Source of the DNA: Winogradskyella sp. PC-19
Lineage (GTDB): Bacteria > Bacteroidota > Bacteroidia > Flavobacteriales > Flavobacteriaceae
DNA length: 64,000 bases
Direction of reading: 5' to 3'
NCBI RefSeq assembly: GCF_002163855.1
Contig: NZ_CP019332.1
Span: 1,405,145-1,469,144 of the forward strand
Under the pieces are notes generated by a model that made no database searches, had not been told where the DNA came from, and saw nothing but the letters and a program-made list of their open reading frames with translations. Below are positions 1 through 64,000 of this stretch, piece after piece. The translations under genes and the position numbers were made by a program. Each line of letters opens with the position of its first letter. Within the stretch, counting starts at the first letter, position 1.

Positions 1-480
1 TTCTTTACACACACGAATCATTGCTCTTGCATATGGTCCATAAGATGTATTACATAACGGTACTTGGTTAATAATTGCTGCGCCATCTACTAACCAACCA
101 ATTGCTCCCATGTCTGCCCAAGTGATAGTAGGATAATTAAATATTGAAGAATATTTTGCTTTACCTGTATGTAATTGCTCATACATTTCGTCCCTAGAAA
201 TTCCTAAAGTTTCTGTTGCAGAATACAAGTACAGTCCATGACCAGCTTCGTCTTGTACTTTTGCTAATAAAGCAACTTTACGTCTTAACGAAGGTGCTCT
301 CGTAATCCAATTACCTTCTGGTAACATGCCTACAATTTCAGAATGTGCGTGTTGTGACATTTGACGAATGTGTGTTTTGCGATACTTCTCTGGCATCCAA
401 TCTTTAGGTTCGATTTTTTCGTCTCGAGCGATACGCTCATCAAATTGTCTTTCTAAACTTCTAATTTGTTCTTCACTCAT
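1..480 (-). CDS. paaA: Phenylacetyl-CoA epoxidase catalytic subunit PaaA (3' part beyond window)
   Basis: The reading frame starts at the ATG at 478-480 and runs off the left edge, giving the first 160 residues ([20 protein letters not shown]...). They match the start of PaaA, the di-iron subunit that epoxidises the ring of phenylacetyl-CoA in the cytoplasm. The motif DEAGHG, which supplies Glu and His iron ligands in this family, is visible about 85 residues in. The gene lies 65 bp downstream of paaE on the same strand, so the two are probably co-transcribed. Other paa genes should lie beyond position 1. The identification is secure; completeness cannot be judged. Confidence 0.9.
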
Positions 481-545
481 TGTTTTTAGCTTTTAGCTGT
501 TGGCTTTTGACCACAAGCGAGTTAATTTTTCTTTTTCAATATATT

Positions 546-1619
546 TTAAACATCAAAATCTACAACAACCTTATCAGTTGTTGGTACTGCCTGGCAACTT
601 AGTACCAGATTTTGACTTACTTCTTTTTCATCTAAAGCGTAGTTGATTTTCATTTCAACTTCACCTTGTTTTACTTCACATTTACATGTACTACATACGC
701 CTCCTTTACATGCAAATGGCAAATCTGCTCCTGCATCTAGTGCTGCATCAAGAATGTTGTCGAACTCTTTGGTCATGGTAAACAAAAATTCTTTACCACC
801 ATCTACAATGGTTACTTCCGTTCCTTCAACATTCTGCTGTGCTAAGCGCTCTGCGCGTTTCATATCTTCTTCAGATAATCCTTTGACGAATAATTCGAAA
901 TGGACTAAATCTGTTGATAATCCTGCATTAACCAAATAGTCACTTACAAAGTTTATCATCTTCTCTGGCCCACATAAAAACACCTCATTGGTATCCGGAA
1001 TATCAATAAAAGTTTTAGTTAAAACCTTCATTTTCTCTTCATCAAAACGACCATTAAATAATTCGATATCTCGTTTCTCTTTAGTTAAGAAATAATAGAT
1101 TTCGAATCTTCCAAAATATGTATTTCTGAGTTGTTCTAGCTCTTCCTTAAAGATAATAGATTTTGCTGTCTTATTAACATAGAAGAGTTTACAAGTAGAA
1201 TTTGGCTCGGCTTCTAAATGTGTTTTTACCATTGACAGTACTGGTGTAATACCACTACCAGCTGCAAAAAATAAATAATTTTTAGCTTTTTCAGGCTGAC
1301 ATTCTACCCCAAAAACACCACTTGGTGCCATGACTTCTAAAGTATCTCCTGTTTTTAGGTCTTCGTTTACAAAGGTTGAAAATTTACCTCCAGGGATTTG
1401 CTTTACGGCAACTTTCCATTGCTTATCGATTGGACTTGAGCATAACGAATATGAACGACGAACATCCTCATCATTAATATCTGCCTTTAATGTTAAATGC
1501 TGCCCTTGATGAAATGCAAATTCCTTTTGTAATTCCTCAGGAACATCAAAGGTAATTACAGAAGTATCTTCTGTTTCTTTGTAGATATCTGCTATTCTTA
1601 AGTTATGAAAATCAGCCAT
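546..1619 (-). CDS. paaE: Phenylacetyl-CoA epoxidase reductase subunit PaaE
   Basis: A 357-residue ferredoxin-reductase-type protein that passes electrons from NADPH through FAD and a 2Fe-2S centre to the PaaA oxygenase. Visible in order are the FAD-binding RSYSLCSS, the nucleotide-binding GSGITPV, and a C-terminal plant-type ferredoxin domain with CKGGVCSTC and a later single Cys. I chose the ATG at 1617-1619 (MADFHNL) because family members start there. An in-frame ATG at 1635-1637 would add six residues and would lie directly against the palindromic operator. It is probably the first gene of the paa operon, read towards paaA, and controlled by the TetR gene just upstream. Confidence 0.92.
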   Translation of the reverse strand: MADFHNLRIADIYKETEDTSVITFDVPEELQKEFAFHQGQHLTLKADINDEDVRRSYSLCSSPIDKQWKVAVKQIPGGKFSTFVNEDLKTGDTLEVMAPSGVFGVECQPEKAKNYLFFAAGSGITPVLSMVKTHLEAEPNSTCKLFYVNKTAKSIIFKEELEQLRNTYFGRFEIYYFLTKEKRDIELFNGRFDEEKMKVLTKTFIDIPDTNEVFLCGPEKMINFVSDYLVNAGLSTDLVHFELFVKGLSEEDMKRAERLAQQNVEGTEVTIVDGGKEFLFTMTKEFDNILDAALDAGADLPFACKGGVCSTCKCEVKQGEVEMKINYALDEKEVSQNLVLSCQAVPTTDKVVVDFDV

Positions 1620-1637
1620 AAATTTTACAATAATCAT

Positions 1638-1657
1638 AAACTAACACTTGTTAGTTT
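1638..1657. promoter_or_regulatory. Palindromic operator, probable TetR binding site
   Basis: A perfect inverted repeat with arms AAACTAACA and TGTTAGTTT around a 2-bp centre (CT). It lies 18 bp upstream of the chosen paaE start and 30 bp past the end of the tetR gene. Symmetry, length and position are typical of a TetR-family operator. Binding by the neighbouring TetR protein is inferred. Confidence 0.7.
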
Positions 1658-1687
1658 ATTGAGCAAAGTTATAAAATAAAATGCAAA

Positions 1688-2257
1688 CTATTTGTTAATT
1701 CCTTTAATGAGGATTTGAGATAAACTTTCTGTTAACTCTTGCTGATTTATAATTTCTTTTTTTGGCAACCACAAATAGAGCGAACGCAATGTAGAAAGCA
1801 TCGAAAACATAAGCACATCTGGCTTTACAGATTTTAGTTCGTTATTAGCAATGCCATCTTCAATAATTCTGAGATAGTTAGCTTCATAATCATTCCTCAG
1901 TTTTAGATAATACTCTAGTTTATTCTCTAAATGCATCCAATCAGAATTTAATGCTGCTAGTCCATCTGTATTCTCCGTTGCTATTTTTACGTGTAAACCA
2001 ATAATTTGTTCTAATCTACCAATAGAATTTGTATCGCTATCCATGATTTTTTGCATTCCAATTGTAAAATCTTCAGCAATTGCAATGACAATGTCTTGCA
2101 AAATGGCTTGTTTGGAACTGATATGATTATAAAGACTTGCAGCTTTTATATCCATAGCTTTTGCCAAATCTCTCATGGTCACAGCACTATAGCCTTTGCT
2201 TTTAAAAAGCTTGGCAGCAACTCTAATAATTTCTTGTTTTCTTGTTTCTTTTGGCAT
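1688..2257 (-). CDS. TetR/AcrR-family transcriptional regulator
   Basis: A 189-residue protein with an N-terminal helix-turn-helix of TetR type (residues about 8-52, including AAKLFKSKGYSAVTMRDLA and the recognition-helix end ASLYNHISSK) and a C-terminal helical ligand domain. It is read in the same direction as paaE and paaA, with paaE starting 68 bp downstream. By analogy with PaaR-type repressors the likely ligand is phenylacetyl-CoA or a related thioester, but that is inferred only from context. The start at 2257 is the obvious one. The divergent phhA gene begins 90 bp away. Confidence 0.85.
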   Translation of the reverse strand: MPKETRKQEIIRVAAKLFKSKGYSAVTMRDLAKAMDIKAASLYNHISSKQAILQDIVIAIAEDFTIGMQKIMDSDTNSIGRLEQIIGLHVKIATENTDGLAALNSDWMHLENKLEYYLKLRNDYEANYLRIIEDGIANNELKSVKPDVLMFSMLSTLRSLYLWLPKKEIINQQELTESLSQILIKGINK

Positions 2258-2346
2258 TAACAGTATGCTATAAAAGTGTTAATTGGTATGTTATTACTTT
2301 AAAACTAGCTTCTAAATCAATAATTTTACGTTTTACAAATATAAGG

Positions 2347-4104
2347 ATGACCAACGAGATAGTTTCTAACCCATTAATTGACAGATTACCTCTGCATTTA
2401 AAGCAGTTTATAAAACCTCAAGATTACAAGGATTATTCAGCCATAAATCAAGCTGTTTGGCGCTTTGTTATGCGAAAAAATGTCTCTTATTTAAGCAAAG
2501 TTGCACATAAATCATACACAAGAGGATTAGACATGACTGGTATTTCTATAGATGACATTCCGAGCATGTATGGTATGAATCGGATTCTTAAGGAAATTGG
2601 GTGGGCAGCAGTCGCTGTAGATGGATTTATTCCACCTAATGCGTTTATGGAGTTTCAGGCTTATAAAGTTTTAGTAATTGCAAGCGATATACGTCAATTA
2701 GAAAATATTGAATACACACCAGCTCCAGACATTATTCATGAAGCGGCTGGTCACGCGCCAATAATAGCTAATCCAGATTACGCTGAATATTTAAGACGTT
2801 TTGGTGAAGTTGGCGCGAAAGCCATTTTATCATCTCATGACAATGATATGTATGAAGCAGTAAGAAAGCTTTCTATATTAAAAGAGGCAAAAAACTCAAC
2901 GCAAGAAGAGATTGAGAACGCTGAAAATGAAGTTAACAGCCTTCAAAATAAAAAAGTGCCGCTATCTGAAATGGCGCAAATCCGAAATTTGCATTGGTGG
3001 ACTGTTGAATATGGATTAATAGGAACAGTAGACAATCCTAAACTATATGGCGCTGGATTATTGTCATCTATTGGAGAAAGCAAATGGTGCGTCTCTGATA
3101 AAGTCGAAAAAATAACATATTCTATAAAAGCAGCTGAAACAGAATTTGATATAACTAAACCACAACCTCAGTTATTTGTAACACCAGATTTCTCTTATCT
3201 CATGCAGGTTCTTGACGAGTTTGCAAGCACTATGGCATTAAGAAAAGGTGGCTGGCGAGGTTTAAATAAACTCATCGATTCCAAAAAAATTGGAACCATT
3301 GAATTGAATACAGGTTTGCAAATCTCTGGTGTTTTTACAAAGATGATTAGAGACGAAGACAACAATGTCGTTTTCTTTAAAACAGAAGGTCCAACAGCAT
3401 TAGCAAATCGTGAAAAGGAATTGATAGGCCATGGCACTGAAACACACAGTAACGGATTTAGCTCTCCAATCGGGAAGCTAAAAGGTATCAATCTTGCGAT
3501 TGAAAATATGGGGCCACGTGACTTAAAAGCTTATAACTTTTATGACAATAAACGTATTTCTTTTGAGTATGAAAGTGGAATAACCGTAGAAGGTCTAAAC
3601 ATCACAGGAATTAGAAATCTTCAGGGTAAGTTAATTTTAATTCAGTTTGAAGATTGCACAGTTAAGTATAAAGACGAAGTTTTGTTTTCTCCTGAGGATG
3701 GTACTTTTGATTTAGCGGTTGGCTCTTCAATTGTATCCGCATATGCCGGAAGTGCTGACTACCTGTCTTTTGAGAACCTATACCATATCTCGGAGAACAA
3801 AACAGTCCAACCTGAAACCGATGAAACTAAAATAAAGCTAGAAAAACTATACCAAAGCATCAGAGATTTACGAGTAAACGATTCAGCTTCAGAAAAAGAT
3901 TTAGAATCAATTTTTAAAGAACTAAAAACGAATCATAAAGGTGATTGGTTGTCCCCTCTGGAAATCTTAGAATTGAGTGAAAAATTAAGTTATTCAGAAT
4001 TAAGACTGAAAGTTTTAACATACTTAAACGAACAAAAATCTAAGCAACCTAAAATCGCTCACCTTATAGATGATGGCTTAGAAATTATAAACGACAACAA
4101 TTAG
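2347..4104 (+). CDS. phhA: Aromatic amino acid hydroxylase (phenylalanine 4-monooxygenase type) with long C-terminal extension
   Basis: A 585-residue cytoplasmic enzyme. The N-terminal half carries the pterin-dependent hydroxylase core: PDIIHEAAGHAP gives the two iron-binding His residues and WWTVEYG gives the Glu ligand. The usual reaction is phenylalanine to tyrosine with tetrahydropterin and oxygen. Single-domain bacterial PhhA proteins are about 260-300 residues, so some 250 C-terminal residues are extra and contain no motif I recognise. I chose the ATG at 2347 (MTNEIVS); the frame is open upstream but would overlap the divergent tetR gene. A rhodanese gene follows 3 bp downstream. Substrate (Phe rather than Trp) is likely, not proven. 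Confidence 0.85.
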   Translation: MTNEIVSNPLIDRLPLHLKQFIKPQDYKDYSAINQAVWRFVMRKNVSYLSKVAHKSYTRGLDMTGISIDDIPSMYGMNRILKEIGWAAVAVDGFIPPNAFMEFQAYKVLVIASDIRQLENIEYTPAPDIIHEAAGHAPIIANPDYAEYLRRFGEVGAKAILSSHDNDMYEAVRKLSILKEAKNSTQEEIENAENEVNSLQNKKVPLSEMAQIRNLHWWTVEYGLIGTVDNPKLYGAGLLSSIGESKWCVSDKVEKITYSIKAAETEFDITKPQPQLFVTPDFSYLMQVLDEFASTMALRKGGWRGLNKLIDSKKIGTIELNTGLQISGVFTKMIRDEDNNVVFFKTEGPTALANREKELIGHGTETHSNGFSSPIGKLKGINLAIENMGPRDLKAYNFYDNKRISFEYESGITVEGLNITGIRNLQGKLILIQFEDCTVKYKDEVLFSPEDGTFDLAVGSSIVSAYAGSADYLSFENLYHISENKTVQPETDETKIKLEKLYQSIRDLRVNDSASEKDLESIFKELKTNHKGDWLSPLEILELSEKLSYSELRLKVLTYLNEQKSKQPKIAHLIDDGLEIINDNN

Positions 4105-4107
4105 ATT

Positions 4108-4416
4108 ATGGGATTATTTGATTTTTTATTCGGAAAAAAAATAAACCAAACAAAAGCGTATTTAGACAAAGGCGCAGTTATATTAGATGTACGTACGCAA
4201 AAGGAATACGATGCCAATCATAAAGAAGGTGCAATTCTTATTCCTGTTTCAGAATTAAAAAATAGATTAAAAGAAGTCAAAGACTTAAACAAGCCTATTG
4301 TAGCTCATTGCAAAAGTGGAATACGCTCAGCACAAGCGACTCAATTATTAAAGGCAAATGGTATTGATGCCATAAATGGTGGCGGCATTACCACTTTAAA
4401 AAAAGCGCTACAGTAA
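4108..4416 (+). CDS. Small single-domain rhodanese-like protein
   Basis: A 102-residue protein formed by one rhodanese domain. The active-site loop HCKSGIRS has the catalytic Cys in the standard CxxGxRS pattern, so it should be a working sulfurtransferase or sulfane-sulfur carrier. The ILDVRTQKEYDANH segment is also typical. It begins 3 bp after the hydroxylase stop, so the two probably share a transcript, though no functional link is evident. Its last 9 bases overlap the end of the converging DUF4230 gene. There is no signal peptide, so it acts in the cytoplasm. Confidence 0.88.
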   Translation: MGLFDFLFGKKINQTKAYLDKGAVILDVRTQKEYDANHKEGAILIPVSELKNRLKEVKDLNKPIVAHCKSGIRSAQATQLLKANGIDAINGGGITTLKKALQ

Positions 4417-5016
4417 CAAGCGCTCAAAATCATCTTCAGTTTTCACTTTATTGCCTTTAAATACTAGCTTCCACCCAAGAGATTCTGTGAGTATATAAAA
4501 CTTTGCCAACTCACTTATTAATCTATTCTGAGCATTAGATACCAATGTAGATTTCTCGATTTTTGCTTTTAGTGATATATTAACCGTTTCTTTAATACTG
4601 TTATAATCCTCAGCTTCAAATTGATTTAAGAAATCATCTTGGATGTCATAATACTCTAAATCTGGGTTGATAGAAATTTCATGCTCAGGAATTGATAAAA
4701 TCTGTAATGTCTTTGTCTCTTCATCTAGTTTGTAGGTCAATTTTTCTAAGTCATAGGCAATAGACACTTTTGCGTTAACTACTACGATTGCTTTTTTTTC
4801 TGCGGTTAAATATTCTCCAAAAATTTCTTTAGAATTTTCATAATTAAAAACCTCAGAAAAGTGACCCTCAGAAACAACTAGCTTAGACACATTTTTTAAT
4901 TGTTCTTGTATTAAATCTGAAGAGTTATTAATAACCACTGTAGACTCATATGTACATTGTCTGTAAACCAACACTATTGTAATGGTTAGTAATACGCCGA
5001 ATAGAAATTTTTTCAT
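4408..5016 (-). CDS. DUF4230 family membrane-anchored protein
   Basis: A 202-residue protein with one N-terminal membrane segment (FLFGVLLTITIVLVYR) and a periplasmic domain resembling DUF4230, a family common in flavobacteria and without an assigned function. Two segments with alternating hydrophobic residues (KAIVVVNAKVSIAYDL and VNISLKAKIEKS) suggest a beta-rich fold. The gene converges on and overlaps the rhodanese gene by 9 bp. It appears to be a single transcription unit, with a 200-bp AT-rich gap upstream. Confidence 0.7.
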   Translation of the reverse strand: MKKFLFGVLLTITIVLVYRQCTYESTVVINNSSDLIQEQLKNVSKLVVSEGHFSEVFNYENSKEIFGEYLTAEKKAIVVVNAKVSIAYDLEKLTYKLDEETKTLQILSIPEHEISINPDLEYYDIQDDFLNQFEAEDYNSIKETVNISLKAKIEKSTLVSNAQNRLISELAKFYILTESLGWKLVFKGNKVKTEDDFERLLL

Positions 5017-5217
5017 ATTTGAAATTTACAATAATTTATAATTTTACTCAAAAACCCGTTGATTATAAGTAATTCAATCACTTCACCGACAAAAACCATC
5101 TGGTTAGCTAAAAGTGAAAATTAATAATTTTTCTGATGTAAGTAACACATATACCTTTGACCAATAACATTAAAAATCAATTATTTTGTTTTTCAAAAAT
5201 AAGGCTATAAAAATTTT

Positions 5218-5981
5218 ATGCCTGTCATTTTTTTTTATTCTATTCTCTGATTTCTAATTGTCAAAAATCTGAAATATTTAAAAATGTAAATGTACTTGCA
5301 AAAGAATTAGACCATAAGCTTAACGAAACGTCAGATAGCTTAGTTTTAAAAGGAGAAAGAACTATCTATAAAGTAGAGATTCTTAATTCTGAATTCAGTA
5401 GAGAATTTAAATACAATTCTAATTTTGTAAAAGTTCCTATTAGCGACTTACCAATCGGTCGATATACTGTTTCTGTAAGATTACAGAATAAGCTCATTTT
5501 AATTCACCTTTTTAGGAAAGAATCTTTTAAAGGTGTTAAGCTGTATGACCCAGAGTTAAATCTTACTGCAAAAGTTGATATTTCAAACAATTTTAAAAAC
5601 CAAAAAAATATATCTAAGCTTGACGATAACAATAAATTTATAGGTAAAAAAAGAGGTAATATTACTAAAAGTGGCACAAAAAGAATCGTTAAAGGATACT
5701 GGGTTTTAAAAACGTCTCAAGGACGTATTGGCAAGAAAATAGTTAGACATTTTGCTGCAAAAGAAGACTTGGATAAGTTAATATCAAGGATAAATCTCGA
5801 ACACCGAACACTGTCAGGAAAATACAATACTCTTAAAATATGGGAAGTATATAATTTAGATATGTTTAAAAAAGAGCACGCTAAAAACAGTGATTACTTA
5901 AAAGTTACTGATTCTCCTTATTTCAATTTTGACCCTTATTATTCGAGTGAAGTTAAGGTTGAAACAATACAGGTTAACTAA
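5218..5981 (+). pseudogene. Secreted protein paralogue with frameshifted start (T9 tract)
   Basis: From about 5226 to the stop at 5979-5981 one frame is open and encodes a protein clearly related to the next gene downstream: both contain QKS..(I)..NVN, then LxGERTIYKV, IGRY, YWV, LKIW and SPYFN. That frame has no ATG. An ATG at 5218 is in another frame and stops at 5248 (TGA). One extra T in the run of nine T at 5228-5236 would join them and restore a signal peptide ending in a lipobox-like LISNC. It is therefore a one-base frameshift, a phase-variable tract, a sequencing error, or a gene with a non-ATG start. No function is recognised. Confidence 0.65.
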
Positions 5982-6083
5982 AAATAAATTAATACAACAT
6001 AAAAATTTAGTATTTAAATTAAAAGAATTTACATTTAGCTCTCAGACCTGCAAACTAATAGAGTTTACATATTAATAAAACCT

Positions 6084-6944
6084 TTGTTTAATTTAAAAAC
6101 TATAATACCCTTACTATTGTTATCGACCATGGCTTATGGTCAAAAATCTACATTGATACAGAATGTTAATTTTAGAGCTAAAGAGCTCAAACATTACTTA
6201 AACAAAGCTGAAGACAGTCTTATTCTTGAAGGTGAAAGAACTATTTACAAGGTGAATCTTTTTAATAAAGACTATGACGAAACCATCCAAGTAAATAATA
6301 AAAAAATCAGCATTCCTTTATATGACTTAGATATTGGCAGATACGTAATTGAGACTATTCTTCTTAATAAGCGAATAATCATAGTTCTTTTTAGAAATGA
6401 ACCTTTTACTGACCTATCCGAAACTGAAATATCACCGAATATAGAAGATATTAGCGAGGTTATAGAAGAAGAAGAAGAAGAAGAAGTTGTTGTTACTATT
6501 ATAGAAGAGAATCCTGTAGAAGACATCGAAAAAGAGAACAAAAAGAATAAAAGACCTATCAACTCTAAAAGCATAAGTGACTTACTCAATTACAAACGAC
6601 CAATCGTAAAAAAAACATTTAAAAAGATAAAAGAAAAGGAACGTAAACATAATTACTGGGTATATTATGAAATTAATAGTGGTCACTACTCAAAAACAAT
6701 AAGAAAAATGGCTACTAAAGAGGAAATTGACCGCTTAATTGCTAGAAATCAATTAGATGTAAAAACCCCAAAGGGCCAATCAAATGTCTTGAAAATATGG
6801 CAGATATATAATGCCAGTATGTTTTTAAAGCACAAAGAGTTAGACAAAAACTTTATTAATAAAGAATCGCCTTACTTTAATGAAAAACCCTATTACACAA
6901 CAGAAAGCTATGGTTTTAGTTTTAAACTTCATCCAGCAGATTAG
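6084..6944 (+). CDS. Secreted protein of unknown function, TTG start, paralogue of upstream gene
   Basis: A 286-residue protein with an N-terminal signal peptide (FNLKTIIPLLLLSTMAYG). The only usable start in frame is the TTG at 6084; an in-frame TAG lies at 6036 and there is no ATG before the signal peptide. The N-terminal domain (about residues 20-105) and the C-terminal domain (about 195-280, YWVYYEINSGHYSKTIR to SPYFNEKPYYTT) are shared with the upstream paralogue. They are joined by an acidic linker with seven consecutive Glu. I do not recognise the family. The end overlaps the gldC stop codon by 4 bp, tail to tail. Confidence 0.7.
   Translation: MFNLKTIIPLLLLSTMAYGQKSTLIQNVNFRAKELKHYLNKAEDSLILEGERTIYKVNLFNKDYDETIQVNNKKISIPLYDLDIGRYVIETILLNKRIIIVLFRNEPFTDLSETEISPNIEDISEVIEEEEEEEVVVTIIEENPVEDIEKENKKNKRPINSKSISDLLNYKRPIVKKTFKKIKEKERKHNYWVYYEINSGHYSKTIRKMATKEEIDRLIARNQLDVKTPKGQSNVLKIWQIYNASMFLKHKELDKNFINKESPYFNEKPYYTTESYGFSFKLHPAD
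6465..6486 (+). repeat. GAA trinucleotide microsatellite inside coding sequence
   Basis: Seven perfect GAA units plus a G encode a run of Glu in the linker of the secreted protein above. Length changes here would add or remove Glu without changing frame. Confidence 0.85.
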
Positions 6945-7267
6945 TCTTTTTTTAATTCTAATTTTTCAGCAAAATAATCACAAAAATCTTTCATAGTAGC
7001 TGTCATTTTTTCATCTTGTGTGGCTCTCTGAAATGTATCACTCATTGTTACCAAAGTTTGATGAAAAAATTGTTTCATCTCATCAACAGGCATGTCTTTT
7101 GTCCATAAGTCGATGCGTAAGGTTTCTTGAGTACTACTATCCCAAACAGATAACATCATAGCTTTTGCTTCTTCATTTTCTATGCCTCCATCTTGTGCTG
7201 ACCATGTTAATTTTTCTGGCACACGGTTTTCGTCTAGCTCAACGTTTAACTCAATTTTAGACTTCAT
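6941..7267 (-). CDS. gldC: Gliding motility protein GldC
   Basis: A 108-residue soluble protein with no signal peptide that matches GldC in size and sequence (MKSKIELNVELDENRVPEKL, then WSAQDGG and WDSSTQETLRIDLW). In Flavobacterium johnsoniae GldC is needed for full gliding and the gene sits with gldB, as here, where gldB ends 9 bp upstream. Its molecular role is unknown; it is thought to stabilise or assist GldB and the gliding/type IX machinery. The 3' end overlaps the converging secreted-protein gene by 4 bp. Confidence 0.92.
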   Translation of the reverse strand: MKSKIELNVELDENRVPEKLTWSAQDGGIENEEAKAMMLSVWDSSTQETLRIDLWTKDMPVDEMKQFFHQTLVTMSDTFQRATQDEKMTATMKDFCDYFAEKLELKKD

Positions 7268-7276
7268 AATATTATA

Positions 7277-8245
7277 TTATCGTTTAGGTTTGTATTTTGA
7301 TTCTTTAAAGATTTGATCACTATCCGTTCTCATTAGTGTCATTATATCAACATCTGTTCTTTGGGTATAGGCTCTTACTATCTGCCAACCAATATATTGT
7401 CCTAATCGTCCAGGAGACTCATTATCGATATCTAAATAAAACTTCGAAAATGGCGCTGGCACTGTAAATCGTGTAAACAACTTTGTATCTGTACTAAATA
7501 ACATTTCATTTTCTACAAAGTGACTCCATATTTGTGATTCATTCTTTTCTGCCCACAAAACATCTTCTTTTGTGTAACCTATTTTATCAGCATCAGAAAA
7601 CTCAGGAATCATTATGTCTTTAAAATAAAGCAACTTTCCGTGATATATCATTTCATCTAAAAAAGTTTTTCTTTGAGATTGATATGCATATCTATTAGCA
7701 TATTTTTCCGTAATCTCGGGAACAATTTGAGAAGGCTTCATCCTTTCTGCAAAATATACTGGTGTATTTTGGTAGAACTCGTGATTTTCACCTAAATAGT
7801 TCATTAGATTTATAATAAGTAAATCAGCTTGTAGCACTAATTTATTTTTATAATCAACGCCATCGGCAACGGTAATAACCCTAGGGACTTCAAACATTTT
7901 ATCATAATACTTAAGACGTTTAAAAAGATTTTCGATGCTTTTCTTTTCAATCTTAAAATCTTTAAAAAGATTTTTCCCTTCAGCAAACATCTGTCTTTGC
8001 AAATCACTATTTATAGTATTAATCCATACCGAATCTGGTATTCTTTCAGGAAATAAAAACGGGAACACTTCTTTTACTTTTATTAAGTCTTGTTCATTAG
8101 TTTTAGATAACACCTCATCAAACCGCTCTACAGTAAAATTTACTTCTATTTTACTTATTTCTTTTTCAAGTGTGTTTTCATTTTCACAAGCTAAAAAAAC
8201 ACAAATTAACAGAAGACTTAAGATTTGAATAGGTTTGACTTTCAT
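7277..8245 (-). CDS. gldB: Gliding motility lipoprotein GldB
   Basis: A 322-residue lipoprotein: the signal peptide ends in ICVFLAC, so the mature protein should begin at a lipidated Cys and be attached to an envelope membrane. Length and sequence (FPERIPDSVWINTINSDLQ, then RLGQYIGWQIVRAY) match GldB, which is essential for gliding and type IX secretion in the family. It is the first gene of a gldB-gldC operon. Its start lies 82 bp from the divergent nadE start, so the two share a promoter region. Confidence 0.92.
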   Translation of the reverse strand: MKVKPIQILSLLLICVFLACENENTLEKEISKIEVNFTVERFDEVLSKTNEQDLIKVKEVFPFLFPERIPDSVWINTINSDLQRQMFAEGKNLFKDFKIEKKSIENLFKRLKYYDKMFEVPRVITVADGVDYKNKLVLQADLLIINLMNYLGENHEFYQNTPVYFAERMKPSQIVPEITEKYANRYAYQSQRKTFLDEMIYHGKLLYFKDIMIPEFSDADKIGYTKEDVLWAEKNESQIWSHFVENEMLFSTDTKLFTRFTVPAPFSKFYLDIDNESPGRLGQYIGWQIVRAYTQRTDVDIMTLMRTDSDQIFKESKYKPKR

Positions 8246-8327
8246 TTCAGAAATATTTTTAAAGCTTAATCCTTTACTTTATTTTTGTTTGCAAAGGTAC
8301 ACTTCTTACCCAAAAAACCCGAAGATT

Positions 8328-9116
8328 ATGCAAACAGAAAAAGTTATAGATTATATTGTTAATTGGCTAAAAGATTATGCTGTAAACGCAAAAGTAAATG
8401 GTTTTGTTGTTGGAATTTCTGGCGGAATAGATTCTGCTGTGACTTCAATTCTTTGTGCAAAAACGGGTCTTAATGTTTTATGTATTGAAATGCCTATACA
8501 TCAAGCTGCTAGTCATGTGTCTAGAGCCAACGAGCATATAGCTCAACTAAAAGAACGTTTTTCTAACGTTAAAGAAACTCGCGTAGACCTAACTCCTGTT
8601 TTTGAAGAATTTAAAACTGAAGTATCTTTAGATGGAAAACAAGCAACAGTAGATATGGCGCTTGCTAATACTAGAGCTAGATTAAGAATGACAACCTTAT
8701 ACTATCACGCAGGATTACTTGGATTATTAGTTGCAGGCACAGGTAATAAAGTAGAAGATTTTGGTGTAGGTTTTTATACAAAATATGGTGATGGTGGTGT
8801 AGACCTTAGTCCTATTGCAGATTTACTCAAATCTGAGGTATACGCCATTGGTGAAGCACTTAAAGTACCTAACTCCATAATGAAAGCTGCACCTAGCGAT
8901 GGGCTGTTTGGAGACGCACGAAGTGACGAAGATCAAATTGGTGCATCCTATCCTGAATTAGAATGGGCTATGAAAATGAAAGATGAAGGTAAAACATCTG
9001 ACGATTTTGAAGGTCGTCAAAAAGAAGTGTTTGATATTTTTATGAGTTACAATACATCAAACAAACACAAAATGATTCCTATACCAATTTGCGAAATTCC
9101 TAAAAAATTGATTTAA
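8328..9116 (+). CDS. nadE: NAD synthase, ammonia-dependent
   Basis: A 262-residue cytoplasmic enzyme making NAD from deamido-NAD, ATP and ammonia. The ATP-pyrophosphatase loop SGGIDS is at residues 31-36, and GTGNKVEDFGVGF and YGDGGVDLSP are family signatures. There is no glutaminase domain. I chose the ATG at 8328 because MQTEKVIDYIVNWL is the normal family N-terminus; the frame extends upstream only into the gldB promoter region. A sequence TATTTTTG at 8280-8287 fits the Bacteroidetes -7 element and would put transcription start near 8293. Confidence 0.94.
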   Translation: MQTEKVIDYIVNWLKDYAVNAKVNGFVVGISGGIDSAVTSILCAKTGLNVLCIEMPIHQAASHVSRANEHIAQLKERFSNVKETRVDLTPVFEEFKTEVSLDGKQATVDMALANTRARLRMTTLYYHAGLLGLLVAGTGNKVEDFGVGFYTKYGDGGVDLSPIADLLKSEVYAIGEALKVPNSIMKAAPSDGLFGDARSDEDQIGASYPELEWAMKMKDEGKTSDDFEGRQKEVFDIFMSYNTSNKHKMIPIPICEIPKKLI

Positions 9117-9161
9117 AAAACACAATATATTCAATTTTTTTAAAATATTATTACATTTTTG

Positions 9162-9191
9162 TTGTTTATTGCTAATCGATTCTTACTTTTG
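9162..9191 (+). promoter_or_regulatory. Probable Bacteroidetes-type promoter of the response regulator gene
   Basis: TTG at 9162-9164 and TACTTTTG at 9184-9191, separated by 19 bp, match the Bacteroidetes primary-sigma pattern (TTG, then TAnnTTTG). The gene starts 63 bp downstream. Confidence 0.55.
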
Positions 9192-9253
9192 TTTAAGTAA
9201 ATAACTAATCCCCTTAAACTTAACTATAATTAGTAATTACTAAACTAAGCATT

Positions 9254-9883
9254 ATGCTAAAGATATTATTGGTAGACAGCCATCCTGTGATTCGCAGTGG
9301 ATTAAAACACGCTTTTTCTAATCACTCTAATTACCAGATTGTTGGAGACTTAGGTAGTGGAATAGAAATTTTTGATTTTATTAGAAAAAATGAAGTAGAC
9401 CTTATCATATCCGAAATAGACTTACCAGAACTTAATGGAATTACTGCGTTACGCGCCATTAAAAAAGAACATAAGTCTATAAAAATACTAATGTTTAGTC
9501 ATCAGCCTGAAGAAATATATGCTATTAGCACACTAAAAGCTGGTGCATCAGGTTACCTTTCCAAAAGCTCTCCAATAGAAGAAATTGTAAAAGCTATAGA
9601 CACTATAGCTACAGGTAATATTTACCTAAGCGAAAAAATGGACAAGCATTACAAGTATACAGATACATCAAAAAGTAGAACTCGTCTTTTTAAGCGACTG
9701 TCTACTCGAGAAGTAGAAGTACTAAAACTCCTTTCTATTGGTAAGAAAAATAAACATATCGCAGACGAGTTAGAAATCAACGAAAAAACCGTTAGCACCT
9801 ATAAAGCTAGACTATTCAAAAAGTTGAATGTAGATAATGTTATAGATTTGGTTCATCAAGCAAAGCATCACGATCTAGCATAA
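9254..9883 (+). CDS. LuxR/NarL-family response regulator with altered receiver site
   Basis: A 209-residue protein with an N-terminal receiver domain (about 1-120) and a C-terminal LuxR-type DNA-binding domain (about 142-205; LSTREVEVLKLLSIGKKNKH and EINEKTVSTYKARLFKKLNV). Where the phosphorylated Asp normally sits in NarL-type receivers (LLDLNMP), this protein has S-E-I-D-L-P, so Glu54 takes its place. The N-terminal acidic pair is D-S instead of D-D. The Lys near residue 107 (YLSKSSP) is kept. It may act without phosphorylation. No kinase gene is adjacent. Confidence 0.85.
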   Translation: MLKILLVDSHPVIRSGLKHAFSNHSNYQIVGDLGSGIEIFDFIRKNEVDLIISEIDLPELNGITALRAIKKEHKSIKILMFSHQPEEIYAISTLKAGASGYLSKSSPIEEIVKAIDTIATGNIYLSEKMDKHYKYTDTSKSRTRLFKRLSTREVEVLKLLSIGKKNKHIADELEINEKTVSTYKARLFKKLNVDNVIDLVHQAKHHDLA

Positions 9884-9885
9884 AC

Positions 9886-11853
9886 TTAGCCGCCTACTAC
9901 CTTACCAAGTTTCCTTGATAGCAACATTTTTAGGCCCAAATAATCTTTGACATCTTCCATTAAGGACTTTGAATCTACATCTGTATTTAATGTTTCTTCT
10001 TTAAATGCCATTACTTTTTGATCTATCAAAAAACAACGCAAGCTTAATATTGTTTGGCTTACCAATTGCGGGACTGTATGACCTTTTTCTTTTGGTATAA
10101 TTTGATTACGCTCCCAATCATGCAGACTGTACTTTTCATCATCCATTAAAATATTAGTCACCAAAGGCGCCATATTTTGGTCTAGGTTATTTATAAAGTC
10201 TTTTGCAGAAAACGCTTCGTTTTGATTTAAATTATCAATAATAGAATAGTATAAGGTTTTAAACTGAGCGTCACTAAATTGCATTTCATCTTCCTGAAGA
10301 TCTAGATATACTTTTTCAAAAACCCGAGCTTCGTGTACAACAGGTTCTAAAATCAAATCACCTGAAGTTTCATCTTCTTTAAGTACTAAATCTTCAAATT
10401 TTTCGGTTTTGTTACCATACAGTAATAATATTTCGATGATTTTTCGCTCTAACTCGTACTGTATATCAACTTTTATTGTTGGTTTTGGCTCAGACTTTAC
10501 AATATCAAACGCCTTACGTTCTTGCTTATAATTTTTATTAGCATCTTGAGCTTCCTTTTTATTAATCTGAGCCAAGGTGCTAAATAAAACAGACTCACTA
10601 ATATCCATAATTCGAGCACACTCTTGGATATAAACTTCCTTTTTTATCTGATCAGGAATTTTTGCTATACTATTTACAATATCACGAATTGTCTCTGCCT
10701 TTTTTATGGGGTCGTTTTTAGTATCTTCAAATAAAAGTGATGCTTTAAACTGAATAAAATCTTTAGCATTTTCACTCAAATACTCAGTAACTTCTTGTAG
10801 TGTATTATTTTTAGCAAAACTGTCTGGGTCTTCGCCATCAGGAAATGTACAAACACGCACATTCATACCTTGCTCTAATATTAAGTCTATACCACGGATT
10901 GAAGCACGCATACCTGCTGCATCTCCATCAAAAAGAACAGTAATATTGTTTGTCAGACGTTTTATTAGTCTAATCTGATCTGGTGTTAAAGCTGTACCGG
11001 AAGACGATACTACGTTGGTAATACCACGTTGGTAAAACTGTATCACGTCTGTGTAACCTTCGACCAAATAACAGTTATCCTCTTTTGCAATGGTTTGCTT
11101 AGCAAAGTATAGACCATAAAGCACTTTACTTTTGTGGTAGATTTCACTTTCAGGAGAGTTAAGGTATTTAGCTGCCTTTTTATCGTTGCCCAAAATACGA
11201 CCTCCAAACCCTAAAATACGACCACTCATACTATGAATCGGAAACATAACACGGCCTTTAAATCTATCAAAATGCTTCTCTGGCTTTACAATCGTTAAAC
11301 CTGTACCTTTAAGAAATTCTATTTTATAACCATTTTTTAGAGCCTCATCTGTAAACGCTTGCCACTCATCAAGAGAATAGCCAAGCTGAAACTTTTTTAT
11401 TGTTTCTATAGTAAAACCACGTTCTTTAAAATAGCTCAACCCAATGGCTTTACCTTTATCGGTTTTATGCATGGTTTTCTGAAAGTAATCATTAGCATAT
11501 TCACTAACCATGTACAAACTCTCACGTGTGTCTGCCTTTGCTTTTTCTTCGTCAGTACGCTCAGTTTCTTCTATCTCAATGTTATACTTTTTGGCTAAGT
11601 ATTTTATAGCTTCGGGATACGTAAAATGCTCATGCTCCATCAAAAAAGTCACAGCATTACCGCCTTTACCAGTCGAAAAATCTTTCCAGATTTGTTTAAC
11701 AGGAGACACCATAAAACTTGGTGTACGTTCTTCGCTAAATGGGCTTAAACCTTTAAAGTTACTTCCAGATTTTTTGAGTTGTACAAAATCGCCAATAACC
11801 TCTTCTACTCGAGCGGTTTCAAAAACTTGGGCTATGGAATTTTGTGATATCAA
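9886..11853 (-). CDS. dnaG: DNA primase DnaG with zinc-free N-terminal domain
   Basis: A 655-residue primase that makes RNA primers at the replication fork. The Toprim domain is plain (EGYTDVIQFYQRGI, then LFDGDAAGMRAS). The N-terminal CHC2-type domain aligns without gaps to other primases (GLSPFSEERTPSF, KQIWKDFSTGKGGN), but the four zinc ligands (Cys, His, Cys, Cys) are Ser37, Ser40, Asp58 and Thr61. The C-terminal helicase-interaction region is divergent, as usual. The gene ends 3 bp from the end of the converging regulator gene and appears to be transcribed alone. Confidence 0.94.
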   Translation of the reverse strand: MISQNSIAQVFETARVEEVIGDFVQLKKSGSNFKGLSPFSEERTPSFMVSPVKQIWKDFSTGKGGNAVTFLMEHEHFTYPEAIKYLAKKYNIEIEETERTDEEKAKADTRESLYMVSEYANDYFQKTMHKTDKGKAIGLSYFKERGFTIETIKKFQLGYSLDEWQAFTDEALKNGYKIEFLKGTGLTIVKPEKHFDRFKGRVMFPIHSMSGRILGFGGRILGNDKKAAKYLNSPESEIYHKSKVLYGLYFAKQTIAKEDNCYLVEGYTDVIQFYQRGITNVVSSSGTALTPDQIRLIKRLTNNITVLFDGDAAGMRASIRGIDLILEQGMNVRVCTFPDGEDPDSFAKNNTLQEVTEYLSENAKDFIQFKASLLFEDTKNDPIKKAETIRDIVNSIAKIPDQIKKEVYIQECARIMDISESVLFSTLAQINKKEAQDANKNYKQERKAFDIVKSEPKPTIKVDIQYELERKIIEILLLYGNKTEKFEDLVLKEDETSGDLILEPVVHEARVFEKVYLDLQEDEMQFSDAQFKTLYYSIIDNLNQNEAFSAKDFINNLDQNMAPLVTNILMDDEKYSLHDWERNQIIPKEKGHTVPQLVSQTILSLRCFLIDQKVMAFKEETLNTDVDSKSLMEDVKDYLGLKMLLSRKLGKVVGG

Positions 11854-11866
11854 GGTTAAAATCTAA

Positions 11867-12179
11867 TAAGACAGTAAATTTAAGACAAAGTCTAAGTTTA
11901 AAAAATTAATGTTTATAAAGTTATTTTTAAGTTGTTGTAAAGCCAATTTTTAAAGCTGAAATAATAGCTATATATTTAGATTAGAAATCAATAAACACTA
12001 CCAAAAGGTAGTATTATGACTAGCTGGTAATAAATACGAACAAAAACGAAACTAAACGAAACGAAATAATTTAGTAGAATTTTACCATTGCAAACTGAAA
12101 AAATAAAAACCATTTCAATAATAGCTACTAGTAATTTTCTTAGAGGTTACCATGACTACGTTGATTAATTAAATTATTT
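11867..12179. other. AT-rich intergenic region between divergent dnaG and small membrane protein gene
   Basis: About 310 bp with no convincing gene. It must hold the dnaG promoter (minus strand) and a promoter for the gene at 12180. A short hairpin (ACTACC-AAAA-GGTAGT) is at 11997-12012, and near 12040-12065 there are loose repeats of the type ACGAAAC. I see no RNA family here. Confidence 0.5.
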
Positions 12180-12482
12180 ATGTATTTATTACTATTCATT
12201 GCTTTTATATTAATCGTAAGAATAGATAAAATCATGAAATATTTTCGTGATAAAAATTTAGGTTGGAAAGCCTATAAAAAAAACTACAAAGAAATAACCT
12301 ACTCAGAAAAAATTGATGAGAAATGGTATCACATAAAAATTGATGCTGATATAAATATTGGAACATTTGAACCAAAATTCAAGAGCGAATCGGAGTGGTT
12401 GAGTTATCCTGAATGGGCTCATCATAGGGAAAAAGTAATAGAAAGAGTTAAGATGAGATATCCATTAAAAGATGAAGACTAA
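12180..12482 (+). CDS. Small membrane-anchored protein, unknown function
   Basis: A 100-residue protein starting with a membrane segment (YLLLFIAFILIVRI), then a charged domain rich in Trp, Tyr and Lys (GWKAYKKNYKEITYSEKI and SEWLSYPEWAHHREKVIERV). I do not recognise the family. It ends 9 bp before the M20 peptidase pseudogene and may share its transcript. The composition looks like a real protein rather than a chance frame. Confidence 0.5.
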   Translation: MYLLLFIAFILIVRIDKIMKYFRDKNLGWKAYKKNYKEITYSEKIDEKWYHIKIDADINIGTFEPKFKSESEWLSYPEWAHHREKVIERVKMRYPLKDED

Positions 12483-12491
12483 CAACTGTAT

Positions 12492-13769
12492 ATGACATTA
12501 AAAAAACACCTTATTTTATTATTTTTAGGATTTAGTTTTTTATTCTCCTGCAAATCTTCAGATGAACAAAACGTTCACCTTAATATAGAAAAACAAACAA
12601 ACGAAATTTTTGATAGAATAGTAAAAATCAGAAGAGATATTCATAAATATCCTGAATTAGCTGGAAACGAAAAAAGAACTTCAAAAATCATTGTAGACTA
12701 TTTATCAAGTTTAGGGTTAGAAGTCAAAACAAGAGTAGCAGGCTATGGTGTCGTCGGTATACTAAAAGGTGAAAAAGAGGGAAAAAACATAGCTTAGAGA
12801 GCTGATATGGATGCTATACCTAGTGATCTCACTGACGACGTATCTTTTAGGTCAAAAAACGAAGGAATACAACACGGTTGCGGTCACGATATACATGTGG
12901 CTATTGGACTTGGAATAGCCGAAGTATTATCAAAAAACAAGGCATCTATTAAAGGCACAATCTATTTTATATTTCAACCTGAAGAGGAGACTTTTGTTGG
13001 TGCAAAAAATATGACAAATAGCAATCTGTTTTCAGAAATGAATATTGATGAAATATACACCTTACATGTGACAGCATTACCCGTGGGTCAGATAATGACT
13101 AAACCGAACGAACTATATGCTTACCAAAAATGGATGGAGATAAAATTTAATGATAAATTTTTAGAAGAAGATGCAGAAATCCTGTACAAGCAAATAAGAA
13201 ATAAGACCCTACAAAAAAAAGAAGGTGTAAATCCTTGGGAAATTCCAATGGCGTTTGATTCTGTTGTTGGATTAAATAATCCTAATACTGTTTTTAAAGA
13301 TTATCATTTCATGGAAGAAAACTTTATAATGAAACAAGATAATAACCAACTTGTGATAAAAGCATTTGCCTATGATACCAAAAAATCAAATCTAACTAAT
13401 ATTTTACCAAAAATAGAGCAAATAATTAGCGAATCAGAATACAAAGATAAGTTTATATCATTTATTCAAGAAAATCCTACGGTATTCAATGATAAGTTAT
13501 TGACAGAAAATACCATTAATACGCTAAAAGATATTTATGGAAATAATTCTGTCGTAATGAATTATGGACAGATACCTTATTTCAATGATGACTTTATTTA
13601 CTTTCAACAAAAAACTCCTGGTGTTTATTTTTTGCTTGGTGGTTCTAATCCTAAAAAGGGAATTAATGCAATGAATCAAGCACCAAATTTTAGGGTGGAC
13701 GAAGAATGCATAAGAATAGTAGTTAAATCTTTTTCTTCATTGATTTTGGAAAGAGCTAATAGTAATTAA
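12492..13769 (+). pseudogene. M20-family metallopeptidase/amidohydrolase lipoprotein interrupted by an amber codon
   Basis: A single frame of 425 codons carries an M20 peptidase, broken by TAG at 12795-12797. The protein reads up to GKNIA, stop, then RADMDAIP; homologues have Leu at the stop (IALRADMDALP), so one T-to-A change in TTG explains it. The N-terminus is a lipoprotein signal (FLFSC). Metal-site motifs HGCGHD and QPEEE are intact. The usual C-terminal His before (S/A/T)P(x)F is Gln here (MNQAPNF), so a second ligand may be lost. The rest of the frame is open, suggesting recent inactivation, readthrough, or a sequencing error. Confidence 0.8.
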
Positions 13770-13804
13770 AGTAATATATAATACTTAGGCTGTTTTACAG
13801 ACAT

Positions 13805-13834
13805 AAAAAACCTTAATCTGTAAACAGATTAAGG
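13805..13834 (-). terminator. Intrinsic terminator of the ECF sigma operon
   Basis: CCTTAATCTG and CAGATTAAGG form a perfect 10-bp stem with a TAAA loop at 13811-13834. Six A on the plus strand at 13805-13810 give a T tract after the stem on the minus strand. It lies 27 bp past the end of the outer-membrane protein gene. Confidence 0.85.
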
Positions 13835-13861
13835 CTTAATCAACTCAAAAACTTAATTGAT

Positions 13862-14980
13862 TTAGTCTAAGTCCCAACGTAGACCTAATGAAATATTATT
13901 CTGATCAAAAGCTTGGTCTTTGAATAGTGGGTTTAAATCATACTTAGCATAGATAGCTAAATCTCCCCAACCAATATAACCGCTTAAACCATAAACAAAA
14001 TTTGAAGCATTAAAGTTTCTTTTTTCTTTGTTTTTTACACGGTCACCATCAGCATCATCATAAACTAACTTCTGCATAGAACCCAACCTTACACCACCGT
14101 AACCACCAAGTCCTATTCTGAATTTATTATCCGTAAAGTAGCGTATACGATTTCCGTAGTCTTTTTTACGTGACGGTCCAAATTCAAAATGAACTGGTAA
14201 AACTAAGTTGGTAACCCTAAATTTTGCGCTTTTTAAATTACCCGAAAAATTTTGCAGCGTAGTCTGACTTCCATTTTCTACAAAAAACTGGTTATTTTTA
14301 ATATCGAGTTTATTCCATTGGAAAGAGAAACCATAATTAATCCTAGCAAAATTAGATTCTTTAAAAATACGTGTTTGCCAAACCCAACCTAATTCTACAA
14401 ATCCAGAACCTCCTAATTTGTATGGCGAATCATCTAAACCTTGCCCATCTCCAATGGCATTGTTAAAACCTAAAGCAAACACCATTCTGTTACTTGTACG
14501 GATGTCATATTTGGGTGGTTTTCTAGTATTTGATTTAATTGACAACCCAATACGTCCTCCGCCTTCAGTGTCTGTAACAAAACCGATATAAGAAGTATTA
14601 TCGCGATCTAGATTTTCGGCATAAGGGTTTCTCTTAACAAGCTCAATTTTTTTGTCTATGATAGCCATACGGTCTGCTATATTAGCTGCTCTTTTTTTTG
14701 CCGCTTCCTTTTTTAGCTCTTCAGCTTCACCAGCGGTAATCTTACCTTCGTCTAATTGTCTATTGATGCCTTCGATATCGGCTTTCAGAAAATCGCGTTC
14801 TTGAGTTTCTACTCGCTTTTTTTGAGCCTCTAATTTATCAATCTGCATTTGTTTGTAGGAATGATTAATCCTATTTTTTGTTGAGTCTTGATCAACTTCT
14901 TTAGTTTCTTCTTGTGCACCTAAATCTGCTACAAATAAGCATAAGATTAGTGCTACAACATACTTAGTAATTGTTGTCAT
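13862..14980 (-). CDS. Outer-membrane beta-barrel protein with coiled-coil N-terminus
   Basis: A 372-residue secreted protein. After a signal peptide (ALILCLFVADLGAQ) comes a charged helical region (about 30-125, QMQIDKLEAQKKRVETQERD and EAEELKKEAAKKRA) that should form a coiled coil. A region rich in alternating hydrophobic and aromatic residues follows and ends in GLRWDLD, as expected for an outer-membrane barrel. It is the last gene of the sigma/membrane protein/barrel operon, ahead of a strong terminator. A role as the envelope component sensed or protected by that regulon is inferred from position only. Confidence 0.65.
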   Translation of the reverse strand: MTTITKYVVALILCLFVADLGAQEETKEVDQDSTKNRINHSYKQMQIDKLEAQKKRVETQERDFLKADIEGINRQLDEGKITAGEAEELKKEAAKKRAANIADRMAIIDKKIELVKRNPYAENLDRDNTSYIGFVTDTEGGGRIGLSIKSNTRKPPKYDIRTSNRMVFALGFNNAIGDGQGLDDSPYKLGGSGFVELGWVWQTRIFKESNFARINYGFSFQWNKLDIKNNQFFVENGSQTTLQNFSGNLKSAKFRVTNLVLPVHFEFGPSRKKDYGNRIRYFTDNKFRIGLGGYGGVRLGSMQKLVYDDADGDRVKNKEKRNFNASNFVYGLSGYIGWGDLAIYAKYDLNPLFKDQAFDQNNISLGLRWDLD

Positions 14981-15035
14981 TGTTCGTTTTTTTAAAATTA
15001 ATGATTGTTTTTTGTTCGTTTTTTGATGAATTGAC

Positions 15036-15830
15036 TTAGTCGTTATTTCGCTGAACCACAGCTTCCTTAACTTCCTTGTAACCGCTTTTTAATGTTTCAT
15101 AAATTCGGGTTCTAAAGGATTGTCCCATATCTTCTTCAACGTCTTGAAGCAGTTTATCTGCATCAACCACAGTAATTCCTTTTTTTATGGTCTTTTCCAT
15201 TAGCAACTCGCGATTTGCTAATTTTAATAGAGAATCTATTTGTTGATCGGTTACTGCACTCTTATTACTAGACTTGACATTTTGTAAGACATCTACAACA
15301 GAGTTAAACTCTACTTCCAGTTTTGGGGTTAGTAAATCCTCAGGTTTATTTTTTAGTTGTATTGAACTTGTTTTTGGTAATTGTTGTTCTTTACTATTCT
15401 TTGCTATCACTTTTTCTGATTTTACCCCAACTGATTTTTGTAGAATTATTGATTTTTGAACTTCAATTTTTTCATCTAGAATTTTTGTTTCTTCTGTCTT
15501 CTTAGTTGCTGCAAGTTCTTCTTGCTGAAGTATCTGATTTTTGTTTAAGGTTTTATCTTCAGCTTTAGGTAAGATAGCATCCTCTACTTTATCTTTGACA
15601 ATAATATTCTCTTCAGTAGTTTTGTCTTGTCCTCCAAAATAAGAGATAGATACAAAAACTAATGCTGCAATACTTGCCGCAATACCAAACCACCAAAATG
15701 ATGATTTTTTATTACGCTTCTCATCTGCATCTAACTGCTGAGAGAGCTTAGACCAAGCATCTGCAGACGGCGTGACTTTACGCCGCTCTAGCTTGTCTTT
15801 TATTTGTTCTTCAAATTTAATTGGTGCCAT
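15036..15830 (-). CDS. Single-pass membrane protein, probable anti-sigma factor or regulator of the ECF operon
   Basis: A 264-residue protein with a short cytoplasmic N-terminus (about 1-45, including VTPSADAWSKLSQQL), one membrane segment (WWFGIAASIAALVFVSISYF, about 46-65) and a long charged, Lys/Glu/Gln-rich periplasmic part. This topology is that of anti-sigma factors, and the gene overlaps the sigma gene by 14 bp, as is usual for such pairs. I see no zinc-binding HxxxCxxC motif, so a zinc-type anti-sigma domain is absent. The function is inferred from topology and context. Confidence 0.6.
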   Translation of the reverse strand: MAPIKFEEQIKDKLERRKVTPSADAWSKLSQQLDADEKRNKKSSFWWFGIAASIAALVFVSISYFGGQDKTTEENIIVKDKVEDAILPKAEDKTLNKNQILQQEELAATKKTEETKILDEKIEVQKSIILQKSVGVKSEKVIAKNSKEQQLPKTSSIQLKNKPEDLLTPKLEVEFNSVVDVLQNVKSSNKSAVTDQQIDSLLKLANRELLMEKTIKKGITVVDADKLLQDVEEDMGQSFRTRIYETLKSGYKEVKEAVVQRNND

Positions 15831-16380
15831 AATTGGTCTTATTTAAGTCTTTTATTTTTTGCTGTAGCAATTGTCTTGCTTTGTATAATTGCGATTTTGA
15901 TGTGCCTTCAGAAATCTGAAGCATCTCTGCAATTTCATAATGTTTATAACCTTCTATGGCATACATAACAAATACCATTTTGTAACCTTCTGGCAAACTA
16001 TCTATTAAACGTTGAATCTCGGCAACTTCGATATTAGAGTTTATACTGTCTGTAGAATTTTGTTTAAAATCAACTTCTTCAACAGGAAACTCTAATCTTT
16101 TTTTACCTCGTAAATATGAAATAGATTCTCTAACCATAATACGACGTATCCAACCTTCAAAACTACCTTCACTTTTAAAACTTTTTAGATGCTTAAAGAC
16201 TTTAAAAAAACCATTAAGCATTACTTCTTCTGCCTGATGTACATCCTTAACATAATAACGACAAACGCTAAGCATCTTTGGTGCATGTAACTCATATAAT
16301 ATATGCTGCGCTTCGCGATTATTTTTCGCAGCTTTTGCTATAAGTTTTTTTTCGTTATTGTGAAGTTGAATGACTTTCAT
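15817..16380 (-). CDS. ECF RNA polymerase sigma factor
   Basis: A 187-residue sigma-70 family protein of the extracytoplasmic-function type. Region 2 spans about residues 20-90 (YYVKDVHQAEEVMLNGFFKV, then FKSEGSFEGWIRRIMVRE) and region 4 about 115-170 (LIDSLPEGYKMVFVMYAIEG, then HYEIAEMLQISEGTSKSQL). I chose the ATG at 16380 (MKVIQLHNNEKK); an ATG nine codons upstream is possible. The downstream membrane protein overlaps it by 14 bp and the barrel gene follows, making a three-gene envelope-stress-like unit. Confidence 0.88.
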   Translation of the reverse strand: MKVIQLHNNEKKLIAKAAKNNREAQHILYELHAPKMLSVCRYYVKDVHQAEEVMLNGFFKVFKHLKSFKSEGSFEGWIRRIMVRESISYLRGKKRLEFPVEEVDFKQNSTDSINSNIEVAEIQRLIDSLPEGYKMVFVMYAIEGYKHYEIAEMLQISEGTSKSQLYKARQLLQQKIKDLNKTNYGTN

Positions 16381-16583
16381 TCTGTTTTTAATAGTGATGG
16401 TTTGCACTTCTATTTATAAAGACGCAAAAGGTTTTGTTTTGGTTGCCTAAAGATTGAAATTTTTTCATTTTTTATTCTAAAACGAATATGCATACAGTAA
16501 ATATAAGGGTTTTAAGAGGAGTGATTTTTTGATTTATTTTTTTAAAAAACCTCTCAAGAGTTCGCAGAGATATTCTTTGGGAT

Positions 16584-17561
16584 TTATTTCTTACGCTCAA
16601 TAACGTAATTAACCATTAATATTAACGAAGCTTTAAATTCTGACTCTGGATAGTCTGCTAATAGTGCCAAAGCTTCTTTTTGGAAAGCTACCATTTTGGT
16701 TTCAGCATAATGCAAACCACCTTTTGCAATAACAAAACTGATAACCTCTTTAACACGTTTTTTATCTTTATTATGCTTTTTTACAGAGTTAATTAGCCAA
16801 GACTTTTCCTTTTTTGTTGAGTTATTGAGCGCGTAAATTAAAGGCAAGGTCATTTTCTGCTCTTTGATATCGATACCTGTTGGCTTTCCAATTTTAGTTT
16901 CGCCATAATCAAATAAATCGTCTTTAATCTGAAATGCCATTCCGATAAGCTCTCCAAATTTTCGCATTTTTTCGACGTCATCAGAATTTGGTTTTACAGA
17001 AGCAGCGCCAAGACTACAACATGCTGCAATAAGCGTTGCGGTTTTTTGACGTATAATTTCGTAATATACATCTTCAGTAATATCTAATTGACGTGCCTTT
17101 TCAATCTGCAATAATTCTCCTTCAGACATTTCACGAACTGCAACAGAAATAATTTTTAGTAGATCAAAGTCATTATTATCAATAGATAACAACAAACCTT
17201 TGGACAGCAAATAGTCACCAATAAGAACTGCTATTTTGTTTTTCCAAAGTGCATTTATAGAGAAGAAACCTCTGCGACGGTTGCTATCGTCGACAACATC
17301 ATCATGTACCAAAGTTGCTGTATGAATCAACTCGATAACAGAAGCACCACGATATGTACGTTCACTAACTTCACCGTTATTCATCATTTTGGCTACCAAA
17401 AATACGAACATAGGTCGCATTTGCTTGCCTTTTCTATTAACAATATAATGAGTAATCCTATTAAGAAGAGCAACCTTACTTGACATAGCGAGTCTAAACT
17501 TTTGTTCAAAAAGTTCCATCTCGTAAGCGATTGGTTGCTTTATTTGTTCCGTTATTTTCAA
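16584..17561 (-). CDS. Polyprenyl diphosphate synthase
   Basis: A 325-residue trans-prenyltransferase that chains isoprene units to make the side chain of the respiratory quinone (menaquinone in this group). Both Asp-rich metal motifs are present: HDDVVDDSNRRRG at about residues 86-98 and IKDDLFDYG. GKQMRP is the usual isopentenyl-diphosphate-binding segment. Chain length cannot be read reliably. A gap of about 200 bp separates it from the ECF sigma gene downstream on the same strand, so it is probably a separate transcript. Confidence 0.9.
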   Translation of the reverse strand: MKITEQIKQPIAYEMELFEQKFRLAMSSKVALLNRITHYIVNRKGKQMRPMFVFLVAKMMNNGEVSERTYRGASVIELIHTATLVHDDVVDDSNRRRGFFSINALWKNKIAVLIGDYLLSKGLLLSIDNNDFDLLKIISVAVREMSEGELLQIEKARQLDITEDVYYEIIRQKTATLIAACCSLGAASVKPNSDDVEKMRKFGELIGMAFQIKDDLFDYGETKIGKPTGIDIKEQKMTLPLIYALNNSTKKEKSWLINSVKKHNKDKKRVKEVISFVIAKGGLHYAETKMVAFQKEALALLADYPESEFKASLILMVNYVIERKK

Positions 17562-17803
17562 TCTAGTATGTAAACAACAAATTTACTAAAAAGCATGCTA
17601 AAACGATTACATTAAAAATTAAACTATTCTTAATCAAAATCTTAAAATAATTAAAATTTCTTGGATAATAACTCTTTAATATAATAATTCATGTTAATTA
17701 TCCAAAATAATATGCAGTTAATCTATTTATTTAACAAAACGTCATAATGAAACCACCGTCTTTTATATATTGAAAGTCCTATTAATTAATCAACAACACA
17801 TTT

Positions 17804-19240
17804 ATGAAAAAAATTACTTTAACTCTTGCATTAATTTTATCCTCAGGATTAATGTTTGGACAAGTTGTCTTCACTGAAGATTTTGAGGCACCTGGTGCTC
17901 CAGGAACACCATCAGGCTGGTCAATTACTGATGATTTAGAAAATACACCACCAGAAATTTGGACGATAGAAAATACAGGTGAAGCTGGAGGTTTTACTAC
18001 AGGAAACACTGCTGTTTATGACAATGGTGGTGATGGTTCTTATGCTACTTTTAATAGTGATGGCTATGGTAATACCGGAACCTTAGAACAATCTACATTA
18101 ACAAGTCCCGTATTTAACGCATCATCATTAACGACCGCTGTCACCCTAAGTTTTGCAACTTTTTATAACGGTAGCTTTGGAGGTCAAGGTGTTGTACAAG
18201 TCTCTAACAATAGCGGAATAACTTGGACGACTATACAGACCTATTCTACAGCTGCTGATGGTTCTGCTCCAACAGTTTCGGGTATTCAATCTTTAGATGC
18301 TCCGCAATTAATTGGTGCTGCAACTGCTCAAATACGTTTTGTTTGGACAGGAAACTGGTCTCTTTCATGGTCTATAGATAATATTTCTATTTTTCAATGT
18401 ACAGAGACCCTAGCTCCAAGTTGCGTCACTGAAATAGGTCCAACCAACAACAACAACAATGTAACATTAGGTCCAGATAATTCTATAACTTTTGAATGGA
18501 ATACTGACCCTCTAGCTACTACTTATGAATTATTCATTAACGGATTCTCTCAAGGTAATCGTACTTCTGGAATTACATTTGTGGGATTTGATTTTAACAC
18601 CGCATATAGTTGGTCTGTAGTTCCTTCCAATTGCTTTGGAATAGCCACTAGTTGTCCTACCTGGAATTTTACAACTGAATCTTGTACAGAGACTGCAGCT
18701 CCAGCCTGCCCTGTAACCATATCTCCAACTCAGAACCAAACTAACGTCGCTACAACAGAAGCTACAGATGGTTCTAGACAAGTTGAGTTATCATGGAATA
18801 CTTCTGCTACAGCAGTAGACTATACAGTGATTTTTGACGGCAATGAATTAGGAAATTTAGCAGACACATCGGTAAATATTACTGGTTTATCTTTAGACAC
18901 AACTTATACGTATTCTATTCTTGCAAATAATTGTTTTGGACAATCAACTACCTGTACTACTGTAACGTTCACAACAGAAACCACACTTGGAACCCAAGAA
19001 GATGATATACTAAATGTAAATTTATCACCAAATCCAGCTAAAGATATACTAAATATTAATACATCATCACAAATTGATAATGTCGAAATCTTTGATTTGT
19101 TAGGTAAAAAAGTAAATTCTTACAGTAAAGAATCAATTTACGATAATTCAATTAATATTGCTTCTTTACCAACTGGTGTTTACTTGGTTTTAATTTCTTC
19201 TGAAAATTTAACCAAAACAGTTAGGATTGTTAAAGAATAA
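17804..19240 (+). CDS. Secreted type IX cargo protein with fibronectin-III-like repeats and C-terminal sorting domain
   Basis: A 478-residue protein with a signal peptide (LTLALILSSGLMFGQ). Residues 20-200 resemble a cleaved-adhesin/MAM-like jelly-roll domain (FTEDFEAPGAPGTPSGWSI, then WSIDNISIFQC). Two fibronectin-III-like repeats follow, each starting with a CxE..AP.C segment and containing a Y..Y/W.V pattern. The last ~75 residues are a type A sorting domain (LSPNPAKDILNI, then GVYLVLISS...KTVRIVKE), which directs export through the type IX system and surface attachment. No catalytic domain is visible, so an adhesin-like role is likely. It stands alone before a bidirectional terminator. 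Confidence 0.85.
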   Translation: MKKITLTLALILSSGLMFGQVVFTEDFEAPGAPGTPSGWSITDDLENTPPEIWTIENTGEAGGFTTGNTAVYDNGGDGSYATFNSDGYGNTGTLEQSTLTSPVFNASSLTTAVTLSFATFYNGSFGGQGVVQVSNNSGITWTTIQTYSTAADGSAPTVSGIQSLDAPQLIGAATAQIRFVWTGNWSLSWSIDNISIFQCTETLAPSCVTEIGPTNNNNNVTLGPDNSITFEWNTDPLATTYELFINGFSQGNRTSGITFVGFDFNTAYSWSVVPSNCFGIATSCPTWNFTTESCTETAAPACPVTISPTQNQTNVATTEATDGSRQVELSWNTSATAVDYTVIFDGNELGNLADTSVNITGLSLDTTYTYSILANNCFGQSTTCTTVTFTTETTLGTQEDDILNVNLSPNPAKDILNINTSSQIDNVEIFDLLGKKVNSYSKESIYDNSINIASLPTGVYLVLISSENLTKTVRIVKE

Positions 19241-19260
19241 TAACTAGGTAGAACTTTAGA

Positions 19261-19288
19261 AAAAGCTCCTTAAAAAGGAGCTTTTTTT
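19261..19288. terminator. Bidirectional intrinsic terminator
   Basis: AAAAGCTCCTT and AAGGAGCTTTT form a strong stem with T tracts on both strands. It sits between the converging type IX cargo gene and rlmN and touches the rlmN stop codon. Confidence 0.85.
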
Positions 19289-20327
19289 ATGTCTTATTTG
19301 CTAACTGACCACAAGCTGCATCTATATCTTTTCCGCGACTGCGGCGAACTGTTACCGTAATGTTGTTAGCTTCTAAAACTTTTACATACATATCTATCGC
19401 TTTTGAGTTTGCCTGCTGAAACATACCGTCATCAATAGGATTGTACTCTATAAGATTCACTTTACTTGGTGCAAATTTGCAGAATTGAACCAGTGCATCT
19501 ACATCTTTCCGTTGGTCATTTATTCCATCCCAAACAACATACTCGTAAGTGATTCTATTTTTGGTTTTTGAATACCAATACTCTAATGCCTCACGTAAAT
19601 CATTTAAAGGAAACGTTGCATTAAATGGCATTATTGAGGTCCTAACCTCATCTATTGCAGAATGAAGCGATACAGCTAATTTAAACTTGACCTCATCATC
19701 AGCCATTTTTTTTATCATTTTTGGAACACCAGAAGTTGAAACTACAATTCGTTTTGGAGACATCCCTAAACCTTCATCAGAAGTGATTTTATCAATGGCT
19801 TTAATAACGTTTTTATAATTCATCAATGGCTCACCCATACCCATAAAAACAATATTACTTAAAGGTCTGTCATGATACAAACGACTTTCGTTATCAATAG
19901 CAACAACTTGGTCATAAATTTCGTCTGGATTAAGGTTACGCATACGCTTTAACCGTGCTGTTGCACAAAACTTACAATCTAAACTACAACCAACTTGAGA
20001 AGAAACACAAGCTGTTGTACGTGTTGCAGTAGGAATTAAAACAGACTCTACAATTAAATCATCGTGAAGTCTTACCGCGTTTTTAATGGTACCGTCTTCG
20101 CTACGTTGCATTTGGTCCACACGAATATGATTAATCACAAAATTAGCTTCGAGCATTTCTCGTGTTTTAAGAGAAACATTGGTCATATCCTCAAAACTAT
20201 GTGCTGATTTTTGCCATAGCCACTCGTAAACCTGATTACCACGAAAAGCTTTATCTCCGTTACTTACAAAAAAATCGCGAAGTTGTTCTTTTGTTAATGC
20301 GCGTATGTCTTTTTTCTTTATCTCCAT
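19287..20327 (-). CDS. rlmN: 23S rRNA/tRNA adenine-C2 methyltransferase RlmN
   Basis: A 346-residue radical-SAM enzyme that methylates A2503 of 23S rRNA and A37 of some tRNAs. The cluster motif CSLDCKFCATA and the conserved C-terminal Cys that carries the methyl group (AACGQLANKT) are both present, with GMGEPLMNY and STSGVPKMIKK between them. It is the last gene of a long minus-strand run and ends inside a bidirectional terminator. A hairpin between it and queA suggests that at least part of its transcription starts separately. Confidence 0.94.
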   Translation of the reverse strand: MEIKKKDIRALTKEQLRDFFVSNGDKAFRGNQVYEWLWQKSAHSFEDMTNVSLKTREMLEANFVINHIRVDQMQRSEDGTIKNAVRLHDDLIVESVLIPTATRTTACVSSQVGCSLDCKFCATARLKRMRNLNPDEIYDQVVAIDNESRLYHDRPLSNIVFMGMGEPLMNYKNVIKAIDKITSDEGLGMSPKRIVVSTSGVPKMIKKMADDEVKFKLAVSLHSAIDEVRTSIMPFNATFPLNDLREALEYWYSKTKNRITYEYVVWDGINDQRKDVDALVQFCKFAPSKVNLIEYNPIDDGMFQQANSKAIDMYVKVLEANNITVTVRRSRGKDIDAACGQLANKT

Positions 20328-20370
20328 TGTAGTGCAAAAGTAGTAAAAAGCAAATAAGTGTTTTCAGCAA

Positions 20371-20412
20371 AAAAGCCTCTTAAACATTAACTTAAACGCT
20401 TAAGAGACTTTT
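20371..20412 (-). terminator. Probable intrinsic terminator after queA
   Basis: AAAAGCCTCTTAA (20371-20383) pairs with TTAAGAGACTTTT (20400-20412) with one mismatch and a 16-base loop. Six A at its left edge give a T tract on the minus strand. It lies 18 bp past the queA stop. Confidence 0.65.
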
Positions 20413-20430
20413 AAATTTATTTTATTTTGA

Positions 20431-21480
20431 CTAGATGATTAACATCGCATCACCATAAGAATAAAATTTATATTTTTCTTTTACAGCTTCAGCATAAGCT
20501 TCTTTCATAAAATCATGACCAGCAAAGGCAGAAACCATCATCAATAAAGTTGATTTTGGTGTATGAAAATTTGTAATCATACAGTTAGCTATACTAAAAT
20601 CATATGGTGGAAAAATAAACTTATTTGTCCAACCTTCATATGGATTTAAGGTTCCACTAGAAGACACAGAACTCTCAATAGTTCGCATTGATGTTGTACC
20701 TACAGCACAAATACGTTTTTTGTTTTTTTGAGCAGTGTTAATTATATCAGCTGCAGATTGTTTAATCTCTATCTCTTCACTATCCATTTTGTGCTTCGAT
20801 AAATCCTCTACTTCTACTGGATTAAAAGTACCTAAACCAACATGTAAAGTCACTTCTGCTCTTTCAATACCTTTTATTTCCAATCGCTTTAACAAGTGCT
20901 TAGAAAAGTGGAGTCCTGCAGTTGGTGCAGCAACAGCACCTTCGTTAGTTGCGTATATAGTCTGATATCGTTCCTCGTCTTCTGGCTCTACATCTCTATT
21001 GATGTACTTAGGCAATGGTGTTTGTCCAAGCTCAGTTAATTTTGTTCTAAAATCACTATATGAACCATCATAAAGAAAACGTAATGTACGTCCTCTTGAG
21101 GTTGTGTTATCAATAACTTCAGCAACTAAAGTTTCGTCTTCACCGAAATATAATTTATTTCCGATTCTGATTTTACGAGCTGGGTCTACTAATACATCCC
21201 ATAGACGTTGGTCTTGATTTAATTCTCTTAGCAAGAATACCTCGATACGCGCACCAGTTTTTTCTTTATTACCATAAAGTCTAGCTGGAAAAACTTTTGT
21301 GTTATTTAAGATCATCACATCTCCTTCGTCAAAATAATCGATAATGTCTTTAAACATTTTGTGCTCGATGGTTTGATTTGCTCTGTCCAATACCATTAAA
21401 CGAGACTCGTCTCTGTGCTCTGCAGGATGCTCGGCTAATAATTCTTCTGGAAGTTCAAAACTAAAGTGTGATAATTTCAT
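20431..21480 (-). CDS. queA: S-adenosylmethionine:tRNA ribosyltransferase-isomerase QueA
   Basis: A 349-residue enzyme that moves the ribosyl part of SAM onto 7-deazaguanine in tRNA to form epoxyqueuosine. Family signatures are [20 protein letters not shown] at the start, [22 protein letters not shown] and THVGLGTF-like [13 protein letters not shown]. Length is normal. It lies 69 bp downstream of aroA on the same strand and has a probable terminator after it. It is a housekeeping gene with no unusual feature. Confidence 0.95.
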
Positions 21481-21549
21481 GTATGTGTTTTATTTTTTGA
21501 AGTTGCAAATATACAATCTCGAGATAGGCGTTGTCAAGTAAACAGTCAA

Positions 21550-22776
21550 TTATTTAATGCTAAATCCAATATGAGCTAAATCTTTCCAAAAATCAGGATA
21601 TGATTTAGAAACAACATTAGCATCTTTAATTAAAATTGAAGTCCTCAAAGCTAAGGGCGCAAATGCCATTGCCATACGATGGTCGTTGTAGGTTTCTATT
21701 TCAACTCCGGGATTAATTACATCAGATGCCTCTAGAGATAAAGCATCATTAGTTACAGAAATACTAGCTCCTAGTTTAGTCAATTCGTTCTGTAAAGCTA
21801 ATAACCTATCTGTCTCTTTAATTTTTAATGTATGAAGCCCCCTTAAATTACATTTTAATCGCAATCCAAAAGCAGTTACACAAATGGTCTGAGCAATATC
21901 AGGCGCATTACTTAAATCTAACTCTATTGATGTTTTTTCATTGACAACTGATGACTTCTCTAGTATTATTTTGTTATCTAGATAGATAGTTTCGACACCA
22001 AATTGTTTGTAAATTTCTGCTAAAACAGAGTCGCCTTGCAGCGAATCTTTTTTATATGACGACAGCTGTACCTGGGTACCTACTTTACTCAATGCAGCAA
22101 TACTATAAAAATAAGAAGCAGATGACCAATCGGACTCTACTACTAGAACCTGTGGCTCTATATCATCTTGTTTGGGTTTTACGGTGATGCTATTATTTTC
22201 GAATGAATTTTCTACACCTATTTGATCTAGCAAGCTCAATGTCATTTTTATATATGGGACAGAAGTTATTTTTCCTTCTAGAGTTAACTTTAATCCATTT
22301 TTTAAACCTGAAGCAATAAGTAATAATGCCGAGATATATTGGCTACTTACATTTGCCTTTAGGGTAACTTCGTAGTTTGTTAGTTTTTTTCCTTTAATTA
22401 TTATTGGAGGAAAACCTTTATTTTCAGCATATGAGATATCAGCTCCTAAAACATTCAACGCATCTACTAAAATGCCAATTGGACGCTCTTTCATTCGTTT
22501 TGAACCTGTCAAAGTCGTCTGGCGACCTTCTTGAACTGAAAAATAAGCAGTCAAAAATCGCATAGCTGTACCTGCATGATGAATATCAATTATTTCTTCT
22601 TTTGAAGCTAATGCCTTTTGCATCAACTGAGAATCATCTGAATTTGATAAATTATCAATTTGGATATTTGAATACAAAGCTTGGAGAATAAGTATTCTGT
22701 TTGCTTCGCTTTTCGAACCAGTAATTGCAATTTTTGAAGATTGCTTAATATTTGACTTCTGTAAGTGTAATTTCAT
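21550..22776 (-). CDS. aroA: 3-phosphoshikimate 1-carboxyvinyltransferase (EPSP synthase)
   Basis: A 408-residue enzyme that joins phosphoenolpyruvate to shikimate-3-phosphate on the route to chorismate. Visible family features are GSKSEANRILILQAL at the N-terminus, HAGTAMRFLTAYFS, the central SDWSSASYFY and KETDRLLALQNEL. I chose the ATG at 22776 (MKLHLQ), since the ten codons upstream would lie across a strong hairpin. The protein is shorter and more divergent than the proteobacterial type, which is usual in Bacteroidetes. The operon context (rsgA to rlmN) is unrelated to the aromatic operon at 40-44 kb. Confidence 0.92.
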   Translation of the reverse strand: MKLHLQKSNIKQSSKIAITGSKSEANRILILQALYSNIQIDNLSNSDDSQLMQKALASKEEIIDIHHAGTAMRFLTAYFSVQEGRQTTLTGSKRMKERPIGILVDALNVLGADISYAENKGFPPIIIKGKKLTNYEVTLKANVSSQYISALLLIASGLKNGLKLTLEGKITSVPYIKMTLSLLDQIGVENSFENNSITVKPKQDDIEPQVLVVESDWSSASYFYSIAALSKVGTQVQLSSYKKDSLQGDSVLAEIYKQFGVETIYLDNKIILEKSSVVNEKTSIELDLSNAPDIAQTICVTAFGLRLKCNLRGLHTLKIKETDRLLALQNELTKLGASISVTNDALSLEASDVINPGVEIETYNDHRMAMAFAPLALRTSILIKDANVVSKSYPDFWKDLAHIGFSIK

Positions 22777-22785
22777 AAAAATAAA

Positions 22786-22803
22786 TTCCTGCCGAAGCAG
22801 GAA
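22786..22803 (-). repeat. Stable UUCG-tetraloop hairpin just before the aroA start
   Basis: On the minus strand the sequence is TTCCTGC-TTCG-GCAGGAA: a perfect 7-bp stem closing a C(UUCG)G tetraloop, among the most stable small RNA hairpins. It ends 9 bases before the aroA ATG. It could be a dispersed palindromic repeat unit or a local control element on aroA translation; the sequence alone does not decide. Confidence 0.7.
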
Positions 22804-22843
22804 CAAATTTAAGCGATAATCGAGATTAATCTATAACTTAAAG

Positions 22844-23170
22844 CTACTTTAATTTCTCGTTATTATGATGTCTATCGTGGTCACGTTTGGTTTTTTTATC
22901 CATCTTTTTATCAAAAGCAGTTTGTAAATCAATACCTGTTTGATTTGCTAAACACAAAACTACAAATACAACATCAGCTAGCTCTTCCCCTAGGTCTTTA
23001 TCTTTATCGCTTTCTTTTTCACTTTGTTCGCCATAACGCCTAGCAATAATACGTGCGACCTCACCTACTTCTTCAGTGAGTTGTGCCATATTAGTAAGCT
23101 CGTTAAAATAACGAACACCGTGTTCTTGTATCCAACTATCTACTGCTTTTTGCGCATCTTGAATATTCAT
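22844..23170 (-). CDS. MazG-like nucleotide pyrophosphohydrolase
   Basis: A 108-residue protein of the all-alpha NTP pyrophosphohydrolase group. The metal-binding pattern EEVGE (about residue 32) and the later ELADVVFVV (E..D) are both present. Enzymes of this type hydrolyse nucleoside triphosphates to monophosphates and often remove damaged nucleotides; the exact substrate is unknown. The C-terminus is strongly basic and His-rich (KKTKRDHDRHHNNEK). It sits 6 bp after the upstream DUF3857 gene and 67 bp before aroA, so it is in the same run. Confidence 0.85.
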   Translation of the reverse strand: MNIQDAQKAVDSWIQEHGVRYFNELTNMAQLTEEVGEVARIIARRYGEQSEKESDKDKDLGEELADVVFVVLCLANQTGIDLQTAFDKKMDKKTKRDHDRHHNNEKLK

Positions 23171-23176
23171 AATCTA

Positions 23177-25192
23177 TTATTTTGATAAGACAATTTGCTC
23201 TGCTTGTTTAGCAACAACTTTTCCAAAGAATTCTTTAAAGACTACATAATCTGCAGAACCAACAAAAGGTGTTTGCAAATCAAATTCAGTACTTAACTGA
23301 ATAAAATTACCGTTTTCCTTGAGAATAAAAGAATATTTAATTTTTCCACCAGCGAATTCCATAACCTCACTTTGAGGTAAACTTTCTACCTGGTAGCCTT
23401 CTGGCAGCATTATATTAACTATATTTTTTTGCTTTAACGGCACCGAAAAATCAATAGGATATTGACGCTCATCTAATTTGAAAGGATTCTCTTTTTCCGC
23501 TAAAAACAGTAAGGGACTAAAATATAACTTTCCACCTATATCCTCTACTGCATCATTTAAAACATAATCGTAAGATCCTGAAAATGTGTTACCATCTTTA
23601 TCTTCTAATTCTAAATTTGAAACCTCAATGGCACCTTTGTTTCTCTCAATAGCTTTGACTTGGTCGTCTTTACTTAATCCAATGTACTTTTTCTTGTAGC
23701 TAAGTGACATATTAGATTTAACAATCTGTCTTACTTTACCTGAAACACTTAAATCCTCTGCCATTTTTACATTTAATGATGTTGACTCTAATGATTGTTG
23801 GCTTGACATTAAAGACACCCAACTCGATGAACCATCATCTTTAATTAAACGTCCCTGCCAGTTTAGTGCTCTTTCTGGAAGTACGTTTACTGAACTAAAT
23901 CGTTCAGAAGCGTCTAATAGAATATACTTTCCTTGATCTTCAACCATACAAATTACATAGTTAAATCCTTTTTGTGTTGGGTATAACGGAATTCCATTAT
24001 TTCTAGTACTCACTAAGACAGGGTTTGCCTCTACACCTTGAGATTTGAGCATTGCGATTAATAATAAATTGATATCTGCCACATTACCTTCTCCTTCTTT
24101 GTATGCATCCTTCGTTCCTTTATACGCAGAAACACCATAATAACCATTCCACTTTACTTTAGATTTTACAAATGCTGATAGAATTGCAGCTTTCTGAAAA
24201 TCATTTTCGGCACTAGCAGTTACTGATGTTATATCATCTTCAAAAAAGTTTGTTCTTTTGAGTTGCCCACCAAAACTTGCTAGTTTATTAATGGTTTTTG
24301 AAACACCTTCCCAAGTAGAAGAAAAAGATTTGGTCTCTGACCCATACTCATTAAGGATTGCTGCTAATTCCATACTCATTTTAGAAACATAATTATTCAT
24401 ACTACCGGCAAAAGCTTCAGCTTTTAAAGCAGGAACATTACTTTCTGAAATAGTTAGTACATCTTGATAATATGAATTGTTAGAATTATTATATGTTGAC
24501 GTGTTTTCTGTAGCTGAAGTTCCTAAAAATGAAGCCTTTTTTGTAGGCAGTGTTTTCTTTTCTCTTGACTCTTTAATTCTTGGGAAATATGAAGCTTTTG
24601 TATTATTAAACTTATTATATCTATAAAATTGAGGCGTAATAATCTTGACATCTAATTTATTGATTGGGATATCATATTGAAACGTAAAATCATCAATAGC
24701 AATAAATGGAGACACTATCTTATATGTATATTCTATAACACATCCATCTTGAACATTAGGCATCGTAATTGTGTTTACTTCTGTATAATCATTAATGTCT
24801 TCTTCAAAAATGCCGTCTTTTTTAAGCTTTGTTTTTTCAACTTTGTCCCCTTTTAGATTATATGTATATCCTTTAACACTAGACACTTTTTCTTTAGTGG
24901 CGCCAGAGCTTCCCTCGTATAAGTAGATTTTTTTTGTAGCCCAATCATAACCCTCTTTATTATATATCTTTATGCGCTCAGTAACTTCTCTGTGTTGCAT
25001 AAAACCGTCATAATTTGTGAAAATAAAGTAAACGTCTTCTTTTTTTGATAACACTGCTGCATTTGCAGAAGAGTCAATCGGATGTACATTTTCTTGCAAT
25101 TCTTCTTTTGAGACTTTTCCAAATTTAAAATCTTGAGCCTGCCCAAATGATACCGATACTACTAAAGTGATTAATGCTAAAATTTTTTTCAT
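23177..25192 (-). CDS. DUF3857 protein with degenerate transglutaminase domain
   Basis: A 671-residue secreted protein: signal peptide (LALITLVVSVSFGQAQ), an N-terminal DUF3857 domain and a transglutaminase-like domain near residues 320-430. The catalytic segment reads GEGNVADINLLLIAMLKSQG. Against the adjacent paralogue (LGYSDCKGLTNYTKALLEAVG), the Cys is Val and the His of NHVIL is Tyr (NYVIC). It is therefore probably not an active peptidase and may bind a peptide or polymer. It lies 21 bp downstream of its paralogue and 6 bp before the MazG-like gene. The periplasmic role is unknown. Confidence 0.8.
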   Translation of the reverse strand: MKKILALITLVVSVSFGQAQDFKFGKVSKEELQENVHPIDSSANAAVLSKKEDVYFIFTNYDGFMQHREVTERIKIYNKEGYDWATKKIYLYEGSSGATKEKVSSVKGYTYNLKGDKVEKTKLKKDGIFEEDINDYTEVNTITMPNVQDGCVIEYTYKIVSPFIAIDDFTFQYDIPINKLDVKIITPQFYRYNKFNNTKASYFPRIKESREKKTLPTKKASFLGTSATENTSTYNNSNNSYYQDVLTISESNVPALKAEAFAGSMNNYVSKMSMELAAILNEYGSETKSFSSTWEGVSKTINKLASFGGQLKRTNFFEDDITSVTASAENDFQKAAILSAFVKSKVKWNGYYGVSAYKGTKDAYKEGEGNVADINLLLIAMLKSQGVEANPVLVSTRNNGIPLYPTQKGFNYVICMVEDQGKYILLDASERFSSVNVLPERALNWQGRLIKDDGSSSWVSLMSSQQSLESTSLNVKMAEDLSVSGKVRQIVKSNMSLSYKKKYIGLSKDDQVKAIERNKGAIEVSNLELEDKDGNTFSGSYDYVLNDAVEDIGGKLYFSPLLFLAEKENPFKLDERQYPIDFSVPLKQKNIVNIMLPEGYQVESLPQSEVMEFAGGKIKYSFILKENGNFIQLSTEFDLQTPFVGSADYVVFKEFFGKVVAKQAEQIVLSK

Positions 25193-25213
25193 TCTATAAT
25201 TATTGATTGGTTG

Positions 25214-27118
25214 TTAGTTTATTTTAAGTACTATTTTACTCTTATCTAGCTTTACGATTTGCTTTTTAAAATCTCTGAAGGCTTCATAGTCTTTCTTATC
25301 ATAATTACCTTTTTTCATCAAACAAATTCTAGAATACTTAAGCTTATTGTCTTCTATTTTTTCTAGCTTAAAAGTATATGTGCCAAATTTGGTTTCAATA
25401 GTTTCGCCTTCACTCATAGCTTCGACCTCAACACCTTCTGGGAAATTAATAATAAATTCGTCTATATCCTCGTAAGCACGCTGTACTTTAAAATCTAGGT
25501 TTCGCTTGTCGTATCGTGGCGGAATATTAGTCACGCGATTGAACATATTTGGCATTAAAATCAATCTATTACCACTTTTTGACGCATAATTAGAAGCGTT
25601 AACTTTGATATTCTCTGTAAGTATAACATCTTCTTTGTTATTATCAATATTTATAGAAAGTATATCGAGATTATTGACATTATCCCAATATTCTTTGTAG
25701 CCTAATTTTTGATCTCGTAAAGATTTATTTACAATCTCTTCGTGAAGCGCATACTGATACCCTGTTGTTTTTATAGTTATGTCTGCTTCAAGATTTCCTG
25801 TTTTTCCAAGACTAATATTTGCAGTCGTTATTTGCTGACTATCCTTAGCATTATAGATTTTTGTATGAACAATTTTTCCGCCTTCTGGAGTCACTAAAAG
25901 CACATCTCTATCGTCTGTAAACCCAGCGGTAAACCCAAAAGGATTGGTCTGGCTTGTGCACTCGAGAAAGATATTTTCATCCTCGTTTGGTACGCATAAA
26001 ATCACATGATTTCCTTCAGTAACCGAAAAATCCTTATCTATACTTTTTAAATCTGAATCTCCCCAAACTACTGTGTAATAAGACGGCACACCAACAGCTT
26101 CTAATAACGCCTTTGTATAATTGGTTAAACCTTTACAATCCGAATAACCTAATTTATCTACGTCTGTAGCGTCCATAGGCTTCCAACCTCCTATACCTAC
26201 CTGCACGCTGATATAACGTGTTTTGTCTTGCATATATTGGTATACTTGCTTGGCTTTTTCTATATCATCAGTTGTATTAGCTGTAAGCGCTTTGACCTCA
26301 TCAATTGCAGATTGCGGTATTTGGTCAGTACCAGTTATAAGTTTATTATACATCCATTTACCAAAATCTTCCCAATTAGTATTTTCTCCTTTAACACCTT
26401 CCATATTAAAAGTATTTAATGCAGCTTTTAATTGTGGAACAATATTAATTATGCCTGGATTGTATGCCTCGAACTTAATCCCTTTTAAATTTGAAGCCTT
26501 TAGATGTAAATCAGATATTGATTCTATTTCATAACCTTCAAAATTTTCGGATTTGATTCGAACTTTTATATCTGAATTATTAATGATTTTATACTCTGAA
26601 TTTTCGACTGAAACGTAATAATCGTCAATTGGATACCACTTTGGTACAAAAGCAGTACTCTTCATTTGCACTTCCGAATTATATTCTAAGGTATATGGAT
26701 ATTTTACTGGCGTGTAGTTTAAATATTTTACACGATTATCAGAATACAAAGTTCCTCCACTTACGGCACTTTCATCATTAAAATCTCTGAGTCTAAATTT
26801 TTTTATTTCTTTACCAAATTTGTCATAAATCCGAGCTTCCATTTTCTTAATCTTACTATTACTATCATAGCCTTCATATGCATTTAGATGGCGGTTTCCG
26901 TATTCATTAAATACAGTTACAACACGCTTAGTAGTAACATACATATCATCAAAATCATTGATTTCAATCGTTTGGTTATCAAATCTAACCACAGCATTTG
27001 CCTTAATCTTTAGTTCAAACGGAATTGTATTTGCCTTGTAATCAGACTCTGACTGAGCCGTCGCATGTATTGATAATAAAGAAAAAAGAAAAAGTAGTGG
27101 TATTTTTATAAAGTTCAT
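25214..27118 (-). CDS. DUF3857 and transglutaminase-domain secreted protein
   Basis: A 634-residue protein with a signal peptide (IPLLFLFSLLSIHATAQ), a DUF3857 domain (about 30-210) and a transglutaminase-like domain (about 270-400). The likely catalytic residues are Cys in GYSDCKGLT, His in EGNHVIL and the acidic residue in FLECTSQ. A C-terminal beta-rich region follows (FPEGVEVEAMSEGETI). It is the intact-looking member of a tandem pair; its paralogue downstream has lost the Cys and His. Substrate and function are unknown. The dtd gene lies 71 bp upstream on the same strand. Confidence 0.82.
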   Translation of the reverse strand: MNFIKIPLLFLFSLLSIHATAQSESDYKANTIPFELKIKANAVVRFDNQTIEINDFDDMYVTTKRVVTVFNEYGNRHLNAYEGYDSNSKIKKMEARIYDKFGKEIKKFRLRDFNDESAVSGGTLYSDNRVKYLNYTPVKYPYTLEYNSEVQMKSTAFVPKWYPIDDYYVSVENSEYKIINNSDIKVRIKSENFEGYEIESISDLHLKASNLKGIKFEAYNPGIINIVPQLKAALNTFNMEGVKGENTNWEDFGKWMYNKLITGTDQIPQSAIDEVKALTANTTDDIEKAKQVYQYMQDKTRYISVQVGIGGWKPMDATDVDKLGYSDCKGLTNYTKALLEAVGVPSYYTVVWGDSDLKSIDKDFSVTEGNHVILCVPNEDENIFLECTSQTNPFGFTAGFTDDRDVLLVTPEGGKIVHTKIYNAKDSQQITTANISLGKTGNLEADITIKTTGYQYALHEEIVNKSLRDQKLGYKEYWDNVNNLDILSINIDNNKEDVILTENIKVNASNYASKSGNRLILMPNMFNRVTNIPPRYDKRNLDFKVQRAYEDIDEFIINFPEGVEVEAMSEGETIETKFGTYTFKLEKIEDNKLKYSRICLMKKGNYDKKDYEAFRDFKKQIVKLDKSKIVLKIN

Positions 27119-27189
27119 TCAATCAATTCTTTAGGAATACAATATAACAAGTGTAGATTAATTTACAAATGTAAGTTGTCAATTTATTC

Positions 27190-27642
27190 TTACACTTTAT
27201 CTTTACTATCCACGATAATAGTAACAGGACCATCATTTAGAAGTGATACTTTCATATCTGCTCCAAATTCTCCCGATTGAATAACTTTACCTAATTGCAA
27301 CTGTAGATTTCTTTTAAATTCTTCATATAAAGGAATTGCAACTTCTGGCTTTGCAGCCTTAATATAACTTGGACGATTGCCCTTTTTTGTACTCGCGTGA
27401 AGTGTAAACTGACTGACAACAATAATGTTTCCATCAATATCCTGAATAGATTTATTCATCACTCCATTTTCAACAGGAAAGATTCTCATACCTATTATCT
27501 TTCGGCATAACCATTCGATATCATCTTTAGTATCCTCATCTATTATACCCAATAAAACCAATAAACCCGTTTTGATAGACGCAACAACCTTATTATCGAT
27601 TGTAACTGAAGCTTCTGTAACACGCTGAACAACTATTCTCAT
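27190..27642 (-). CDS. dtd: D-aminoacyl-tRNA deacylase
   Basis: A 150-residue enzyme that removes D-amino acids wrongly attached to tRNA. The two signatures that form the active site across the dimer are present: SQFTLHAST and the C-terminal NDGPVTI (the Gly-Pro motif). MRIVVQRVTEASVTID is the normal N-terminus, so the start is secure. It follows rsgA by 16 bp and is probably co-transcribed with it. Confidence 0.95.
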   Translation of the reverse strand: MRIVVQRVTEASVTIDNKVVASIKTGLLVLLGIIDEDTKDDIEWLCRKIIGMRIFPVENGVMNKSIQDIDGNIIVVSQFTLHASTKKGNRPSYIKAAKPEVAIPLYEEFKRNLQLQLGKVIQSGEFGADMKVSLLNDGPVTIIVDSKDKV

Positions 27643-27658
27643 TTCAAATACATACTAC

Positions 27659-28612
27659 TTACTGAATCTCGTCCCAATTATCTGTTCGGTAATGTTCGTC
27701 TTCGCCTTCTAAAATTTGGAGGTAACTTCGGTAACGAGAATAAGATATTTCATCATTTTCTAATGCATCTTTTACCGCACATTTTGGCTCCTTTAAATGC
27801 AAACAATTATTGAATTTGCAATCTTGCTTTAACTCAAAAAATTCAGGAAAATAATCGCCGACTTCTTCTTTTTCCATATCAACGACTCCAAAACCTTTAA
27901 TACCTGGTGTGTCAATGATTTGAGCATCAAAACTTAAATCAAACATCTCTGCAAAAGTAGTTGTGTGCTGCCCTTGCATATGCTGATTTGATATTTCTTT
28001 AGTTTTTAAATCTAATGAAGGCTCAATAGCGTTAACTAAAGTCGACTTCCCAACACCAGAATGGCCAGCGAACATACTTATTTTGCCTAACATTAGTTCT
28101 TTGACTTTGTCTATATTCTTACCAGTCGTTGCCGATATACCGATACACTCATAACCAATTTTTCGGTAAATACTCGCCAAATACTTTACTTCTAATATTG
28201 TTTCTTCATCATAAGCATCAATCTTATTAAATAAAATTACTGTATTAATGCTATATGCTTCTGCAGTGACTAAAAAACGATCAATAAAACTTGTAAATGT
28301 TGGAGGATTATTGATGGTTACTAATAGGAATACTTGATCTACATTTGATGCAATTATATGCGTTTGTTTCGAAAGATTTACTGACTTTCTAACTATATAA
28401 TTTTTTCGTTCTTCAATACGTTTTATAACACCTGTTTCGGTGTTATTCTTTGTTTCTACATCAAATTCTACTATATCGCCAACAGCAATTGGGTTTGTAC
28501 TCTTTATGCCTTGTATTCGGAATTTACCCTTAATACGGCATTCGTAGAACTTACCGTTAGGTGTTTTCACAGTATACCAGCTTCCTGTTGATTTGTAAAC
28601 GATTCCAATCAT
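27659..28612 (-). CDS. rsgA: Ribosome small-subunit assembly GTPase RsgA
   Basis: A 317-residue circularly permuted GTPase that checks late 30S maturation. The motif order is diagnostic: G4 (FNKIDA) precedes G1 (GHSGVGKSTL), followed by G3 (DTPGIKGFG). The N-terminal OB-fold (about 1-75) and a C-terminal zinc site (CKFNNCLHLKEPKC, giving C..C.H..C) are complete. It is the first gene of the long minus-strand housekeeping run and is divergent from the small secreted-protein gene at 28706. Confidence 0.96.
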   Translation of the reverse strand: MIGIVYKSTGSWYTVKTPNGKFYECRIKGKFRIQGIKSTNPIAVGDIVEFDVETKNNTETGVIKRIEERKNYIVRKSVNLSKQTHIIASNVDQVFLLVTINNPPTFTSFIDRFLVTAEAYSINTVILFNKIDAYDEETILEVKYLASIYRKIGYECIGISATTGKNIDKVKELMLGKISMFAGHSGVGKSTLVNAIEPSLDLKTKEISNQHMQGQHTTTFAEMFDLSFDAQIIDTPGIKGFGVVDMEKEEVGDYFPEFFELKQDCKFNNCLHLKEPKCAVKDALENDEISYSRYRSYLQILEGEDEHYRTDNWDEIQ

Positions 28613-28705
28613 AATATAAGATTACAAAGAAACAACATTTCGCAAAAAGTAAGGTTGTTTAATAATTGTATATTTAATATTGAAAAATTAAAACAATTAC
28701 ATTTT

Positions 28706-29161
28706 ATGAAAAAATTCTTACTAGTAGTAGCCTTCATTGGCTTATCATTCGCAGAAATCAGTGCTCAAGTAGAGTATAAAGTTATTACAAGTGTCGAATC
28801 TATTGTACCAAGTGGTCTTGGACGAAGCCGAATTGTATCAGCATCAGAAGACAGAAACTACCAAGATTTTACTTCTCAAAGAAGTAGCGACAAGAAAGAA
28901 GACAAGAGAAATAAGTCAGACCGAGGAGAAATTCGAGTGAAAAACTTTGAAGAGACAAAACTTTTAAACTTCTATAATATTGGAGGTATTCGTTTTCAGA
29001 ATATTGCTGCGAACGATGCTGTAATATCTTCAAAAATTAATACTATGATTTCTGAAGGATGGGAATTAGCTTTTGTTAATACAGGTGTAGAAAGTGTTGG
29101 AGGAAAAGGTGATAACAATGGAATATTTATTACAAGGTATATTTTTAAAAGAAGCCTGTAA
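28706..29161 (+). CDS. Small secreted protein, DUF4177-like C-terminus
   Basis: A 151-residue protein with a signal peptide (FLLVVAFIGLSFAEISAQ). The ATG at 28706 is chosen because the signal peptide begins there; the frame is open further upstream without purpose. The middle is charged and probably disordered (QRSSDKKEDKRNKSDRG). The C-terminal part, with INTMISEGWELAFVNTG and ending in ITRYIFKR, resembles DUF4177-type small domains, a weak call. Function unknown. It is divergent from rsgA and stands alone. Confidence 0.6.
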   Translation: MKKFLLVVAFIGLSFAEISAQVEYKVITSVESIVPSGLGRSRIVSASEDRNYQDFTSQRSSDKKEDKRNKSDRGEIRVKNFEETKLLNFYNIGGIRFQNIAANDAVISSKINTMISEGWELAFVNTGVESVGGKGDNNGIFITRYIFKRSL

Positions 29162-29373
29162 TAAAATACATTACACAAATACAGACTCGTAATTGGGGAA
29201 TCTATATTATTTTAGGTTCTACTTTTAAAATGCCTCCATAAGTTGTTTTAAAAGCATCTATTTATTAAACTCTAAAAATTAAGATTATTCCTAAGTCATC
29301 AATAATGTGAAAGATTGTTAATCAATCAAATTATAGTTATTTTTACTTTTAATGATATAATACTACCATACAA

Positions 29374-31713
29374 ATGCGCTATATCCTCAGTTTTTTTCTG
29401 TCTTTTTTTATAACGACTTTAACTTTTTCTCAAGACAAGACTTTTAAGATTGGATTCTTATTAGATAAAAACTCAGTTGAAATTAATGAGTTATTAAAGG
29501 AACTTTCTGATGAAATATCTGCTGTTGTCGGAGAAGATGCAGTATTAGAATTCCCAGAAGTAAGTAAATTGGTCAATAATTTTGACTCATCTACAGCTCT
29601 AAATAACTATAATGTATTAGTTAAAAACAATACAGATATTATTATTGCTTTTGGTGTTGTTAATAATGCTGTAATATCTAAAATCGGCACTTACCAAAAA
29701 CCAACAATTGTCTTTGGAGCATTAAGTGAAGAGTTATTGACTGATGAGTCATTAGTTTCTAATATCACAAATTACACATCTATAGTTACATCACAGTCTT
29801 ACATTGAAGATATTAAACTACTCCAAAAATTAGCTAGTCCAAAAACAATAGGTGTTGTTGTTGAAAAAGCATTCATAGATAACTTACCCATTGCATCTAC
29901 TTTTAATGATATAAGTAAAGATTTAAACATTGAAATAAAACTAATTCCTTTTGACTCATTATCAGACATTACTAGTAATTTAGATAATATTGATGCTGTT
30001 TATTTGGCTGGTGGTTTTTACTTGTCTGATTCGGAAATGCAAGAATTAGCAAATGTACTTATCGAGAAACGGTTACCATCTTTTACTAGTAACCCAGTAA
30101 AGGATGTAATAAATGGTATTCTTGCAACAAGTCATGATCAATCAGAACTCAACCAGTTTTTTAGACGAATTGCATTAACTGTCGAGTCCATTTTAAATGG
30201 AAATGCTTTGTCAACATTAAGTACAAAGTTAGAATCTAAAAGTACTTTAACCGTTAATTATAATACCGCTGAAAAAATTGGATTACCACTTAAATATAGT
30301 TTAATAGCAAGCACAAGTTTTGTTGGTAACCCTAAAGAAATTGTAGCAGATAAAACATATACGCTTGTTAGCGTAATGCAAGAAGCTATTACTGAAAACT
30401 TAGAACTTCAGACTATTGATAAAGATATTAGCTTAACTAAAAAAGATTTAGAGTTAGCAAAAAGCGATTATTTACCAAATATTACAGCTGGTGTCACAGG
30501 AACTTATGTTGATCCGCAATTGGCTGAAGTTAGCAATGGTCAAAGCCCTGAGATAACAACTTCTGGAAATATAACCCTACAACAAACCATATTTTCTGAA
30601 GCGGCTAATGCGAATATTAGTATACAAAAATCTCTGAGAGATGCACAGCAAGAAAACTATAATAGTGAAGCTCTAAATACTGTTTTTAATACGGCTACAG
30701 CCTATTTTACAGCATTAATTCTTAAGGCGAACTTGTCTATTCAAAATCAGAATTTAGAACTTACTAAGTATAACCTAAAGATAGCTACTGAAAATTATGA
30801 AGCTGGTCAAGCTGGTAAATCTGATGTATTACGTTTTAAATCGGAAATGGCTCAAAATACACAGCAAATGGTTGAGGCCATAAATAAATTAGAACAAGGT
30901 TATTATGTATTGAATCAATTATTAAACAATCCTATTGATACTAAAATAGATGTTGAAGAAGCAGAATTAAAAAAAGGAGTTTTTAGTAATTATAATTATG
31001 AACAATTAGGACAATTTTTAGATGACCCAACTTTAAGATTTCCTTTTATAAAATTCTTAGTTCAAGAGGCGATTAACAATGCACCAGAGTTAAAGGCTTT
31101 AGATTATAATGTAAAAGCCACGGAAAGAAGTGAGCGGTTATATGGAGCTGGTCGCTTTCTACCAACATTTGCGTTACAAGGTCAATACAATTATGAATTT
31201 TCAAGATCCGGGACTGGCTCAAGTTTTCCTTCGGGATTCCCTGTTATACCAGACGGGTATTATACTGTAGGATTAAATGTTTCCTTACCGATATTCAATC
31301 AGAATAGACAAAATATTAACAAACAAATAGCTACATTACAAAAAGAGCAGCTAGAAATCTCTAGAGATAACATAACTCTAAATATCGAAAAGAATATAAA
31401 TGATGCCGTCTTACAGTTGATTAATCAGATTTCAAATATTCAGTTATCAAAAGTTTTTGAAGATACTGCTAAGGAGGCTTTAGACCTAACCCAAACATCT
31501 TATGCTAATGGAGCGGTGAATATTGTTCAGCTTTTAGATGCTCAGAATAATTATTTGCAAGCGCAGCTTGCAAGTGCTAATGCCACATATAATTACTTAC
31601 AAAGTTCTATGCAATTAGAGCGCTCGTTGGGTCTGTTCTTTTTATTACAAGATGAAAGTGAAAGAACCGCTTTTATTCAACGCTTTTTAAAATTTACTCA
31701 AAATAACGATTAA
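29374..31713 (+). CDS. TolC-family outer-membrane efflux protein fused to an N-terminal binding-protein-like domain
   Basis: A 779-residue protein with a signal peptide (FLSFFITTLTFSQ). Residues about 20-320 look like a periplasmic substrate-binding domain of the ABC_sub_bind type (TFKIGFLLDKNSVEIN, IIIAFGVVNNAVISKIG, PKTIGVVVEKAFIDNLP, DAVYLAGGFYLSDSEM). Residues about 330-770 are a TolC-type outer-membrane factor with long helices (SVMQEAITENLELQTIDKDI, YEAGQAGKSDVLRFKSEM). Typical TolC proteins are 420-500 residues, so the front domain is extra. It starts an operon with an RND adaptor and pump, for which it should be the exit duct. Confidence 0.82.
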   Translation: MRYILSFFLSFFITTLTFSQDKTFKIGFLLDKNSVEINELLKELSDEISAVVGEDAVLEFPEVSKLVNNFDSSTALNNYNVLVKNNTDIIIAFGVVNNAVISKIGTYQKPTIVFGALSEELLTDESLVSNITNYTSIVTSQSYIEDIKLLQKLASPKTIGVVVEKAFIDNLPIASTFNDISKDLNIEIKLIPFDSLSDITSNLDNIDAVYLAGGFYLSDSEMQELANVLIEKRLPSFTSNPVKDVINGILATSHDQSELNQFFRRIALTVESILNGNALSTLSTKLESKSTLTVNYNTAEKIGLPLKYSLIASTSFVGNPKEIVADKTYTLVSVMQEAITENLELQTIDKDISLTKKDLELAKSDYLPNITAGVTGTYVDPQLAEVSNGQSPEITTSGNITLQQTIFSEAANANISIQKSLRDAQQENYNSEALNTVFNTATAYFTALILKANLSIQNQNLELTKYNLKIATENYEAGQAGKSDVLRFKSEMAQNTQQMVEAINKLEQGYYVLNQLLNNPIDTKIDVEEAELKKGVFSNYNYEQLGQFLDDPTLRFPFIKFLVQEAINNAPELKALDYNVKATERSERLYGAGRFLPTFALQGQYNYEFSRSGTGSSFPSGFPVIPDGYYTVGLNVSLPIFNQNRQNINKQIATLQKEQLEISRDNITLNIEKNINDAVLQLINQISNIQLSKVFEDTAKEALDLTQTSYANGAVNIVQLLDAQNNYLQAQLASANATYNYLQSSMQLERSLGLFFLLQDESERTAFIQRFLKFTQNND

Positions 31714-31727
31714 CAACAAACACAATT

Positions 31728-32822
31728 ATGATAAAACTATCAAATCAAATTTTTAAAATCAGCTGTTCACTCGCAGTACTTTTTATGATGAGTTGTGGTG
31801 AAAAAGAAGTTAAAGAAGAAGTGATTTTAAGACCTGTTAAATATAGTGAAGTTACTTATTTAGGTGGTGAAAAAGCAAGACAATTTAGCGGAACTGCAAA
31901 AACAGAGAAAATTGTAAATCTCAGTTTTAGAAGTAGTGGAATTATAACAAAGCTAGATATGAATTTAGGGCAAAAAGTAAAAAAAGGTACTCTTCTGGGA
32001 ACTTTAGATAATGTAGCTGCAAGGCTAAATTATGAATCAGCTATAGAATCAAAAAATAGCACTGAGTCTCAAATGAATACTGCTAAACTTGCGTTAAACC
32101 GTATGAGAACATTGTATGAAAAGGGTAGTTCCTCATTAAGTGATTATGAAGCAGCAAAGAATTCTTACAGAACTGCCTTAGCAAGTTTTGAATCTTCTAA
32201 ACGGAGTGTTGCTATTCAACAAGATCAAATACGATTTGGGTATCTATATGCGCCAGAGGATGGTGTTATAGCTTCTGTTACTTCAGAAGTTGATGAAAAC
32301 GTTTCTCCTGGGCAAGTAGTTGGCGTACTAAATGCTGGTACAGCAATAGAAATTAGTTTAGGTCTGCCAGAGTCAGTTATTAATGCTGTAAAAAAAGATA
32401 TGGAAGTTAAAGTATCATTTACAGCAATAGAAGGGGAAACATTTAATGCCGTTATTACTGAAGTAGCACCAGCCTTAAATGCCAATACTTCTACATATCC
32501 AATCACCGTAATGGTAACTGATAGTAATGAACGTATCAAAAGTGGTATGGCAGCTAATGTCCTATTTGAATTTGTATATGAAGACATGGCAAAAAATATT
32601 ATCGTTGTACCTGCAAATGCGGTTGGCGAAGATGGTAATGGAAGATTTGTTTTCTTAGTTGAAGGTGAGCAAAATAAGGCAACTGTAAAAAAACAATCAA
32701 TTACTATAGGAAATCTAACATCAGAAGGATTTGAAGTTAAAACGGGATTAAAAGCCGGTCAAAAGATAGCTACAGCTGGTTTACAAACTTTACTAGATGG
32801 ACAAGACGTAAAACTAAACTAA
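31728..32822 (+). CDS. RND efflux periplasmic adaptor (membrane fusion protein)
   Basis: A 364-residue lipoprotein; the signal peptide ends in AVLFMMSC. It has the usual adaptor order: a beta-barrel/lipoyl half (SFRSSGIITKLDMNLGQKVK), a helical hairpin (about 100-160, ALNRMRTLYEKGSSSLSDYE), the second lipoyl half (LYAPEDGVIASV) and a C-terminal beta domain (GLKAGQKIATAGLQTLLDG). It bridges the RND pump that follows and the TolC-like protein that precedes. It starts 14 bp after the TolC stop and ends 6 bp before the pump gene. Confidence 0.92.
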   Translation: MIKLSNQIFKISCSLAVLFMMSCGEKEVKEEVILRPVKYSEVTYLGGEKARQFSGTAKTEKIVNLSFRSSGIITKLDMNLGQKVKKGTLLGTLDNVAARLNYESAIESKNSTESQMNTAKLALNRMRTLYEKGSSSLSDYEAAKNSYRTALASFESSKRSVAIQQDQIRFGYLYAPEDGVIASVTSEVDENVSPGQVVGVLNAGTAIEISLGLPESVINAVKKDMEVKVSFTAIEGETFNAVITEVAPALNANTSTYPITVMVTDSNERIKSGMAANVLFEFVYEDMAKNIIVVPANAVGEDGNGRFVFLVEGEQNKATVKKQSITIGNLTSEGFEVKTGLKAGQKIATAGLQTLLDGQDVKLN

Positions 32823-32828
32823 TCTTAG

Positions 32829-35800
32829 ATGAACTTAACAGCCTTTTCCATTAATAGAAACCGTATTACCTTTACGGTTCTTACCACCATATTAATCTTA
32901 GGTATGGTTTTCTATCAATCTTTATCAAGAGATAGTATGCCTCCTTACACTGTTAGAGTAGCAACTGTAGTATCTTCATTTCCTGGCTCAAGTCCTGAGC
33001 GTGTAGAACAATTGGTAACTGATAAAGTTGAAAAAATAGTTCAAGAACTGCCAGAATTAAAAGAAGTCAGTAGTACATCTAGGTCTGGTCTATCTGTTGT
33101 TACTGTTGAATTAAAAGATCAAGTTAAACCAGAAGATCTTCAAGCTGTTTGGGACAGGTTAAGAAGAAAGTTAACTCAGATTCAAGGTTTACCATCAGGT
33201 GTTAATCCAAACTTAAATGATGATGGTATTGGTGAAGTTTTTGGAATTGCTGTCGGATTAGTAATAGACGGTTTTTCTTATGCAGAAGCTAAGGACTATG
33301 TTGACGATATTAAAGATGATTTTATAAAATTAGATTTAGCGGCAAAAGTAGAGGTTGGAGGTGTACAAGATGAACGTGTTTTTATTGAATTTGACAATGC
33401 TAGATTAAAAGAATATGGGTTAACTGCTTCTAAATTGCAAAGCATTATAAGTTCTACAAATATATTAAGTTCTGGAGGGCAAATTAATCTCGGTGATGAA
33501 CGTATTATTTTAGAACCATCGGGAAATTTCAACTCTGTAAAAGATATTGAGCAAACTTTAATTCCTGTTGGTGATGGCTCTCAATTAGTATATCTAGGTG
33601 ACATCACAACAATTAAACAAGATTATATAGATCCGCCAAGCCAATTAGTTACTGTTAATGGACAGAAGGCTATTTCAATGCATATTAATCTTAAAGAGGA
33701 TGCCAATATTATACAATTAGGTGCAGACTTAGATGTCGTTATTAAAGAATGGGAAAATAATCTACCTGTAGGATTAGAGTTAAAGCGTCTGTCTTCTTTA
33801 GACACTTATATAGACAATAAGATTAGTGATTTTATTATCAATTTAATTCAATCTATAAGTATCGTGCTTATTGTAATGCTTGTATTCTTAGGATTTAGAA
33901 CTGGTGGTATTATTGCAAGTTTAATACCTATGGTAACCATAATGACGCTAATGCTAATGGGTGTTATTGATATGGGATTAAATCAAGTGACTCTGGCTGC
34001 ATTAATTATGGCTTTGGGTATGATGGTAGATAATGCAATAGTTGTTGCCGAAACGATTTTGGTAAAGATGGAAAATGGGATTGATGCTAAGAAAGCGGCT
34101 ATTGATGCTTGTAGTGAATTGTTTACACCTTTACTAATTTCTACGCTTACGACTTCAGCAGCATTCCTAGCATTTTACATGGCAGAATCTACTATGGGTG
34201 ATATTGTAGGGCCAATATTTGTCGTAATTTCTTTAGCACTACTTTCATCTTGGATTTTGGCTTTAACAGTAATTACACTATTATGTTATCTCTTCCTTAA
34301 AGTAATTCCAAAGTCAGAAAAGAAAGTAAGCTTTATTGATAAAATCATTAACAAACTAAAACTTTACTATAAAGACTTAATATTAATAGCATTATCATAC
34401 AAAAGGTTGGTTCTCTTCGGAATTATTGCTGCTTTCTTTTTATCACTTTTAGGCTTCGGGAAAATTGCATTTGTATTTTTTCCAGATAGTGATAGAAATA
34501 TGATTACTGTAGATATTAATTTACCTCAAGGAACAAGAATCGAAGCTACAGAGCAAGTTGTAAAAGATATTGAAAACTTCATGAAAACCAACCTATTAGT
34601 CAATGACAGTAAGCCTAATGGAGTTATAGATTGGTCAGCCTACGTTGGTAAGGGTCCAGAATCTTATGATTTAGGGTATTCTACAGATGAACCAGACGCG
34701 AGTTATGCCCACATATTAATAAACACCTCTGATTTTATTTACAACAATGATCTAGTTGAAAAATTGGACAAGCACTGTTTCAACAATTTTCCTAATGCAG
34801 ATATTAAAGTAGGTCTATTAGGATCTGGAGGCGGTGGCATTCCTATTGAAATTAAGATCTCTGGTGATAATCCAGATATACTTGCTGAACTATCAGAACA
34901 AACCAAACAAAAATTAAAAACAGTTTCAGGAACCAAAAATATTAAAGACGATTGGGGACCAAAAACGAAAAAATTTGTAGTTAATATTGACCAAAACAAA
35001 GCCCAGTTGGCTGGTATTACAAGTGCTGATATAGCGACATCATTACAAACGGTTTTAGATGGCTTTCAAACTGGAGAATATCGCGAAGACAATAAATCAA
35101 TTCCCATTTTAATGAGAAGTAATGAAAGCCAACAACAGACATTAGCCTCCATTGAGACGTTAAATATTTTTGCCCAGAACTCCGGTAAAAGTGTGCCTTT
35201 ATTACAAGTTGCATCTATTGATCCACAATGGCAATATGCTAAGATTAAGCGTTTAGATATTGATAGAACAATAAATGTAAGTAGTGAGTTAAATGCAACT
35301 GGAAATGCTTCTTCGATAATGAAAATAATGACACCATACATGGAGAAAACCTCTGCAAATTGGCCAGAAGGTTATACTTATAAATTTGGTGGTGATGCTG
35401 AAAATACTGCAGAAAATATGGGAGCTGTAATTAGTTATTTACCTTTATCTGGCTTTATAATTCTTCTTCTTTTAATTATTATGTTCAATTCGATTAGAAA
35501 AACGATTATGGTAGCTGCAACTATCCCATTAGGTATCATTGGAGTTGTAATTGGTTTACTAATTTTTCAGGAACCATTTGGATTTATGCCATTTTTAGGT
35601 GTAATATCTTTGGCAGGAATTGTAATTAATAATGCAATTGTACTGATAGATAGAATTCAAATTGAGGAAAGTGAAATTAAACGTCCAATACAGGATGCAA
35701 TTATAGCTGCTTGCTTACAACGATTTAGACCAATTTTGTTGGCAACATTTACAACCGTTTTAGGGTTAATCCCATTGTATTTAAGTGGTGGTGAAATGTG

Positions 35801-35942
35801 GGAAGGTATGGCAGTAAGTATTATGATTGGGCTATTATTTGGTACTGTAATCACCTTATTATTTATACCTTCATTCTATAGTATATTATTTAAAGTAAAT
35901 TATAAAGATTATGAGTTTAATGAATCTATACTTGATGATTAA
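32829..35942 (+). CDS. RND-family efflux pump (HAE-1/AcrB-like inner-membrane protein)
   Basis: A 1037-residue inner-membrane transporter with two halves, each with membrane helices and a large periplasmic loop. The proton-relay segment in helix 4 reads GMMVDNAIVVAE, keeping one Asp (the second acidic residue of the pair is Asn, common in some subfamilies). FPGSSPERVEQLVTDKVE near the N-terminus and GIVINNAIVLIDRIQ in the second half are characteristic. Substrate is not predictable; the fused TolC partner hints at a specific ligand. It is the third gene of the tripartite operon. Confidence 0.94.
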   Translation: MNLTAFSINRNRITFTVLTTILILGMVFYQSLSRDSMPPYTVRVATVVSSFPGSSPERVEQLVTDKVEKIVQELPELKEVSSTSRSGLSVVTVELKDQVKPEDLQAVWDRLRRKLTQIQGLPSGVNPNLNDDGIGEVFGIAVGLVIDGFSYAEAKDYVDDIKDDFIKLDLAAKVEVGGVQDERVFIEFDNARLKEYGLTASKLQSIISSTNILSSGGQINLGDERIILEPSGNFNSVKDIEQTLIPVGDGSQLVYLGDITTIKQDYIDPPSQLVTVNGQKAISMHINLKEDANIIQLGADLDVVIKEWENNLPVGLELKRLSSLDTYIDNKISDFIINLIQSISIVLIVMLVFLGFRTGGIIASLIPMVTIMTLMLMGVIDMGLNQVTLAALIMALGMMVDNAIVVAETILVKMENGIDAKKAAIDACSELFTPLLISTLTTSAAFLAFYMAESTMGDIVGPIFVVISLALLSSWILALTVITLLCYLFLKVIPKSEKKVSFIDKIINKLKLYYKDLILIALSYKRLVLFGIIAAFFLSLLGFGKIAFVFFPDSDRNMITVDINLPQGTRIEATEQVVKDIENFMKTNLLVNDSKPNGVIDWSAYVGKGPESYDLGYSTDEPDASYAHILINTSDFIYNNDLVEKLDKHCFNNFPNADIKVGLLGSGGGGIPIEIKISGDNPDILAELSEQTKQKLKTVSGTKNIKDDWGPKTKKFVVNIDQNKAQLAGITSADIATSLQTVLDGFQTGEYREDNKSIPILMRSNESQQQTLASIETLNIFAQNSGKSVPLLQVASIDPQWQYAKIKRLDIDRTINVSSELNATGNASSIMKIMTPYMEKTSANWPEGYTYKFGGDAENTAENMGAVISYLPLSGFIILLLLIIMFNSIRKTIMVAATIPLGIIGVVIGLLIFQEPFGFMPFLGVISLAGIVINNAIVLIDRIQIEESEIKRPIQDAIIAACLQRFRPILLATFTTVLGLIPLYLSGGEMWEGMAVSIMIGLLFGTVITLLFIPSFYSILFKVNYKDYEFNESILDD

Positions 35943-35951
35943 TTTAATATA

Positions 35952-36626
35952 ATGCTAGATAAGTTTTACTCATATCGATTTGAATTATTTTTATTTACTC
36001 AATTAATAATACTTTTCGGATCTTTATTTATTCCTATTGATTTATTTGAAAATTGGATAATGCCTCTTTTCTTACTAATTAATATCGCTTCTGGAATTAT
36101 TTTACTTTCTAAAAAAAGATTGGTCTCTAAATTGTTGGTTATTTTTCTGGCTATTTCAACAACTTTTGTAGTGTTTACATTCTTTGATTCAACTTTGAAT
36201 GAAAATTACAACTACATTAAACTTGCGTCATACTTCATTTTTTATGGATTCGTAACTATTGAAATTGTTAAACAAGTTTGGAATGCTAAAGATGTTGGTA
36301 AAAATGTCATTCTAGGCCTTATAAGCGGTTATATTTCCTTGGGTTTATTATCATTTTTTTTGTGCCTGACTATCGAAATTATTTACCCAAATTCATTTTC
36401 AGGAATTACAACACACGCTATAAATATAGGGCCTTCAGAAATGTCAGATAGTCTTATGTATTATAGTTACATTACATTAATGACTATTGGATATGGAGAT
36501 ATTCTTCCTATTACACCAATTGCTCAAAAAGCTGCGATATTTATTGGCTTAATTGGCCAATTTTATCTTGTTGTTTTAACTGCTATAGTTGTCGGAAAAT
36601 ATATTAATCAATCTTCTAAAAATTAA
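35952..36626 (+). CDS. Potassium-channel-like membrane protein
   Basis: A 224-residue inner-membrane protein with about six hydrophobic helices. Between the last two is a pore loop with the potassium selectivity filter TIGYGD (LMTIGYGDILPITP). There is no cytoplasmic RCK domain, so gating is unknown. It starts 9 bp after the RND pump and may be co-transcribed with the efflux operon, although no functional link is obvious. Confidence 0.8.
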   Translation: MLDKFYSYRFELFLFTQLIILFGSLFIPIDLFENWIMPLFLLINIASGIILLSKKRLVSKLLVIFLAISTTFVVFTFFDSTLNENYNYIKLASYFIFYGFVTIEIVKQVWNAKDVGKNVILGLISGYISLGLLSFFLCLTIEIIYPNSFSGITTHAINIGPSEMSDSLMYYSYITLMTIGYGDILPITPIAQKAAIFIGLIGQFYLVVLTAIVVGKYINQSSKN

Positions 36627-36716
36627 TTTCAACTACGTAATTAAATGTTTCACTAGTCTTTTTGGACACTTTAGTAGTTAAATAAGAATCAGTCACAAAT
36701 ATATTGTACTTTTAAA

Positions 36717-38021
36717 CTATAATTTAAAAGATAAATAATCATGAAAACCATTAAATCGATTATACATTTCTTTTAGTAAATGTTCTTGATGGTCAGGATG
36801 TGCAATCTCAATTAATGCCTTTGCACGTTGTTTCAAGCTTTTCCCAAAAAGATTTACCACACCATATTCTGTAGCTATATAGTGTACGTGTGCTCTTGTA
36901 GTAGTCACACCTGCTCCTGTTTTTAGAAATGGTACAATTTTAGTATCGCCACGTTTTGTTATTGACGGCATTGCAATGATAGCCTTACCACCTTTAGATA
37001 AAGATGCACCTCTAATAAAATCCATTTGACCACCGACACCAGAATATTGGTAAGCTCCGATAGTATCTGCACAAACTTGACCTGTAAAATCGATTTCAAT
37101 AGCACTATTAATTGCCGTGACTTTAGGGTTCAATTTTATTATTGATGTATCATTGGTATAAGATGCCTCTTTAAAATCTACAGCTGGATTATCATCAACA
37201 AAATCGTAGAGTTTTTGAGAACCTACAGCAAAAGTAGTTAAGATTTTTCCTGGCTTTACTTTTTTGTCTTCACCTGTAATAATGCCTTTTTCTATTAAAG
37301 GTAATACCCCATCAGAAAACATCTCGGTGTGTATCCCTAAGCGCTTATGATTGGTCAAATTATTTAATACCGCATTAGGAATATTACCAATTCCCATTTG
37401 TAAAGTTGCACCATCTTCGACCAAAGCAGCCACGTGTTTTCCTATTTGCACTTCTATATCTGAAGGTGCAGAAACTATAGATTGATGTATTGGTGAGTCT
37501 ACCTCAACAGCATAATTAATATGACTGATATGAATAATACCATCACCATGAGTTCTTGGTACTTTTGGGTTAACCATAGCAACAACAGTTTTTGCTGTTT
37601 CAATTGCTGGCAAAGTCACGTCTACTGATACACCTAAAGAACAATAACCGTGCTTATCTGGTGGTGAAACTTGAATAAAAGCTACGTCTATTGGTAATAT
37701 ATTACGTCTGAATAACAAATTAATTTCACTTAAGAAAACCGGAATATAATCGCCATTATTGGTATTAACACCTTTTCTAACATTTCCACCAACAAAACAA
37801 GTAGATAAACTAAAAGCTTTGCTGTAAGGTGCTTCTAAATACTTTGCTTCTCCGTCTGTATGAATTTGAATGATATCTATGTCACTTAACTCTTCATAGC
37901 GCTCACATAAGGCGTCAATTAAAAGATTTGGTGTCATTGCTGCACCTTGAAAGAATACTCTGTTTCCAGATTTAACAACTGATACTGCTGTTTGTAAATC
38001 GACTATCTTTAAGTTACTCAT
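36717..38021 (-). CDS. Acetyl-CoA hydrolase/transferase family protein (Cat1/4-hydroxybutyrate CoA-transferase type)
   Basis: A 434-residue cytoplasmic CoA transferase. Signatures are the N-terminal SGNRVFFQGAAMTPN, the active-site region GIHTEMFSDGVLPL with its Glu, and GVGGQMDFIRGASLSKGGK. Such enzymes move CoA between acetate and another short acid; the acceptor cannot be read from sequence. It lies 24 bp downstream of an SLC13 carboxylate/sulfate-type transporter, so uptake and activation of an organic acid is a reasonable inference. Confidence 0.87.
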   Translation of the reverse strand: MSNLKIVDLQTAVSVVKSGNRVFFQGAAMTPNLLIDALCERYEELSDIDIIQIHTDGEAKYLEAPYSKAFSLSTCFVGGNVRKGVNTNNGDYIPVFLSEINLLFRRNILPIDVAFIQVSPPDKHGYCSLGVSVDVTLPAIETAKTVVAMVNPKVPRTHGDGIIHISHINYAVEVDSPIHQSIVSAPSDIEVQIGKHVAALVEDGATLQMGIGNIPNAVLNNLTNHKRLGIHTEMFSDGVLPLIEKGIITGEDKKVKPGKILTTFAVGSQKLYDFVDDNPAVDFKEASYTNDTSIIKLNPKVTAINSAIEIDFTGQVCADTIGAYQYSGVGGQMDFIRGASLSKGGKAIIAMPSITKRGDTKIVPFLKTGAGVTTTRAHVHYIATEYGVVNLFGKSLKQRAKALIEIAHPDHQEHLLKEMYNRFNGFHDYLSFKL

Positions 38022-38045
38022 AACTAATGTTTTATTTATTAAAAT

Positions 38046-39884
38046 TTAATAAGGCCAAATTAAAGGCACTAACACCATAGCCATTGCAAAAAACAACAAC
38101 AGTAATGGTGACCCAACTTTTACATAATCCATAAACTTATAATCACCAGCAGACATGACCATTGCATTTGTAGTCGTTCCAACTGGTGTTAAAAAAGCTG
38201 TTGATGCTGCAATTGCAACAACAATCATAAATGGTTCTGGCGAAATATTTAATGTAGTAGCTGCTAAAATAGCTATGGGTGCCATCAAAACAGCCGTAGC
38301 AGAATTGTTAATCGCCTGACTAAATCCAGTAGTCAATAAAAAAATTCCACCAAGTAAAATCGTTGGATGTATATTTCCTAAACTTGTAACCAGGCTATTT
38401 GCCGCAAGCTCTGCAACACCTGTTTTTTGAAGTGCTAATCCCATTGGAATCATAGCTGCAATCATTACAACACTTATCCAACTAATACCTTTATAAGCCT
38501 TAGAAATTGGCACACAACCTGTTAATAAAATGACACCTGCAGAAATCATAGCAGCTATGGCTCCTGGCACAACTTTAAAAACTAAAAGAGCTATCATTAA
38601 CAACAACATTGCCAAGGCTATATACGATTTATAAGTCAACTTATTAACGTCCTTTGCCATACTTTCTGGACTTCCAGAAATCACTAGATTTTTATACACA
38701 CTTTTTAAATGCTCAATACGCTGCCAAGTACCTCTAATGATAAAAGCATCACCTGCTTTTACCGCAATATTTTTATCCTTTAGTGGTTTATTATTTCTTG
38801 AAGCAGCAACAAGTTGAATACCTGCTTGTTTTAAATACAACCCCATTGGTATATTATGTCCTAGAAACATGGAGTTAGGTGTAATAATCATCTCTGCCAA
38901 ACCAACTTCTTGATTTATAAATTCTTCCTTTAAATCCTCGTTGCTGTTTTTGAAAGGAATAACATTCAGCTTAAATTTTAGAATTAATTTATCTACATCT
39001 TCTGTTTTTCCTTTTACAGTAATTATATCGTGATATTGCAATATGGTATCTGGCGTAGGGAACTCGACGTAAGGCTTCACGCCTTTTACAATATTTGGAA
39101 ATCGTCTTCGTAGTCTAATTATTGATACATTATACTTATTATCAAAATCCCAATCGCCGATAGCGGTGTTGAGTAATGGCGACATAGACCTCACACGAAG
39201 ACGGTAAATGTTTTCGCCTATACTATAGTTCTCTATCCACTCATGCATTTCTGAATCAATATTAATAGGCTGGTTTTCGGATGTGTTTTTTGGCAATAAT
39301 TTATAACCTAAAAACCTGAAATATAAGATTGAAATTATAAGTAGTGGAAATCCAATAAGAGTGAATTCAAAAAATGAAAAAGCTTCAAAACCGTTTTCGA
39401 TTAATGCATTACTTGCAATAATATTTGGTGGTGTGCCTGTTAACGTCAATAGGCCTCCAGTATTTGATCCAAAGGCAACTGGCATTAATAATTTTGAAGG
39501 TACTGTACCCATTTTAAAAGCTGAAGAAACTGTAACAGGTAATAATGTTGCAACAGTACCTGTATTACTTACAAAACCTGATAAAATTCCTGAACCAAAA
39601 GTGACTAAAACCAGTAACTTAGGGATACTTTTTTCTGCCCACTTTACAAATCTTTGACCAGCCAAAGCTGTCCAACCTGTTTGAGATAATCCTTCTCCAA
39701 TAATAAAGAGAGAGGCAATCATTATAACTGTCGGATTACTAAAACCACTTAGCGTTTCGTTTAAATCCAATATGCCAAATAAAAACAAACTAAGCATTGA
39801 GACTAAAGCAACAATATCTGGCGTGAATTTTCCCCAAACGAATAAAGCGATAGTTATGGTTAAAATAATGAGAAGTGTGGTCAT
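38046..39884 (-). CDS. SLC13/DASS-family transporter with two TrkA-C (RCK) domains
   Basis: A 612-residue inner-membrane transporter. Membrane helices at both ends flank a soluble part (about 205-385) with two TrkA-C-like segments (YHDIITVKGKTEDVDKLI and LGHNIPMGLYLKQAGIQLVA, GDAFIIRGTWQRIEHL). The first membrane half contains SNTGTVATLLPV and GGLLTLTGTPPN; the second has INNSATAVLMAPIA and TPVGTTTNAMV, the paired hairpin motifs of the family. Substrate is sulfate or a dicarboxylate. A CoA transferase gene follows 24 bp downstream, favouring an organic acid. Confidence 0.88.
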   Translation of the reverse strand: MTTLLIILTITIALFVWGKFTPDIVALVSMLSLFLFGILDLNETLSGFSNPTVIMIASLFIIGEGLSQTGWTALAGQRFVKWAEKSIPKLLVLVTFGSGILSGFVSNTGTVATLLPVTVSSAFKMGTVPSKLLMPVAFGSNTGGLLTLTGTPPNIIASNALIENGFEAFSFFEFTLIGFPLLIISILYFRFLGYKLLPKNTSENQPINIDSEMHEWIENYSIGENIYRLRVRSMSPLLNTAIGDWDFDNKYNVSIIRLRRRFPNIVKGVKPYVEFPTPDTILQYHDIITVKGKTEDVDKLILKFKLNVIPFKNSNEDLKEEFINQEVGLAEMIITPNSMFLGHNIPMGLYLKQAGIQLVAASRNNKPLKDKNIAVKAGDAFIIRGTWQRIEHLKSVYKNLVISGSPESMAKDVNKLTYKSYIALAMLLLMIALLVFKVVPGAIAAMISAGVILLTGCVPISKAYKGISWISVVMIAAMIPMGLALQKTGVAELAANSLVTSLGNIHPTILLGGIFLLTTGFSQAINNSATAVLMAPIAILAATTLNISPEPFMIVVAIAASTAFLTPVGTTTNAMVMSAGDYKFMDYVKVGSPLLLLFFAMAMVLVPLIWPY

Positions 39885-40008
39885 TAATATATTCTATTTT
39901 GAAGTTTTTTCTTCTAAAATAAGCTAAAACAAAATTACTATCAGAAAACTCAAAAGATAATGACTTATGTCATAATTTTATAATTATTATAAAGTTTTGA
40001 GTTCATAT

Positions 40009-40037
40009 AAAAAGGCTTGCCAATGGCAAGCCTTTTT
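40009..40037. terminator. Intrinsic terminator of the Phe/Tyr operon
   Basis: AAAAAGGCTTGCC and GGCAAGCCTTTTT form a perfect 13-bp stem with a 3-base loop, with T tracts in both directions. It lies 18 bp past the end of the DAHP synthase gene and can also protect against transcription from the other side. Confidence 0.9.
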
Positions 40038-40055
40038 ATATTTAGAGGATAACTA

Positions 40056-41138
40056 TTAGTTATTTATAATCTTCTCTTGATGATTAATTGATTCTTGGTG
40101 AATGGCTTTAAATACACGAAGAATAAACTCTTCGCTTAAACTTTTCTCTTCACCTTGAAGAATCATCTTACCCAAAATTTCGTTCCAACGTTTAGATTGT
40201 AATACAGCTACATTATGGTCTTTTTTGAGTTGACCGATAGCATCGGCAATATTCATTCGCTTACCAAGCATCTCAATGAGTTGGTGATCCACAACATCAA
40301 TCTGAGTTCTTAGAGTATTAATCTTATTTTTGAATTCAGCGGCTTCTCCTACCTCTTTACGGATACGTAAATCTTCAGTATACTTTGTTAGAGTATCTGG
40401 TGTAATTTGTTGTGCAGCATCACTCCACGCTTTGTCTGGATTATGATGTGTCTCTATCATTAAGCCATCGTAGTTTAAATCTAATGCTGTTTGACTTAGC
40501 TCAAAAATAATATCACGACGTCCAGCAATGTGCGATGGATCTAGGATTATTGGTAAATCTGGAAACCGATCCTGTAAATCTACAGCTATCTGCCACTCTG
40601 GATTATTTCTATATCTCGTTTTTTCATATGTAGAAAACCCTCTATGAATTACTCCCAAATTCTTTACATCGGCAGTATAAAAGCGCTCTACAGCTCCTAA
40701 CCATAAGGCTAAATCTGGGTTTACAGGATTCTTGATTAAAACAGTTTTATCAGTTCCTTTTAAAGCATCTGCAATATCTTGGACGATAAAAGGACTAACT
40801 GTTGTTCTTGCACCTATCCAAAGAATATCAATATCATGTTTTAAGGCTAAATCTACGTGATTAGCATTTGCTACTTCTGTTGTGGTTAACAATCCTGTTT
40901 CTTCTTTTGCACGTTGCATCCACTTGAGTCCAAGAGCTCCAACACCTTCAAAATTTCCTGGTCGTGTTCTAGGTTTCCAAATTCCTGCTCTAAAAACCGT
41001 TGCATCACTATCTTTTAATTGGTGAGCAATTTTTAGTACTTGCTCTTCTGTTTCTGCGCTACATGGCCCAGCAATAACTAGTGGATGATCTAATCCAAAA
41101 GCGTCTAGCCAATTTCTAAGTTCCTTTTTATTTTCCAT
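40056..41138 (-). CDS. Bifunctional DAHP synthase/chorismate mutase
   Basis: A 360-residue fusion. Residues about 1-265 are a type I-beta DAHP synthase (PLVIAGPCSAETEEQVLKIA, FRAGIWKPRTRPGNFEG, IILDPSHIAGRRD), which starts the shikimate pathway from phosphoenolpyruvate and erythrose-4-phosphate. Residues about 270-360 are an AroQ-type chorismate mutase (TLRTQIDVVDHQLIEMLGKR). This order is normal for Bacteroidetes. It is the last gene of the pheA-aminotransferase-tyrA operon, so the first pathway step and the Phe/Tyr branch are controlled together. Prephenate-sensitive feedback through the mutase domain is known in relatives; here it is inferred. Confidence 0.93.
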   Translation of the reverse strand: MENKKELRNWLDAFGLDHPLVIAGPCSAETEEQVLKIAHQLKDSDATVFRAGIWKPRTRPGNFEGVGALGLKWMQRAKEETGLLTTTEVANANHVDLALKHDIDILWIGARTTVSPFIVQDIADALKGTDKTVLIKNPVNPDLALWLGAVERFYTADVKNLGVIHRGFSTYEKTRYRNNPEWQIAVDLQDRFPDLPIILDPSHIAGRRDIIFELSQTALDLNYDGLMIETHHNPDKAWSDAAQQITPDTLTKYTEDLRIRKEVGEAAEFKNKINTLRTQIDVVDHQLIEMLGKRMNIADAIGQLKKDHNVAVLQSKRWNEILGKMILQGEEKSLSEEFILRVFKAIHQESINHQEKIINN

Positions 41139-41156
41139 TTTTTCTTTTTCTTATCT

Positions 41157-42008
41157 CTATTTAATTCCGTTAAGAATTTGCTTTATATAGTTTGTGTTTT
41201 CCATTTCTTGGTATACAGAGTCAAAATTGTCTTGCTCCATCAAGCTTTTGAAATGTTTTAAGTTGTTTATGTATTCGTCTAATGTTTCTATAACATTGGT
41301 TTTATTTTGTTCAAAAATTGGTGTCCACATCGCTGGACTACTTTTTGCTAAACGTACTGTACTTTCAAAACCACTGCCCGCCATATCAAAAATATCACGT
41401 TCGTTTTTTTCTTTTTCGATAACTGTTTTTCCTAACATAAATGCACTAATATGTGACAGATGCGACATGTAAGCAATGTGCCTATCATGTGCTTTAGGGT
41501 TCATATAGCGTATGCGCATACCTAAGTCTCTAAAAAGCTCTAAAGCTTTCTCCTGAAGTTTAAAAGCTGTTTCTTCGACCTCACAAATAATGTTAGTTTT
41601 ATCTTGAAATAAACCTTTTACCGCTGCTTTTGGACCTGAAAATTCTGTACCTGCAATTGGGTGTGCAGACAGATAATGTCGTCTGTTTGGATGATATTTT
41701 ACTTTATCACAAATATCTTCTTTGGTAGAACCAACATCAAAAACAATGGTGTTCTCTCCAATATTATCAAGAACTTCTGGCAAATAATTAAGAGTTGCGT
41801 CTACAGGAATTGCAACAATAACCATATCGGTTTCTTTAAGCTGATTTATAGTTGCTGATTTATCGATAATCCCAAGCGAAATAGCTTCATCTAAATGTGC
41901 TTTATTCTTATCGATACCATAAATAATTGACTTTGGATATTTTGTCTTGATATCTAAAGCAAAACTGCCACCTATTAACCCAACTCCTATGATTGCTACA
42001 CTCTTCAT
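41157..42008 (-). CDS. tyrA: Prephenate dehydrogenase
   Basis: A 283-residue NAD-dependent enzyme that turns prephenate into 4-hydroxyphenylpyruvate for tyrosine. GVGLIGGSFALD is the Rossmann loop; SAHPIAGTEFSGPKAA carries the prephenate-binding His. There is no fused ACT or mutase domain. It starts 1 bp after the aminotransferase stop, so translation is probably coupled, and ends 18 bp before the DAHP synthase gene. Confidence 0.93.
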   Translation of the reverse strand: MKSVAIIGVGLIGGSFALDIKTKYPKSIIYGIDKNKAHLDEAISLGIIDKSATINQLKETDMVIVAIPVDATLNYLPEVLDNIGENTIVFDVGSTKEDICDKVKYHPNRRHYLSAHPIAGTEFSGPKAAVKGLFQDKTNIICEVEETAFKLQEKALELFRDLGMRIRYMNPKAHDRHIAYMSHLSHISAFMLGKTVIEKEKNERDIFDMAGSGFESTVRLAKSSPAMWTPIFEQNKTNVIETLDEYINNLKHFKSLMEQDNFDSVYQEMENTNYIKQILNGIK

Positions 42009-42009
42009 T

Positions 42010-43155
42010 TTACTTTACTCTAGCTATAGCTTCTTTGATTACTGACTCTTCTTCACAAATAGAAAACCTAACATAACCTTCGCCATTACTTCCAAAAACG
42101 GTTCCTGGAGCCACAAAAATACTGTGCTCTTTTAGTACTAAATCAGTAAACTCTTCACTCTTTATATGTTCAGGTAATTTTGCCCAGACAAATAATCCAG
42201 ATACATCATCATTACAAGTACAGTTTAGTGATTCAGCTAATTCCCATACTAATTCACGTCTTTTTCTGTAAATACTATTTAAACTTTCGAACCACATCTC
42301 AGAACTCTTAAGTGCTTCTACTGCTCCTTTTTGTATGCCATAAAACATTCCAGAATCCATATTACTCTTAACTTTTAAAACTGCATTTACATAATCGTAA
42401 TTACCAACAACCATTCCTGCACGCCAACCTGCCATATTGAATGTTTTACTGATTGAATTCAATTCTAAACATACATCTTTCGCTTGCCTATATTGTAATA
42501 TACTTTTTGGCTTATCGTTTAGAATAAAGCTATATGGATTATCATTTACAATTAAGATATCATGGCGCTTTCCAAAAGCGATAACATCGTCATAAAATTT
42601 GTGAGACGCATTATTTCCTGTTGGCATATTTGGATAATTAATCCACATGATTTTTACCTTACTTAAATCCATACGCTCTAAAGTCACAAAATCTGGTAAC
42701 CAGTTATTTTCTTCTTTTAAATCATAAAAAACAGGCTCAGCTTCTAATAATTTTGCAACACTAGCATAAGTTGGATATCCTGGATTTGGAATTAAAACAC
42801 CATCACCTTTATTTAAAAAAGCCATAGAAATATGCATGACACCTTCTTTACTTCCCATTAATGGCAAAACTTCGGTTTTTGCGCTTAATGAGACTCTATA
42901 ATGCCTTTTGTAGAAATCCGCAACAGCATCTCTAAACTCAGGAATACCTTGGTAACTTTGATACTTGTGCGCTCCTGCATGATGAAGACTTTCCTCTAAA
43001 GCCATAATAGCTTTTAATGGTGGATCTAAATCTGGGCTACCAATACCAAGGTTAATAATAGGCTTACCTTGAGACTTTAAAAAAGCCACTTCTTTAAGTT
43101 TTACAGAAAAGTAGTATTCTTCTACCTGCTTAAGTCGTTCTGCTACTTCTATCAT
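42010..43155 (-). CDS. PLP-dependent class I/II aminotransferase of the Phe/Tyr operon
   Basis: A 381-residue aminotransferase. The PLP Lys is in SISKTFNMAGWRAG, with YPNMPTGN and VNDNPYSF supplying the usual cofactor contacts. Its place between pheA and tyrA indicates that it makes phenylalanine and tyrosine from phenylpyruvate and 4-hydroxyphenylpyruvate, though some close relatives act on other substrates. It overlaps pheA by 4 bp and ends 1 bp before tyrA, so all three are tightly coupled. Confidence 0.9.
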   Translation of the reverse strand: MIEVAERLKQVEEYYFSVKLKEVAFLKSQGKPIINLGIGSPDLDPPLKAIMALEESLHHAGAHKYQSYQGIPEFRDAVADFYKRHYRVSLSAKTEVLPLMGSKEGVMHISMAFLNKGDGVLIPNPGYPTYASVAKLLEAEPVFYDLKEENNWLPDFVTLERMDLSKVKIMWINYPNMPTGNNASHKFYDDVIAFGKRHDILIVNDNPYSFILNDKPKSILQYRQAKDVCLELNSISKTFNMAGWRAGMVVGNYDYVNAVLKVKSNMDSGMFYGIQKGAVEALKSSEMWFESLNSIYRKRRELVWELAESLNCTCNDDVSGLFVWAKLPEHIKSEEFTDLVLKEHSIFVAPGTVFGSNGEGYVRFSICEEESVIKEAIARVK

Positions 43156-43985
43156 GATTTTGCGTTTTTATATTCCCCTAAAATCTTAAAATTTTCTGCC
43201 ATAATATTTACAATAGATTTTGCTTTTTTGTAATCTGTGTACTCATCAAAGGTAACATCTATAAAGAAAGCATACTTCCAAGGCATATCAATCTTTGGTA
43301 AAGATTGAATTTTAGTTAGGTTTAGTTTACAATCACTTAACACATTAAGTATCGCTGCCAAACTACCACGTTTGTGGTCTAACTCAAATTTTAATGATGC
43401 TTTATTGATATCAGTATCATTGATATTTGCTTTCTCACTCTTAACAATAACAAAACGTGTTTCGTTGTGTTTAATAGTCTGAATACTTTGTGCCAAAATA
43501 TCTAAGCCATACAAACTAGAAGCCGTTTTACTAGCTATTGCTGCAATACCTTTAATATTATTCTCTGAAATCGATTTAGCAACATCGGCAGTATCTTTTG
43601 CTTCAACCAATTTTATTTTTGGATACAATTTAAAGAACGCTTTACATTGTAATAATGCCATTGGGTGAGAGTGCACTTCTTTTATATCTTCTATTTTTTG
43701 ACCAGGAAACGCTATTAAATTATGCTGAATATCTAAATAATACTCGCCAATAATATTTAAATCATGAGTATCAATTAATGCATAATTTGGAATAATCGAA
43801 CCTGCAATAGAATTTTCGATGGCCATCACTGCCACGTCTGAAGTTTTATCTAAAACACTCTCTACCAACACATCAAAGCTTAAACACTCTACCAATGACT
43901 GTGTGCCATCAAAAAACTTTTCTACCACACTGTGATGAAAAGATCCTTTGATGCCCTGAATGGCTATCGTGCTTATTGTACTCAT
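43152..43985 (-). CDS. pheA: Prephenate dehydratase with ACT domain
   Basis: A 277-residue enzyme that makes phenylpyruvate from prephenate. The catalytic half (about 1-185) shows IQGIKGSFHH, ENSIAGSI and the conserved Thr in NETRFVIV. The C-terminal ACT domain (about 195-275, ELDHKRGSLAAILNVLSDC, then LTKIQSLP) should bind Phe for feedback inhibition. It is the first structural gene of the operon, 80 bp downstream of a leader peptide and directly after an attenuator hairpin, so both enzyme and transcript appear to respond to aromatic amino acids. Confidence 0.95.
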   Translation of the reverse strand: MSTISTIAIQGIKGSFHHSVVEKFFDGTQSLVECLSFDVLVESVLDKTSDVAVMAIENSIAGSIIPNYALIDTHDLNIIGEYYLDIQHNLIAFPGQKIEDIKEVHSHPMALLQCKAFFKLYPKIKLVEAKDTADVAKSISENNIKGIAAIASKTASSLYGLDILAQSIQTIKHNETRFVIVKSEKANINDTDINKASLKFELDHKRGSLAAILNVLSDCKLNLTKIQSLPKIDMPWKYAFFIDVTFDEYTDYKKAKSIVNIMAENFKILGEYKNAKS

Positions 43986-44013
43986 TATTAAAAATAATCT
44001 TTAAAACTACTGC

Positions 44014-44085
44014 AAAAAAAAATCCCGATTTTCATCGAGACTTAGTTCAAATATATGTTATAAATTACACACACAACGTCTCGAT
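44014..44085 (-). promoter_or_regulatory. Transcription attenuator (terminator/antiterminator switch) before pheA
   Basis: On the minus strand, GTCTCGAT (44041-44034) can pair in two ways. With ATCGGGA across a GAAA loop it makes a 7-bp stem (one G-U) followed by nine T (44022-44014), an intrinsic terminator. With the upstream ATCGAGAC (44085-44078), which lies inside the leader peptide frame, it makes a perfect 8-bp antiterminator. A ribosome finishing the leader would cover the upstream arm and allow termination; one stalled at the Tyr/Phe codons would leave it free. The mechanism is inferred by analogy with known phe and trp attenuators. Confidence 0.82.
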
Positions 44086-44142
44086 CTTTTTGTCAAAAAA
44101 GAAATAAAGCCAGTTGTAATATGTATGATTTGTAGTTTTCAT
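44065..44142 (-). CDS. Leader peptide of the Phe/Tyr operon (25 aa, Y/F-rich)
   Basis: A 25-codon frame from the ATG at 44142 to TAA at 44065-44067. Residues 8-16 are YYNWLYFFF: three Tyr, one Trp and three Phe in nine residues. Such density is extremely unlikely by chance and suits an operon that makes Phe and Tyr. The frame ends 79 bases before pheA, and its last third contains one arm of the antiterminator. Its role would be to report the supply of charged Tyr- and Phe-tRNA through ribosome stalling. The frame is too short for usual gene calling. Confidence 0.82.
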   Translation of the reverse strand: MKTTNHTYYNWLYFFFDKKIETLCV

Positions 44143-44280
44143 TGGTGCTAATGTATATAATAAAATCGCAAAACAAAATACTAAAGCCTAATTTTTAATG
44201 TTTTATCTGAAAAATTAAAGATTAGCCTGTAATTTAGTCTTTACATTACATATTGTTTATTTTTGAAAAAAGATATTAAG

Positions 44281-45174
44281 ATGTCAATAAAAGTTGAGAA
44301 TATCACCAAGGTATACGGCGAACAAAAAGCTTTAAATAATATTTCTTTCTCAGTAAATGCTGCCGAAATTGTTGGTTTTTTAGGCCCAAATGGAGCTGGA
44401 AAATCTACTATGATGAAAATATTGACAACTTATATAAATCCATCTGGAGGTGAGGCCAAAGTCAATGGATATGATATCGACAGTGATAAAAAGTCTGTTC
44501 AAAGTTCCGTAGGTTATTTACCTGAGCACAACCCTTTATATACCGAACTTTACGTTAGAGAATATCTAAAGTTTAATGCAGATGTATACGGCGTTAACAA
44601 AACACGCATCGAAGAAGTTATTGACCTAACAGGATTAACACCAGAATCTCAGAAAAAAATAGGGCAACTCTCCAAAGGTTATCGTCAACGTGTTGGCTTA
44701 GCAAATGCGATGCTTCACAATCCTGAAGTACTAATTTTAGATGAGCCTACAACTGGATTAGACCCAAATCAGTTGGTCGATATCAGAAATCTTATTAAAA
44801 ATATCGGCAAAGAAAAGACGGTATTTCTATCCACACATATTATGCAAGAAGTCGAAGCTATGTGTGATCGTGTAATTATAATTAATAAAGGTGAAATTGT
44901 TGCAGACAAGTATTTAGCAGAGATGCGACAAGGACAAGAACAAGTTGTTGTTGTAGAATTTGACTATCGCGTAGAGGATACTTTTTTATTAAAATTACCG
45001 AATGTTAGCTCTGTAAAAAATACACATGATTTTATTTATGAAATCACATTTTCTACTACAGAGGATATGCGCTCTCATGTTTTTGATTTTGCTCATGACA
45101 ATGAGTTAAAGATTCTTCAGCTTAATCAAAAAAATGAAAGTTTAGAAAGTTTGTTTAGAGAATTGACTAATTAA
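44281..45174 (+). CDS. gldA: Gliding-motility ABC transporter ATP-binding protein GldA
   Basis: A 297-residue ABC ATPase. Walker A is GPNGAGKST, the signature is LSKGYRQRVGLA and Walker B is VLILDEPTTGLDP. Sequence and length match GldA, which in F. johnsoniae works with membrane proteins GldF and GldG in gliding; those are not in this window. I chose the ATG at 44281 (MSIKVENITKVYGEQ), the family start; a TTG 18 bases upstream is in frame but less likely. TATTTTTG at 44258-44265 could be the -7 element, implying a very short leader. Confidence 0.92.
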   Translation: MSIKVENITKVYGEQKALNNISFSVNAAEIVGFLGPNGAGKSTMMKILTTYINPSGGEAKVNGYDIDSDKKSVQSSVGYLPEHNPLYTELYVREYLKFNADVYGVNKTRIEEVIDLTGLTPESQKKIGQLSKGYRQRVGLANAMLHNPEVLILDEPTTGLDPNQLVDIRNLIKNIGKEKTVFLSTHIMQEVEAMCDRVIIINKGEIVADKYLAEMRQGQEQVVVVEFDYRVEDTFLLKLPNVSSVKNTHDFIYEITFSTTEDMRSHVFDFAHDNELKILQLNQKNESLESLFRELTN

Positions 45175-45177
45175 ATT

Positions 45178-45387
45178 ATGGCTGATTTTATAGGTGAATT
45201 TTTAGGCCAACTTATGATTGAAATACTACCAAGTTTATTTAAACGTATTGGAGTCAGTGTAAAATGGTTATTCTATTTGGGAAGAAAAAAATTCAAAATT
45301 CTGATAAAAGAAGAATGGAACAAGAGAATTGGGTTTGGAGTATTTATACTTTTAGCTTACGTTGCAGTTCGTTTAATATTTAATTAA
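45178..45387 (+). CDS. Small membrane protein downstream of gldA
   Basis: A 69-residue protein with a hydrophobic N-terminal helix, a basic middle (RIGVSVKWLFYLGRKKFKIL) and a C-terminal membrane segment (GFGVFILLAYVAVRLIFN). It begins 3 bp after gldA, so it is almost certainly co-transcribed. I recognise no family. It is not GldF or GldG, which are far larger. Its end abuts the converging DUF2807 gene with no gap. Confidence 0.6.
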   Translation: MADFIGEFLGQLMIEILPSLFKRIGVSVKWLFYLGRKKFKILIKEEWNKRIGFGVFILLAYVAVRLIFN

Positions 45388-46134
45388 TTACTCGAAAATT
45401 AATCTCCCATTAAAGACTTCCTCGACATCAACGATTGGAGGTTGGTTAACTGAAATGACATTTCCCGTAGATAAAATTCTTCCCGTTATAGATTGTTGTG
45501 GATTGACAATCATGTCGTTTGTCCCACGATGAAATACGGATACGTTTTGAGCTATTAAGTTTTCGCCTTCAAAACGACTATTTCCTCCTACAAAATTGAT
45601 GTTCAAATCTTCTACATCTCCAGATAGGTAGAAAAAAGATAAATTATTTGAAGTAATTTGTAAGTCAACTACGTCTAGTTCTAATCTGAAATCTCCAATA
45701 GCAAAATTATCAGATGATGAAAAGTCTTCAGAGATTAGCGTCATATTATTAAAATCTAAAATACCGTCAGATTTAATTTCAAATTGTGTAGAACATCTTA
45801 TCTCTGTAAGATTTGGTGTAGTTACAAACACTTTAGTTATCCCAAAATCACGTACATAATTACAATTATTATTGTCGGTTAATACTAATAGATTACCAAT
45901 GACTTCGACTATAACATCATTTAATAAATTTTCTCCAGTTTCGACAATAACTTCTTGAGTAGCGCCTTGTTTTATAATTAGCTCTACATCTCTATTGACT
46001 AAGATTCTTTCAAAATTAGCGACAGAAAACTCTTGTTGAATACTATTTCCTGCAGTTTGAAAACAATCTGGCGCACTGTCGCTATCACAACCTAAAAAGA
46101 GTAATAATCCAAATATGTAAATTATCTTTTTCAT
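45388..46134 (-). CDS. DUF2807 (head GIN) lipoprotein
   Basis: A 248-residue lipoprotein with a signal peptide ending in LLLFLGC, so lipidated at that Cys. The rest matches the DUF2807/head-GIN domain, a right-handed beta-helix-like fold seen in Bacteroidetes envelope proteins: FERILVNRDVELIIKQGATQ is the typical start, followed by many short repeats of alternating hydrophobic residues. Function is unknown; it is probably an envelope adhesin or structural protein. Its start overlaps the end of the acyloxyacyl hydrolase-like gene by 4 bp, so translation is probably coupled. Confidence 0.82.
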   Translation of the reverse strand: MKKIIYIFGLLLFLGCDSDSAPDCFQTAGNSIQQEFSVANFERILVNRDVELIIKQGATQEVIVETGENLLNDVIVEVIGNLLVLTDNNNCNYVRDFGITKVFVTTPNLTEIRCSTQFEIKSDGILDFNNMTLISEDFSSSDNFAIGDFRLELDVVDLQITSNNLSFFYLSGDVEDLNINFVGGNSRFEGENLIAQNVSVFHRGTNDMIVNPQQSITGRILSTGNVISVNQPPIVDVEEVFNGRLIFE

Positions 46135-47222
46135 AATCGTAATCCAATTCCTAATTCAACGGCTTCTGCTCTAAATCCATGTGATTTAAGCGTTAAAGCA
46201 GCGAACCATTTATTATCAAAATATCGTTTTAATCCAGCTCTAATATATGTACGACTTTCAAAATTAAAAGGGTAATAAATATAATACCCAAATTGGGTTT
46301 CTAAAGAAAAATTATTTACAAACAACTCATGTCCAGCAAAAATTCCAATACGTTTGTAATCTTCATCTCCAGTGACCCCATTACCTAATGCTGCTGTACT
46401 TTCATAACGAATTAACTCTTTTAAAAAATTAGAAAAAAACACATCTGCTCCAAATTGAATAGCGCTTTTACGATTAATTCTTTTATCAACATATGCAGAA
46501 AAAATATAGAAAGGATATTGTCCGCTACCAATAATATCACTCTGGTTAATACCTGACCTAAAAGCAAAATTATATTTTATGGGTTCAGTAAATTTCTCAT
46601 CTTTCAAATCATGAATATATTCAGGATTTTCTTCATCTAAGTCATAAGTAACTCCAACATTCAATGCTATAGTATTTACACTTGTATTTGGTGCTTTAAC
46701 ATTTGCGTTAGAATAGTGTATTAATGAAAATCCTGCTTGTAGACCAAAATGGTCAAAAATGCGTTCTTTTTTGTAATTGAGCATTACATAAGTACTGCTT
46801 AATAGACTTGAGCCAAAGGCAATATTTTTAGGGTTTGATTCTCTGTCATAAGGATTACTGGTGTAGCCAATACCTTGGCCAATACGGAACATTAGATTAC
46901 GGTTAAAAAAGTAAAAGTTATAATGCCCATAAACCCCAAAATTATCCCCTAGTTCTCTACTCTTTAAATCTTGATATATAAAAGAAGCACCATAATCTGG
47001 ATAATTATAGCGCTGTTCCCAATTCTCTTGCCCAAAGGTTTTTTTGTTCCAACTTAGTATTACACCGTCTGGTCTTCCGTTAATTAAACCTAAAAGATTA
47101 TTATCATGAAGTGCTATGTAACCCTTAAAGTAATTGGCGTCAAAATAAGATTCAGTATCTTCCTCTTGAGCGGTCAAGACTATCGATAAAAACAAAAATA
47201 AACTTACTAATCTTATTTGCAT
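46131..47222 (-). CDS. Acyloxyacyl hydrolase-like outer-membrane protein (PagL-type)
   Basis: A 363-residue outer-membrane barrel with a signal peptide (LVSLFLFLSIVLTAQ). HYSNANVKAPN matches the His-Ser-Asn pattern of the lipid A 3-O-deacylase PagL family (HxSNA..), so it may remove an acyl chain from lipid A. The protein ends in GLKRYF...ELGIGLRL, typical of barrel strands. It is about twice the length of classical PagL, so the assignment is to the wider family. The next gene downstream is a DUF2807 lipoprotein, overlapping by 4 bp. Confidence 0.75.
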   Translation of the reverse strand: MQIRLVSLFLFLSIVLTAQEEDTESYFDANYFKGYIALHDNNLLGLINGRPDGVILSWNKKTFGQENWEQRYNYPDYGASFIYQDLKSRELGDNFGVYGHYNFYFFNRNLMFRIGQGIGYTSNPYDRESNPKNIAFGSSLLSSTYVMLNYKKERIFDHFGLQAGFSLIHYSNANVKAPNTSVNTIALNVGVTYDLDEENPEYIHDLKDEKFTEPIKYNFAFRSGINQSDIIGSGQYPFYIFSAYVDKRINRKSAIQFGADVFFSNFLKELIRYESTAALGNGVTGDEDYKRIGIFAGHELFVNNFSLETQFGYYIYYPFNFESRTYIRAGLKRYFDNKWFAALTLKSHGFRAEAVELGIGLRL

Positions 47223-47284
47223 TTTATATTTTTCAGTAGCAAATGTAAGTAAAAATGTATCGTTATCTTTAATAACTTATTGGA

Positions 47285-47383
47285 TTAAAAAAGAAGATAT
47301 GCCGCAAACAAAGAGCCAATAGCTAAGATTAAAACCTGAAAGGCAAATCTAAATTCTAATTTATACTTTTTGATAGTTTTCAT
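47285..47383 (-). CDS. Possible 32-aa single-pass membrane peptide
   Basis: A short frame from the ATG at 47383 to TAA at 47285 encoding a basic N-terminus (MKTIKKYKLEFRF) and one hydrophobic helix (AFQVLILAIGSLFAAYLLF). The positive-inside pattern and full helix length make it a plausible small membrane protein. It lies between metF and the PagL-like gene on the same strand. No homologue is known to me, and its expression cannot be shown from sequence. Confidence 0.4.
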   Translation of the reverse strand: MKTIKKYKLEFRFAFQVLILAIGSLFAAYLLF

Positions 47384-47462
47384 TATATTATTTTTTTCAA
47401 ATTTCAGGATGAAATCTATTATAAATGTTAAGGCAAATAAAAACTACTGTTAAATAAATAAT

Positions 47463-48419
47463 CTAAAAAACTGCTTTGGCAACTTCTTTTATGTTACTAC
47501 TTTTTCCCATAGAGTAATAATGTAGTACTGGTATCCCAGCATCTTGTAACTCTTTAGATTGCGCAATACACCATTCAATACCGACTTCTCTTACTTGACT
47601 ATTATTCTTACATTTAATCACCTCTATTACTAAATCTTCTGGTAGGTCTACATAAAAACGATGCGGTAATAAATTAAGTTGTTTTTTTGTTGAAATAGGT
47701 TTCAATCCCGGGATAATTGGCACTTCAATACCTGCTTTTCTACATTTATCCACAAAATCAAAATACTTCTGATTATCAAAAAACATTTGAGTAACTACAT
47801 ATTCGGCACCATTTTTTATTTTCTTTTTTAAGAAATGTATATCACTTTCTAGACTTGGTGCTTCCATATGCTTTTCTGGGTATGCACCAACGCCAACACA
47901 GAAATTAGTTTTACTACAATTTTGAAGTTCATCATCTAAATAAATACCATTATTTAAATCTGAAATTTGACTGACCAACTCACTAGCATAAGCATGACCT
48001 TCTGGCTCTGGTTTGAAGTAAGTTTCTGTTTTAACCGCATCTCCACGCAGCGCTACTACATTGTCTATACCTAAAAAGTCAAGATCTATTAAAAAATTTT
48101 CTGTGTCTTCTTTTGTAAAACCACCGCATAGAATGTGTGGTATTGCATCTACACCATATTTATTTTGAATGGCAGCACAAATACCTACTGTACCTGGACG
48201 TTTTTTTACAATCTGTTTCTTTAACAAACCATTACCTACATCTTTAAACGTATACTCTTCTCTATGGTAAGTAACATCAATAAATGGCGGTTTAAATTCC
48301 ATTAACGGGTCTATATTATCGAATATTGATTGAATGTCTTGACCTTTTAAAGGTGGTAAAATCTCAAACGAAAATTGTGAATCTCCATTTCCGTTATTTA
48401 TATGTTCAGTTACTTTCAT
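47463..48419 (-). CDS. metF: 5,10-methylenetetrahydrofolate reductase
   Basis: A 318-residue flavoprotein that makes 5-methyl-tetrahydrofolate, the methyl donor for MetH directly upstream. SFEILPPLKG, PFIDVTYHREEY and CVGVGAYPEKHMEAPS are family signatures. I chose the ATG at 48419 (MKVTEHINNG); an ATG seven codons upstream would overlap the metH end by 11 bp. It is the last gene of the methionine operon, so methyl-group supply and use are made together. Confidence 0.94.
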   Translation of the reverse strand: MKVTEHINNGNGDSQFSFEILPPLKGQDIQSIFDNIDPLMEFKPPFIDVTYHREEYTFKDVGNGLLKKQIVKKRPGTVGICAAIQNKYGVDAIPHILCGGFTKEDTENFLIDLDFLGIDNVVALRGDAVKTETYFKPEPEGHAYASELVSQISDLNNGIYLDDELQNCSKTNFCVGVGAYPEKHMEAPSLESDIHFLKKKIKNGAEYVVTQMFFDNQKYFDFVDKCRKAGIEVPIIPGLKPISTKKQLNLLPHRFYVDLPEDLVIEVIKCKNNSQVREVGIEWCIAQSKELQDAGIPVLHYYSMGKSSNIKEVAKAVF

Positions 48420-48429
48420 AATCTTTTTT

Positions 48430-51138
48430 TTAGTCAGCAAGATTTGGGTTTAACCATTTTTGAGCTTCTTCTTTTGTAATATTTCTTCGTTTTGAGTAAT
48501 CTATTAATTGGTCTTCAGTAATTTTTCCAAGGCCAAAATATTTGGCTTCTTTGTTACCAAAGTAATAACCACTAACACTTGCAGCTGGCCACATCGCTAA
48601 ACTTTCAGTAAGTTTTACACCTATCTGATTTTCTACATCCAACAACTTCCAAATAGTTGTTTTTTCTAAATGGTCAGGACAAGCTGGATACCCAGGTGCA
48701 GGACGAATACCTTTGTAATCTTCTTTTATTAATTCTTGATTACTTAAATTTTCACTTGATGCATATCCCCAATAATTAGTTCTAACTTCTTTGTGCAAAT
48801 ATTCAGCAAAAGCTTCAGCCAAACGATCCGCTAATGCCTTAATCATAATTGAATTATAATCGTCATTATCAACTTCAAATTGCTCTGCCAGTACTTTCGT
48901 TCCAAAACCTGTAGTAACACAAAAAGCACCTATATAATCTTGATACCCTTTTTCTTTTGGCGCAATAAAATCCGCAAGAGCATGATTAGGAACGCATTCT
49001 CGTTTTTTGAGTTGTTGGCGAAGTGTAAGAAATTTATATACTTCTTGATGAGATGCTGAATCAAGTTCAGCATGACAATCTTTTATTGTCACCTCAATAT
49101 CATCATCATTTACAGTGTTTGCAGGGAACAAACCAAAAATAGCTTTAGCTTCTAAGAGTTTCTTATCAAAAACTTTTTGCAATAACTCTTGCGCATCAGC
49201 AAATAATTCAGTTGCTTGTTCACCAACTATTTCATCATTTAAAATAGCGGGATACTTACCGTGTAAATCCCAACTTCTGAAAAATGGAGACCAATCGATA
49301 TAAGCTTCCAATTTTTTAATATCAAAATCGTCAATAATTTGCACACCTAATTCTTTAGGCTTTACAATTTCTGTAGTTTTCCAATCAATTTGATACTTGT
49401 TTTTTCGAGCATCAGTGATTGATAAATACTCTTTTTGTTTTCCTCTAGTTAAAAACTGTTCACGGAATTTATCATACTCTTCTCGTATTTGATTTTTATA
49501 AACAGAACTATCTTTTTGAAGTAAATCGCCGACAACAGTAACTGCTCTAGATGCATCATTAATATGAATCACTGTATTTTGATAATGCGGTGCAATTTTT
49601 ACGGCGGTGTGTGCCTTACTAGTTGTAGCACCACCAATAATTAAAGGTATTTCAATATTCTGTTTTTCTAACTCTTTAGAAACATATACCATTTCGTCTA
49701 AAGATGGTGTGATCAAGCCACTTAAACCAATAACATCGACTTGCTCTTTTACAGCAGTTTCTATAATTTTTTCTGGAGGCACCATAACACCTAAATCTAT
49801 TATCTCGTAATTATTACAGCCTAAAACAACACTTACAATATTCTTCCCAATATCATGCACATCGCCTTTTACAGTTGCCATTAATATTTTACCTGCAAAC
49901 TCTTGCTTACCATCTTTTTCTGCTTCAATAAATGGCTGTAAATAAGCCACTGCTTTTTTCATAACGCGAGCCGATTTTACAACTTGTGGCAAAAACATTT
50001 TTCCGCTTCCAAATAAATCCCCAACTACATTCATTCCTGTCATTAAATGACCTTCAATAACTTCAATTGGTTTTGAAACAGACAGTCTTGCTTTTTCTAC
50101 ATCTTCAACAATAAAACTGTCAATCCCTTTTACTAAAGCATGTGTTATCCTATCCTGTAATTCTCCATTTCGCCATTCTAAAACGGTTTCTGTTGTTTCT
50201 TTTTTATTCCCTTTAACAGTTTCTGCAAAGTCTAATAAACGCTCTGTAGCATCATCTCTTTTATCAAATAAAACATCTTCAACACGTTCTAAAAGATCAC
50301 TATCAATCTCATCATAAATCTCTAGCATTGTTGGGTTTACAATCCCTAAATTCATCCCGTTTTTTATAGCATGATATAAAAATGAAGAGTGCATGGCTTC
50401 ACGTACCGCATTATTCCCTCGGAAGCTAAACGAGACATTACTTACACCTCCAGAAACGTTAGCATGTGGTAAGTTTTCTCTAATCCATTTTGTAGCATTA
50501 AAAAAATCAAGAGCATTTTTTCTATGCTCTTCCATACCTGTAGCCACAGGAAAAATATTTGGATCAAAGATGATGTCCTGAGCAGGAAATCCTACTTCGT
50601 TTACTAAAATATTGTAGGAACGCTTGCAAATTTCAATCCGTCTTTCGTAAGTGTCTGCTTGACCTTTTTCGTCAAATGCCATTACTATTACAGCAGCTCC
50701 GTAACGTTTTACTAGTTTTGCTTGATGCTTAAACTGTTCTTCACCTTCTTTTAAGCTTATAGAGTTTACAACACTTTTTCCTTGTACGACTTGTAATCCA
50801 GCTTCAATGATTTCCCATTTTGAACTATCAATCATAATTGGCACTCGAGCAATATCTGGCTCTGATGCAATAAGATTTAAAAATGTTGTCATGGCTTCTA
50901 CACCATCGAGCATACCTTCGTCCATATTAACATCGATGATTTGGGCACCACCTTCAACCTGATCTCTTGCAACACTTAAAGCCTCTTCAAATTTTTCTTC
51001 TTTAATCAACCGAAGAAATTTACGTGAACCCGTAACATTTGTACGTTCACCAACATTGATAAAGTTAGATTCTGGTGTAACTACAAGAGGTTCTAATCCA
51101 GATAAGGTTAAATATTTTTTAGAATCACTGCTTGCCAT
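48430..51138 (-). CDS. metH: Cobalamin-dependent methionine synthase, folate/B12/activation part (split MetH)
   Basis: A 902-residue protein with the last three modules of MetH: the pterin-binding domain ([15 protein letters not shown]), the cobalamin domain ([13 protein letters not shown], with the His that ligates cobalt) and the SAM-binding activation domain ([12 protein letters not shown]). The homocysteine-binding module is the separate gene just upstream, whose stop overlaps this start by 1 bp. Near residues 685-695, in the linker just before the activation domain core, the peptide [11 protein letters not shown] is encoded by a palindromic repeat not expected in MetH; the frame is kept. 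Confidence 0.95.
49053..49073 (-). repeat. Short palindromic repeat inside metH
   Basis: ATGCTGAA and TTCAGCAT form a perfect 8-bp inverted repeat around a 5-base centre. Read as coding sequence with its flanks it gives [10 protein letters not shown], the hallmark translation of dispersed palindromic units seen in Bacteroidetes intergenic regions. Here it lies in frame within metH. Confidence 0.65.
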
Positions 51139-52139
51139 TATGCTTCAACTTGTATTTGTCTGGGTTTATATTTTGATGCTACTTCTGCAATCGCTTTTAT
51201 ATGGTCTGGGTTTGTACCACAACATCCACCGATGATATTTATCAAATCGTCTTTAAGGTAATCTTCAATATAACCTTGCATTTCTTCAGCTGTCTCGTCA
51301 TATTCTCCAAATGCATTAGGTAAGCCTGCATTTGGATGTGCAGAAGTATAAAATTCTGTTTCGTTAGAGAGCCGTTGTAAATACGGTTGTAATTGTTCTG
51401 CTCCTAAGGCACAATTAAAACCAACACTTAATAATGGGATATGAGATATTGATGTTAAAAAAGCTTCGACTGTTTGACCAGATAATGTGCGCCCCGAAGC
51501 ATCAGTTATTGTTCCTGACACCATAATTGGTATATCAATATTGCGTTCTTCCTTGACTTCTTCAATCGCAAATAAAGCCGCTTTGGCATTTAGCGTGTCA
51601 AATATAGTTTCTACTAAAAGCACATCGACACCACCATCAAGTAAGGCTTCAACTTGCTGCTTATATGCTTTTCGTAATTCTTCAAAAGTAACGGCGCGAA
51701 ATTCAGGCTTATTTACATCTGGAGATAAACTAGCCGTTCTGTTAGTTGGTCCAATACTACCAGCTACAAATCGAGGCTTATTTGGATTATGACTTGTAAA
51801 TTCTTCTGCTACTGCTTTTGCAATTTTTGCAGATTCGTAATTTAGTTCGTAAACCAAATCTTCCATATTATAATCGGCCATAGCAATTGTAGTCCCTGAA
51901 AAAGTATTGGTTTCTACGATATCTGCACCAGCTTCAAAATACTGCCTATGAACATTTGCAATAGCTTCTGGCTGTGTCAACGATAATAAATCGTTATTAC
52001 CTTGTAATGGTGTTGGATAATCTTTAAAACGTTCGCCACGAAAATCAGACTCAGTAAAACTATGGCGCTGAAGCATTGTACCCATTGCACCATCTAAAAC
52101 TAATATTCTCTTTTGAATTTCTTCCTTAATTCTACTCAT
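51138..52139 (-). CDS. Homocysteine S-methyltransferase module of split methionine synthase
   Basis: A 333-residue protein equal to the first module of Met[15 protein letters not shown], the zinc-binding region [15 protein letters not shown] and the paired [11 protein letters not shown] provide the three Cys zinc ligands that activate homocysteine. I chose the ATG at 52139 (MSRIKEEI); the frame is open for 52 codons upstream but that part overlaps the homoserine dehydrogenase gene. It must work with the larger metH product encoded immediately downstream, overlapping by 1 bp. Confidence 0.92.
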
Positions 52140-52143
52140 ATAT

Positions 52144-53211
52144 TTATAAAGTATTAGCAATCTTAACGATATCAGAAAATAAACCTCTAGCGGTAACTTC
52201 TTTTCCAGCACCAGCACCTTGAATAACCAATGGTGTTTCTTGATAAGAATCCGTGTAAATTTCAAATAAGTTATCAGCACCTTTAAGCTGGCCAAGTGGA
52301 GTTTTTAAAGATTCTGAAACTAATTTAACTTCTAATATTTCGTTTTCTAAATTTAATTCACCTATATAACGCAAAACATTATTTCCAGTTTGATTTTTCT
52401 TGTCATTTTCAAAAACAGAATTTAATTCATCTCTTCTTTTATTGAATTGCGATATTGTCGTTTTTCCATTTAGTGATTTAGGCACTAATGATTGTACGTT
52501 AACTTCTTCTAAATTCTTTTTTAAACCTAATTCTCTTGCTAAAACAAGAAGTTTTCTAGCTACATCCTTTCCAGACAAATCATCCCTAGCATCAGGCTCT
52601 GTATAACCTTTATTTGATGCGCTTTCTAGAACTTCAGAAAACAAAATATCTTCTTCAGAAAAACGATTGAAAATATAACTGAGTGACCCTGAAAAAACAC
52701 CTCTAATCTTTTTTACACTGTCACCAGATTGTGACAAGTTTCTAATAGTCTCAATAATAGGAAGGCCTGCACCCACATTAGTTTCGTAGTAAAAGATTTT
52801 TTTCTTTTTTTGGAGTGTTTGTCTTATCAGTTTATATAATTCAAAGTCGAGGGTATTTGCAACTTTATTTGCGACAACAAGATGAAAATTATTCTGAATT
52901 AATTCTATATATTTTTGAACGATTTCTTCATTAGCCGTAGCATCTACGGCAATTAAATTCTGAAGCTTATTTTTTTGAACGTATTTTATAACATCTTCAT
53001 AGTTATAGTCTTCAGAATTTTCTTTAAAATTTACCCTCCAATTTTCATCTAAATCATCTTTAAAAAGAGCCTTTGTCGAATTACAAATTACCGGAATTTT
53101 TAAATCTATTTTTTGATTGAGTTTTAATTTGGGTTTAAAAGAAATAATCTGATCTATCAAAGTAGAACCTACATTACCTATGCCCAATATAACTAAGCTG
53201 ACTTGTCTCAT
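52144..53211 (-). CDS. Homoserine dehydrogenase (monofunctional)
   Basis: A 355-residue NAD(P)H-dependent enzyme making homoserine. GIGNVGSTL is the Rossmann loop at residues about 11-19; VVANKVAN, GAGLPIIETIRNL and YTEPDARDDLSGKDVARKL are dehydrogenase signatures. There is no aspartokinase or ACT domain, so feedback by threonine is probably absent, fitting a methionine-dedicated copy under SAM control. Its start overlaps metX by 38 bp, an unusually long overlap that implies coupled translation. Confidence 0.92.
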   Translation of the reverse strand: MRQVSLVILGIGNVGSTLIDQIISFKPKLKLNQKIDLKIPVICNSTKALFKDDLDENWRVNFKENSEDYNYEDVIKYVQKNKLQNLIAVDATANEEIVQKYIELIQNNFHLVVANKVANTLDFELYKLIRQTLQKKKKIFYYETNVGAGLPIIETIRNLSQSGDSVKKIRGVFSGSLSYIFNRFSEEDILFSEVLESASNKGYTEPDARDDLSGKDVARKLLVLARELGLKKNLEEVNVQSLVPKSLNGKTTISQFNKRRDELNSVFENDKKNQTGNNVLRYIGELNLENEILEVKLVSESLKTPLGQLKGADNLFEIYTDSYQETPLVIQGAGAGKEVTARGLFSDIVKIANTL

Positions 53212-54190
53212 TTTCTTTTTCTTTTTTATTAAATATAGGGTTAAGGAATTTTGAAATTTGTGAAAATTCTATCAAAAAAGCGTCATGACCATCAATAGAT
53301 TTTATTTCATTAATTGTTACATTTTCCTTAACTGTTTTTAGTTCAACATAAGTTTCCCAATTCTCATTTGGAACAAAAAAAACATCTGAATTTATTGTAA
53401 TAATATGAATATTGCCTTTTATGTTTTTAGCCTTATTTAGAAATTCATTTTTGTTTTCAGCTACATTTATACTTTTTAAAATTTGATTCATCATTTTGTA
53501 GGTCGAGAGTTGAAAACGCTGTGATAGTTTTTCACCATGATGATTCAACCAACTTTCCATATTAAATAATAAAGCTGATGCTTTTGTTCTATTAAATTTT
53601 TGTTTAAAGGATAGGGAATTTCTGTAAAATGTCATCGCATGAATACGAGCATCTGCAATTGGATTTCTTGAATTTTCCAAAATCCGTTCTTGCACATAAC
53701 AATTGGCGATAAGCCAATCTGTAGCTTTCCAATCTGTAGCAATTGGTATGATGTTTTCAATCAAATTTGGTTTCAAAATTGAAAGCTCCCAAGCAATTCC
53801 ACCACCAACAGAACCACCAATTACAGCAAACAGTTTGTGTATCGATAAACGTTGTAAACCTTCAACAAAAATTCTGGCAATGTCTTTTGCTGTAAAGTCT
53901 TTATAATATTTTACAAAATCCTCGTTAATGTTACCAAAACCATTACCAGGAATGTTAAATGACAAAACCGAATAATTATTGGTATCAATGACTTTATCTT
54001 CGCCAATAATCCCGTTCCACCACCCTTTTTCACCAATAACTTGAGAATTTCCTGTTAACGCATGATTAACTAAAACAACAGGTGCAGAATTTAAAGGTAG
54101 ACCGAAGTGTTGATAACTTAATTTGAGGCTGAAATTGAGCCCTGAAGCTAATTCAAAATGGTCTATTTCTATGTACTTTAATTGTGACAT
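53174..54190 (-). CDS. metX: Homoserine O-acetyltransferase-type alpha/beta hydrolase
   Basis: A 338-residue alpha/beta-hydrolase-fold protein. The nucleophile elbow is GGSVGGG, with a later Asp (NSDVFFVP) and His (DGHDAFL) completing the triad in the usual order for MetX. NHALTGNSQVIGEKGWWNG and the substrate-side features point to acyl transfer from acetyl-CoA (or succinyl-CoA) to homoserine; which donor is used cannot be read. Neighbours make its substrate (hom) and use its product (metY), which fixes its role. Confidence 0.88.
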   Translation of the reverse strand: MSQLKYIEIDHFELASGLNFSLKLSYQHFGLPLNSAPVVLVNHALTGNSQVIGEKGWWNGIIGEDKVIDTNNYSVLSFNIPGNGFGNINEDFVKYYKDFTAKDIARIFVEGLQRLSIHKLFAVIGGSVGGGIAWELSILKPNLIENIIPIATDWKATDWLIANCYVQERILENSRNPIADARIHAMTFYRNSLSFKQKFNRTKASALLFNMESWLNHHGEKLSQRFQLSTYKMMNQILKSINVAENKNEFLNKAKNIKGNIHIITINSDVFFVPNENWETYVELKTVKENVTINEIKSIDGHDAFLIEFSQISKFLNPIFNKKEKENETSQLSYIGHR

Positions 54191-54281
54191 TACTTCCGAT
54201 TAATATTGGTATTGAAAATCTTGAAAGGTGCTTAAAAAACACCCATCAAGATTCTCAGAACACAAATTATTAAGACTATAA

Positions 54282-55574
54282 TTAAGCTTGCACAGGCTTT
54301 AAAACAGCTGCGAAAGCTTCTTTTAAATCTGTCTTTAAATCTTCAACATCCTCTAAACCAACTGATAGACGAATTAAATCTTTGGTTACACCTGTACTCT
54401 GTTGTTCAGTGTCCGTAAGTTGTTGATGCGTTGTACTTGCTGGATGAATTATTAGAGACTTGGTATCTCCAATATTTGCCAATAAAGAGAATAATTCTGT
54501 TGTATCTGCTACTTTCTTTGCAGCTTCAAAACCTCCTTTAAGTCCAAAAGTAACAATGCCACTTTTGCCGTTTGGTAAATATTTGTCGGCTAAATCTTTA
54601 TAATTACTCGTTTCTAAGCCTGGATAATTTACCCAAGAAACTTCGTCTTGTTGCTGTAACCATTGTGCTAATTCTAATGCGTTTTCGCTATGCTTCTTTA
54701 TCCTTAACTCTAAAGTTTCTAAACCTTGAATAATTTGAAACGCATTAAAAGGACTCAATGCACCACCATAATCTCTTAAACCTTCGATTCTTACTTTGGC
54801 GATAAATGCTGCCTCTTCTAGCGCTTCACTATATACTAAACCATGATAACCTTCTGATGGCTCTGTAAATTCAGGGAATTTTCCGTTTGTCCAATCAAAT
54901 GTCCCAGCGTCAATAATTATTCCACCTAATGCTGTACCATTACCATTGATATATTTTGTAAGCGAATGAATTACAATATTAGCACCATGAGCAATAGGAT
55001 TAAGTAAATACGGTGTAGCAACAGTATTGTCAACAACTAAAGGCACTTTATGTGCTTTTGCTTGCGCCGAAATACTTTCAACATCTAAAACATCTAATTT
55101 TGGATTTCCTAAAGACTCAATAAAAAATAACCTTGTGTTTTCTTGTGCAGTGTTCTTAAAGTTTTCAGCTTCTGAAGGGTCGACAAAAGTTGTTGTAATT
55201 CCATGTCTTGGTAGTGTTACTTTTAACAAATTATAGGTTCCTCCGTACAAACTACTAGAAGCTACAATATGGTCGCCAGCTCTAAGAAGCGTTAATAAAG
55301 TTGTAGAAATAGCAGAAGTTCCTGATGCTGTTGCCACAGCTGCAATACCTCCTTCAAGTGTAGCTAGACGTTGCTCTAAAACGTCTGTTGTAGGGTTGTT
55401 AATCCTTGTATAAATATTTCCAGGTTCAGCTAATGAAAATAAATTAGCTGCATGATCTGAATCATTAAACACATAAGCTGTTGATTGGTAAATAGGAACA
55501 GCTCTTGTTCCTCCATTTTGATTGACATTGTGTCCTGCATGCAACGCTTTAGTTGCAAATTTTTGTGTACTCAT
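54282..55574 (-). CDS. metY: O-acetylhomoserine aminocarboxypropyltransferase (sulfhydrylase)
   Basis: A 430-residue PLP enzyme that makes homocysteine directly from O-acetylhomoserine and sulfide. The PLP Lys is in HSLTKYINGNGTALGG; YTRINNPTTDVLEQRLATLE and GGTYNLLKVTLPRHGI are typical. Length fits the sulfhydrylase rather than cystathionine synthase group. It is the first gene of the metY-metX-hom-split metH-metF operon, behind a SAM-I riboswitch. Confidence 0.94.
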   Translation of the reverse strand: MSTQKFATKALHAGHNVNQNGGTRAVPIYQSTAYVFNDSDHAANLFSLAEPGNIYTRINNPTTDVLEQRLATLEGGIAAVATASGTSAISTTLLTLLRAGDHIVASSSLYGGTYNLLKVTLPRHGITTTFVDPSEAENFKNTAQENTRLFFIESLGNPKLDVLDVESISAQAKAHKVPLVVDNTVATPYLLNPIAHGANIVIHSLTKYINGNGTALGGIIIDAGTFDWTNGKFPEFTEPSEGYHGLVYSEALEEAAFIAKVRIEGLRDYGGALSPFNAFQIIQGLETLELRIKKHSENALELAQWLQQQDEVSWVNYPGLETSNYKDLADKYLPNGKSGIVTFGLKGGFEAAKKVADTTELFSLLANIGDTKSLIIHPASTTHQQLTDTEQQSTGVTKDLIRLSVGLEDVEDLKTDLKEAFAAVLKPVQA

Positions 55575-55669
55575 TTTTCTGTTTTTTTTGAGTTAATACA
55601 TAATTAAACCAAAAGTCAAATAGGCTTCTCAGAAGCATACCTAATAGAAAAATGTTATAAAGAAAAATT

Positions 55670-55695
55670 ATATAAATACAGATGAGTATTTATAT
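55670..55695 (-). terminator. Candidate terminator hairpin of the SAM-I riboswitch
   Basis: ATATAAATAC and GTATTTATAT form a perfect 10-bp stem with a 6-base loop. On the minus strand it is followed by AATTTTTC. It starts 4 bases after the riboswitch closing stem, where an expression platform is expected. The stem is AT-rich, so its strength as a terminator is uncertain. Confidence 0.55.
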
Positions 55696-55699
55696 GTTG

Positions 55700-55820
55700 G
55701 TTATCTATCTAGAATAAGCGAGAAATGATTCGCTAATCAAGTAGAATTTAGCACCTTCTTAGTAAGTCTAAGGGTTGCTAAGGCTTCATCGGGTCTATTC
55801 CCTCTGCCTTTCTTGATAAC
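55700..55820 (-). promoter_or_regulatory. SAM-I (S-box) riboswitch upstream of metY
   Basis: Minus-strand sequence matches the S-box core in order: GTTATCAAGAAAGGCAGAGG, then GACCCGATGAAGCC, AGCAACC, a P3 stem (CTTAG...CTAAG), AAGGTGCTAAATTC, a P4 stem (GCGA...TCGC) and the closing GATAAC that pairs with the initial GTTATC. All conserved loops and the kink-turn region are present. SAM binding should switch off the methionine operon. The gene start is 125 bases downstream. Confidence 0.93.
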
Positions 55821-55983
55821 ATTTCAGTAAGTTTTTGAACTTTGTGAATACAAATATTCGATTATAAAAATTTAATATCCAAATCTTTTTTTGATTTTAT
55901 CAATTTTTAACAGATTAACTACATCGAACTTATCTTTTAGGAATTAGTTATGATAACTATCTTCGTTTATTATTATAAATGTG

Positions 55984-55991
55984 TATTTTTG
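55984..55991 (+). promoter_or_regulatory. Probable -7 promoter element of metK
   Basis: TATTTTTG fits the Bacteroidetes TAnnTTTG element. It would place the transcript start near 55997, about 10 bases before the SAM-II riboswitch. No clear TTTG is seen at the -33 position. Confidence 0.5.
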
Positions 55992-56006
55992 CACCGAAAT
56001 TAATTA

Positions 56007-56058
56007 AGAGGAAAGATTTGACTGATTGCAACCTCTGGAAAAAATTGCTAAAGACAGT
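56007..56058 (+). promoter_or_regulatory. SAM-II riboswitch upstream of metK
   Basis: The layout matches the SAM-II pseudoknot: AGAGG (56007-56011) pairs with CCTCT as stem 1, enclosing GATTT...ATTGCAA, then GGAAAAAATTGCTAAAGA. ACTG (56021-56024) can pair with CAGT (56055-56058) as the pseudoknot stem. Conserved ATTGCAA and GCTAAA are both present. It should lower metK expression when SAM is abundant. A separate 10-base complementarity to 56081-56090 may be the switch to the gene. Confidence 0.85.
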
Positions 56059-56110
56059 GTTAGACTTTCCTTGTTATTACGTCAAATCTTCAAAATAAAA
56101 ATCTTAGAAT

Positions 56111-57367
56111 ATGGCGTATTTATTTACTTCAGAAAGTGTTTCTGAAGGACATCCAGACAAAGTAGCAGATCAAATTAGCGATGCATTAATTGACAACTTT
56201 TTAGCGTTTGACAAAGACTCTAAAGTAGCTTGTGAAACCCTTGTAACAACGGGACAAGTTGTATTAGCGGGAGAAGTAAAATCCGATACTTATTTAGACG
56301 TACAGCAAATCGCTAGAGATGTCATTAACAAAATTGGCTATACCAAAGGAGAATATATGTTTGACGGTAGTTCTTGTGGCGTTTTATCTGCAATACATGA
56401 ACAATCTCCAGACATTAATCAAGGTGTAGACCGTGCAAAACCTGAAGATCAAGGTGCAGGTGACCAAGGAATGATGTTCGGTTATGCTACTGACGAAACT
56501 GAAAACTATATGCCATTAGCTTTAGAGCTTTCACATCGTCTTTTAAAAGAATTAGCAGAATTACGTCGTGAAAATAAAGACATTACCTATTTACGTCCTG
56601 ATGCAAAATCTCAGGTAACTATTGAGTATAGTGATGACAATGTACCTCAACGCATTGATGCGATTGTATTATCTACACAACACGATGATTTTGATGCTAG
56701 TGATGATGTAATGTTAGCACAAATCAAAAAAGACATTGTAGAAATTTTAATACCTCGTGTGGTTGCCAAATTACCAGCACATATCCAAAAATTATTTACA
56801 GATAGTATTACGTATCACATTAACCCAACTGGTGTTTTTGTAATTGGTGGACCTCACGGTGACACTGGATTAACAGGTCGTAAGATTATTGTTGACACTT
56901 ATGGTGGTAAAGGTGCACATGGTGGTGGTGCTTTTTCAGGAAAAGACCCAAGTAAGGTAGACCGTTCTGGCGCTTATGCAACACGACATATTGCAAAAAA
57001 CCTAGTAGCAGCAGGTTTATGTAAAGAAGTATTAGTACAGGTAAGTTATGCCATTGGTGTAGCAAAACCAACTAGTATTAATGTTGAAACTTACGGTACA
57101 GCAACAATTGATAAAACTGATGGAGAGATTAGTAAAAACGTCGAATCTATTTTTGATATGCGTCCATACTTTATCGAACAACGCTTAAAGTTAAGAACGC
57201 CTATATATTCTGAAACTGCAGCATACGGTCATATGGGACGTACGCCAGAAGTAAAAACATTAACTTTCAAAAATCCGATGGGTCAAGAAGTTACCGAAAC
57301 TGTTGAAACATTTACATGGGAAAAATTAGACTATGTGGATAAAGTGAAAGCAGCTTTTGGATTGTAA
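56111..57367 (+). CDS. metK: S-adenosylmethionine synthetase
   Basis: A 418-residue enzyme that makes SAM from methionine and [26 protein letters not shown] and [19 protein letters not shown] are complete signatures. Length is normal for Bacteroidetes. It stands alone between a SAM-II riboswitch and a strong terminator, and is divergent from the methionine operon. Confidence 0.96.
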
Positions 57368-57384
57368 TATTAATACATAGCATT

Positions 57385-57419
57385 AAAAAAAAGCCTTCTC
57401 ATTTGAGAAGGCTTTTTTT
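57385..57419. terminator. Bidirectional intrinsic terminator after metK
   Basis: AGCCTTCTCA and TGAGAAGGCT form a perfect 10-bp stem with a TT loop, flanked by A and T runs that serve both strands. It separates metK from the converging TonB-receptor-like gene. Confidence 0.92.
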
Positions 57420-57436
57420 AGTTAAAATATGAGAGT

Positions 57437-60217
57437 TTATAAGGTATATATTGCCCTAAACGTTATAAAACGTGGTTGTAAGAATGTTGCTGAATTAGAC
57501 ACCGAGAAATTACCAACATTATTATTAATGTTTGCATCAATATTTAAAATGTTATTAGCTCTTATCTCGTATTCCCATTTTGCATCACGATCTTTACGAT
57601 AACCTAATCTTGCACTCCATGTTGTGAAAGATTCTGATTCGCCTTCTACCTCTTGATTATTATATGCATAATCAGTTACAAAAGTTACTGAATCCCATAT
57701 GTAAGCATCAAAACGTATTGATGGTGCGTTTGTAACAATCTTAGTTGTTCTTGTCCCTTGCGTGTTGTTACTAATACTGTAGTTGTATCTAAGTCTAACA
57801 TTTGGTGCTTCTCTAAAGTTTGTTCTAAATTCTGGGGTATAAGATTGGACAAAACTTTCGTTTACAGACTGTCTTCCATCAATAAATTGATTCCTCAAAC
57901 TATAATTGAAATTAGCGCGCAAGCCTGTTCTTATTTTTCCAAATCTTTTGTTCCAAGAACCGAATGCTGATAATGTTTCATCAGCAAATTGTGAGTTAAA
58001 AAAAGTACTCGTCGAAATAACATTATCAAAATTTGCAATAGATCTAATTTGGTCAATATTTTTATTGTAAGCTACTCTGGCAAAAACATTAGTGTTATTA
58101 AACAAATTAAAACTTCTGTAAAATAAACTAAGGCTGTGAGACAGTCCATTCTGTAGTTCAGCGTTACCAAAAGATAAACGGTCAAAATTATTTAGCACTA
58201 ATCCTTCGGCAAGGTTGGTTACATCTGTAAATTGGTTATTCATTCGATAATTAAAAGTCAAACTTTCAGACTTCTTGAATTGAACACGTGCTTCAAACTC
58301 TGGTAAGATTCTAAAGAAATTATCTTTATACTTTTCTCCAAATTGGATGTTCTGGTTTCCGTAAGCATGAACAGAAACTCCTGGTCTAAATGTGAATTTA
58401 CCTGTTCTTACATTATATCTAGTAGACAAATAAACGTCACTAAAATTATACTGAATATCATTTGTAGCACCTAACTGATTATCGTTAGAGTCATTAATTA
58501 TAGGATTTGCATCTTGTGTAACACTAGAGTCATTTACATCTAAAAATTGAAAGATATTAGAATTAAAATCTTGGCGACTAAAAATAGTTCCAAATGTGAA
58601 ACTGATGTTACTCTTAGCATTAAGGATATTGTAGTAATCTACTTTGGCATCTAATTGATTTGATTTTACTTGGCGATTTTGCCCCAATCCATAAAAATCT
58701 AAACTACGATCTAATCCTAATTGCTCAGCTGTCTCATCATAAGCATCCTCATCAATAGTATTTGGATCATTATCAATACCATTATCATTATTAGTAGGAT
58801 CATTGTTTAAAAACGCATTATAAAAAGGGTCTTCGTCACGGATTAAATGTGCAGCTTCAAGTGCAAAAATATTATTCTCATTTAGTGTGTAGTAATAATT
58901 TAGGTTTTGATTAATACTAAATGGTGTAACCTCATCTAATTGTTTAGTTGCACCTATGACAGATGAAATTTCTATTTGTTGCTCTGAATCTTTGGATAAT
59001 CTTGCTAACACATCATAATCCAATTGATTGTTTACATTTGGTTTGTAAGATGCACTCAGTTTTGCTAGACCTTGATCAGAGGCTTCACGACCAGTATTGA
59101 TGGTTTCTTCGTCTGGTATACCCAAATCTGGATCGGTATAACGGATAAAACTTTCTTGTCTGGTATTTAGTCTCGTGGTATTGTATATTAAGAATCCACT
59201 TAAATCCAAAGCACTATTAGGTGAATAGCTAAAGTTAGTCGCTAATAATTTAGACTCGACACGCTGTGCATTTTGTGCATTTGTAAGACCGTTCAAGCCA
59301 TTATTTCCTAAATTTAGATTTGTTCCACTATCTCTACTTGGTGACTTGAATCCACCACCAAAATTACGGACATCTCTATTGGATAAAGCAGGTTCTCCGA
59401 TATTATTCATATCGCCAATAACATTAACACTATACTTTGGACTGTAATAAAAGAGTTTTGGTTGCACCAAATACAATTCGTCATTTGGTGACGGTGCTGT
59501 ACCTACACCAACAGTAACATCTCCAAACCAAAAGTTTTCCTTTCCTTCTTTAAGTTTGATATTTATTGCTACACTATTTTGATTATTAGTCACACTTCTT
59601 AATTGACCAACTTCAGAGAAATTTCTTAATACTTCTATCTTATCTACAGCATTTGAAGGAATGTTTTCTGTTGCTAGTTTAGAATCCCCATCAAAAAAAT
59701 CTTTTCCGTTAACCGTTATTTTCTGTACGGCATTACCTTCGACTTCTATTTGACCATTCTCATTTATTTCTACACCTGGTAGTTTTTCTAAGACGTCACC
59801 TAGTTTTCGTTCTGAACCATTTTTAAATGAGTCTGCGTTGTAAACAATAGTATCTCCTTTAATGGTTACTGGCATTTCATAGGTTAATTCAATAGTATCT
59901 AATGCATTATCAAAATTTAATGTGAAATCTTTTCTGATATCTGTTTCCTTGGTTTCTACAACTATATTAACGGTTTTCATACCTATGTAAGTAACTTGTA
60001 CATTGTACTTGCCATTTTTACCCAGCGCTAGTTTATATTCACCTTTGGAATCGGTAATTCCATAAGATTCTAGTGCTTTTGTTTCTTGATTTATAGCAAT
60101 AACATTTGCAAGCTCTAAAGGTCCGCCTATACTGTCTTTTACGACTCCAGACATTCTAACTTGTGAATAGGACTTTAGTGCTACTATTATGGTTAGTAGA
60201 GTAAATATTTTTTTCAT
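57437..60217 (-). CDS. TonB-receptor-like outer-membrane beta-barrel protein
   Basis: A 926-residue outer-membrane protein. After a signal peptide (FTLLTIIVALKSYSQ) comes a carboxypeptidase-regulatory-like domain (about 20-110, SGVVKDSIGGPLELANVIA), a plug-like region (LGDVLEKLPGVEINENGQIE, VDKIEVLRNFSEVGQLR) and a long barrel rich in Tyr, Phe and Asn, ending in a terminal aromatic strand (RFITFRAIYTL). It belongs to the TonB-dependent receptor group without a clear TonB box. Substrate is unknown. It lies 42 bp downstream of three GLPGLI genes on the same strand, probably in one operon. Confidence 0.85.
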   Translation of the reverse strand: MKKIFTLLTIIVALKSYSQVRMSGVVKDSIGGPLELANVIAINQETKALESYGITDSKGEYKLALGKNGKYNVQVTYIGMKTVNIVVETKETDIRKDFTLNFDNALDTIELTYEMPVTIKGDTIVYNADSFKNGSERKLGDVLEKLPGVEINENGQIEVEGNAVQKITVNGKDFFDGDSKLATENIPSNAVDKIEVLRNFSEVGQLRSVTNNQNSVAINIKLKEGKENFWFGDVTVGVGTAPSPNDELYLVQPKLFYYSPKYSVNVIGDMNNIGEPALSNRDVRNFGGGFKSPSRDSGTNLNLGNNGLNGLTNAQNAQRVESKLLATNFSYSPNSALDLSGFLIYNTTRLNTRQESFIRYTDPDLGIPDEETINTGREASDQGLAKLSASYKPNVNNQLDYDVLARLSKDSEQQIEISSVIGATKQLDEVTPFSINQNLNYYYTLNENNIFALEAAHLIRDEDPFYNAFLNNDPTNNDNGIDNDPNTIDEDAYDETAEQLGLDRSLDFYGLGQNRQVKSNQLDAKVDYYNILNAKSNISFTFGTIFSRQDFNSNIFQFLDVNDSSVTQDANPIINDSNDNQLGATNDIQYNFSDVYLSTRYNVRTGKFTFRPGVSVHAYGNQNIQFGEKYKDNFFRILPEFEARVQFKKSESLTFNYRMNNQFTDVTNLAEGLVLNNFDRLSFGNAELQNGLSHSLSLFYRSFNLFNNTNVFARVAYNKNIDQIRSIANFDNVISTSTFFNSQFADETLSAFGSWNKRFGKIRTGLRANFNYSLRNQFIDGRQSVNESFVQSYTPEFRTNFREAPNVRLRYNYSISNNTQGTRTTKIVTNAPSIRFDAYIWDSVTFVTDYAYNNQEVEGESESFTTWSARLGYRKDRDAKWEYEIRANNILNIDANINNNVGNFSVSNSATFLQPRFITFRAIYTL

Positions 60218-60259
60218 TTATTTAAATTGTTATTTTGATTGACAATTAGTTGAAAATCT

Positions 60260-61135
60260 TTAATTACGCTTGCCACCTCGACCTCTTCCGCGCCAGTTAC
60301 TTCTCATCTCCTCCATTTTTTTGGTGGTAATTTCAGTATATTCTTCTTGGGTGACAATTTCACCTTTCTCTGGCTTTTTTATATTATCTTTTTCTTTAGG
60401 ATTCATTACAATCTTAGTACATAACATTGTAGTACGATCGAAACTTACTTCTAGTATTAATCCTGGTAATCCCCAAAAGTCGTCTGGACCCTGATTAATA
60501 GGTATTTGTGGTGTATACCAGGCTATGACTTCGGTTGTTTTTGGTATTTCCATTTCATCCATTGGATCTTCGGATTTATTTTCTACTAAATCTTTTTTCT
60601 TTTTATTTTTATTATCTCCGCGTCTTTTTATACTCCTCCAGTCAAAACCAATCACAGGCTTTACTGCTACAGCTTTAAATACAGTATAATTGCCGATTTG
60701 TTTAGTCTCATTAGCCATTTTCCATTCTAAATTCCTTAACTCATCTTTTATTAAGAATTTTTTTCCAAAAAATTCTTGATCCTGTATAACCTCTTTGGAT
60801 TTTACATTTTTATATTTTGGACCACCTGTAAAACTACTAGCAAATCCTCCCCAGCCCTTGTTAGAACCACCTGCTTCTAGGCGTTCTTCTTCTTTATATA
60901 TTGATTCTTGCTTATTGAATATGAGCGTATATTGCTTTTCTAGGAAACTCTTCATTCTCTTTTCCATAAACTTCATTTGGTCCGGAGTAATTTTACGGCC
61001 TCCCATAAACTGACTCATATCTATTGTTGTCTTTGTTTGGTAATATGCTTTACCCTGAAAATCTTGAGCAAATGAGGTAGTGCTTAAACATATTACTAGT
61101 GCTAGGATAAGTGATTTAAAAAATGATAATTTCAT
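60260..61135 (-). CDS. GLPGLI family secreted protein (copy 1)
   Basis: A 291-residue secreted protein with a signal peptide (SLILALVICLSTTSFAQ) and the family signature in FWGLPGLILEVSFD, preceded by WYTPQIPINQGP. The family is restricted mostly to Bacteroidetes and has no proven function. Other shared features are YQTKTTIDMS near the N-terminus and a Cys before KIVMNP. The C-terminus is Arg/Gly-rich (NWRGRGRGGKRN). It is the copy nearest to the TonB-receptor-like gene, 42 bp away. Confidence 0.88.
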   Translation of the reverse strand: MKLSFFKSLILALVICLSTTSFAQDFQGKAYYQTKTTIDMSQFMGGRKITPDQMKFMEKRMKSFLEKQYTLIFNKQESIYKEEERLEAGGSNKGWGGFASSFTGGPKYKNVKSKEVIQDQEFFGKKFLIKDELRNLEWKMANETKQIGNYTVFKAVAVKPVIGFDWRSIKRRGDNKNKKKKDLVENKSEDPMDEMEIPKTTEVIAWYTPQIPINQGPDDFWGLPGLILEVSFDRTTMLCTKIVMNPKEKDNIKKPEKGEIVTQEEYTEITTKKMEEMRSNWRGRGRGGKRN

Positions 61136-61224
61136 ACAAAACTATTTAACTTATTGTTTCTTTCTTTTAGACTATCGAAATAACAAAAAGTTATATCGCC
61201 GGATGTTAAACTTGCGTTAAAGAA

Positions 61225-62055
61225 TTAACCGCGTCGTCGGCCTCTATTATTTCTGAAATCCTGCATTTTTTCTATAACAGTAGCTTGATAATCTTCTTTA
61301 TTGATTTCTTCTCCTTTTTTTGGCGCTAATATTTCAATTGTTTCTTTAGGATTAATCACAATTTTAGAACATAACATTGTGGTATCATCTGCACTGACTT
61401 CTAAAATTAAACCAGGCAATCCCCAGAATTCTGAAGGTCCGTGACTTACAGGTACTTGTACTGTATACCAAGCTTCAATTTGTGTCATTTTAATTTCTGG
61501 AATTATTTCTGCTCCTGTTGAATCTGTTTGTGGTGTGTTTCTTCTCATCATATCCCATGAAAAATTATACCAACTCAATTCATCAGATGGTATTAAAGCC
61601 ATCGCTTTAAAACAAGTATAATTACCTATTTGCTTTGTCTCAGATCCCATTTTCCAATCAATTTTTTGCAGTTTGTCTTTTACCAAAAACTTTTTTCCGT
61701 AAAATTCTTGACTTTGTACTAACTGATTATCTTTCACGTTTTTGTATTGGTCACCTTGAGCAAAATTCTTTCCCCAACTATCCGTAGCTCCAGACATAGC
61801 ATCAAGTTTTTCATCTTCTTTAAAAAACGATTCTGTTTTATTGAAAGTCAGTACATATGTTTTCTCTAACCTGTTTTTCATTCTGGAAGCAACTTGTTTT
61901 TTTTGCGCTTCACTAAGTCGAGCGCCCCATCGTCCTAGGTCCATTCTGGATTTAGAAAAATAATAGGCTTTTCCTTGAAATTCTTGGGCTTCTGCTTGAA
62001 AAGAAAAAGTAATTAAGAATGAAAGTAGTCCGAGTTTGTAAAATATTGGTTTCAT
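61225..62055 (-). CDS. GLPGLI family secreted protein (copy 2)
   Basis: A 276-residue paralogue of its two neighbours, with signal peptide (LGLLSFLITFSFQAEAQ) and signature FWGLPGLILEVSAD. It shares QEFQGKAYYFSKS, the TKQIGNYTCFKAM region and CSKIVINPKETI. It is closest to copy 1 in the central region. The C-terminus is again basic (RNNRGRRRG). The 89-bp gap to copy 1 leaves room for a separate signal, but a single transcript is likely. Confidence 0.88.
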   Translation of the reverse strand: MKPIFYKLGLLSFLITFSFQAEAQEFQGKAYYFSKSRMDLGRWGARLSEAQKKQVASRMKNRLEKTYVLTFNKTESFFKEDEKLDAMSGATDSWGKNFAQGDQYKNVKDNQLVQSQEFYGKKFLVKDKLQKIDWKMGSETKQIGNYTCFKAMALIPSDELSWYNFSWDMMRRNTPQTDSTGAEIIPEIKMTQIEAWYTVQVPVSHGPSEFWGLPGLILEVSADDTTMLCSKIVINPKETIEILAPKKGEEINKEDYQATVIEKMQDFRNNRGRRRG

Positions 62056-62149
62056 GATTATAGTATAAAAATGTTAATTGTGTCCAACAAAATTAGATAA
62101 TCATTAAACAGAACAATATTGTTTATCAAAACATTAACAGAAATTTTAC

Positions 62150-63028
62150 TTATCCTCCAATCCTAATTTCAATACTTTCACCGCTTCTACGGCCGTTTCG
62201 AGGTGCAAATCGTTCTAACATCTCTTTCCTCTTCTTATCCATGATTTTGTCATATTCCTCGCGATTGACCTCTTTTCCTTTAGAAGGCTCGACGATTTCA
62301 ATTTTACTCTCAGGGTTAATTACAACTTTGCTACAAACGATATTTAGTTTACCATCGTGGATTTCTAAAATTAAACCTGGCAAGCCTTGATACATTGCAG
62401 GTCCATTATTAACTGGCACCTGTAAGGTATACCAGGCCGTTACAGTTCGCTCTATCATTTCTGGTTCTTCTTCCTTTTTATTCTCTTCATCTTCAGTTTC
62501 TTCATTAACACTAAAGCTAGAGAATGAACGTGGCTTTGGCACCATCTTTACATAAGTAGCTTTAAAGCATTGGTACTGTCCAATAAATTTGGTTTCTTTT
62601 TCTAATTTCCAGTCTATTGTTTCAATATCGTCTTTTACTAAAAACACTTTTCCCATGGTATCTTTTTGGTCTGTGTAAGTACTATTTTTTGTGTTTTTGT
62701 ATAACACATCAGAACCTCCACCAGAACCAATAACCATAACTTGCATATCACTTCCTCCAACTTGAGGTGGTGCTAAAGATTCTTCCTCTTTATATATTGA
62801 AGCCTCTTTATTAAATGAAAGTGTAAATGTTTTTTGAAACTGCTTTTTAAGCATTGCTTGCATTTGCTTTTGTAAATCAGAAGTCATACCTGGATTGCTC
62901 GTACTGTCTAACTTAATATCTACAGAACGTTGCGTTTTATAGGTTGCCTCGCCTTGAAATTCTTGAGCATTAGCACTAGTAAAAACTAGCGCTAAACCCA
63001 AAAACAAAACTCTTATAACTGTTTTCAT
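62150..63028 (-). CDS. GLPGLI family secreted protein (copy 3)
   Basis: A 292-residue paralogue with signal peptide (VLFLGLALVFTSANAQ) and signature YQGLPGLILEIHDG. It is the most divergent of the three, with an acidic insertion (VNEETEDEENKKEEEPE, about 180-200) and a Gly/Ser-rich stretch near residue 105. QEFQGEATYKTQRSVDIKL and CSKVVINPES link it to the others. It is probably the second gene of the unit, after a small secreted-protein gene 21 bp upstream. Confidence 0.88.
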   Translation of the reverse strand: MKTVIRVLFLGLALVFTSANAQEFQGEATYKTQRSVDIKLDSTSNPGMTSDLQKQMQAMLKKQFQKTFTLSFNKEASIYKEEESLAPPQVGGSDMQVMVIGSGGGSDVLYKNTKNSTYTDQKDTMGKVFLVKDDIETIDWKLEKETKFIGQYQCFKATYVKMVPKPRSFSSFSVNEETEDEENKKEEEPEMIERTVTAWYTLQVPVNNGPAMYQGLPGLILEIHDGKLNIVCSKVVINPESKIEIVEPSKGKEVNREEYDKIMDKKRKEMLERFAPRNGRRSGESIEIRIGG

Positions 63029-63049
63029 TTTATGATTGTTTTGAAATTT

Positions 63050-63421
63050 TTATCTTTTTGAATTGTAATATTTTATCGCAGCAGCTCTTACTTTTTTGAT
63101 ACTTTCAATAAATTTTTCTTTCTCGTTTGTATTTCCTTTAATCTCATATTTGATATGGGATTTTACTTCATCTCCTATTTTTTTGTCATTACACTTTATA
63201 CTAAATATAATGTTTTCATTTTCTCCTGTTTCCTTTAATATCTCTCTAAAATCTTCTACTGTAAACGTAGATTCAATTTCTTCTACAGAATCAACTTCAA
63301 CATCTATTTTAAAACTTTCTACTTTTACTTTGTTAAAGGTAATATTTCCTTTTAAATCTTTTTTCTGAGCAAACATTAGGGAAGTTAAACAGATTGCTGA
63401 TACTAAAAATAATTTTTTCAT
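63050..63421 (-). CDS. Small secreted protein, unknown function
   Basis: A 123-residue protein with a signal peptide (FLVSAICLTSLMFAQ). The mature part alternates short beta-like segments (ITFNKVKVESFKIDVEVDS, IIFSIKCNDKKIG) and ends in a basic helix. It holds a single Cys. I recognise no family. It is the first gene of the run leading to the GLPGLI proteins and the outer-membrane receptor, and is divergent from a probable sensor kinase 125 bp away, which may control the run. Confidence 0.6.
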   Translation of the reverse strand: MKKLFLVSAICLTSLMFAQKKDLKGNITFNKVKVESFKIDVEVDSVEEIESTFTVEDFREILKETGENENIIFSIKCNDKKIGDEVKSHIKYEIKGNTNEKEKFIESIKKVRAAAIKYYNSKR

Positions 63422-63546
63422 GATTTTGATTTTTAATGATTAATACACTGCAAATATCACGAGTCTTTTTAGTAATGATAGTTAACCAACGTTAACGTGT
63501 GTTAACCGATTAGTGATGGTTGAGAATAAACCTATACTTTTGAAGT

Positions 63547-64000
63547 ATGAATGATAAACGCTATAGATATATATTATATGTAATTACAGTAGTAATTATT
63601 GCCACCATAGGTATTCAAATCTATTGGAATTACAAAAACTACCTCACTAATAAGCAACAACTTATTAATGATGTACAAGTAAGTTTGGACAAGGCTGTAG
63701 ATGATTATTATGCAAACCTCGCTGAAGAAACGACTATGGCATTGTCATTTGATGAAACTCCCACTTCAAAGTTTTTTGAAGAAGAAAGTGCCTTCAATAA
63801 AATTCTTGAAAACATTGATCAGAAAAATGGAAAACTGAAAGCAATAGATTCTAATAAAGTATCAGACATTAAAGGACTTTCAATCTTTAGAGGCTTTGAA
63901 GCTGACTCTATAATGGATGAACAAAGAAACAAGAATAATCACTTAAATGCAGATTCCTTTAAACTTAAGGTGAAAGAATTAAAACAAGCCAATCCAAATA
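63547..64000 (+). CDS. Probable sensor histidine kinase, N-terminal part only
   Basis: A frame opens at the ATG at 63547 (MNDKRYRYILYV) and runs off the right edge after about 151 codons. It has one membrane helix (ILYVITVVIIATIGIQIYW) followed by a long, charged, largely helical periplasmic region (NKQQLINDVQVSLDKAVDDY). This start is typical of flavobacterial two-component sensor kinases, but the kinase domain lies outside the window, so the call is tentative. It is divergent from the small secreted-protein/GLPGLI run. Confidence 0.55.
   Translation, partial: MNDKRYRYILYVITVVIIATIGIQIYWNYKNYLTNKQQLINDVQVSLDKAVDDYYANLAEETTMALSFDETPTSKFFEEESAFNKILENIDQKNGKLKAIDSNKVSDIKGLSIFRGFEADSIMDEQRNKNNHLNADSFKLKVKELKQANPN

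Follow-up and report, generated by a model that had tools for sequence, protein, structure and literature searches.

A conserved leader region with the anatomy of a ribosome-mediated attenuator precedes the phenylalanine/tyrosine operon of Winogradskyella and related Bacteroidota

Ribosome-mediated transcription attenuation is textbook knowledge in proteobacteria, where the pheA attenuator (pheL) combines a leader peptide carrying a run of phenylalanine residues with a terminator and an antiterminator, and where the trp attenuator operates by a three-segment logic. For the Bacteroidota, we found little on this type of control in the literature that we searched. Comparative attenuator surveys reportedly published by Vitreschak et al. 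in 2004 and by Lopatovskaya et al. in 2010 may hold predictions for Bacteroidetes.

The closest description concerns Flavobacterium psychrophilum, for which the accessible part of a study from 2021 describes strong signs of leader peptide attenuation in front of amino acid operons and lists a 5′ element of hisG as well as a 5′ element of pheA that is present in other Flavobacteriaceae genera and has no Rfam hit (PMC9723704). This pheA element is a structured 5′ region that shares its gene and family with the element described here, but that part of the source gives no peptide, segments, covariation, or spread beyond the family and does not expressly name the element as one of the attenuators. 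The two are likely the same element. Excerpts of other work describe short ORFs reminiscent of attenuation in B. thetaiotaomicron (PMC7366714) and a Bacteroid-trp RNA (RF01692) as a likely cis-regulatory RNA candidate in Bacteroidetes (PMC2864571), which is by name a trp element and has no match at gathering score in the DNA analyzed here. Beyond PMC9723704, a mixed Phe/Tyr leader in Bacteroidota was not found in the mostly open literature searched, including the accessible parts of PMC7366714, PMC2864571, PMC4833913, and PMC2965389. In addition, Bacteroidota ribosomes are reported, in the part of the source at hand, not to recognize Shine-Dalgarno sequences (PMC9976891). Attenuators of this kind are therefore known in outline, and so probably is this element; its anatomy with all segments, its covariation, its geometry, and its breadth beyond the family are new in that we found none of them in the literature searched.

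Three hisG loci of the same family carry short leaders with three or four His codons in a run (L191, MKTQNVHHHHFFTSRQAR; L192, MKNRNTHHHFYTGSQAR; L194, MRTIQLHHHHFYPHAQAR). These are all of the readable ones among five hisG loci, each leader is followed by what by eye is a terminator-like hairpin, and the three are probable his attenuators, i.e., they belong to another operon and another amino acid than the pheA element. No clear leader was seen at ilvD in the four readable loci of six matches (L201 left out).

The element studied here lies in a stretch of 64,000 nucleotides from Winogradskyella sp. PC-19 (the window), on its minus strand. It has a leader peptide with a Phe run, a terminator, and a candidate antiterminator in common with pheL and the three-segment logic in common with the trp attenuator, from which it differs in its control codons. 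Unlike pheL, leaders of this element mix in Tyr codons and often Trp codons, and the operon behind them also makes tyrosine and starts the common aromatic pathway. The leader ORF (MKTTNHTYYNWLYFFFDKKIETLCV; 44065..44142) consists of 25 codons and a TAA stop, and its residues 8-16 read YYNWLYFFF, which we take from the translation and from column counts among relatives as the control codons (44095..44121). Between this ORF and the first gene, pheA, lies what is by sequence an intrinsic terminator, a hairpin of 10 pairs with 3 G-C (AAGTCTCGAT-GAAA-ATCGGGATTT, 44043-44020) that is followed by nine T (44014..44022). The 5′ arm of the hairpin forms segment 3 (44034..44043), and its 3′ arm, assigned from the hairpin and from pair counts, forms segment 4 (44020..44029), which the T run overlaps. 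Inside the leader, segment 2 (ATCGAGAC, 44085-44078) is exactly complementary over 8 nt to the core of segment 3 (GTCTCGAT, 44041-44034) and would be the antiterminator strand, an assignment that rests on this complementarity and on the permutation test described below. An additional stem joins the Tyr codons (segment 1, approximately 44113..44127, placed by folding and by alignment of close relatives) to the sequence directly 3′ of segment 2 (approximately 44066..44077). An earlier note on this DNA had reported the 25-codon frame, the aromatic run, the GAAA hairpin with its nine T, and the 8-base match, all of which we recovered exactly.

How surprising these features are can be judged from shuffles. 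When the leader was shuffled with its dinucleotides preserved, 5 of 5000 versions had a Watson-Crick run of at least 8 with the terminator 5′ arm. Shuffling of the window's 500-nt upstream region yielded, in 26 of 1000 versions, an ORF with 7 or more aromatic residues in a stretch of 10. Taken by itself, the sequence of the window is therefore suggestive of an attenuator, and it is the conservation of both leader and pairing among relatives that settles their reality.

The element heads an operon whose four genes all gave profile matches, in agreement with the reading of the earlier note: pheA for prephenate dehydratase (43152..43985; E 5.5e-59, below the curated cut-off), a class I aminotransferase gene (42010..43155), tyrA for prephenate dehydrogenase (41157..42008; above the curated cut-off), and a gene for a bifunctional DAHP synthase / chorismate mutase (40056..41138; both domains matched, below the curated cut-offs), all on the minus strand. 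This gene order is identical in 79 of 80 loci of close relatives, and the contig of the remaining one (L030) ends after tyrA. On the other side of the element, gldA (44281-45174, plus strand) is divergent, and the terminator therefore has no upstream gene to serve. Elsewhere, the window carries two different classes of riboswitches back to back, i.e., a SAM-I riboswitch (55698-55822, minus strand) facing an O-acetylhomoserine sulfhydrylase gene (54282-55574) with a metX-like gene further on and a SAM-II riboswitch (56002-56061, plus strand) facing metK (56111-57367).

The best 80 of 425 PheA relatives in a scan of named genomes, from Winogradskyella and other flavobacteria, served as a close set. 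Ahead of pheA, 79 of them carry an ORF whose aromatic run is of the TYYNWFYFFF type, and the contig of the exception (L052) begins 153 nt ahead of pheA. With the window included and columns counted from the end of the run, each of the last five codon columns is F or Y in no fewer than 74 of 80 leaders and the sixth is W in 72 of 80; N is found at its column in 66 of 80. Outside the run the peptide varies, and W is replaced in several genera. Segment 2 reads CGAGAC or CGAGGC in most close relatives, while the stop codon moves such that the segment lies in frame in some leaders and beyond an earlier stop in others, which argues that it is conserved as RNA.

A TTG at about −33 (44174..44176, minus strand), located upstream of the leader, is taken to be an element of the Bacteroidota promoter. 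It is followed by a −7 box, TACATTAG (44148..44155, minus strand), of the Bacteroidota sigma-A type with A for T at one place; the consensus is given as TAnnTTTG at positions −12 to −5 in the accessible part of PMC9723704. With the window included and two loci left out (L030, too short; L052, no leader), a box of the form TAnnTT(T/A)G is present in 78 of 79 upstream regions, as TACATTAG or TACTTTAG and once as TAATTTAG. The TTG lies exactly 18 nt 5′ of the box in 66 of these 78 regions, and the other 12 have no TTG at other spacings of 16-24. In the window and in L001, the box ends 5 nt ahead of the leader start codon, compared with 9-41 nt in the other relatives. From this gap, transcription in the window would begin about one base before the ATG, and the leader mRNA of the window and of L001 may thus be leaderless.

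To follow the element more widely, family, order, and phylum samples were centered on the genome of L003 (G001). In an evenly drawn sample of the family, 51 of 60 genomes encode this PheA, and 46 of 50 upstream stretches contain at least 7 aromatic residues in 10, each with a scripted terminator call. Two further genomes have the leader as well, G016 (L188) further upstream of pheA and G051 with its start codon cut off by the contig end, so that the aromatic leader is found in 49 of 51 pheA-bearing genomes including G001; upstream of the family-type pheA of L118 and L119 there is none. Only the leaders of G016 and G051 were located with a model (R1) whose hits at E ≤0.01, counted irrespective of their place, include 144 of 199 family genomes. 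At L188, about 500 nt separate the putative attenuator from pheA, far above most others. The earlier note had predicted that relatives would keep both the aromatic run and the alternative pairing, and this is borne out by the close set as well as by the family.

Of 109 genomes in the phylum sample, 96 encode a match to PheA, and the upstream regions of 42 of these 96 were examined. Leader and terminator accompany PheA scores of at least 201 bits in 22 of 23 genomes besides G001 (exception, L140), and the element is absent from all 19 examined genomes among the 72 with PheA scores of at most 158 bits. The order of G001 has a PheA match in 27 of 50 sampled genomes, of which all but three were examined, and 17 newly examined ones comprise nine with leader and terminator, one (L180) with a leader lacking a terminator accepted by the script, and seven with neither. 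The link between PheA type and leader has exceptions, since L176-L178 and L181 score 256 to 274 bits and have no leader with terminator. Altogether, the high-scoring PheA type lacks the leader in L118, L119, L140, L176-L178, and L181, which counts against the attenuator. L176, L177, and L178 (G327, G344, and G336) come from genomes of about 0.6 Mb with a PheA of about 50% identity, and L178 shows a GTG frame that is rich in F/Y but lacks a terminator.

None of the genomes in the G277 order appears in the sample of the G001 order, and the two are on this basis most likely distinct; PheA and the aromatic leader are found in all 26 genomes sampled from the G277 order and a scripted terminator in 25 of them. 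The order of G214 has a PheA match in 18 of 26 genomes. G214 itself carries a leader with terminator; among the 17 other PheA-matching genomes, 10 were examined and none has a leader. G214 (L141) encodes a flavobacterial-type PheA with 45% identity, whereas the ten examined members of its order have a divergent PheA; judging from these sequences, its operon was perhaps acquired by transfer along with the putative switch. Distant leaders retain only the F/Y-rich run. At about 299-570 of L150, pheA is preceded by two consecutive aromatic leaders, each with a terminator of its own behind it, which could possibly represent a double attenuator.

We then compared the RNA structure of the window with that of 51 relatives after leaving out near-duplicates (n=52). 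Both partners have changed in five pairs of the 1:2 stem and in one pair of the terminator; among close relatives, the outer eight pairs of the 1:2 stem are paired in 92.5% of cases and the inner three in only 53.8%, which counts against the attenuator. On five measures, 0 to 5 of 500 column shuffles scored as high as the real structure. It also beats versions slid along the alignment on four of the five measures, with the double-change count tying at six for slide −1, though the tested structure was drawn from the same 52 sequences, which gives it an advantage over the slides. In these sequences, 89.7% of the 2:3 helix is paired versus 18 to 49% for slid versions, but it shows no double-change pair and no excess over column shuffles there because segment 3 hardly varies.

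Covariation of the 2:3 pairing rests on deeper relatives. The terminator arm varies across genera (GUCUCGAU, GUCCCGU, GUCCUGA, GCCUCGA, AUCCCGC, GACCGCU, and others), and segment 2 varies in step. With one representative per distinct arm (n=44), a choice that does not remove relatedness from the counts altogether, the duplex energies of each segment 2 with its own segment 3 sum to −553.6 kcal/mol, compared with a mean of −369.8 kcal/mol (sd 16.2) for permuted arms, and none of 20,000 permutations reached the own sum. Among all 102 leaders, the own pairing is stronger than the mean foreign pairing in 97 and falls among the best 25% in 75 and the best 10% in 57; in the remaining 5 of 102 it is no better than the mean foreign pairing, which speaks against the attenuator. 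The earlier note had called for a test of covariation in both stems; the 2:3 stem shows it in deeper relatives and not in the close set. Segment 2 was assigned by duplex energies in place of the longest helix, a search that had returned other, mostly AU-rich helices in 35 of 80 sequences (window and 79 loci). A MAFFT alignment of 53 divergent leaders misplaced segment 2 by at least one column, so no pair count from it was used and the permutation test was employed for covariation.

We consider it very likely that this element is a ribosome-mediated, i.e., leader-peptide, transcription attenuator, a reading supported by the conservation of aromatic run and alternative pairing and by the covariation of this pairing across distant relatives. 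RNA polymerase would start just upstream of the leader, and a ribosome would translate the leader peptide. With ample charged Tyr-, Trp-, and Phe-tRNA, it would reach the stop codon and cover segment 2, so that segments 3 and 4 would pair and transcription would end near 44014, ahead of pheA. If any of these charged tRNAs were short, the ribosome would halt within YYNWLYFFF, break the 1:2 stem, and leave segment 2 free to capture segment 3 before segment 4 exists, in which case no terminator would form and the operon would be transcribed.

The spacing of the segments is consistent with this scheme. In 93 of 102 leaders, segment 2 begins 9-14 nt downstream of the first nucleotide of the final aromatic codon, which would be about the leading edge of a ribosome whose A site is occupied by this codon, on the assumption that the E. 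coli footprint applies here. This position alone is weak evidence because foreign arms pair best at 9-14 nt, too, in 0.67 of cases. Under the same footprint, the stalled ribosome would cover no more than about one third of segment 2 in 71 of 80 leaders, a ribosome at the stop would cover half or more of it in 72, and both hold for 66.

The two forms whose folding energies the earlier note had proposed to compare come out differently for nascent and complete RNA. In the window, the antiterminator hairpin with inner pairs has −15.7 kcal/mol, the 1:2 stem −14.4 kcal/mol, and the terminator −10.2 kcal/mol. For a nascent RNA ending at segment 3, the predicted probability of 2:3 pairing is 0.85-0.97 with the ribosome at codons 2-16, falls to 0.45 at codon 17, and is 0 from codon 18 on. 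Two results count against the attenuator, as the nascent RNA without any ribosome also prefers 2:3 (0.90) and as the full transcript at equilibrium gives P(3:4) of 0.71-0.92 at the Phe stalls. The 1:2 stem, which is made earlier, might keep the ribosome-free RNA from adopting 2:3. At equilibrium, the terminator indeed wins at every ribosome position tried, least so at Tyr13 (0.31 versus 0.68), and the switch must therefore depend, like its classical counterparts, on timing during transcription. Modeled folding switches in 63 of 80 leaders compared with 17% of 1600 shuffled controls, whose middles also show rather frequent pairing with the arm (median 0.67). The window and 16 others do not switch by this test; the window falls short at the stop (0.48) on a measure that counts any upstream pairing of the arm, while its specific 2:3 pairing falls to 0.

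Could the hairpin merely be a plain terminator or transcript end, with the short ORF and the complementary segment arising by chance in AT-rich DNA? F and Y codons are AT-rich, terminator-like matches are not enriched in the region (5 found versus a mean of 4.5 in shuffles), and the overall folding energy of the leader is ordinary (z −1.03; 29 of 200 shuffles fold equally well or better). However, the divergent gldA leaves no upstream transcript that would need ending here, an ORF passing the aromatic criterion appears in 15 of 1000 family-sample shuffles versus 46 of 50 real family regions, leader and alternative pairing are conserved across the phylum, and the 19 examined low-scoring pheA genes go without the element. 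These comparative data argue strongly against a chance arrangement, which we regard as extremely improbable.

A metabolite- or tRNA-binding riboswitch that controls the terminator directly, with translation irrelevant, would look similar in outline, given a leader with terminator and antiterminator. Yet the coding frame is conserved together with its control codons and a ribosome-scale spacing, and neither the element nor seven relatives match any Rfam family at gathering score, be it a T-box or a metabolite riboswitch; Phe_leader (RF01859) and Trp_leader (RF00513) reach 16.8 and 20.0 bits compared with gathering scores of 55 and 41. Such a riboswitch is hardly to be expected here. Very unlikely as well is a leader peptide that acts through its sequence, either as an arrest peptide or in trans as a small protein, with the RNA switch secondary. 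The good conservation of N and W inside the run of close relatives would fit this reading, but residues outside the run vary, W is absent from 50 of 102 wide-set leaders besides its replacement in several genera, the stop codon shifts from before to after segment 2, and distant leaders keep merely an F/Y-rich stretch.

For the ribosome-mediated attenuator, the codons of the leader suggest which amino acids would be sensed. Phe and Tyr codons occur together in 102 of 102 leaders, with totals of 416 F, 283 Y, and 45 W codons in the first 80, and this mix fits an operon making both amino acids, as proposed in the earlier note. Trp might be sensed, too, because its codon is present in most close relatives, in 30 of 46 family leaders, and in 52 of the 102. 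The element may thus be a sensor for aromatic amino acids in general, which fits an operon that makes Phe and Tyr and includes the first enzyme of the common pathway.

The broader picture that we favor with some reserve is that of an old attenuator for the aromatic group that would have accompanied one pheA operon type across no fewer than two orders of Bacteroidota. It would work on ribosomes that do not use Shine-Dalgarno sequences and with a leader ORF that, in the window, begins on or beside the first nucleotide of the transcript, which would indicate that transcription and translation are tightly coupled in this phylum, over such leaders at least. The coupling that had been suggested for the phylum would hold for the leader region only and not genome-wide. 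Since the leader would work only with a ribosome close behind RNA polymerase, it offers a direct and simple test of coupling. The set of putative attenuators assembled here provides segments that can be tested, numerous natural variants, and a seed for an Rfam family that is missing, and a classical type of switch would now be seen in many members of a phylum in which it has received little study.
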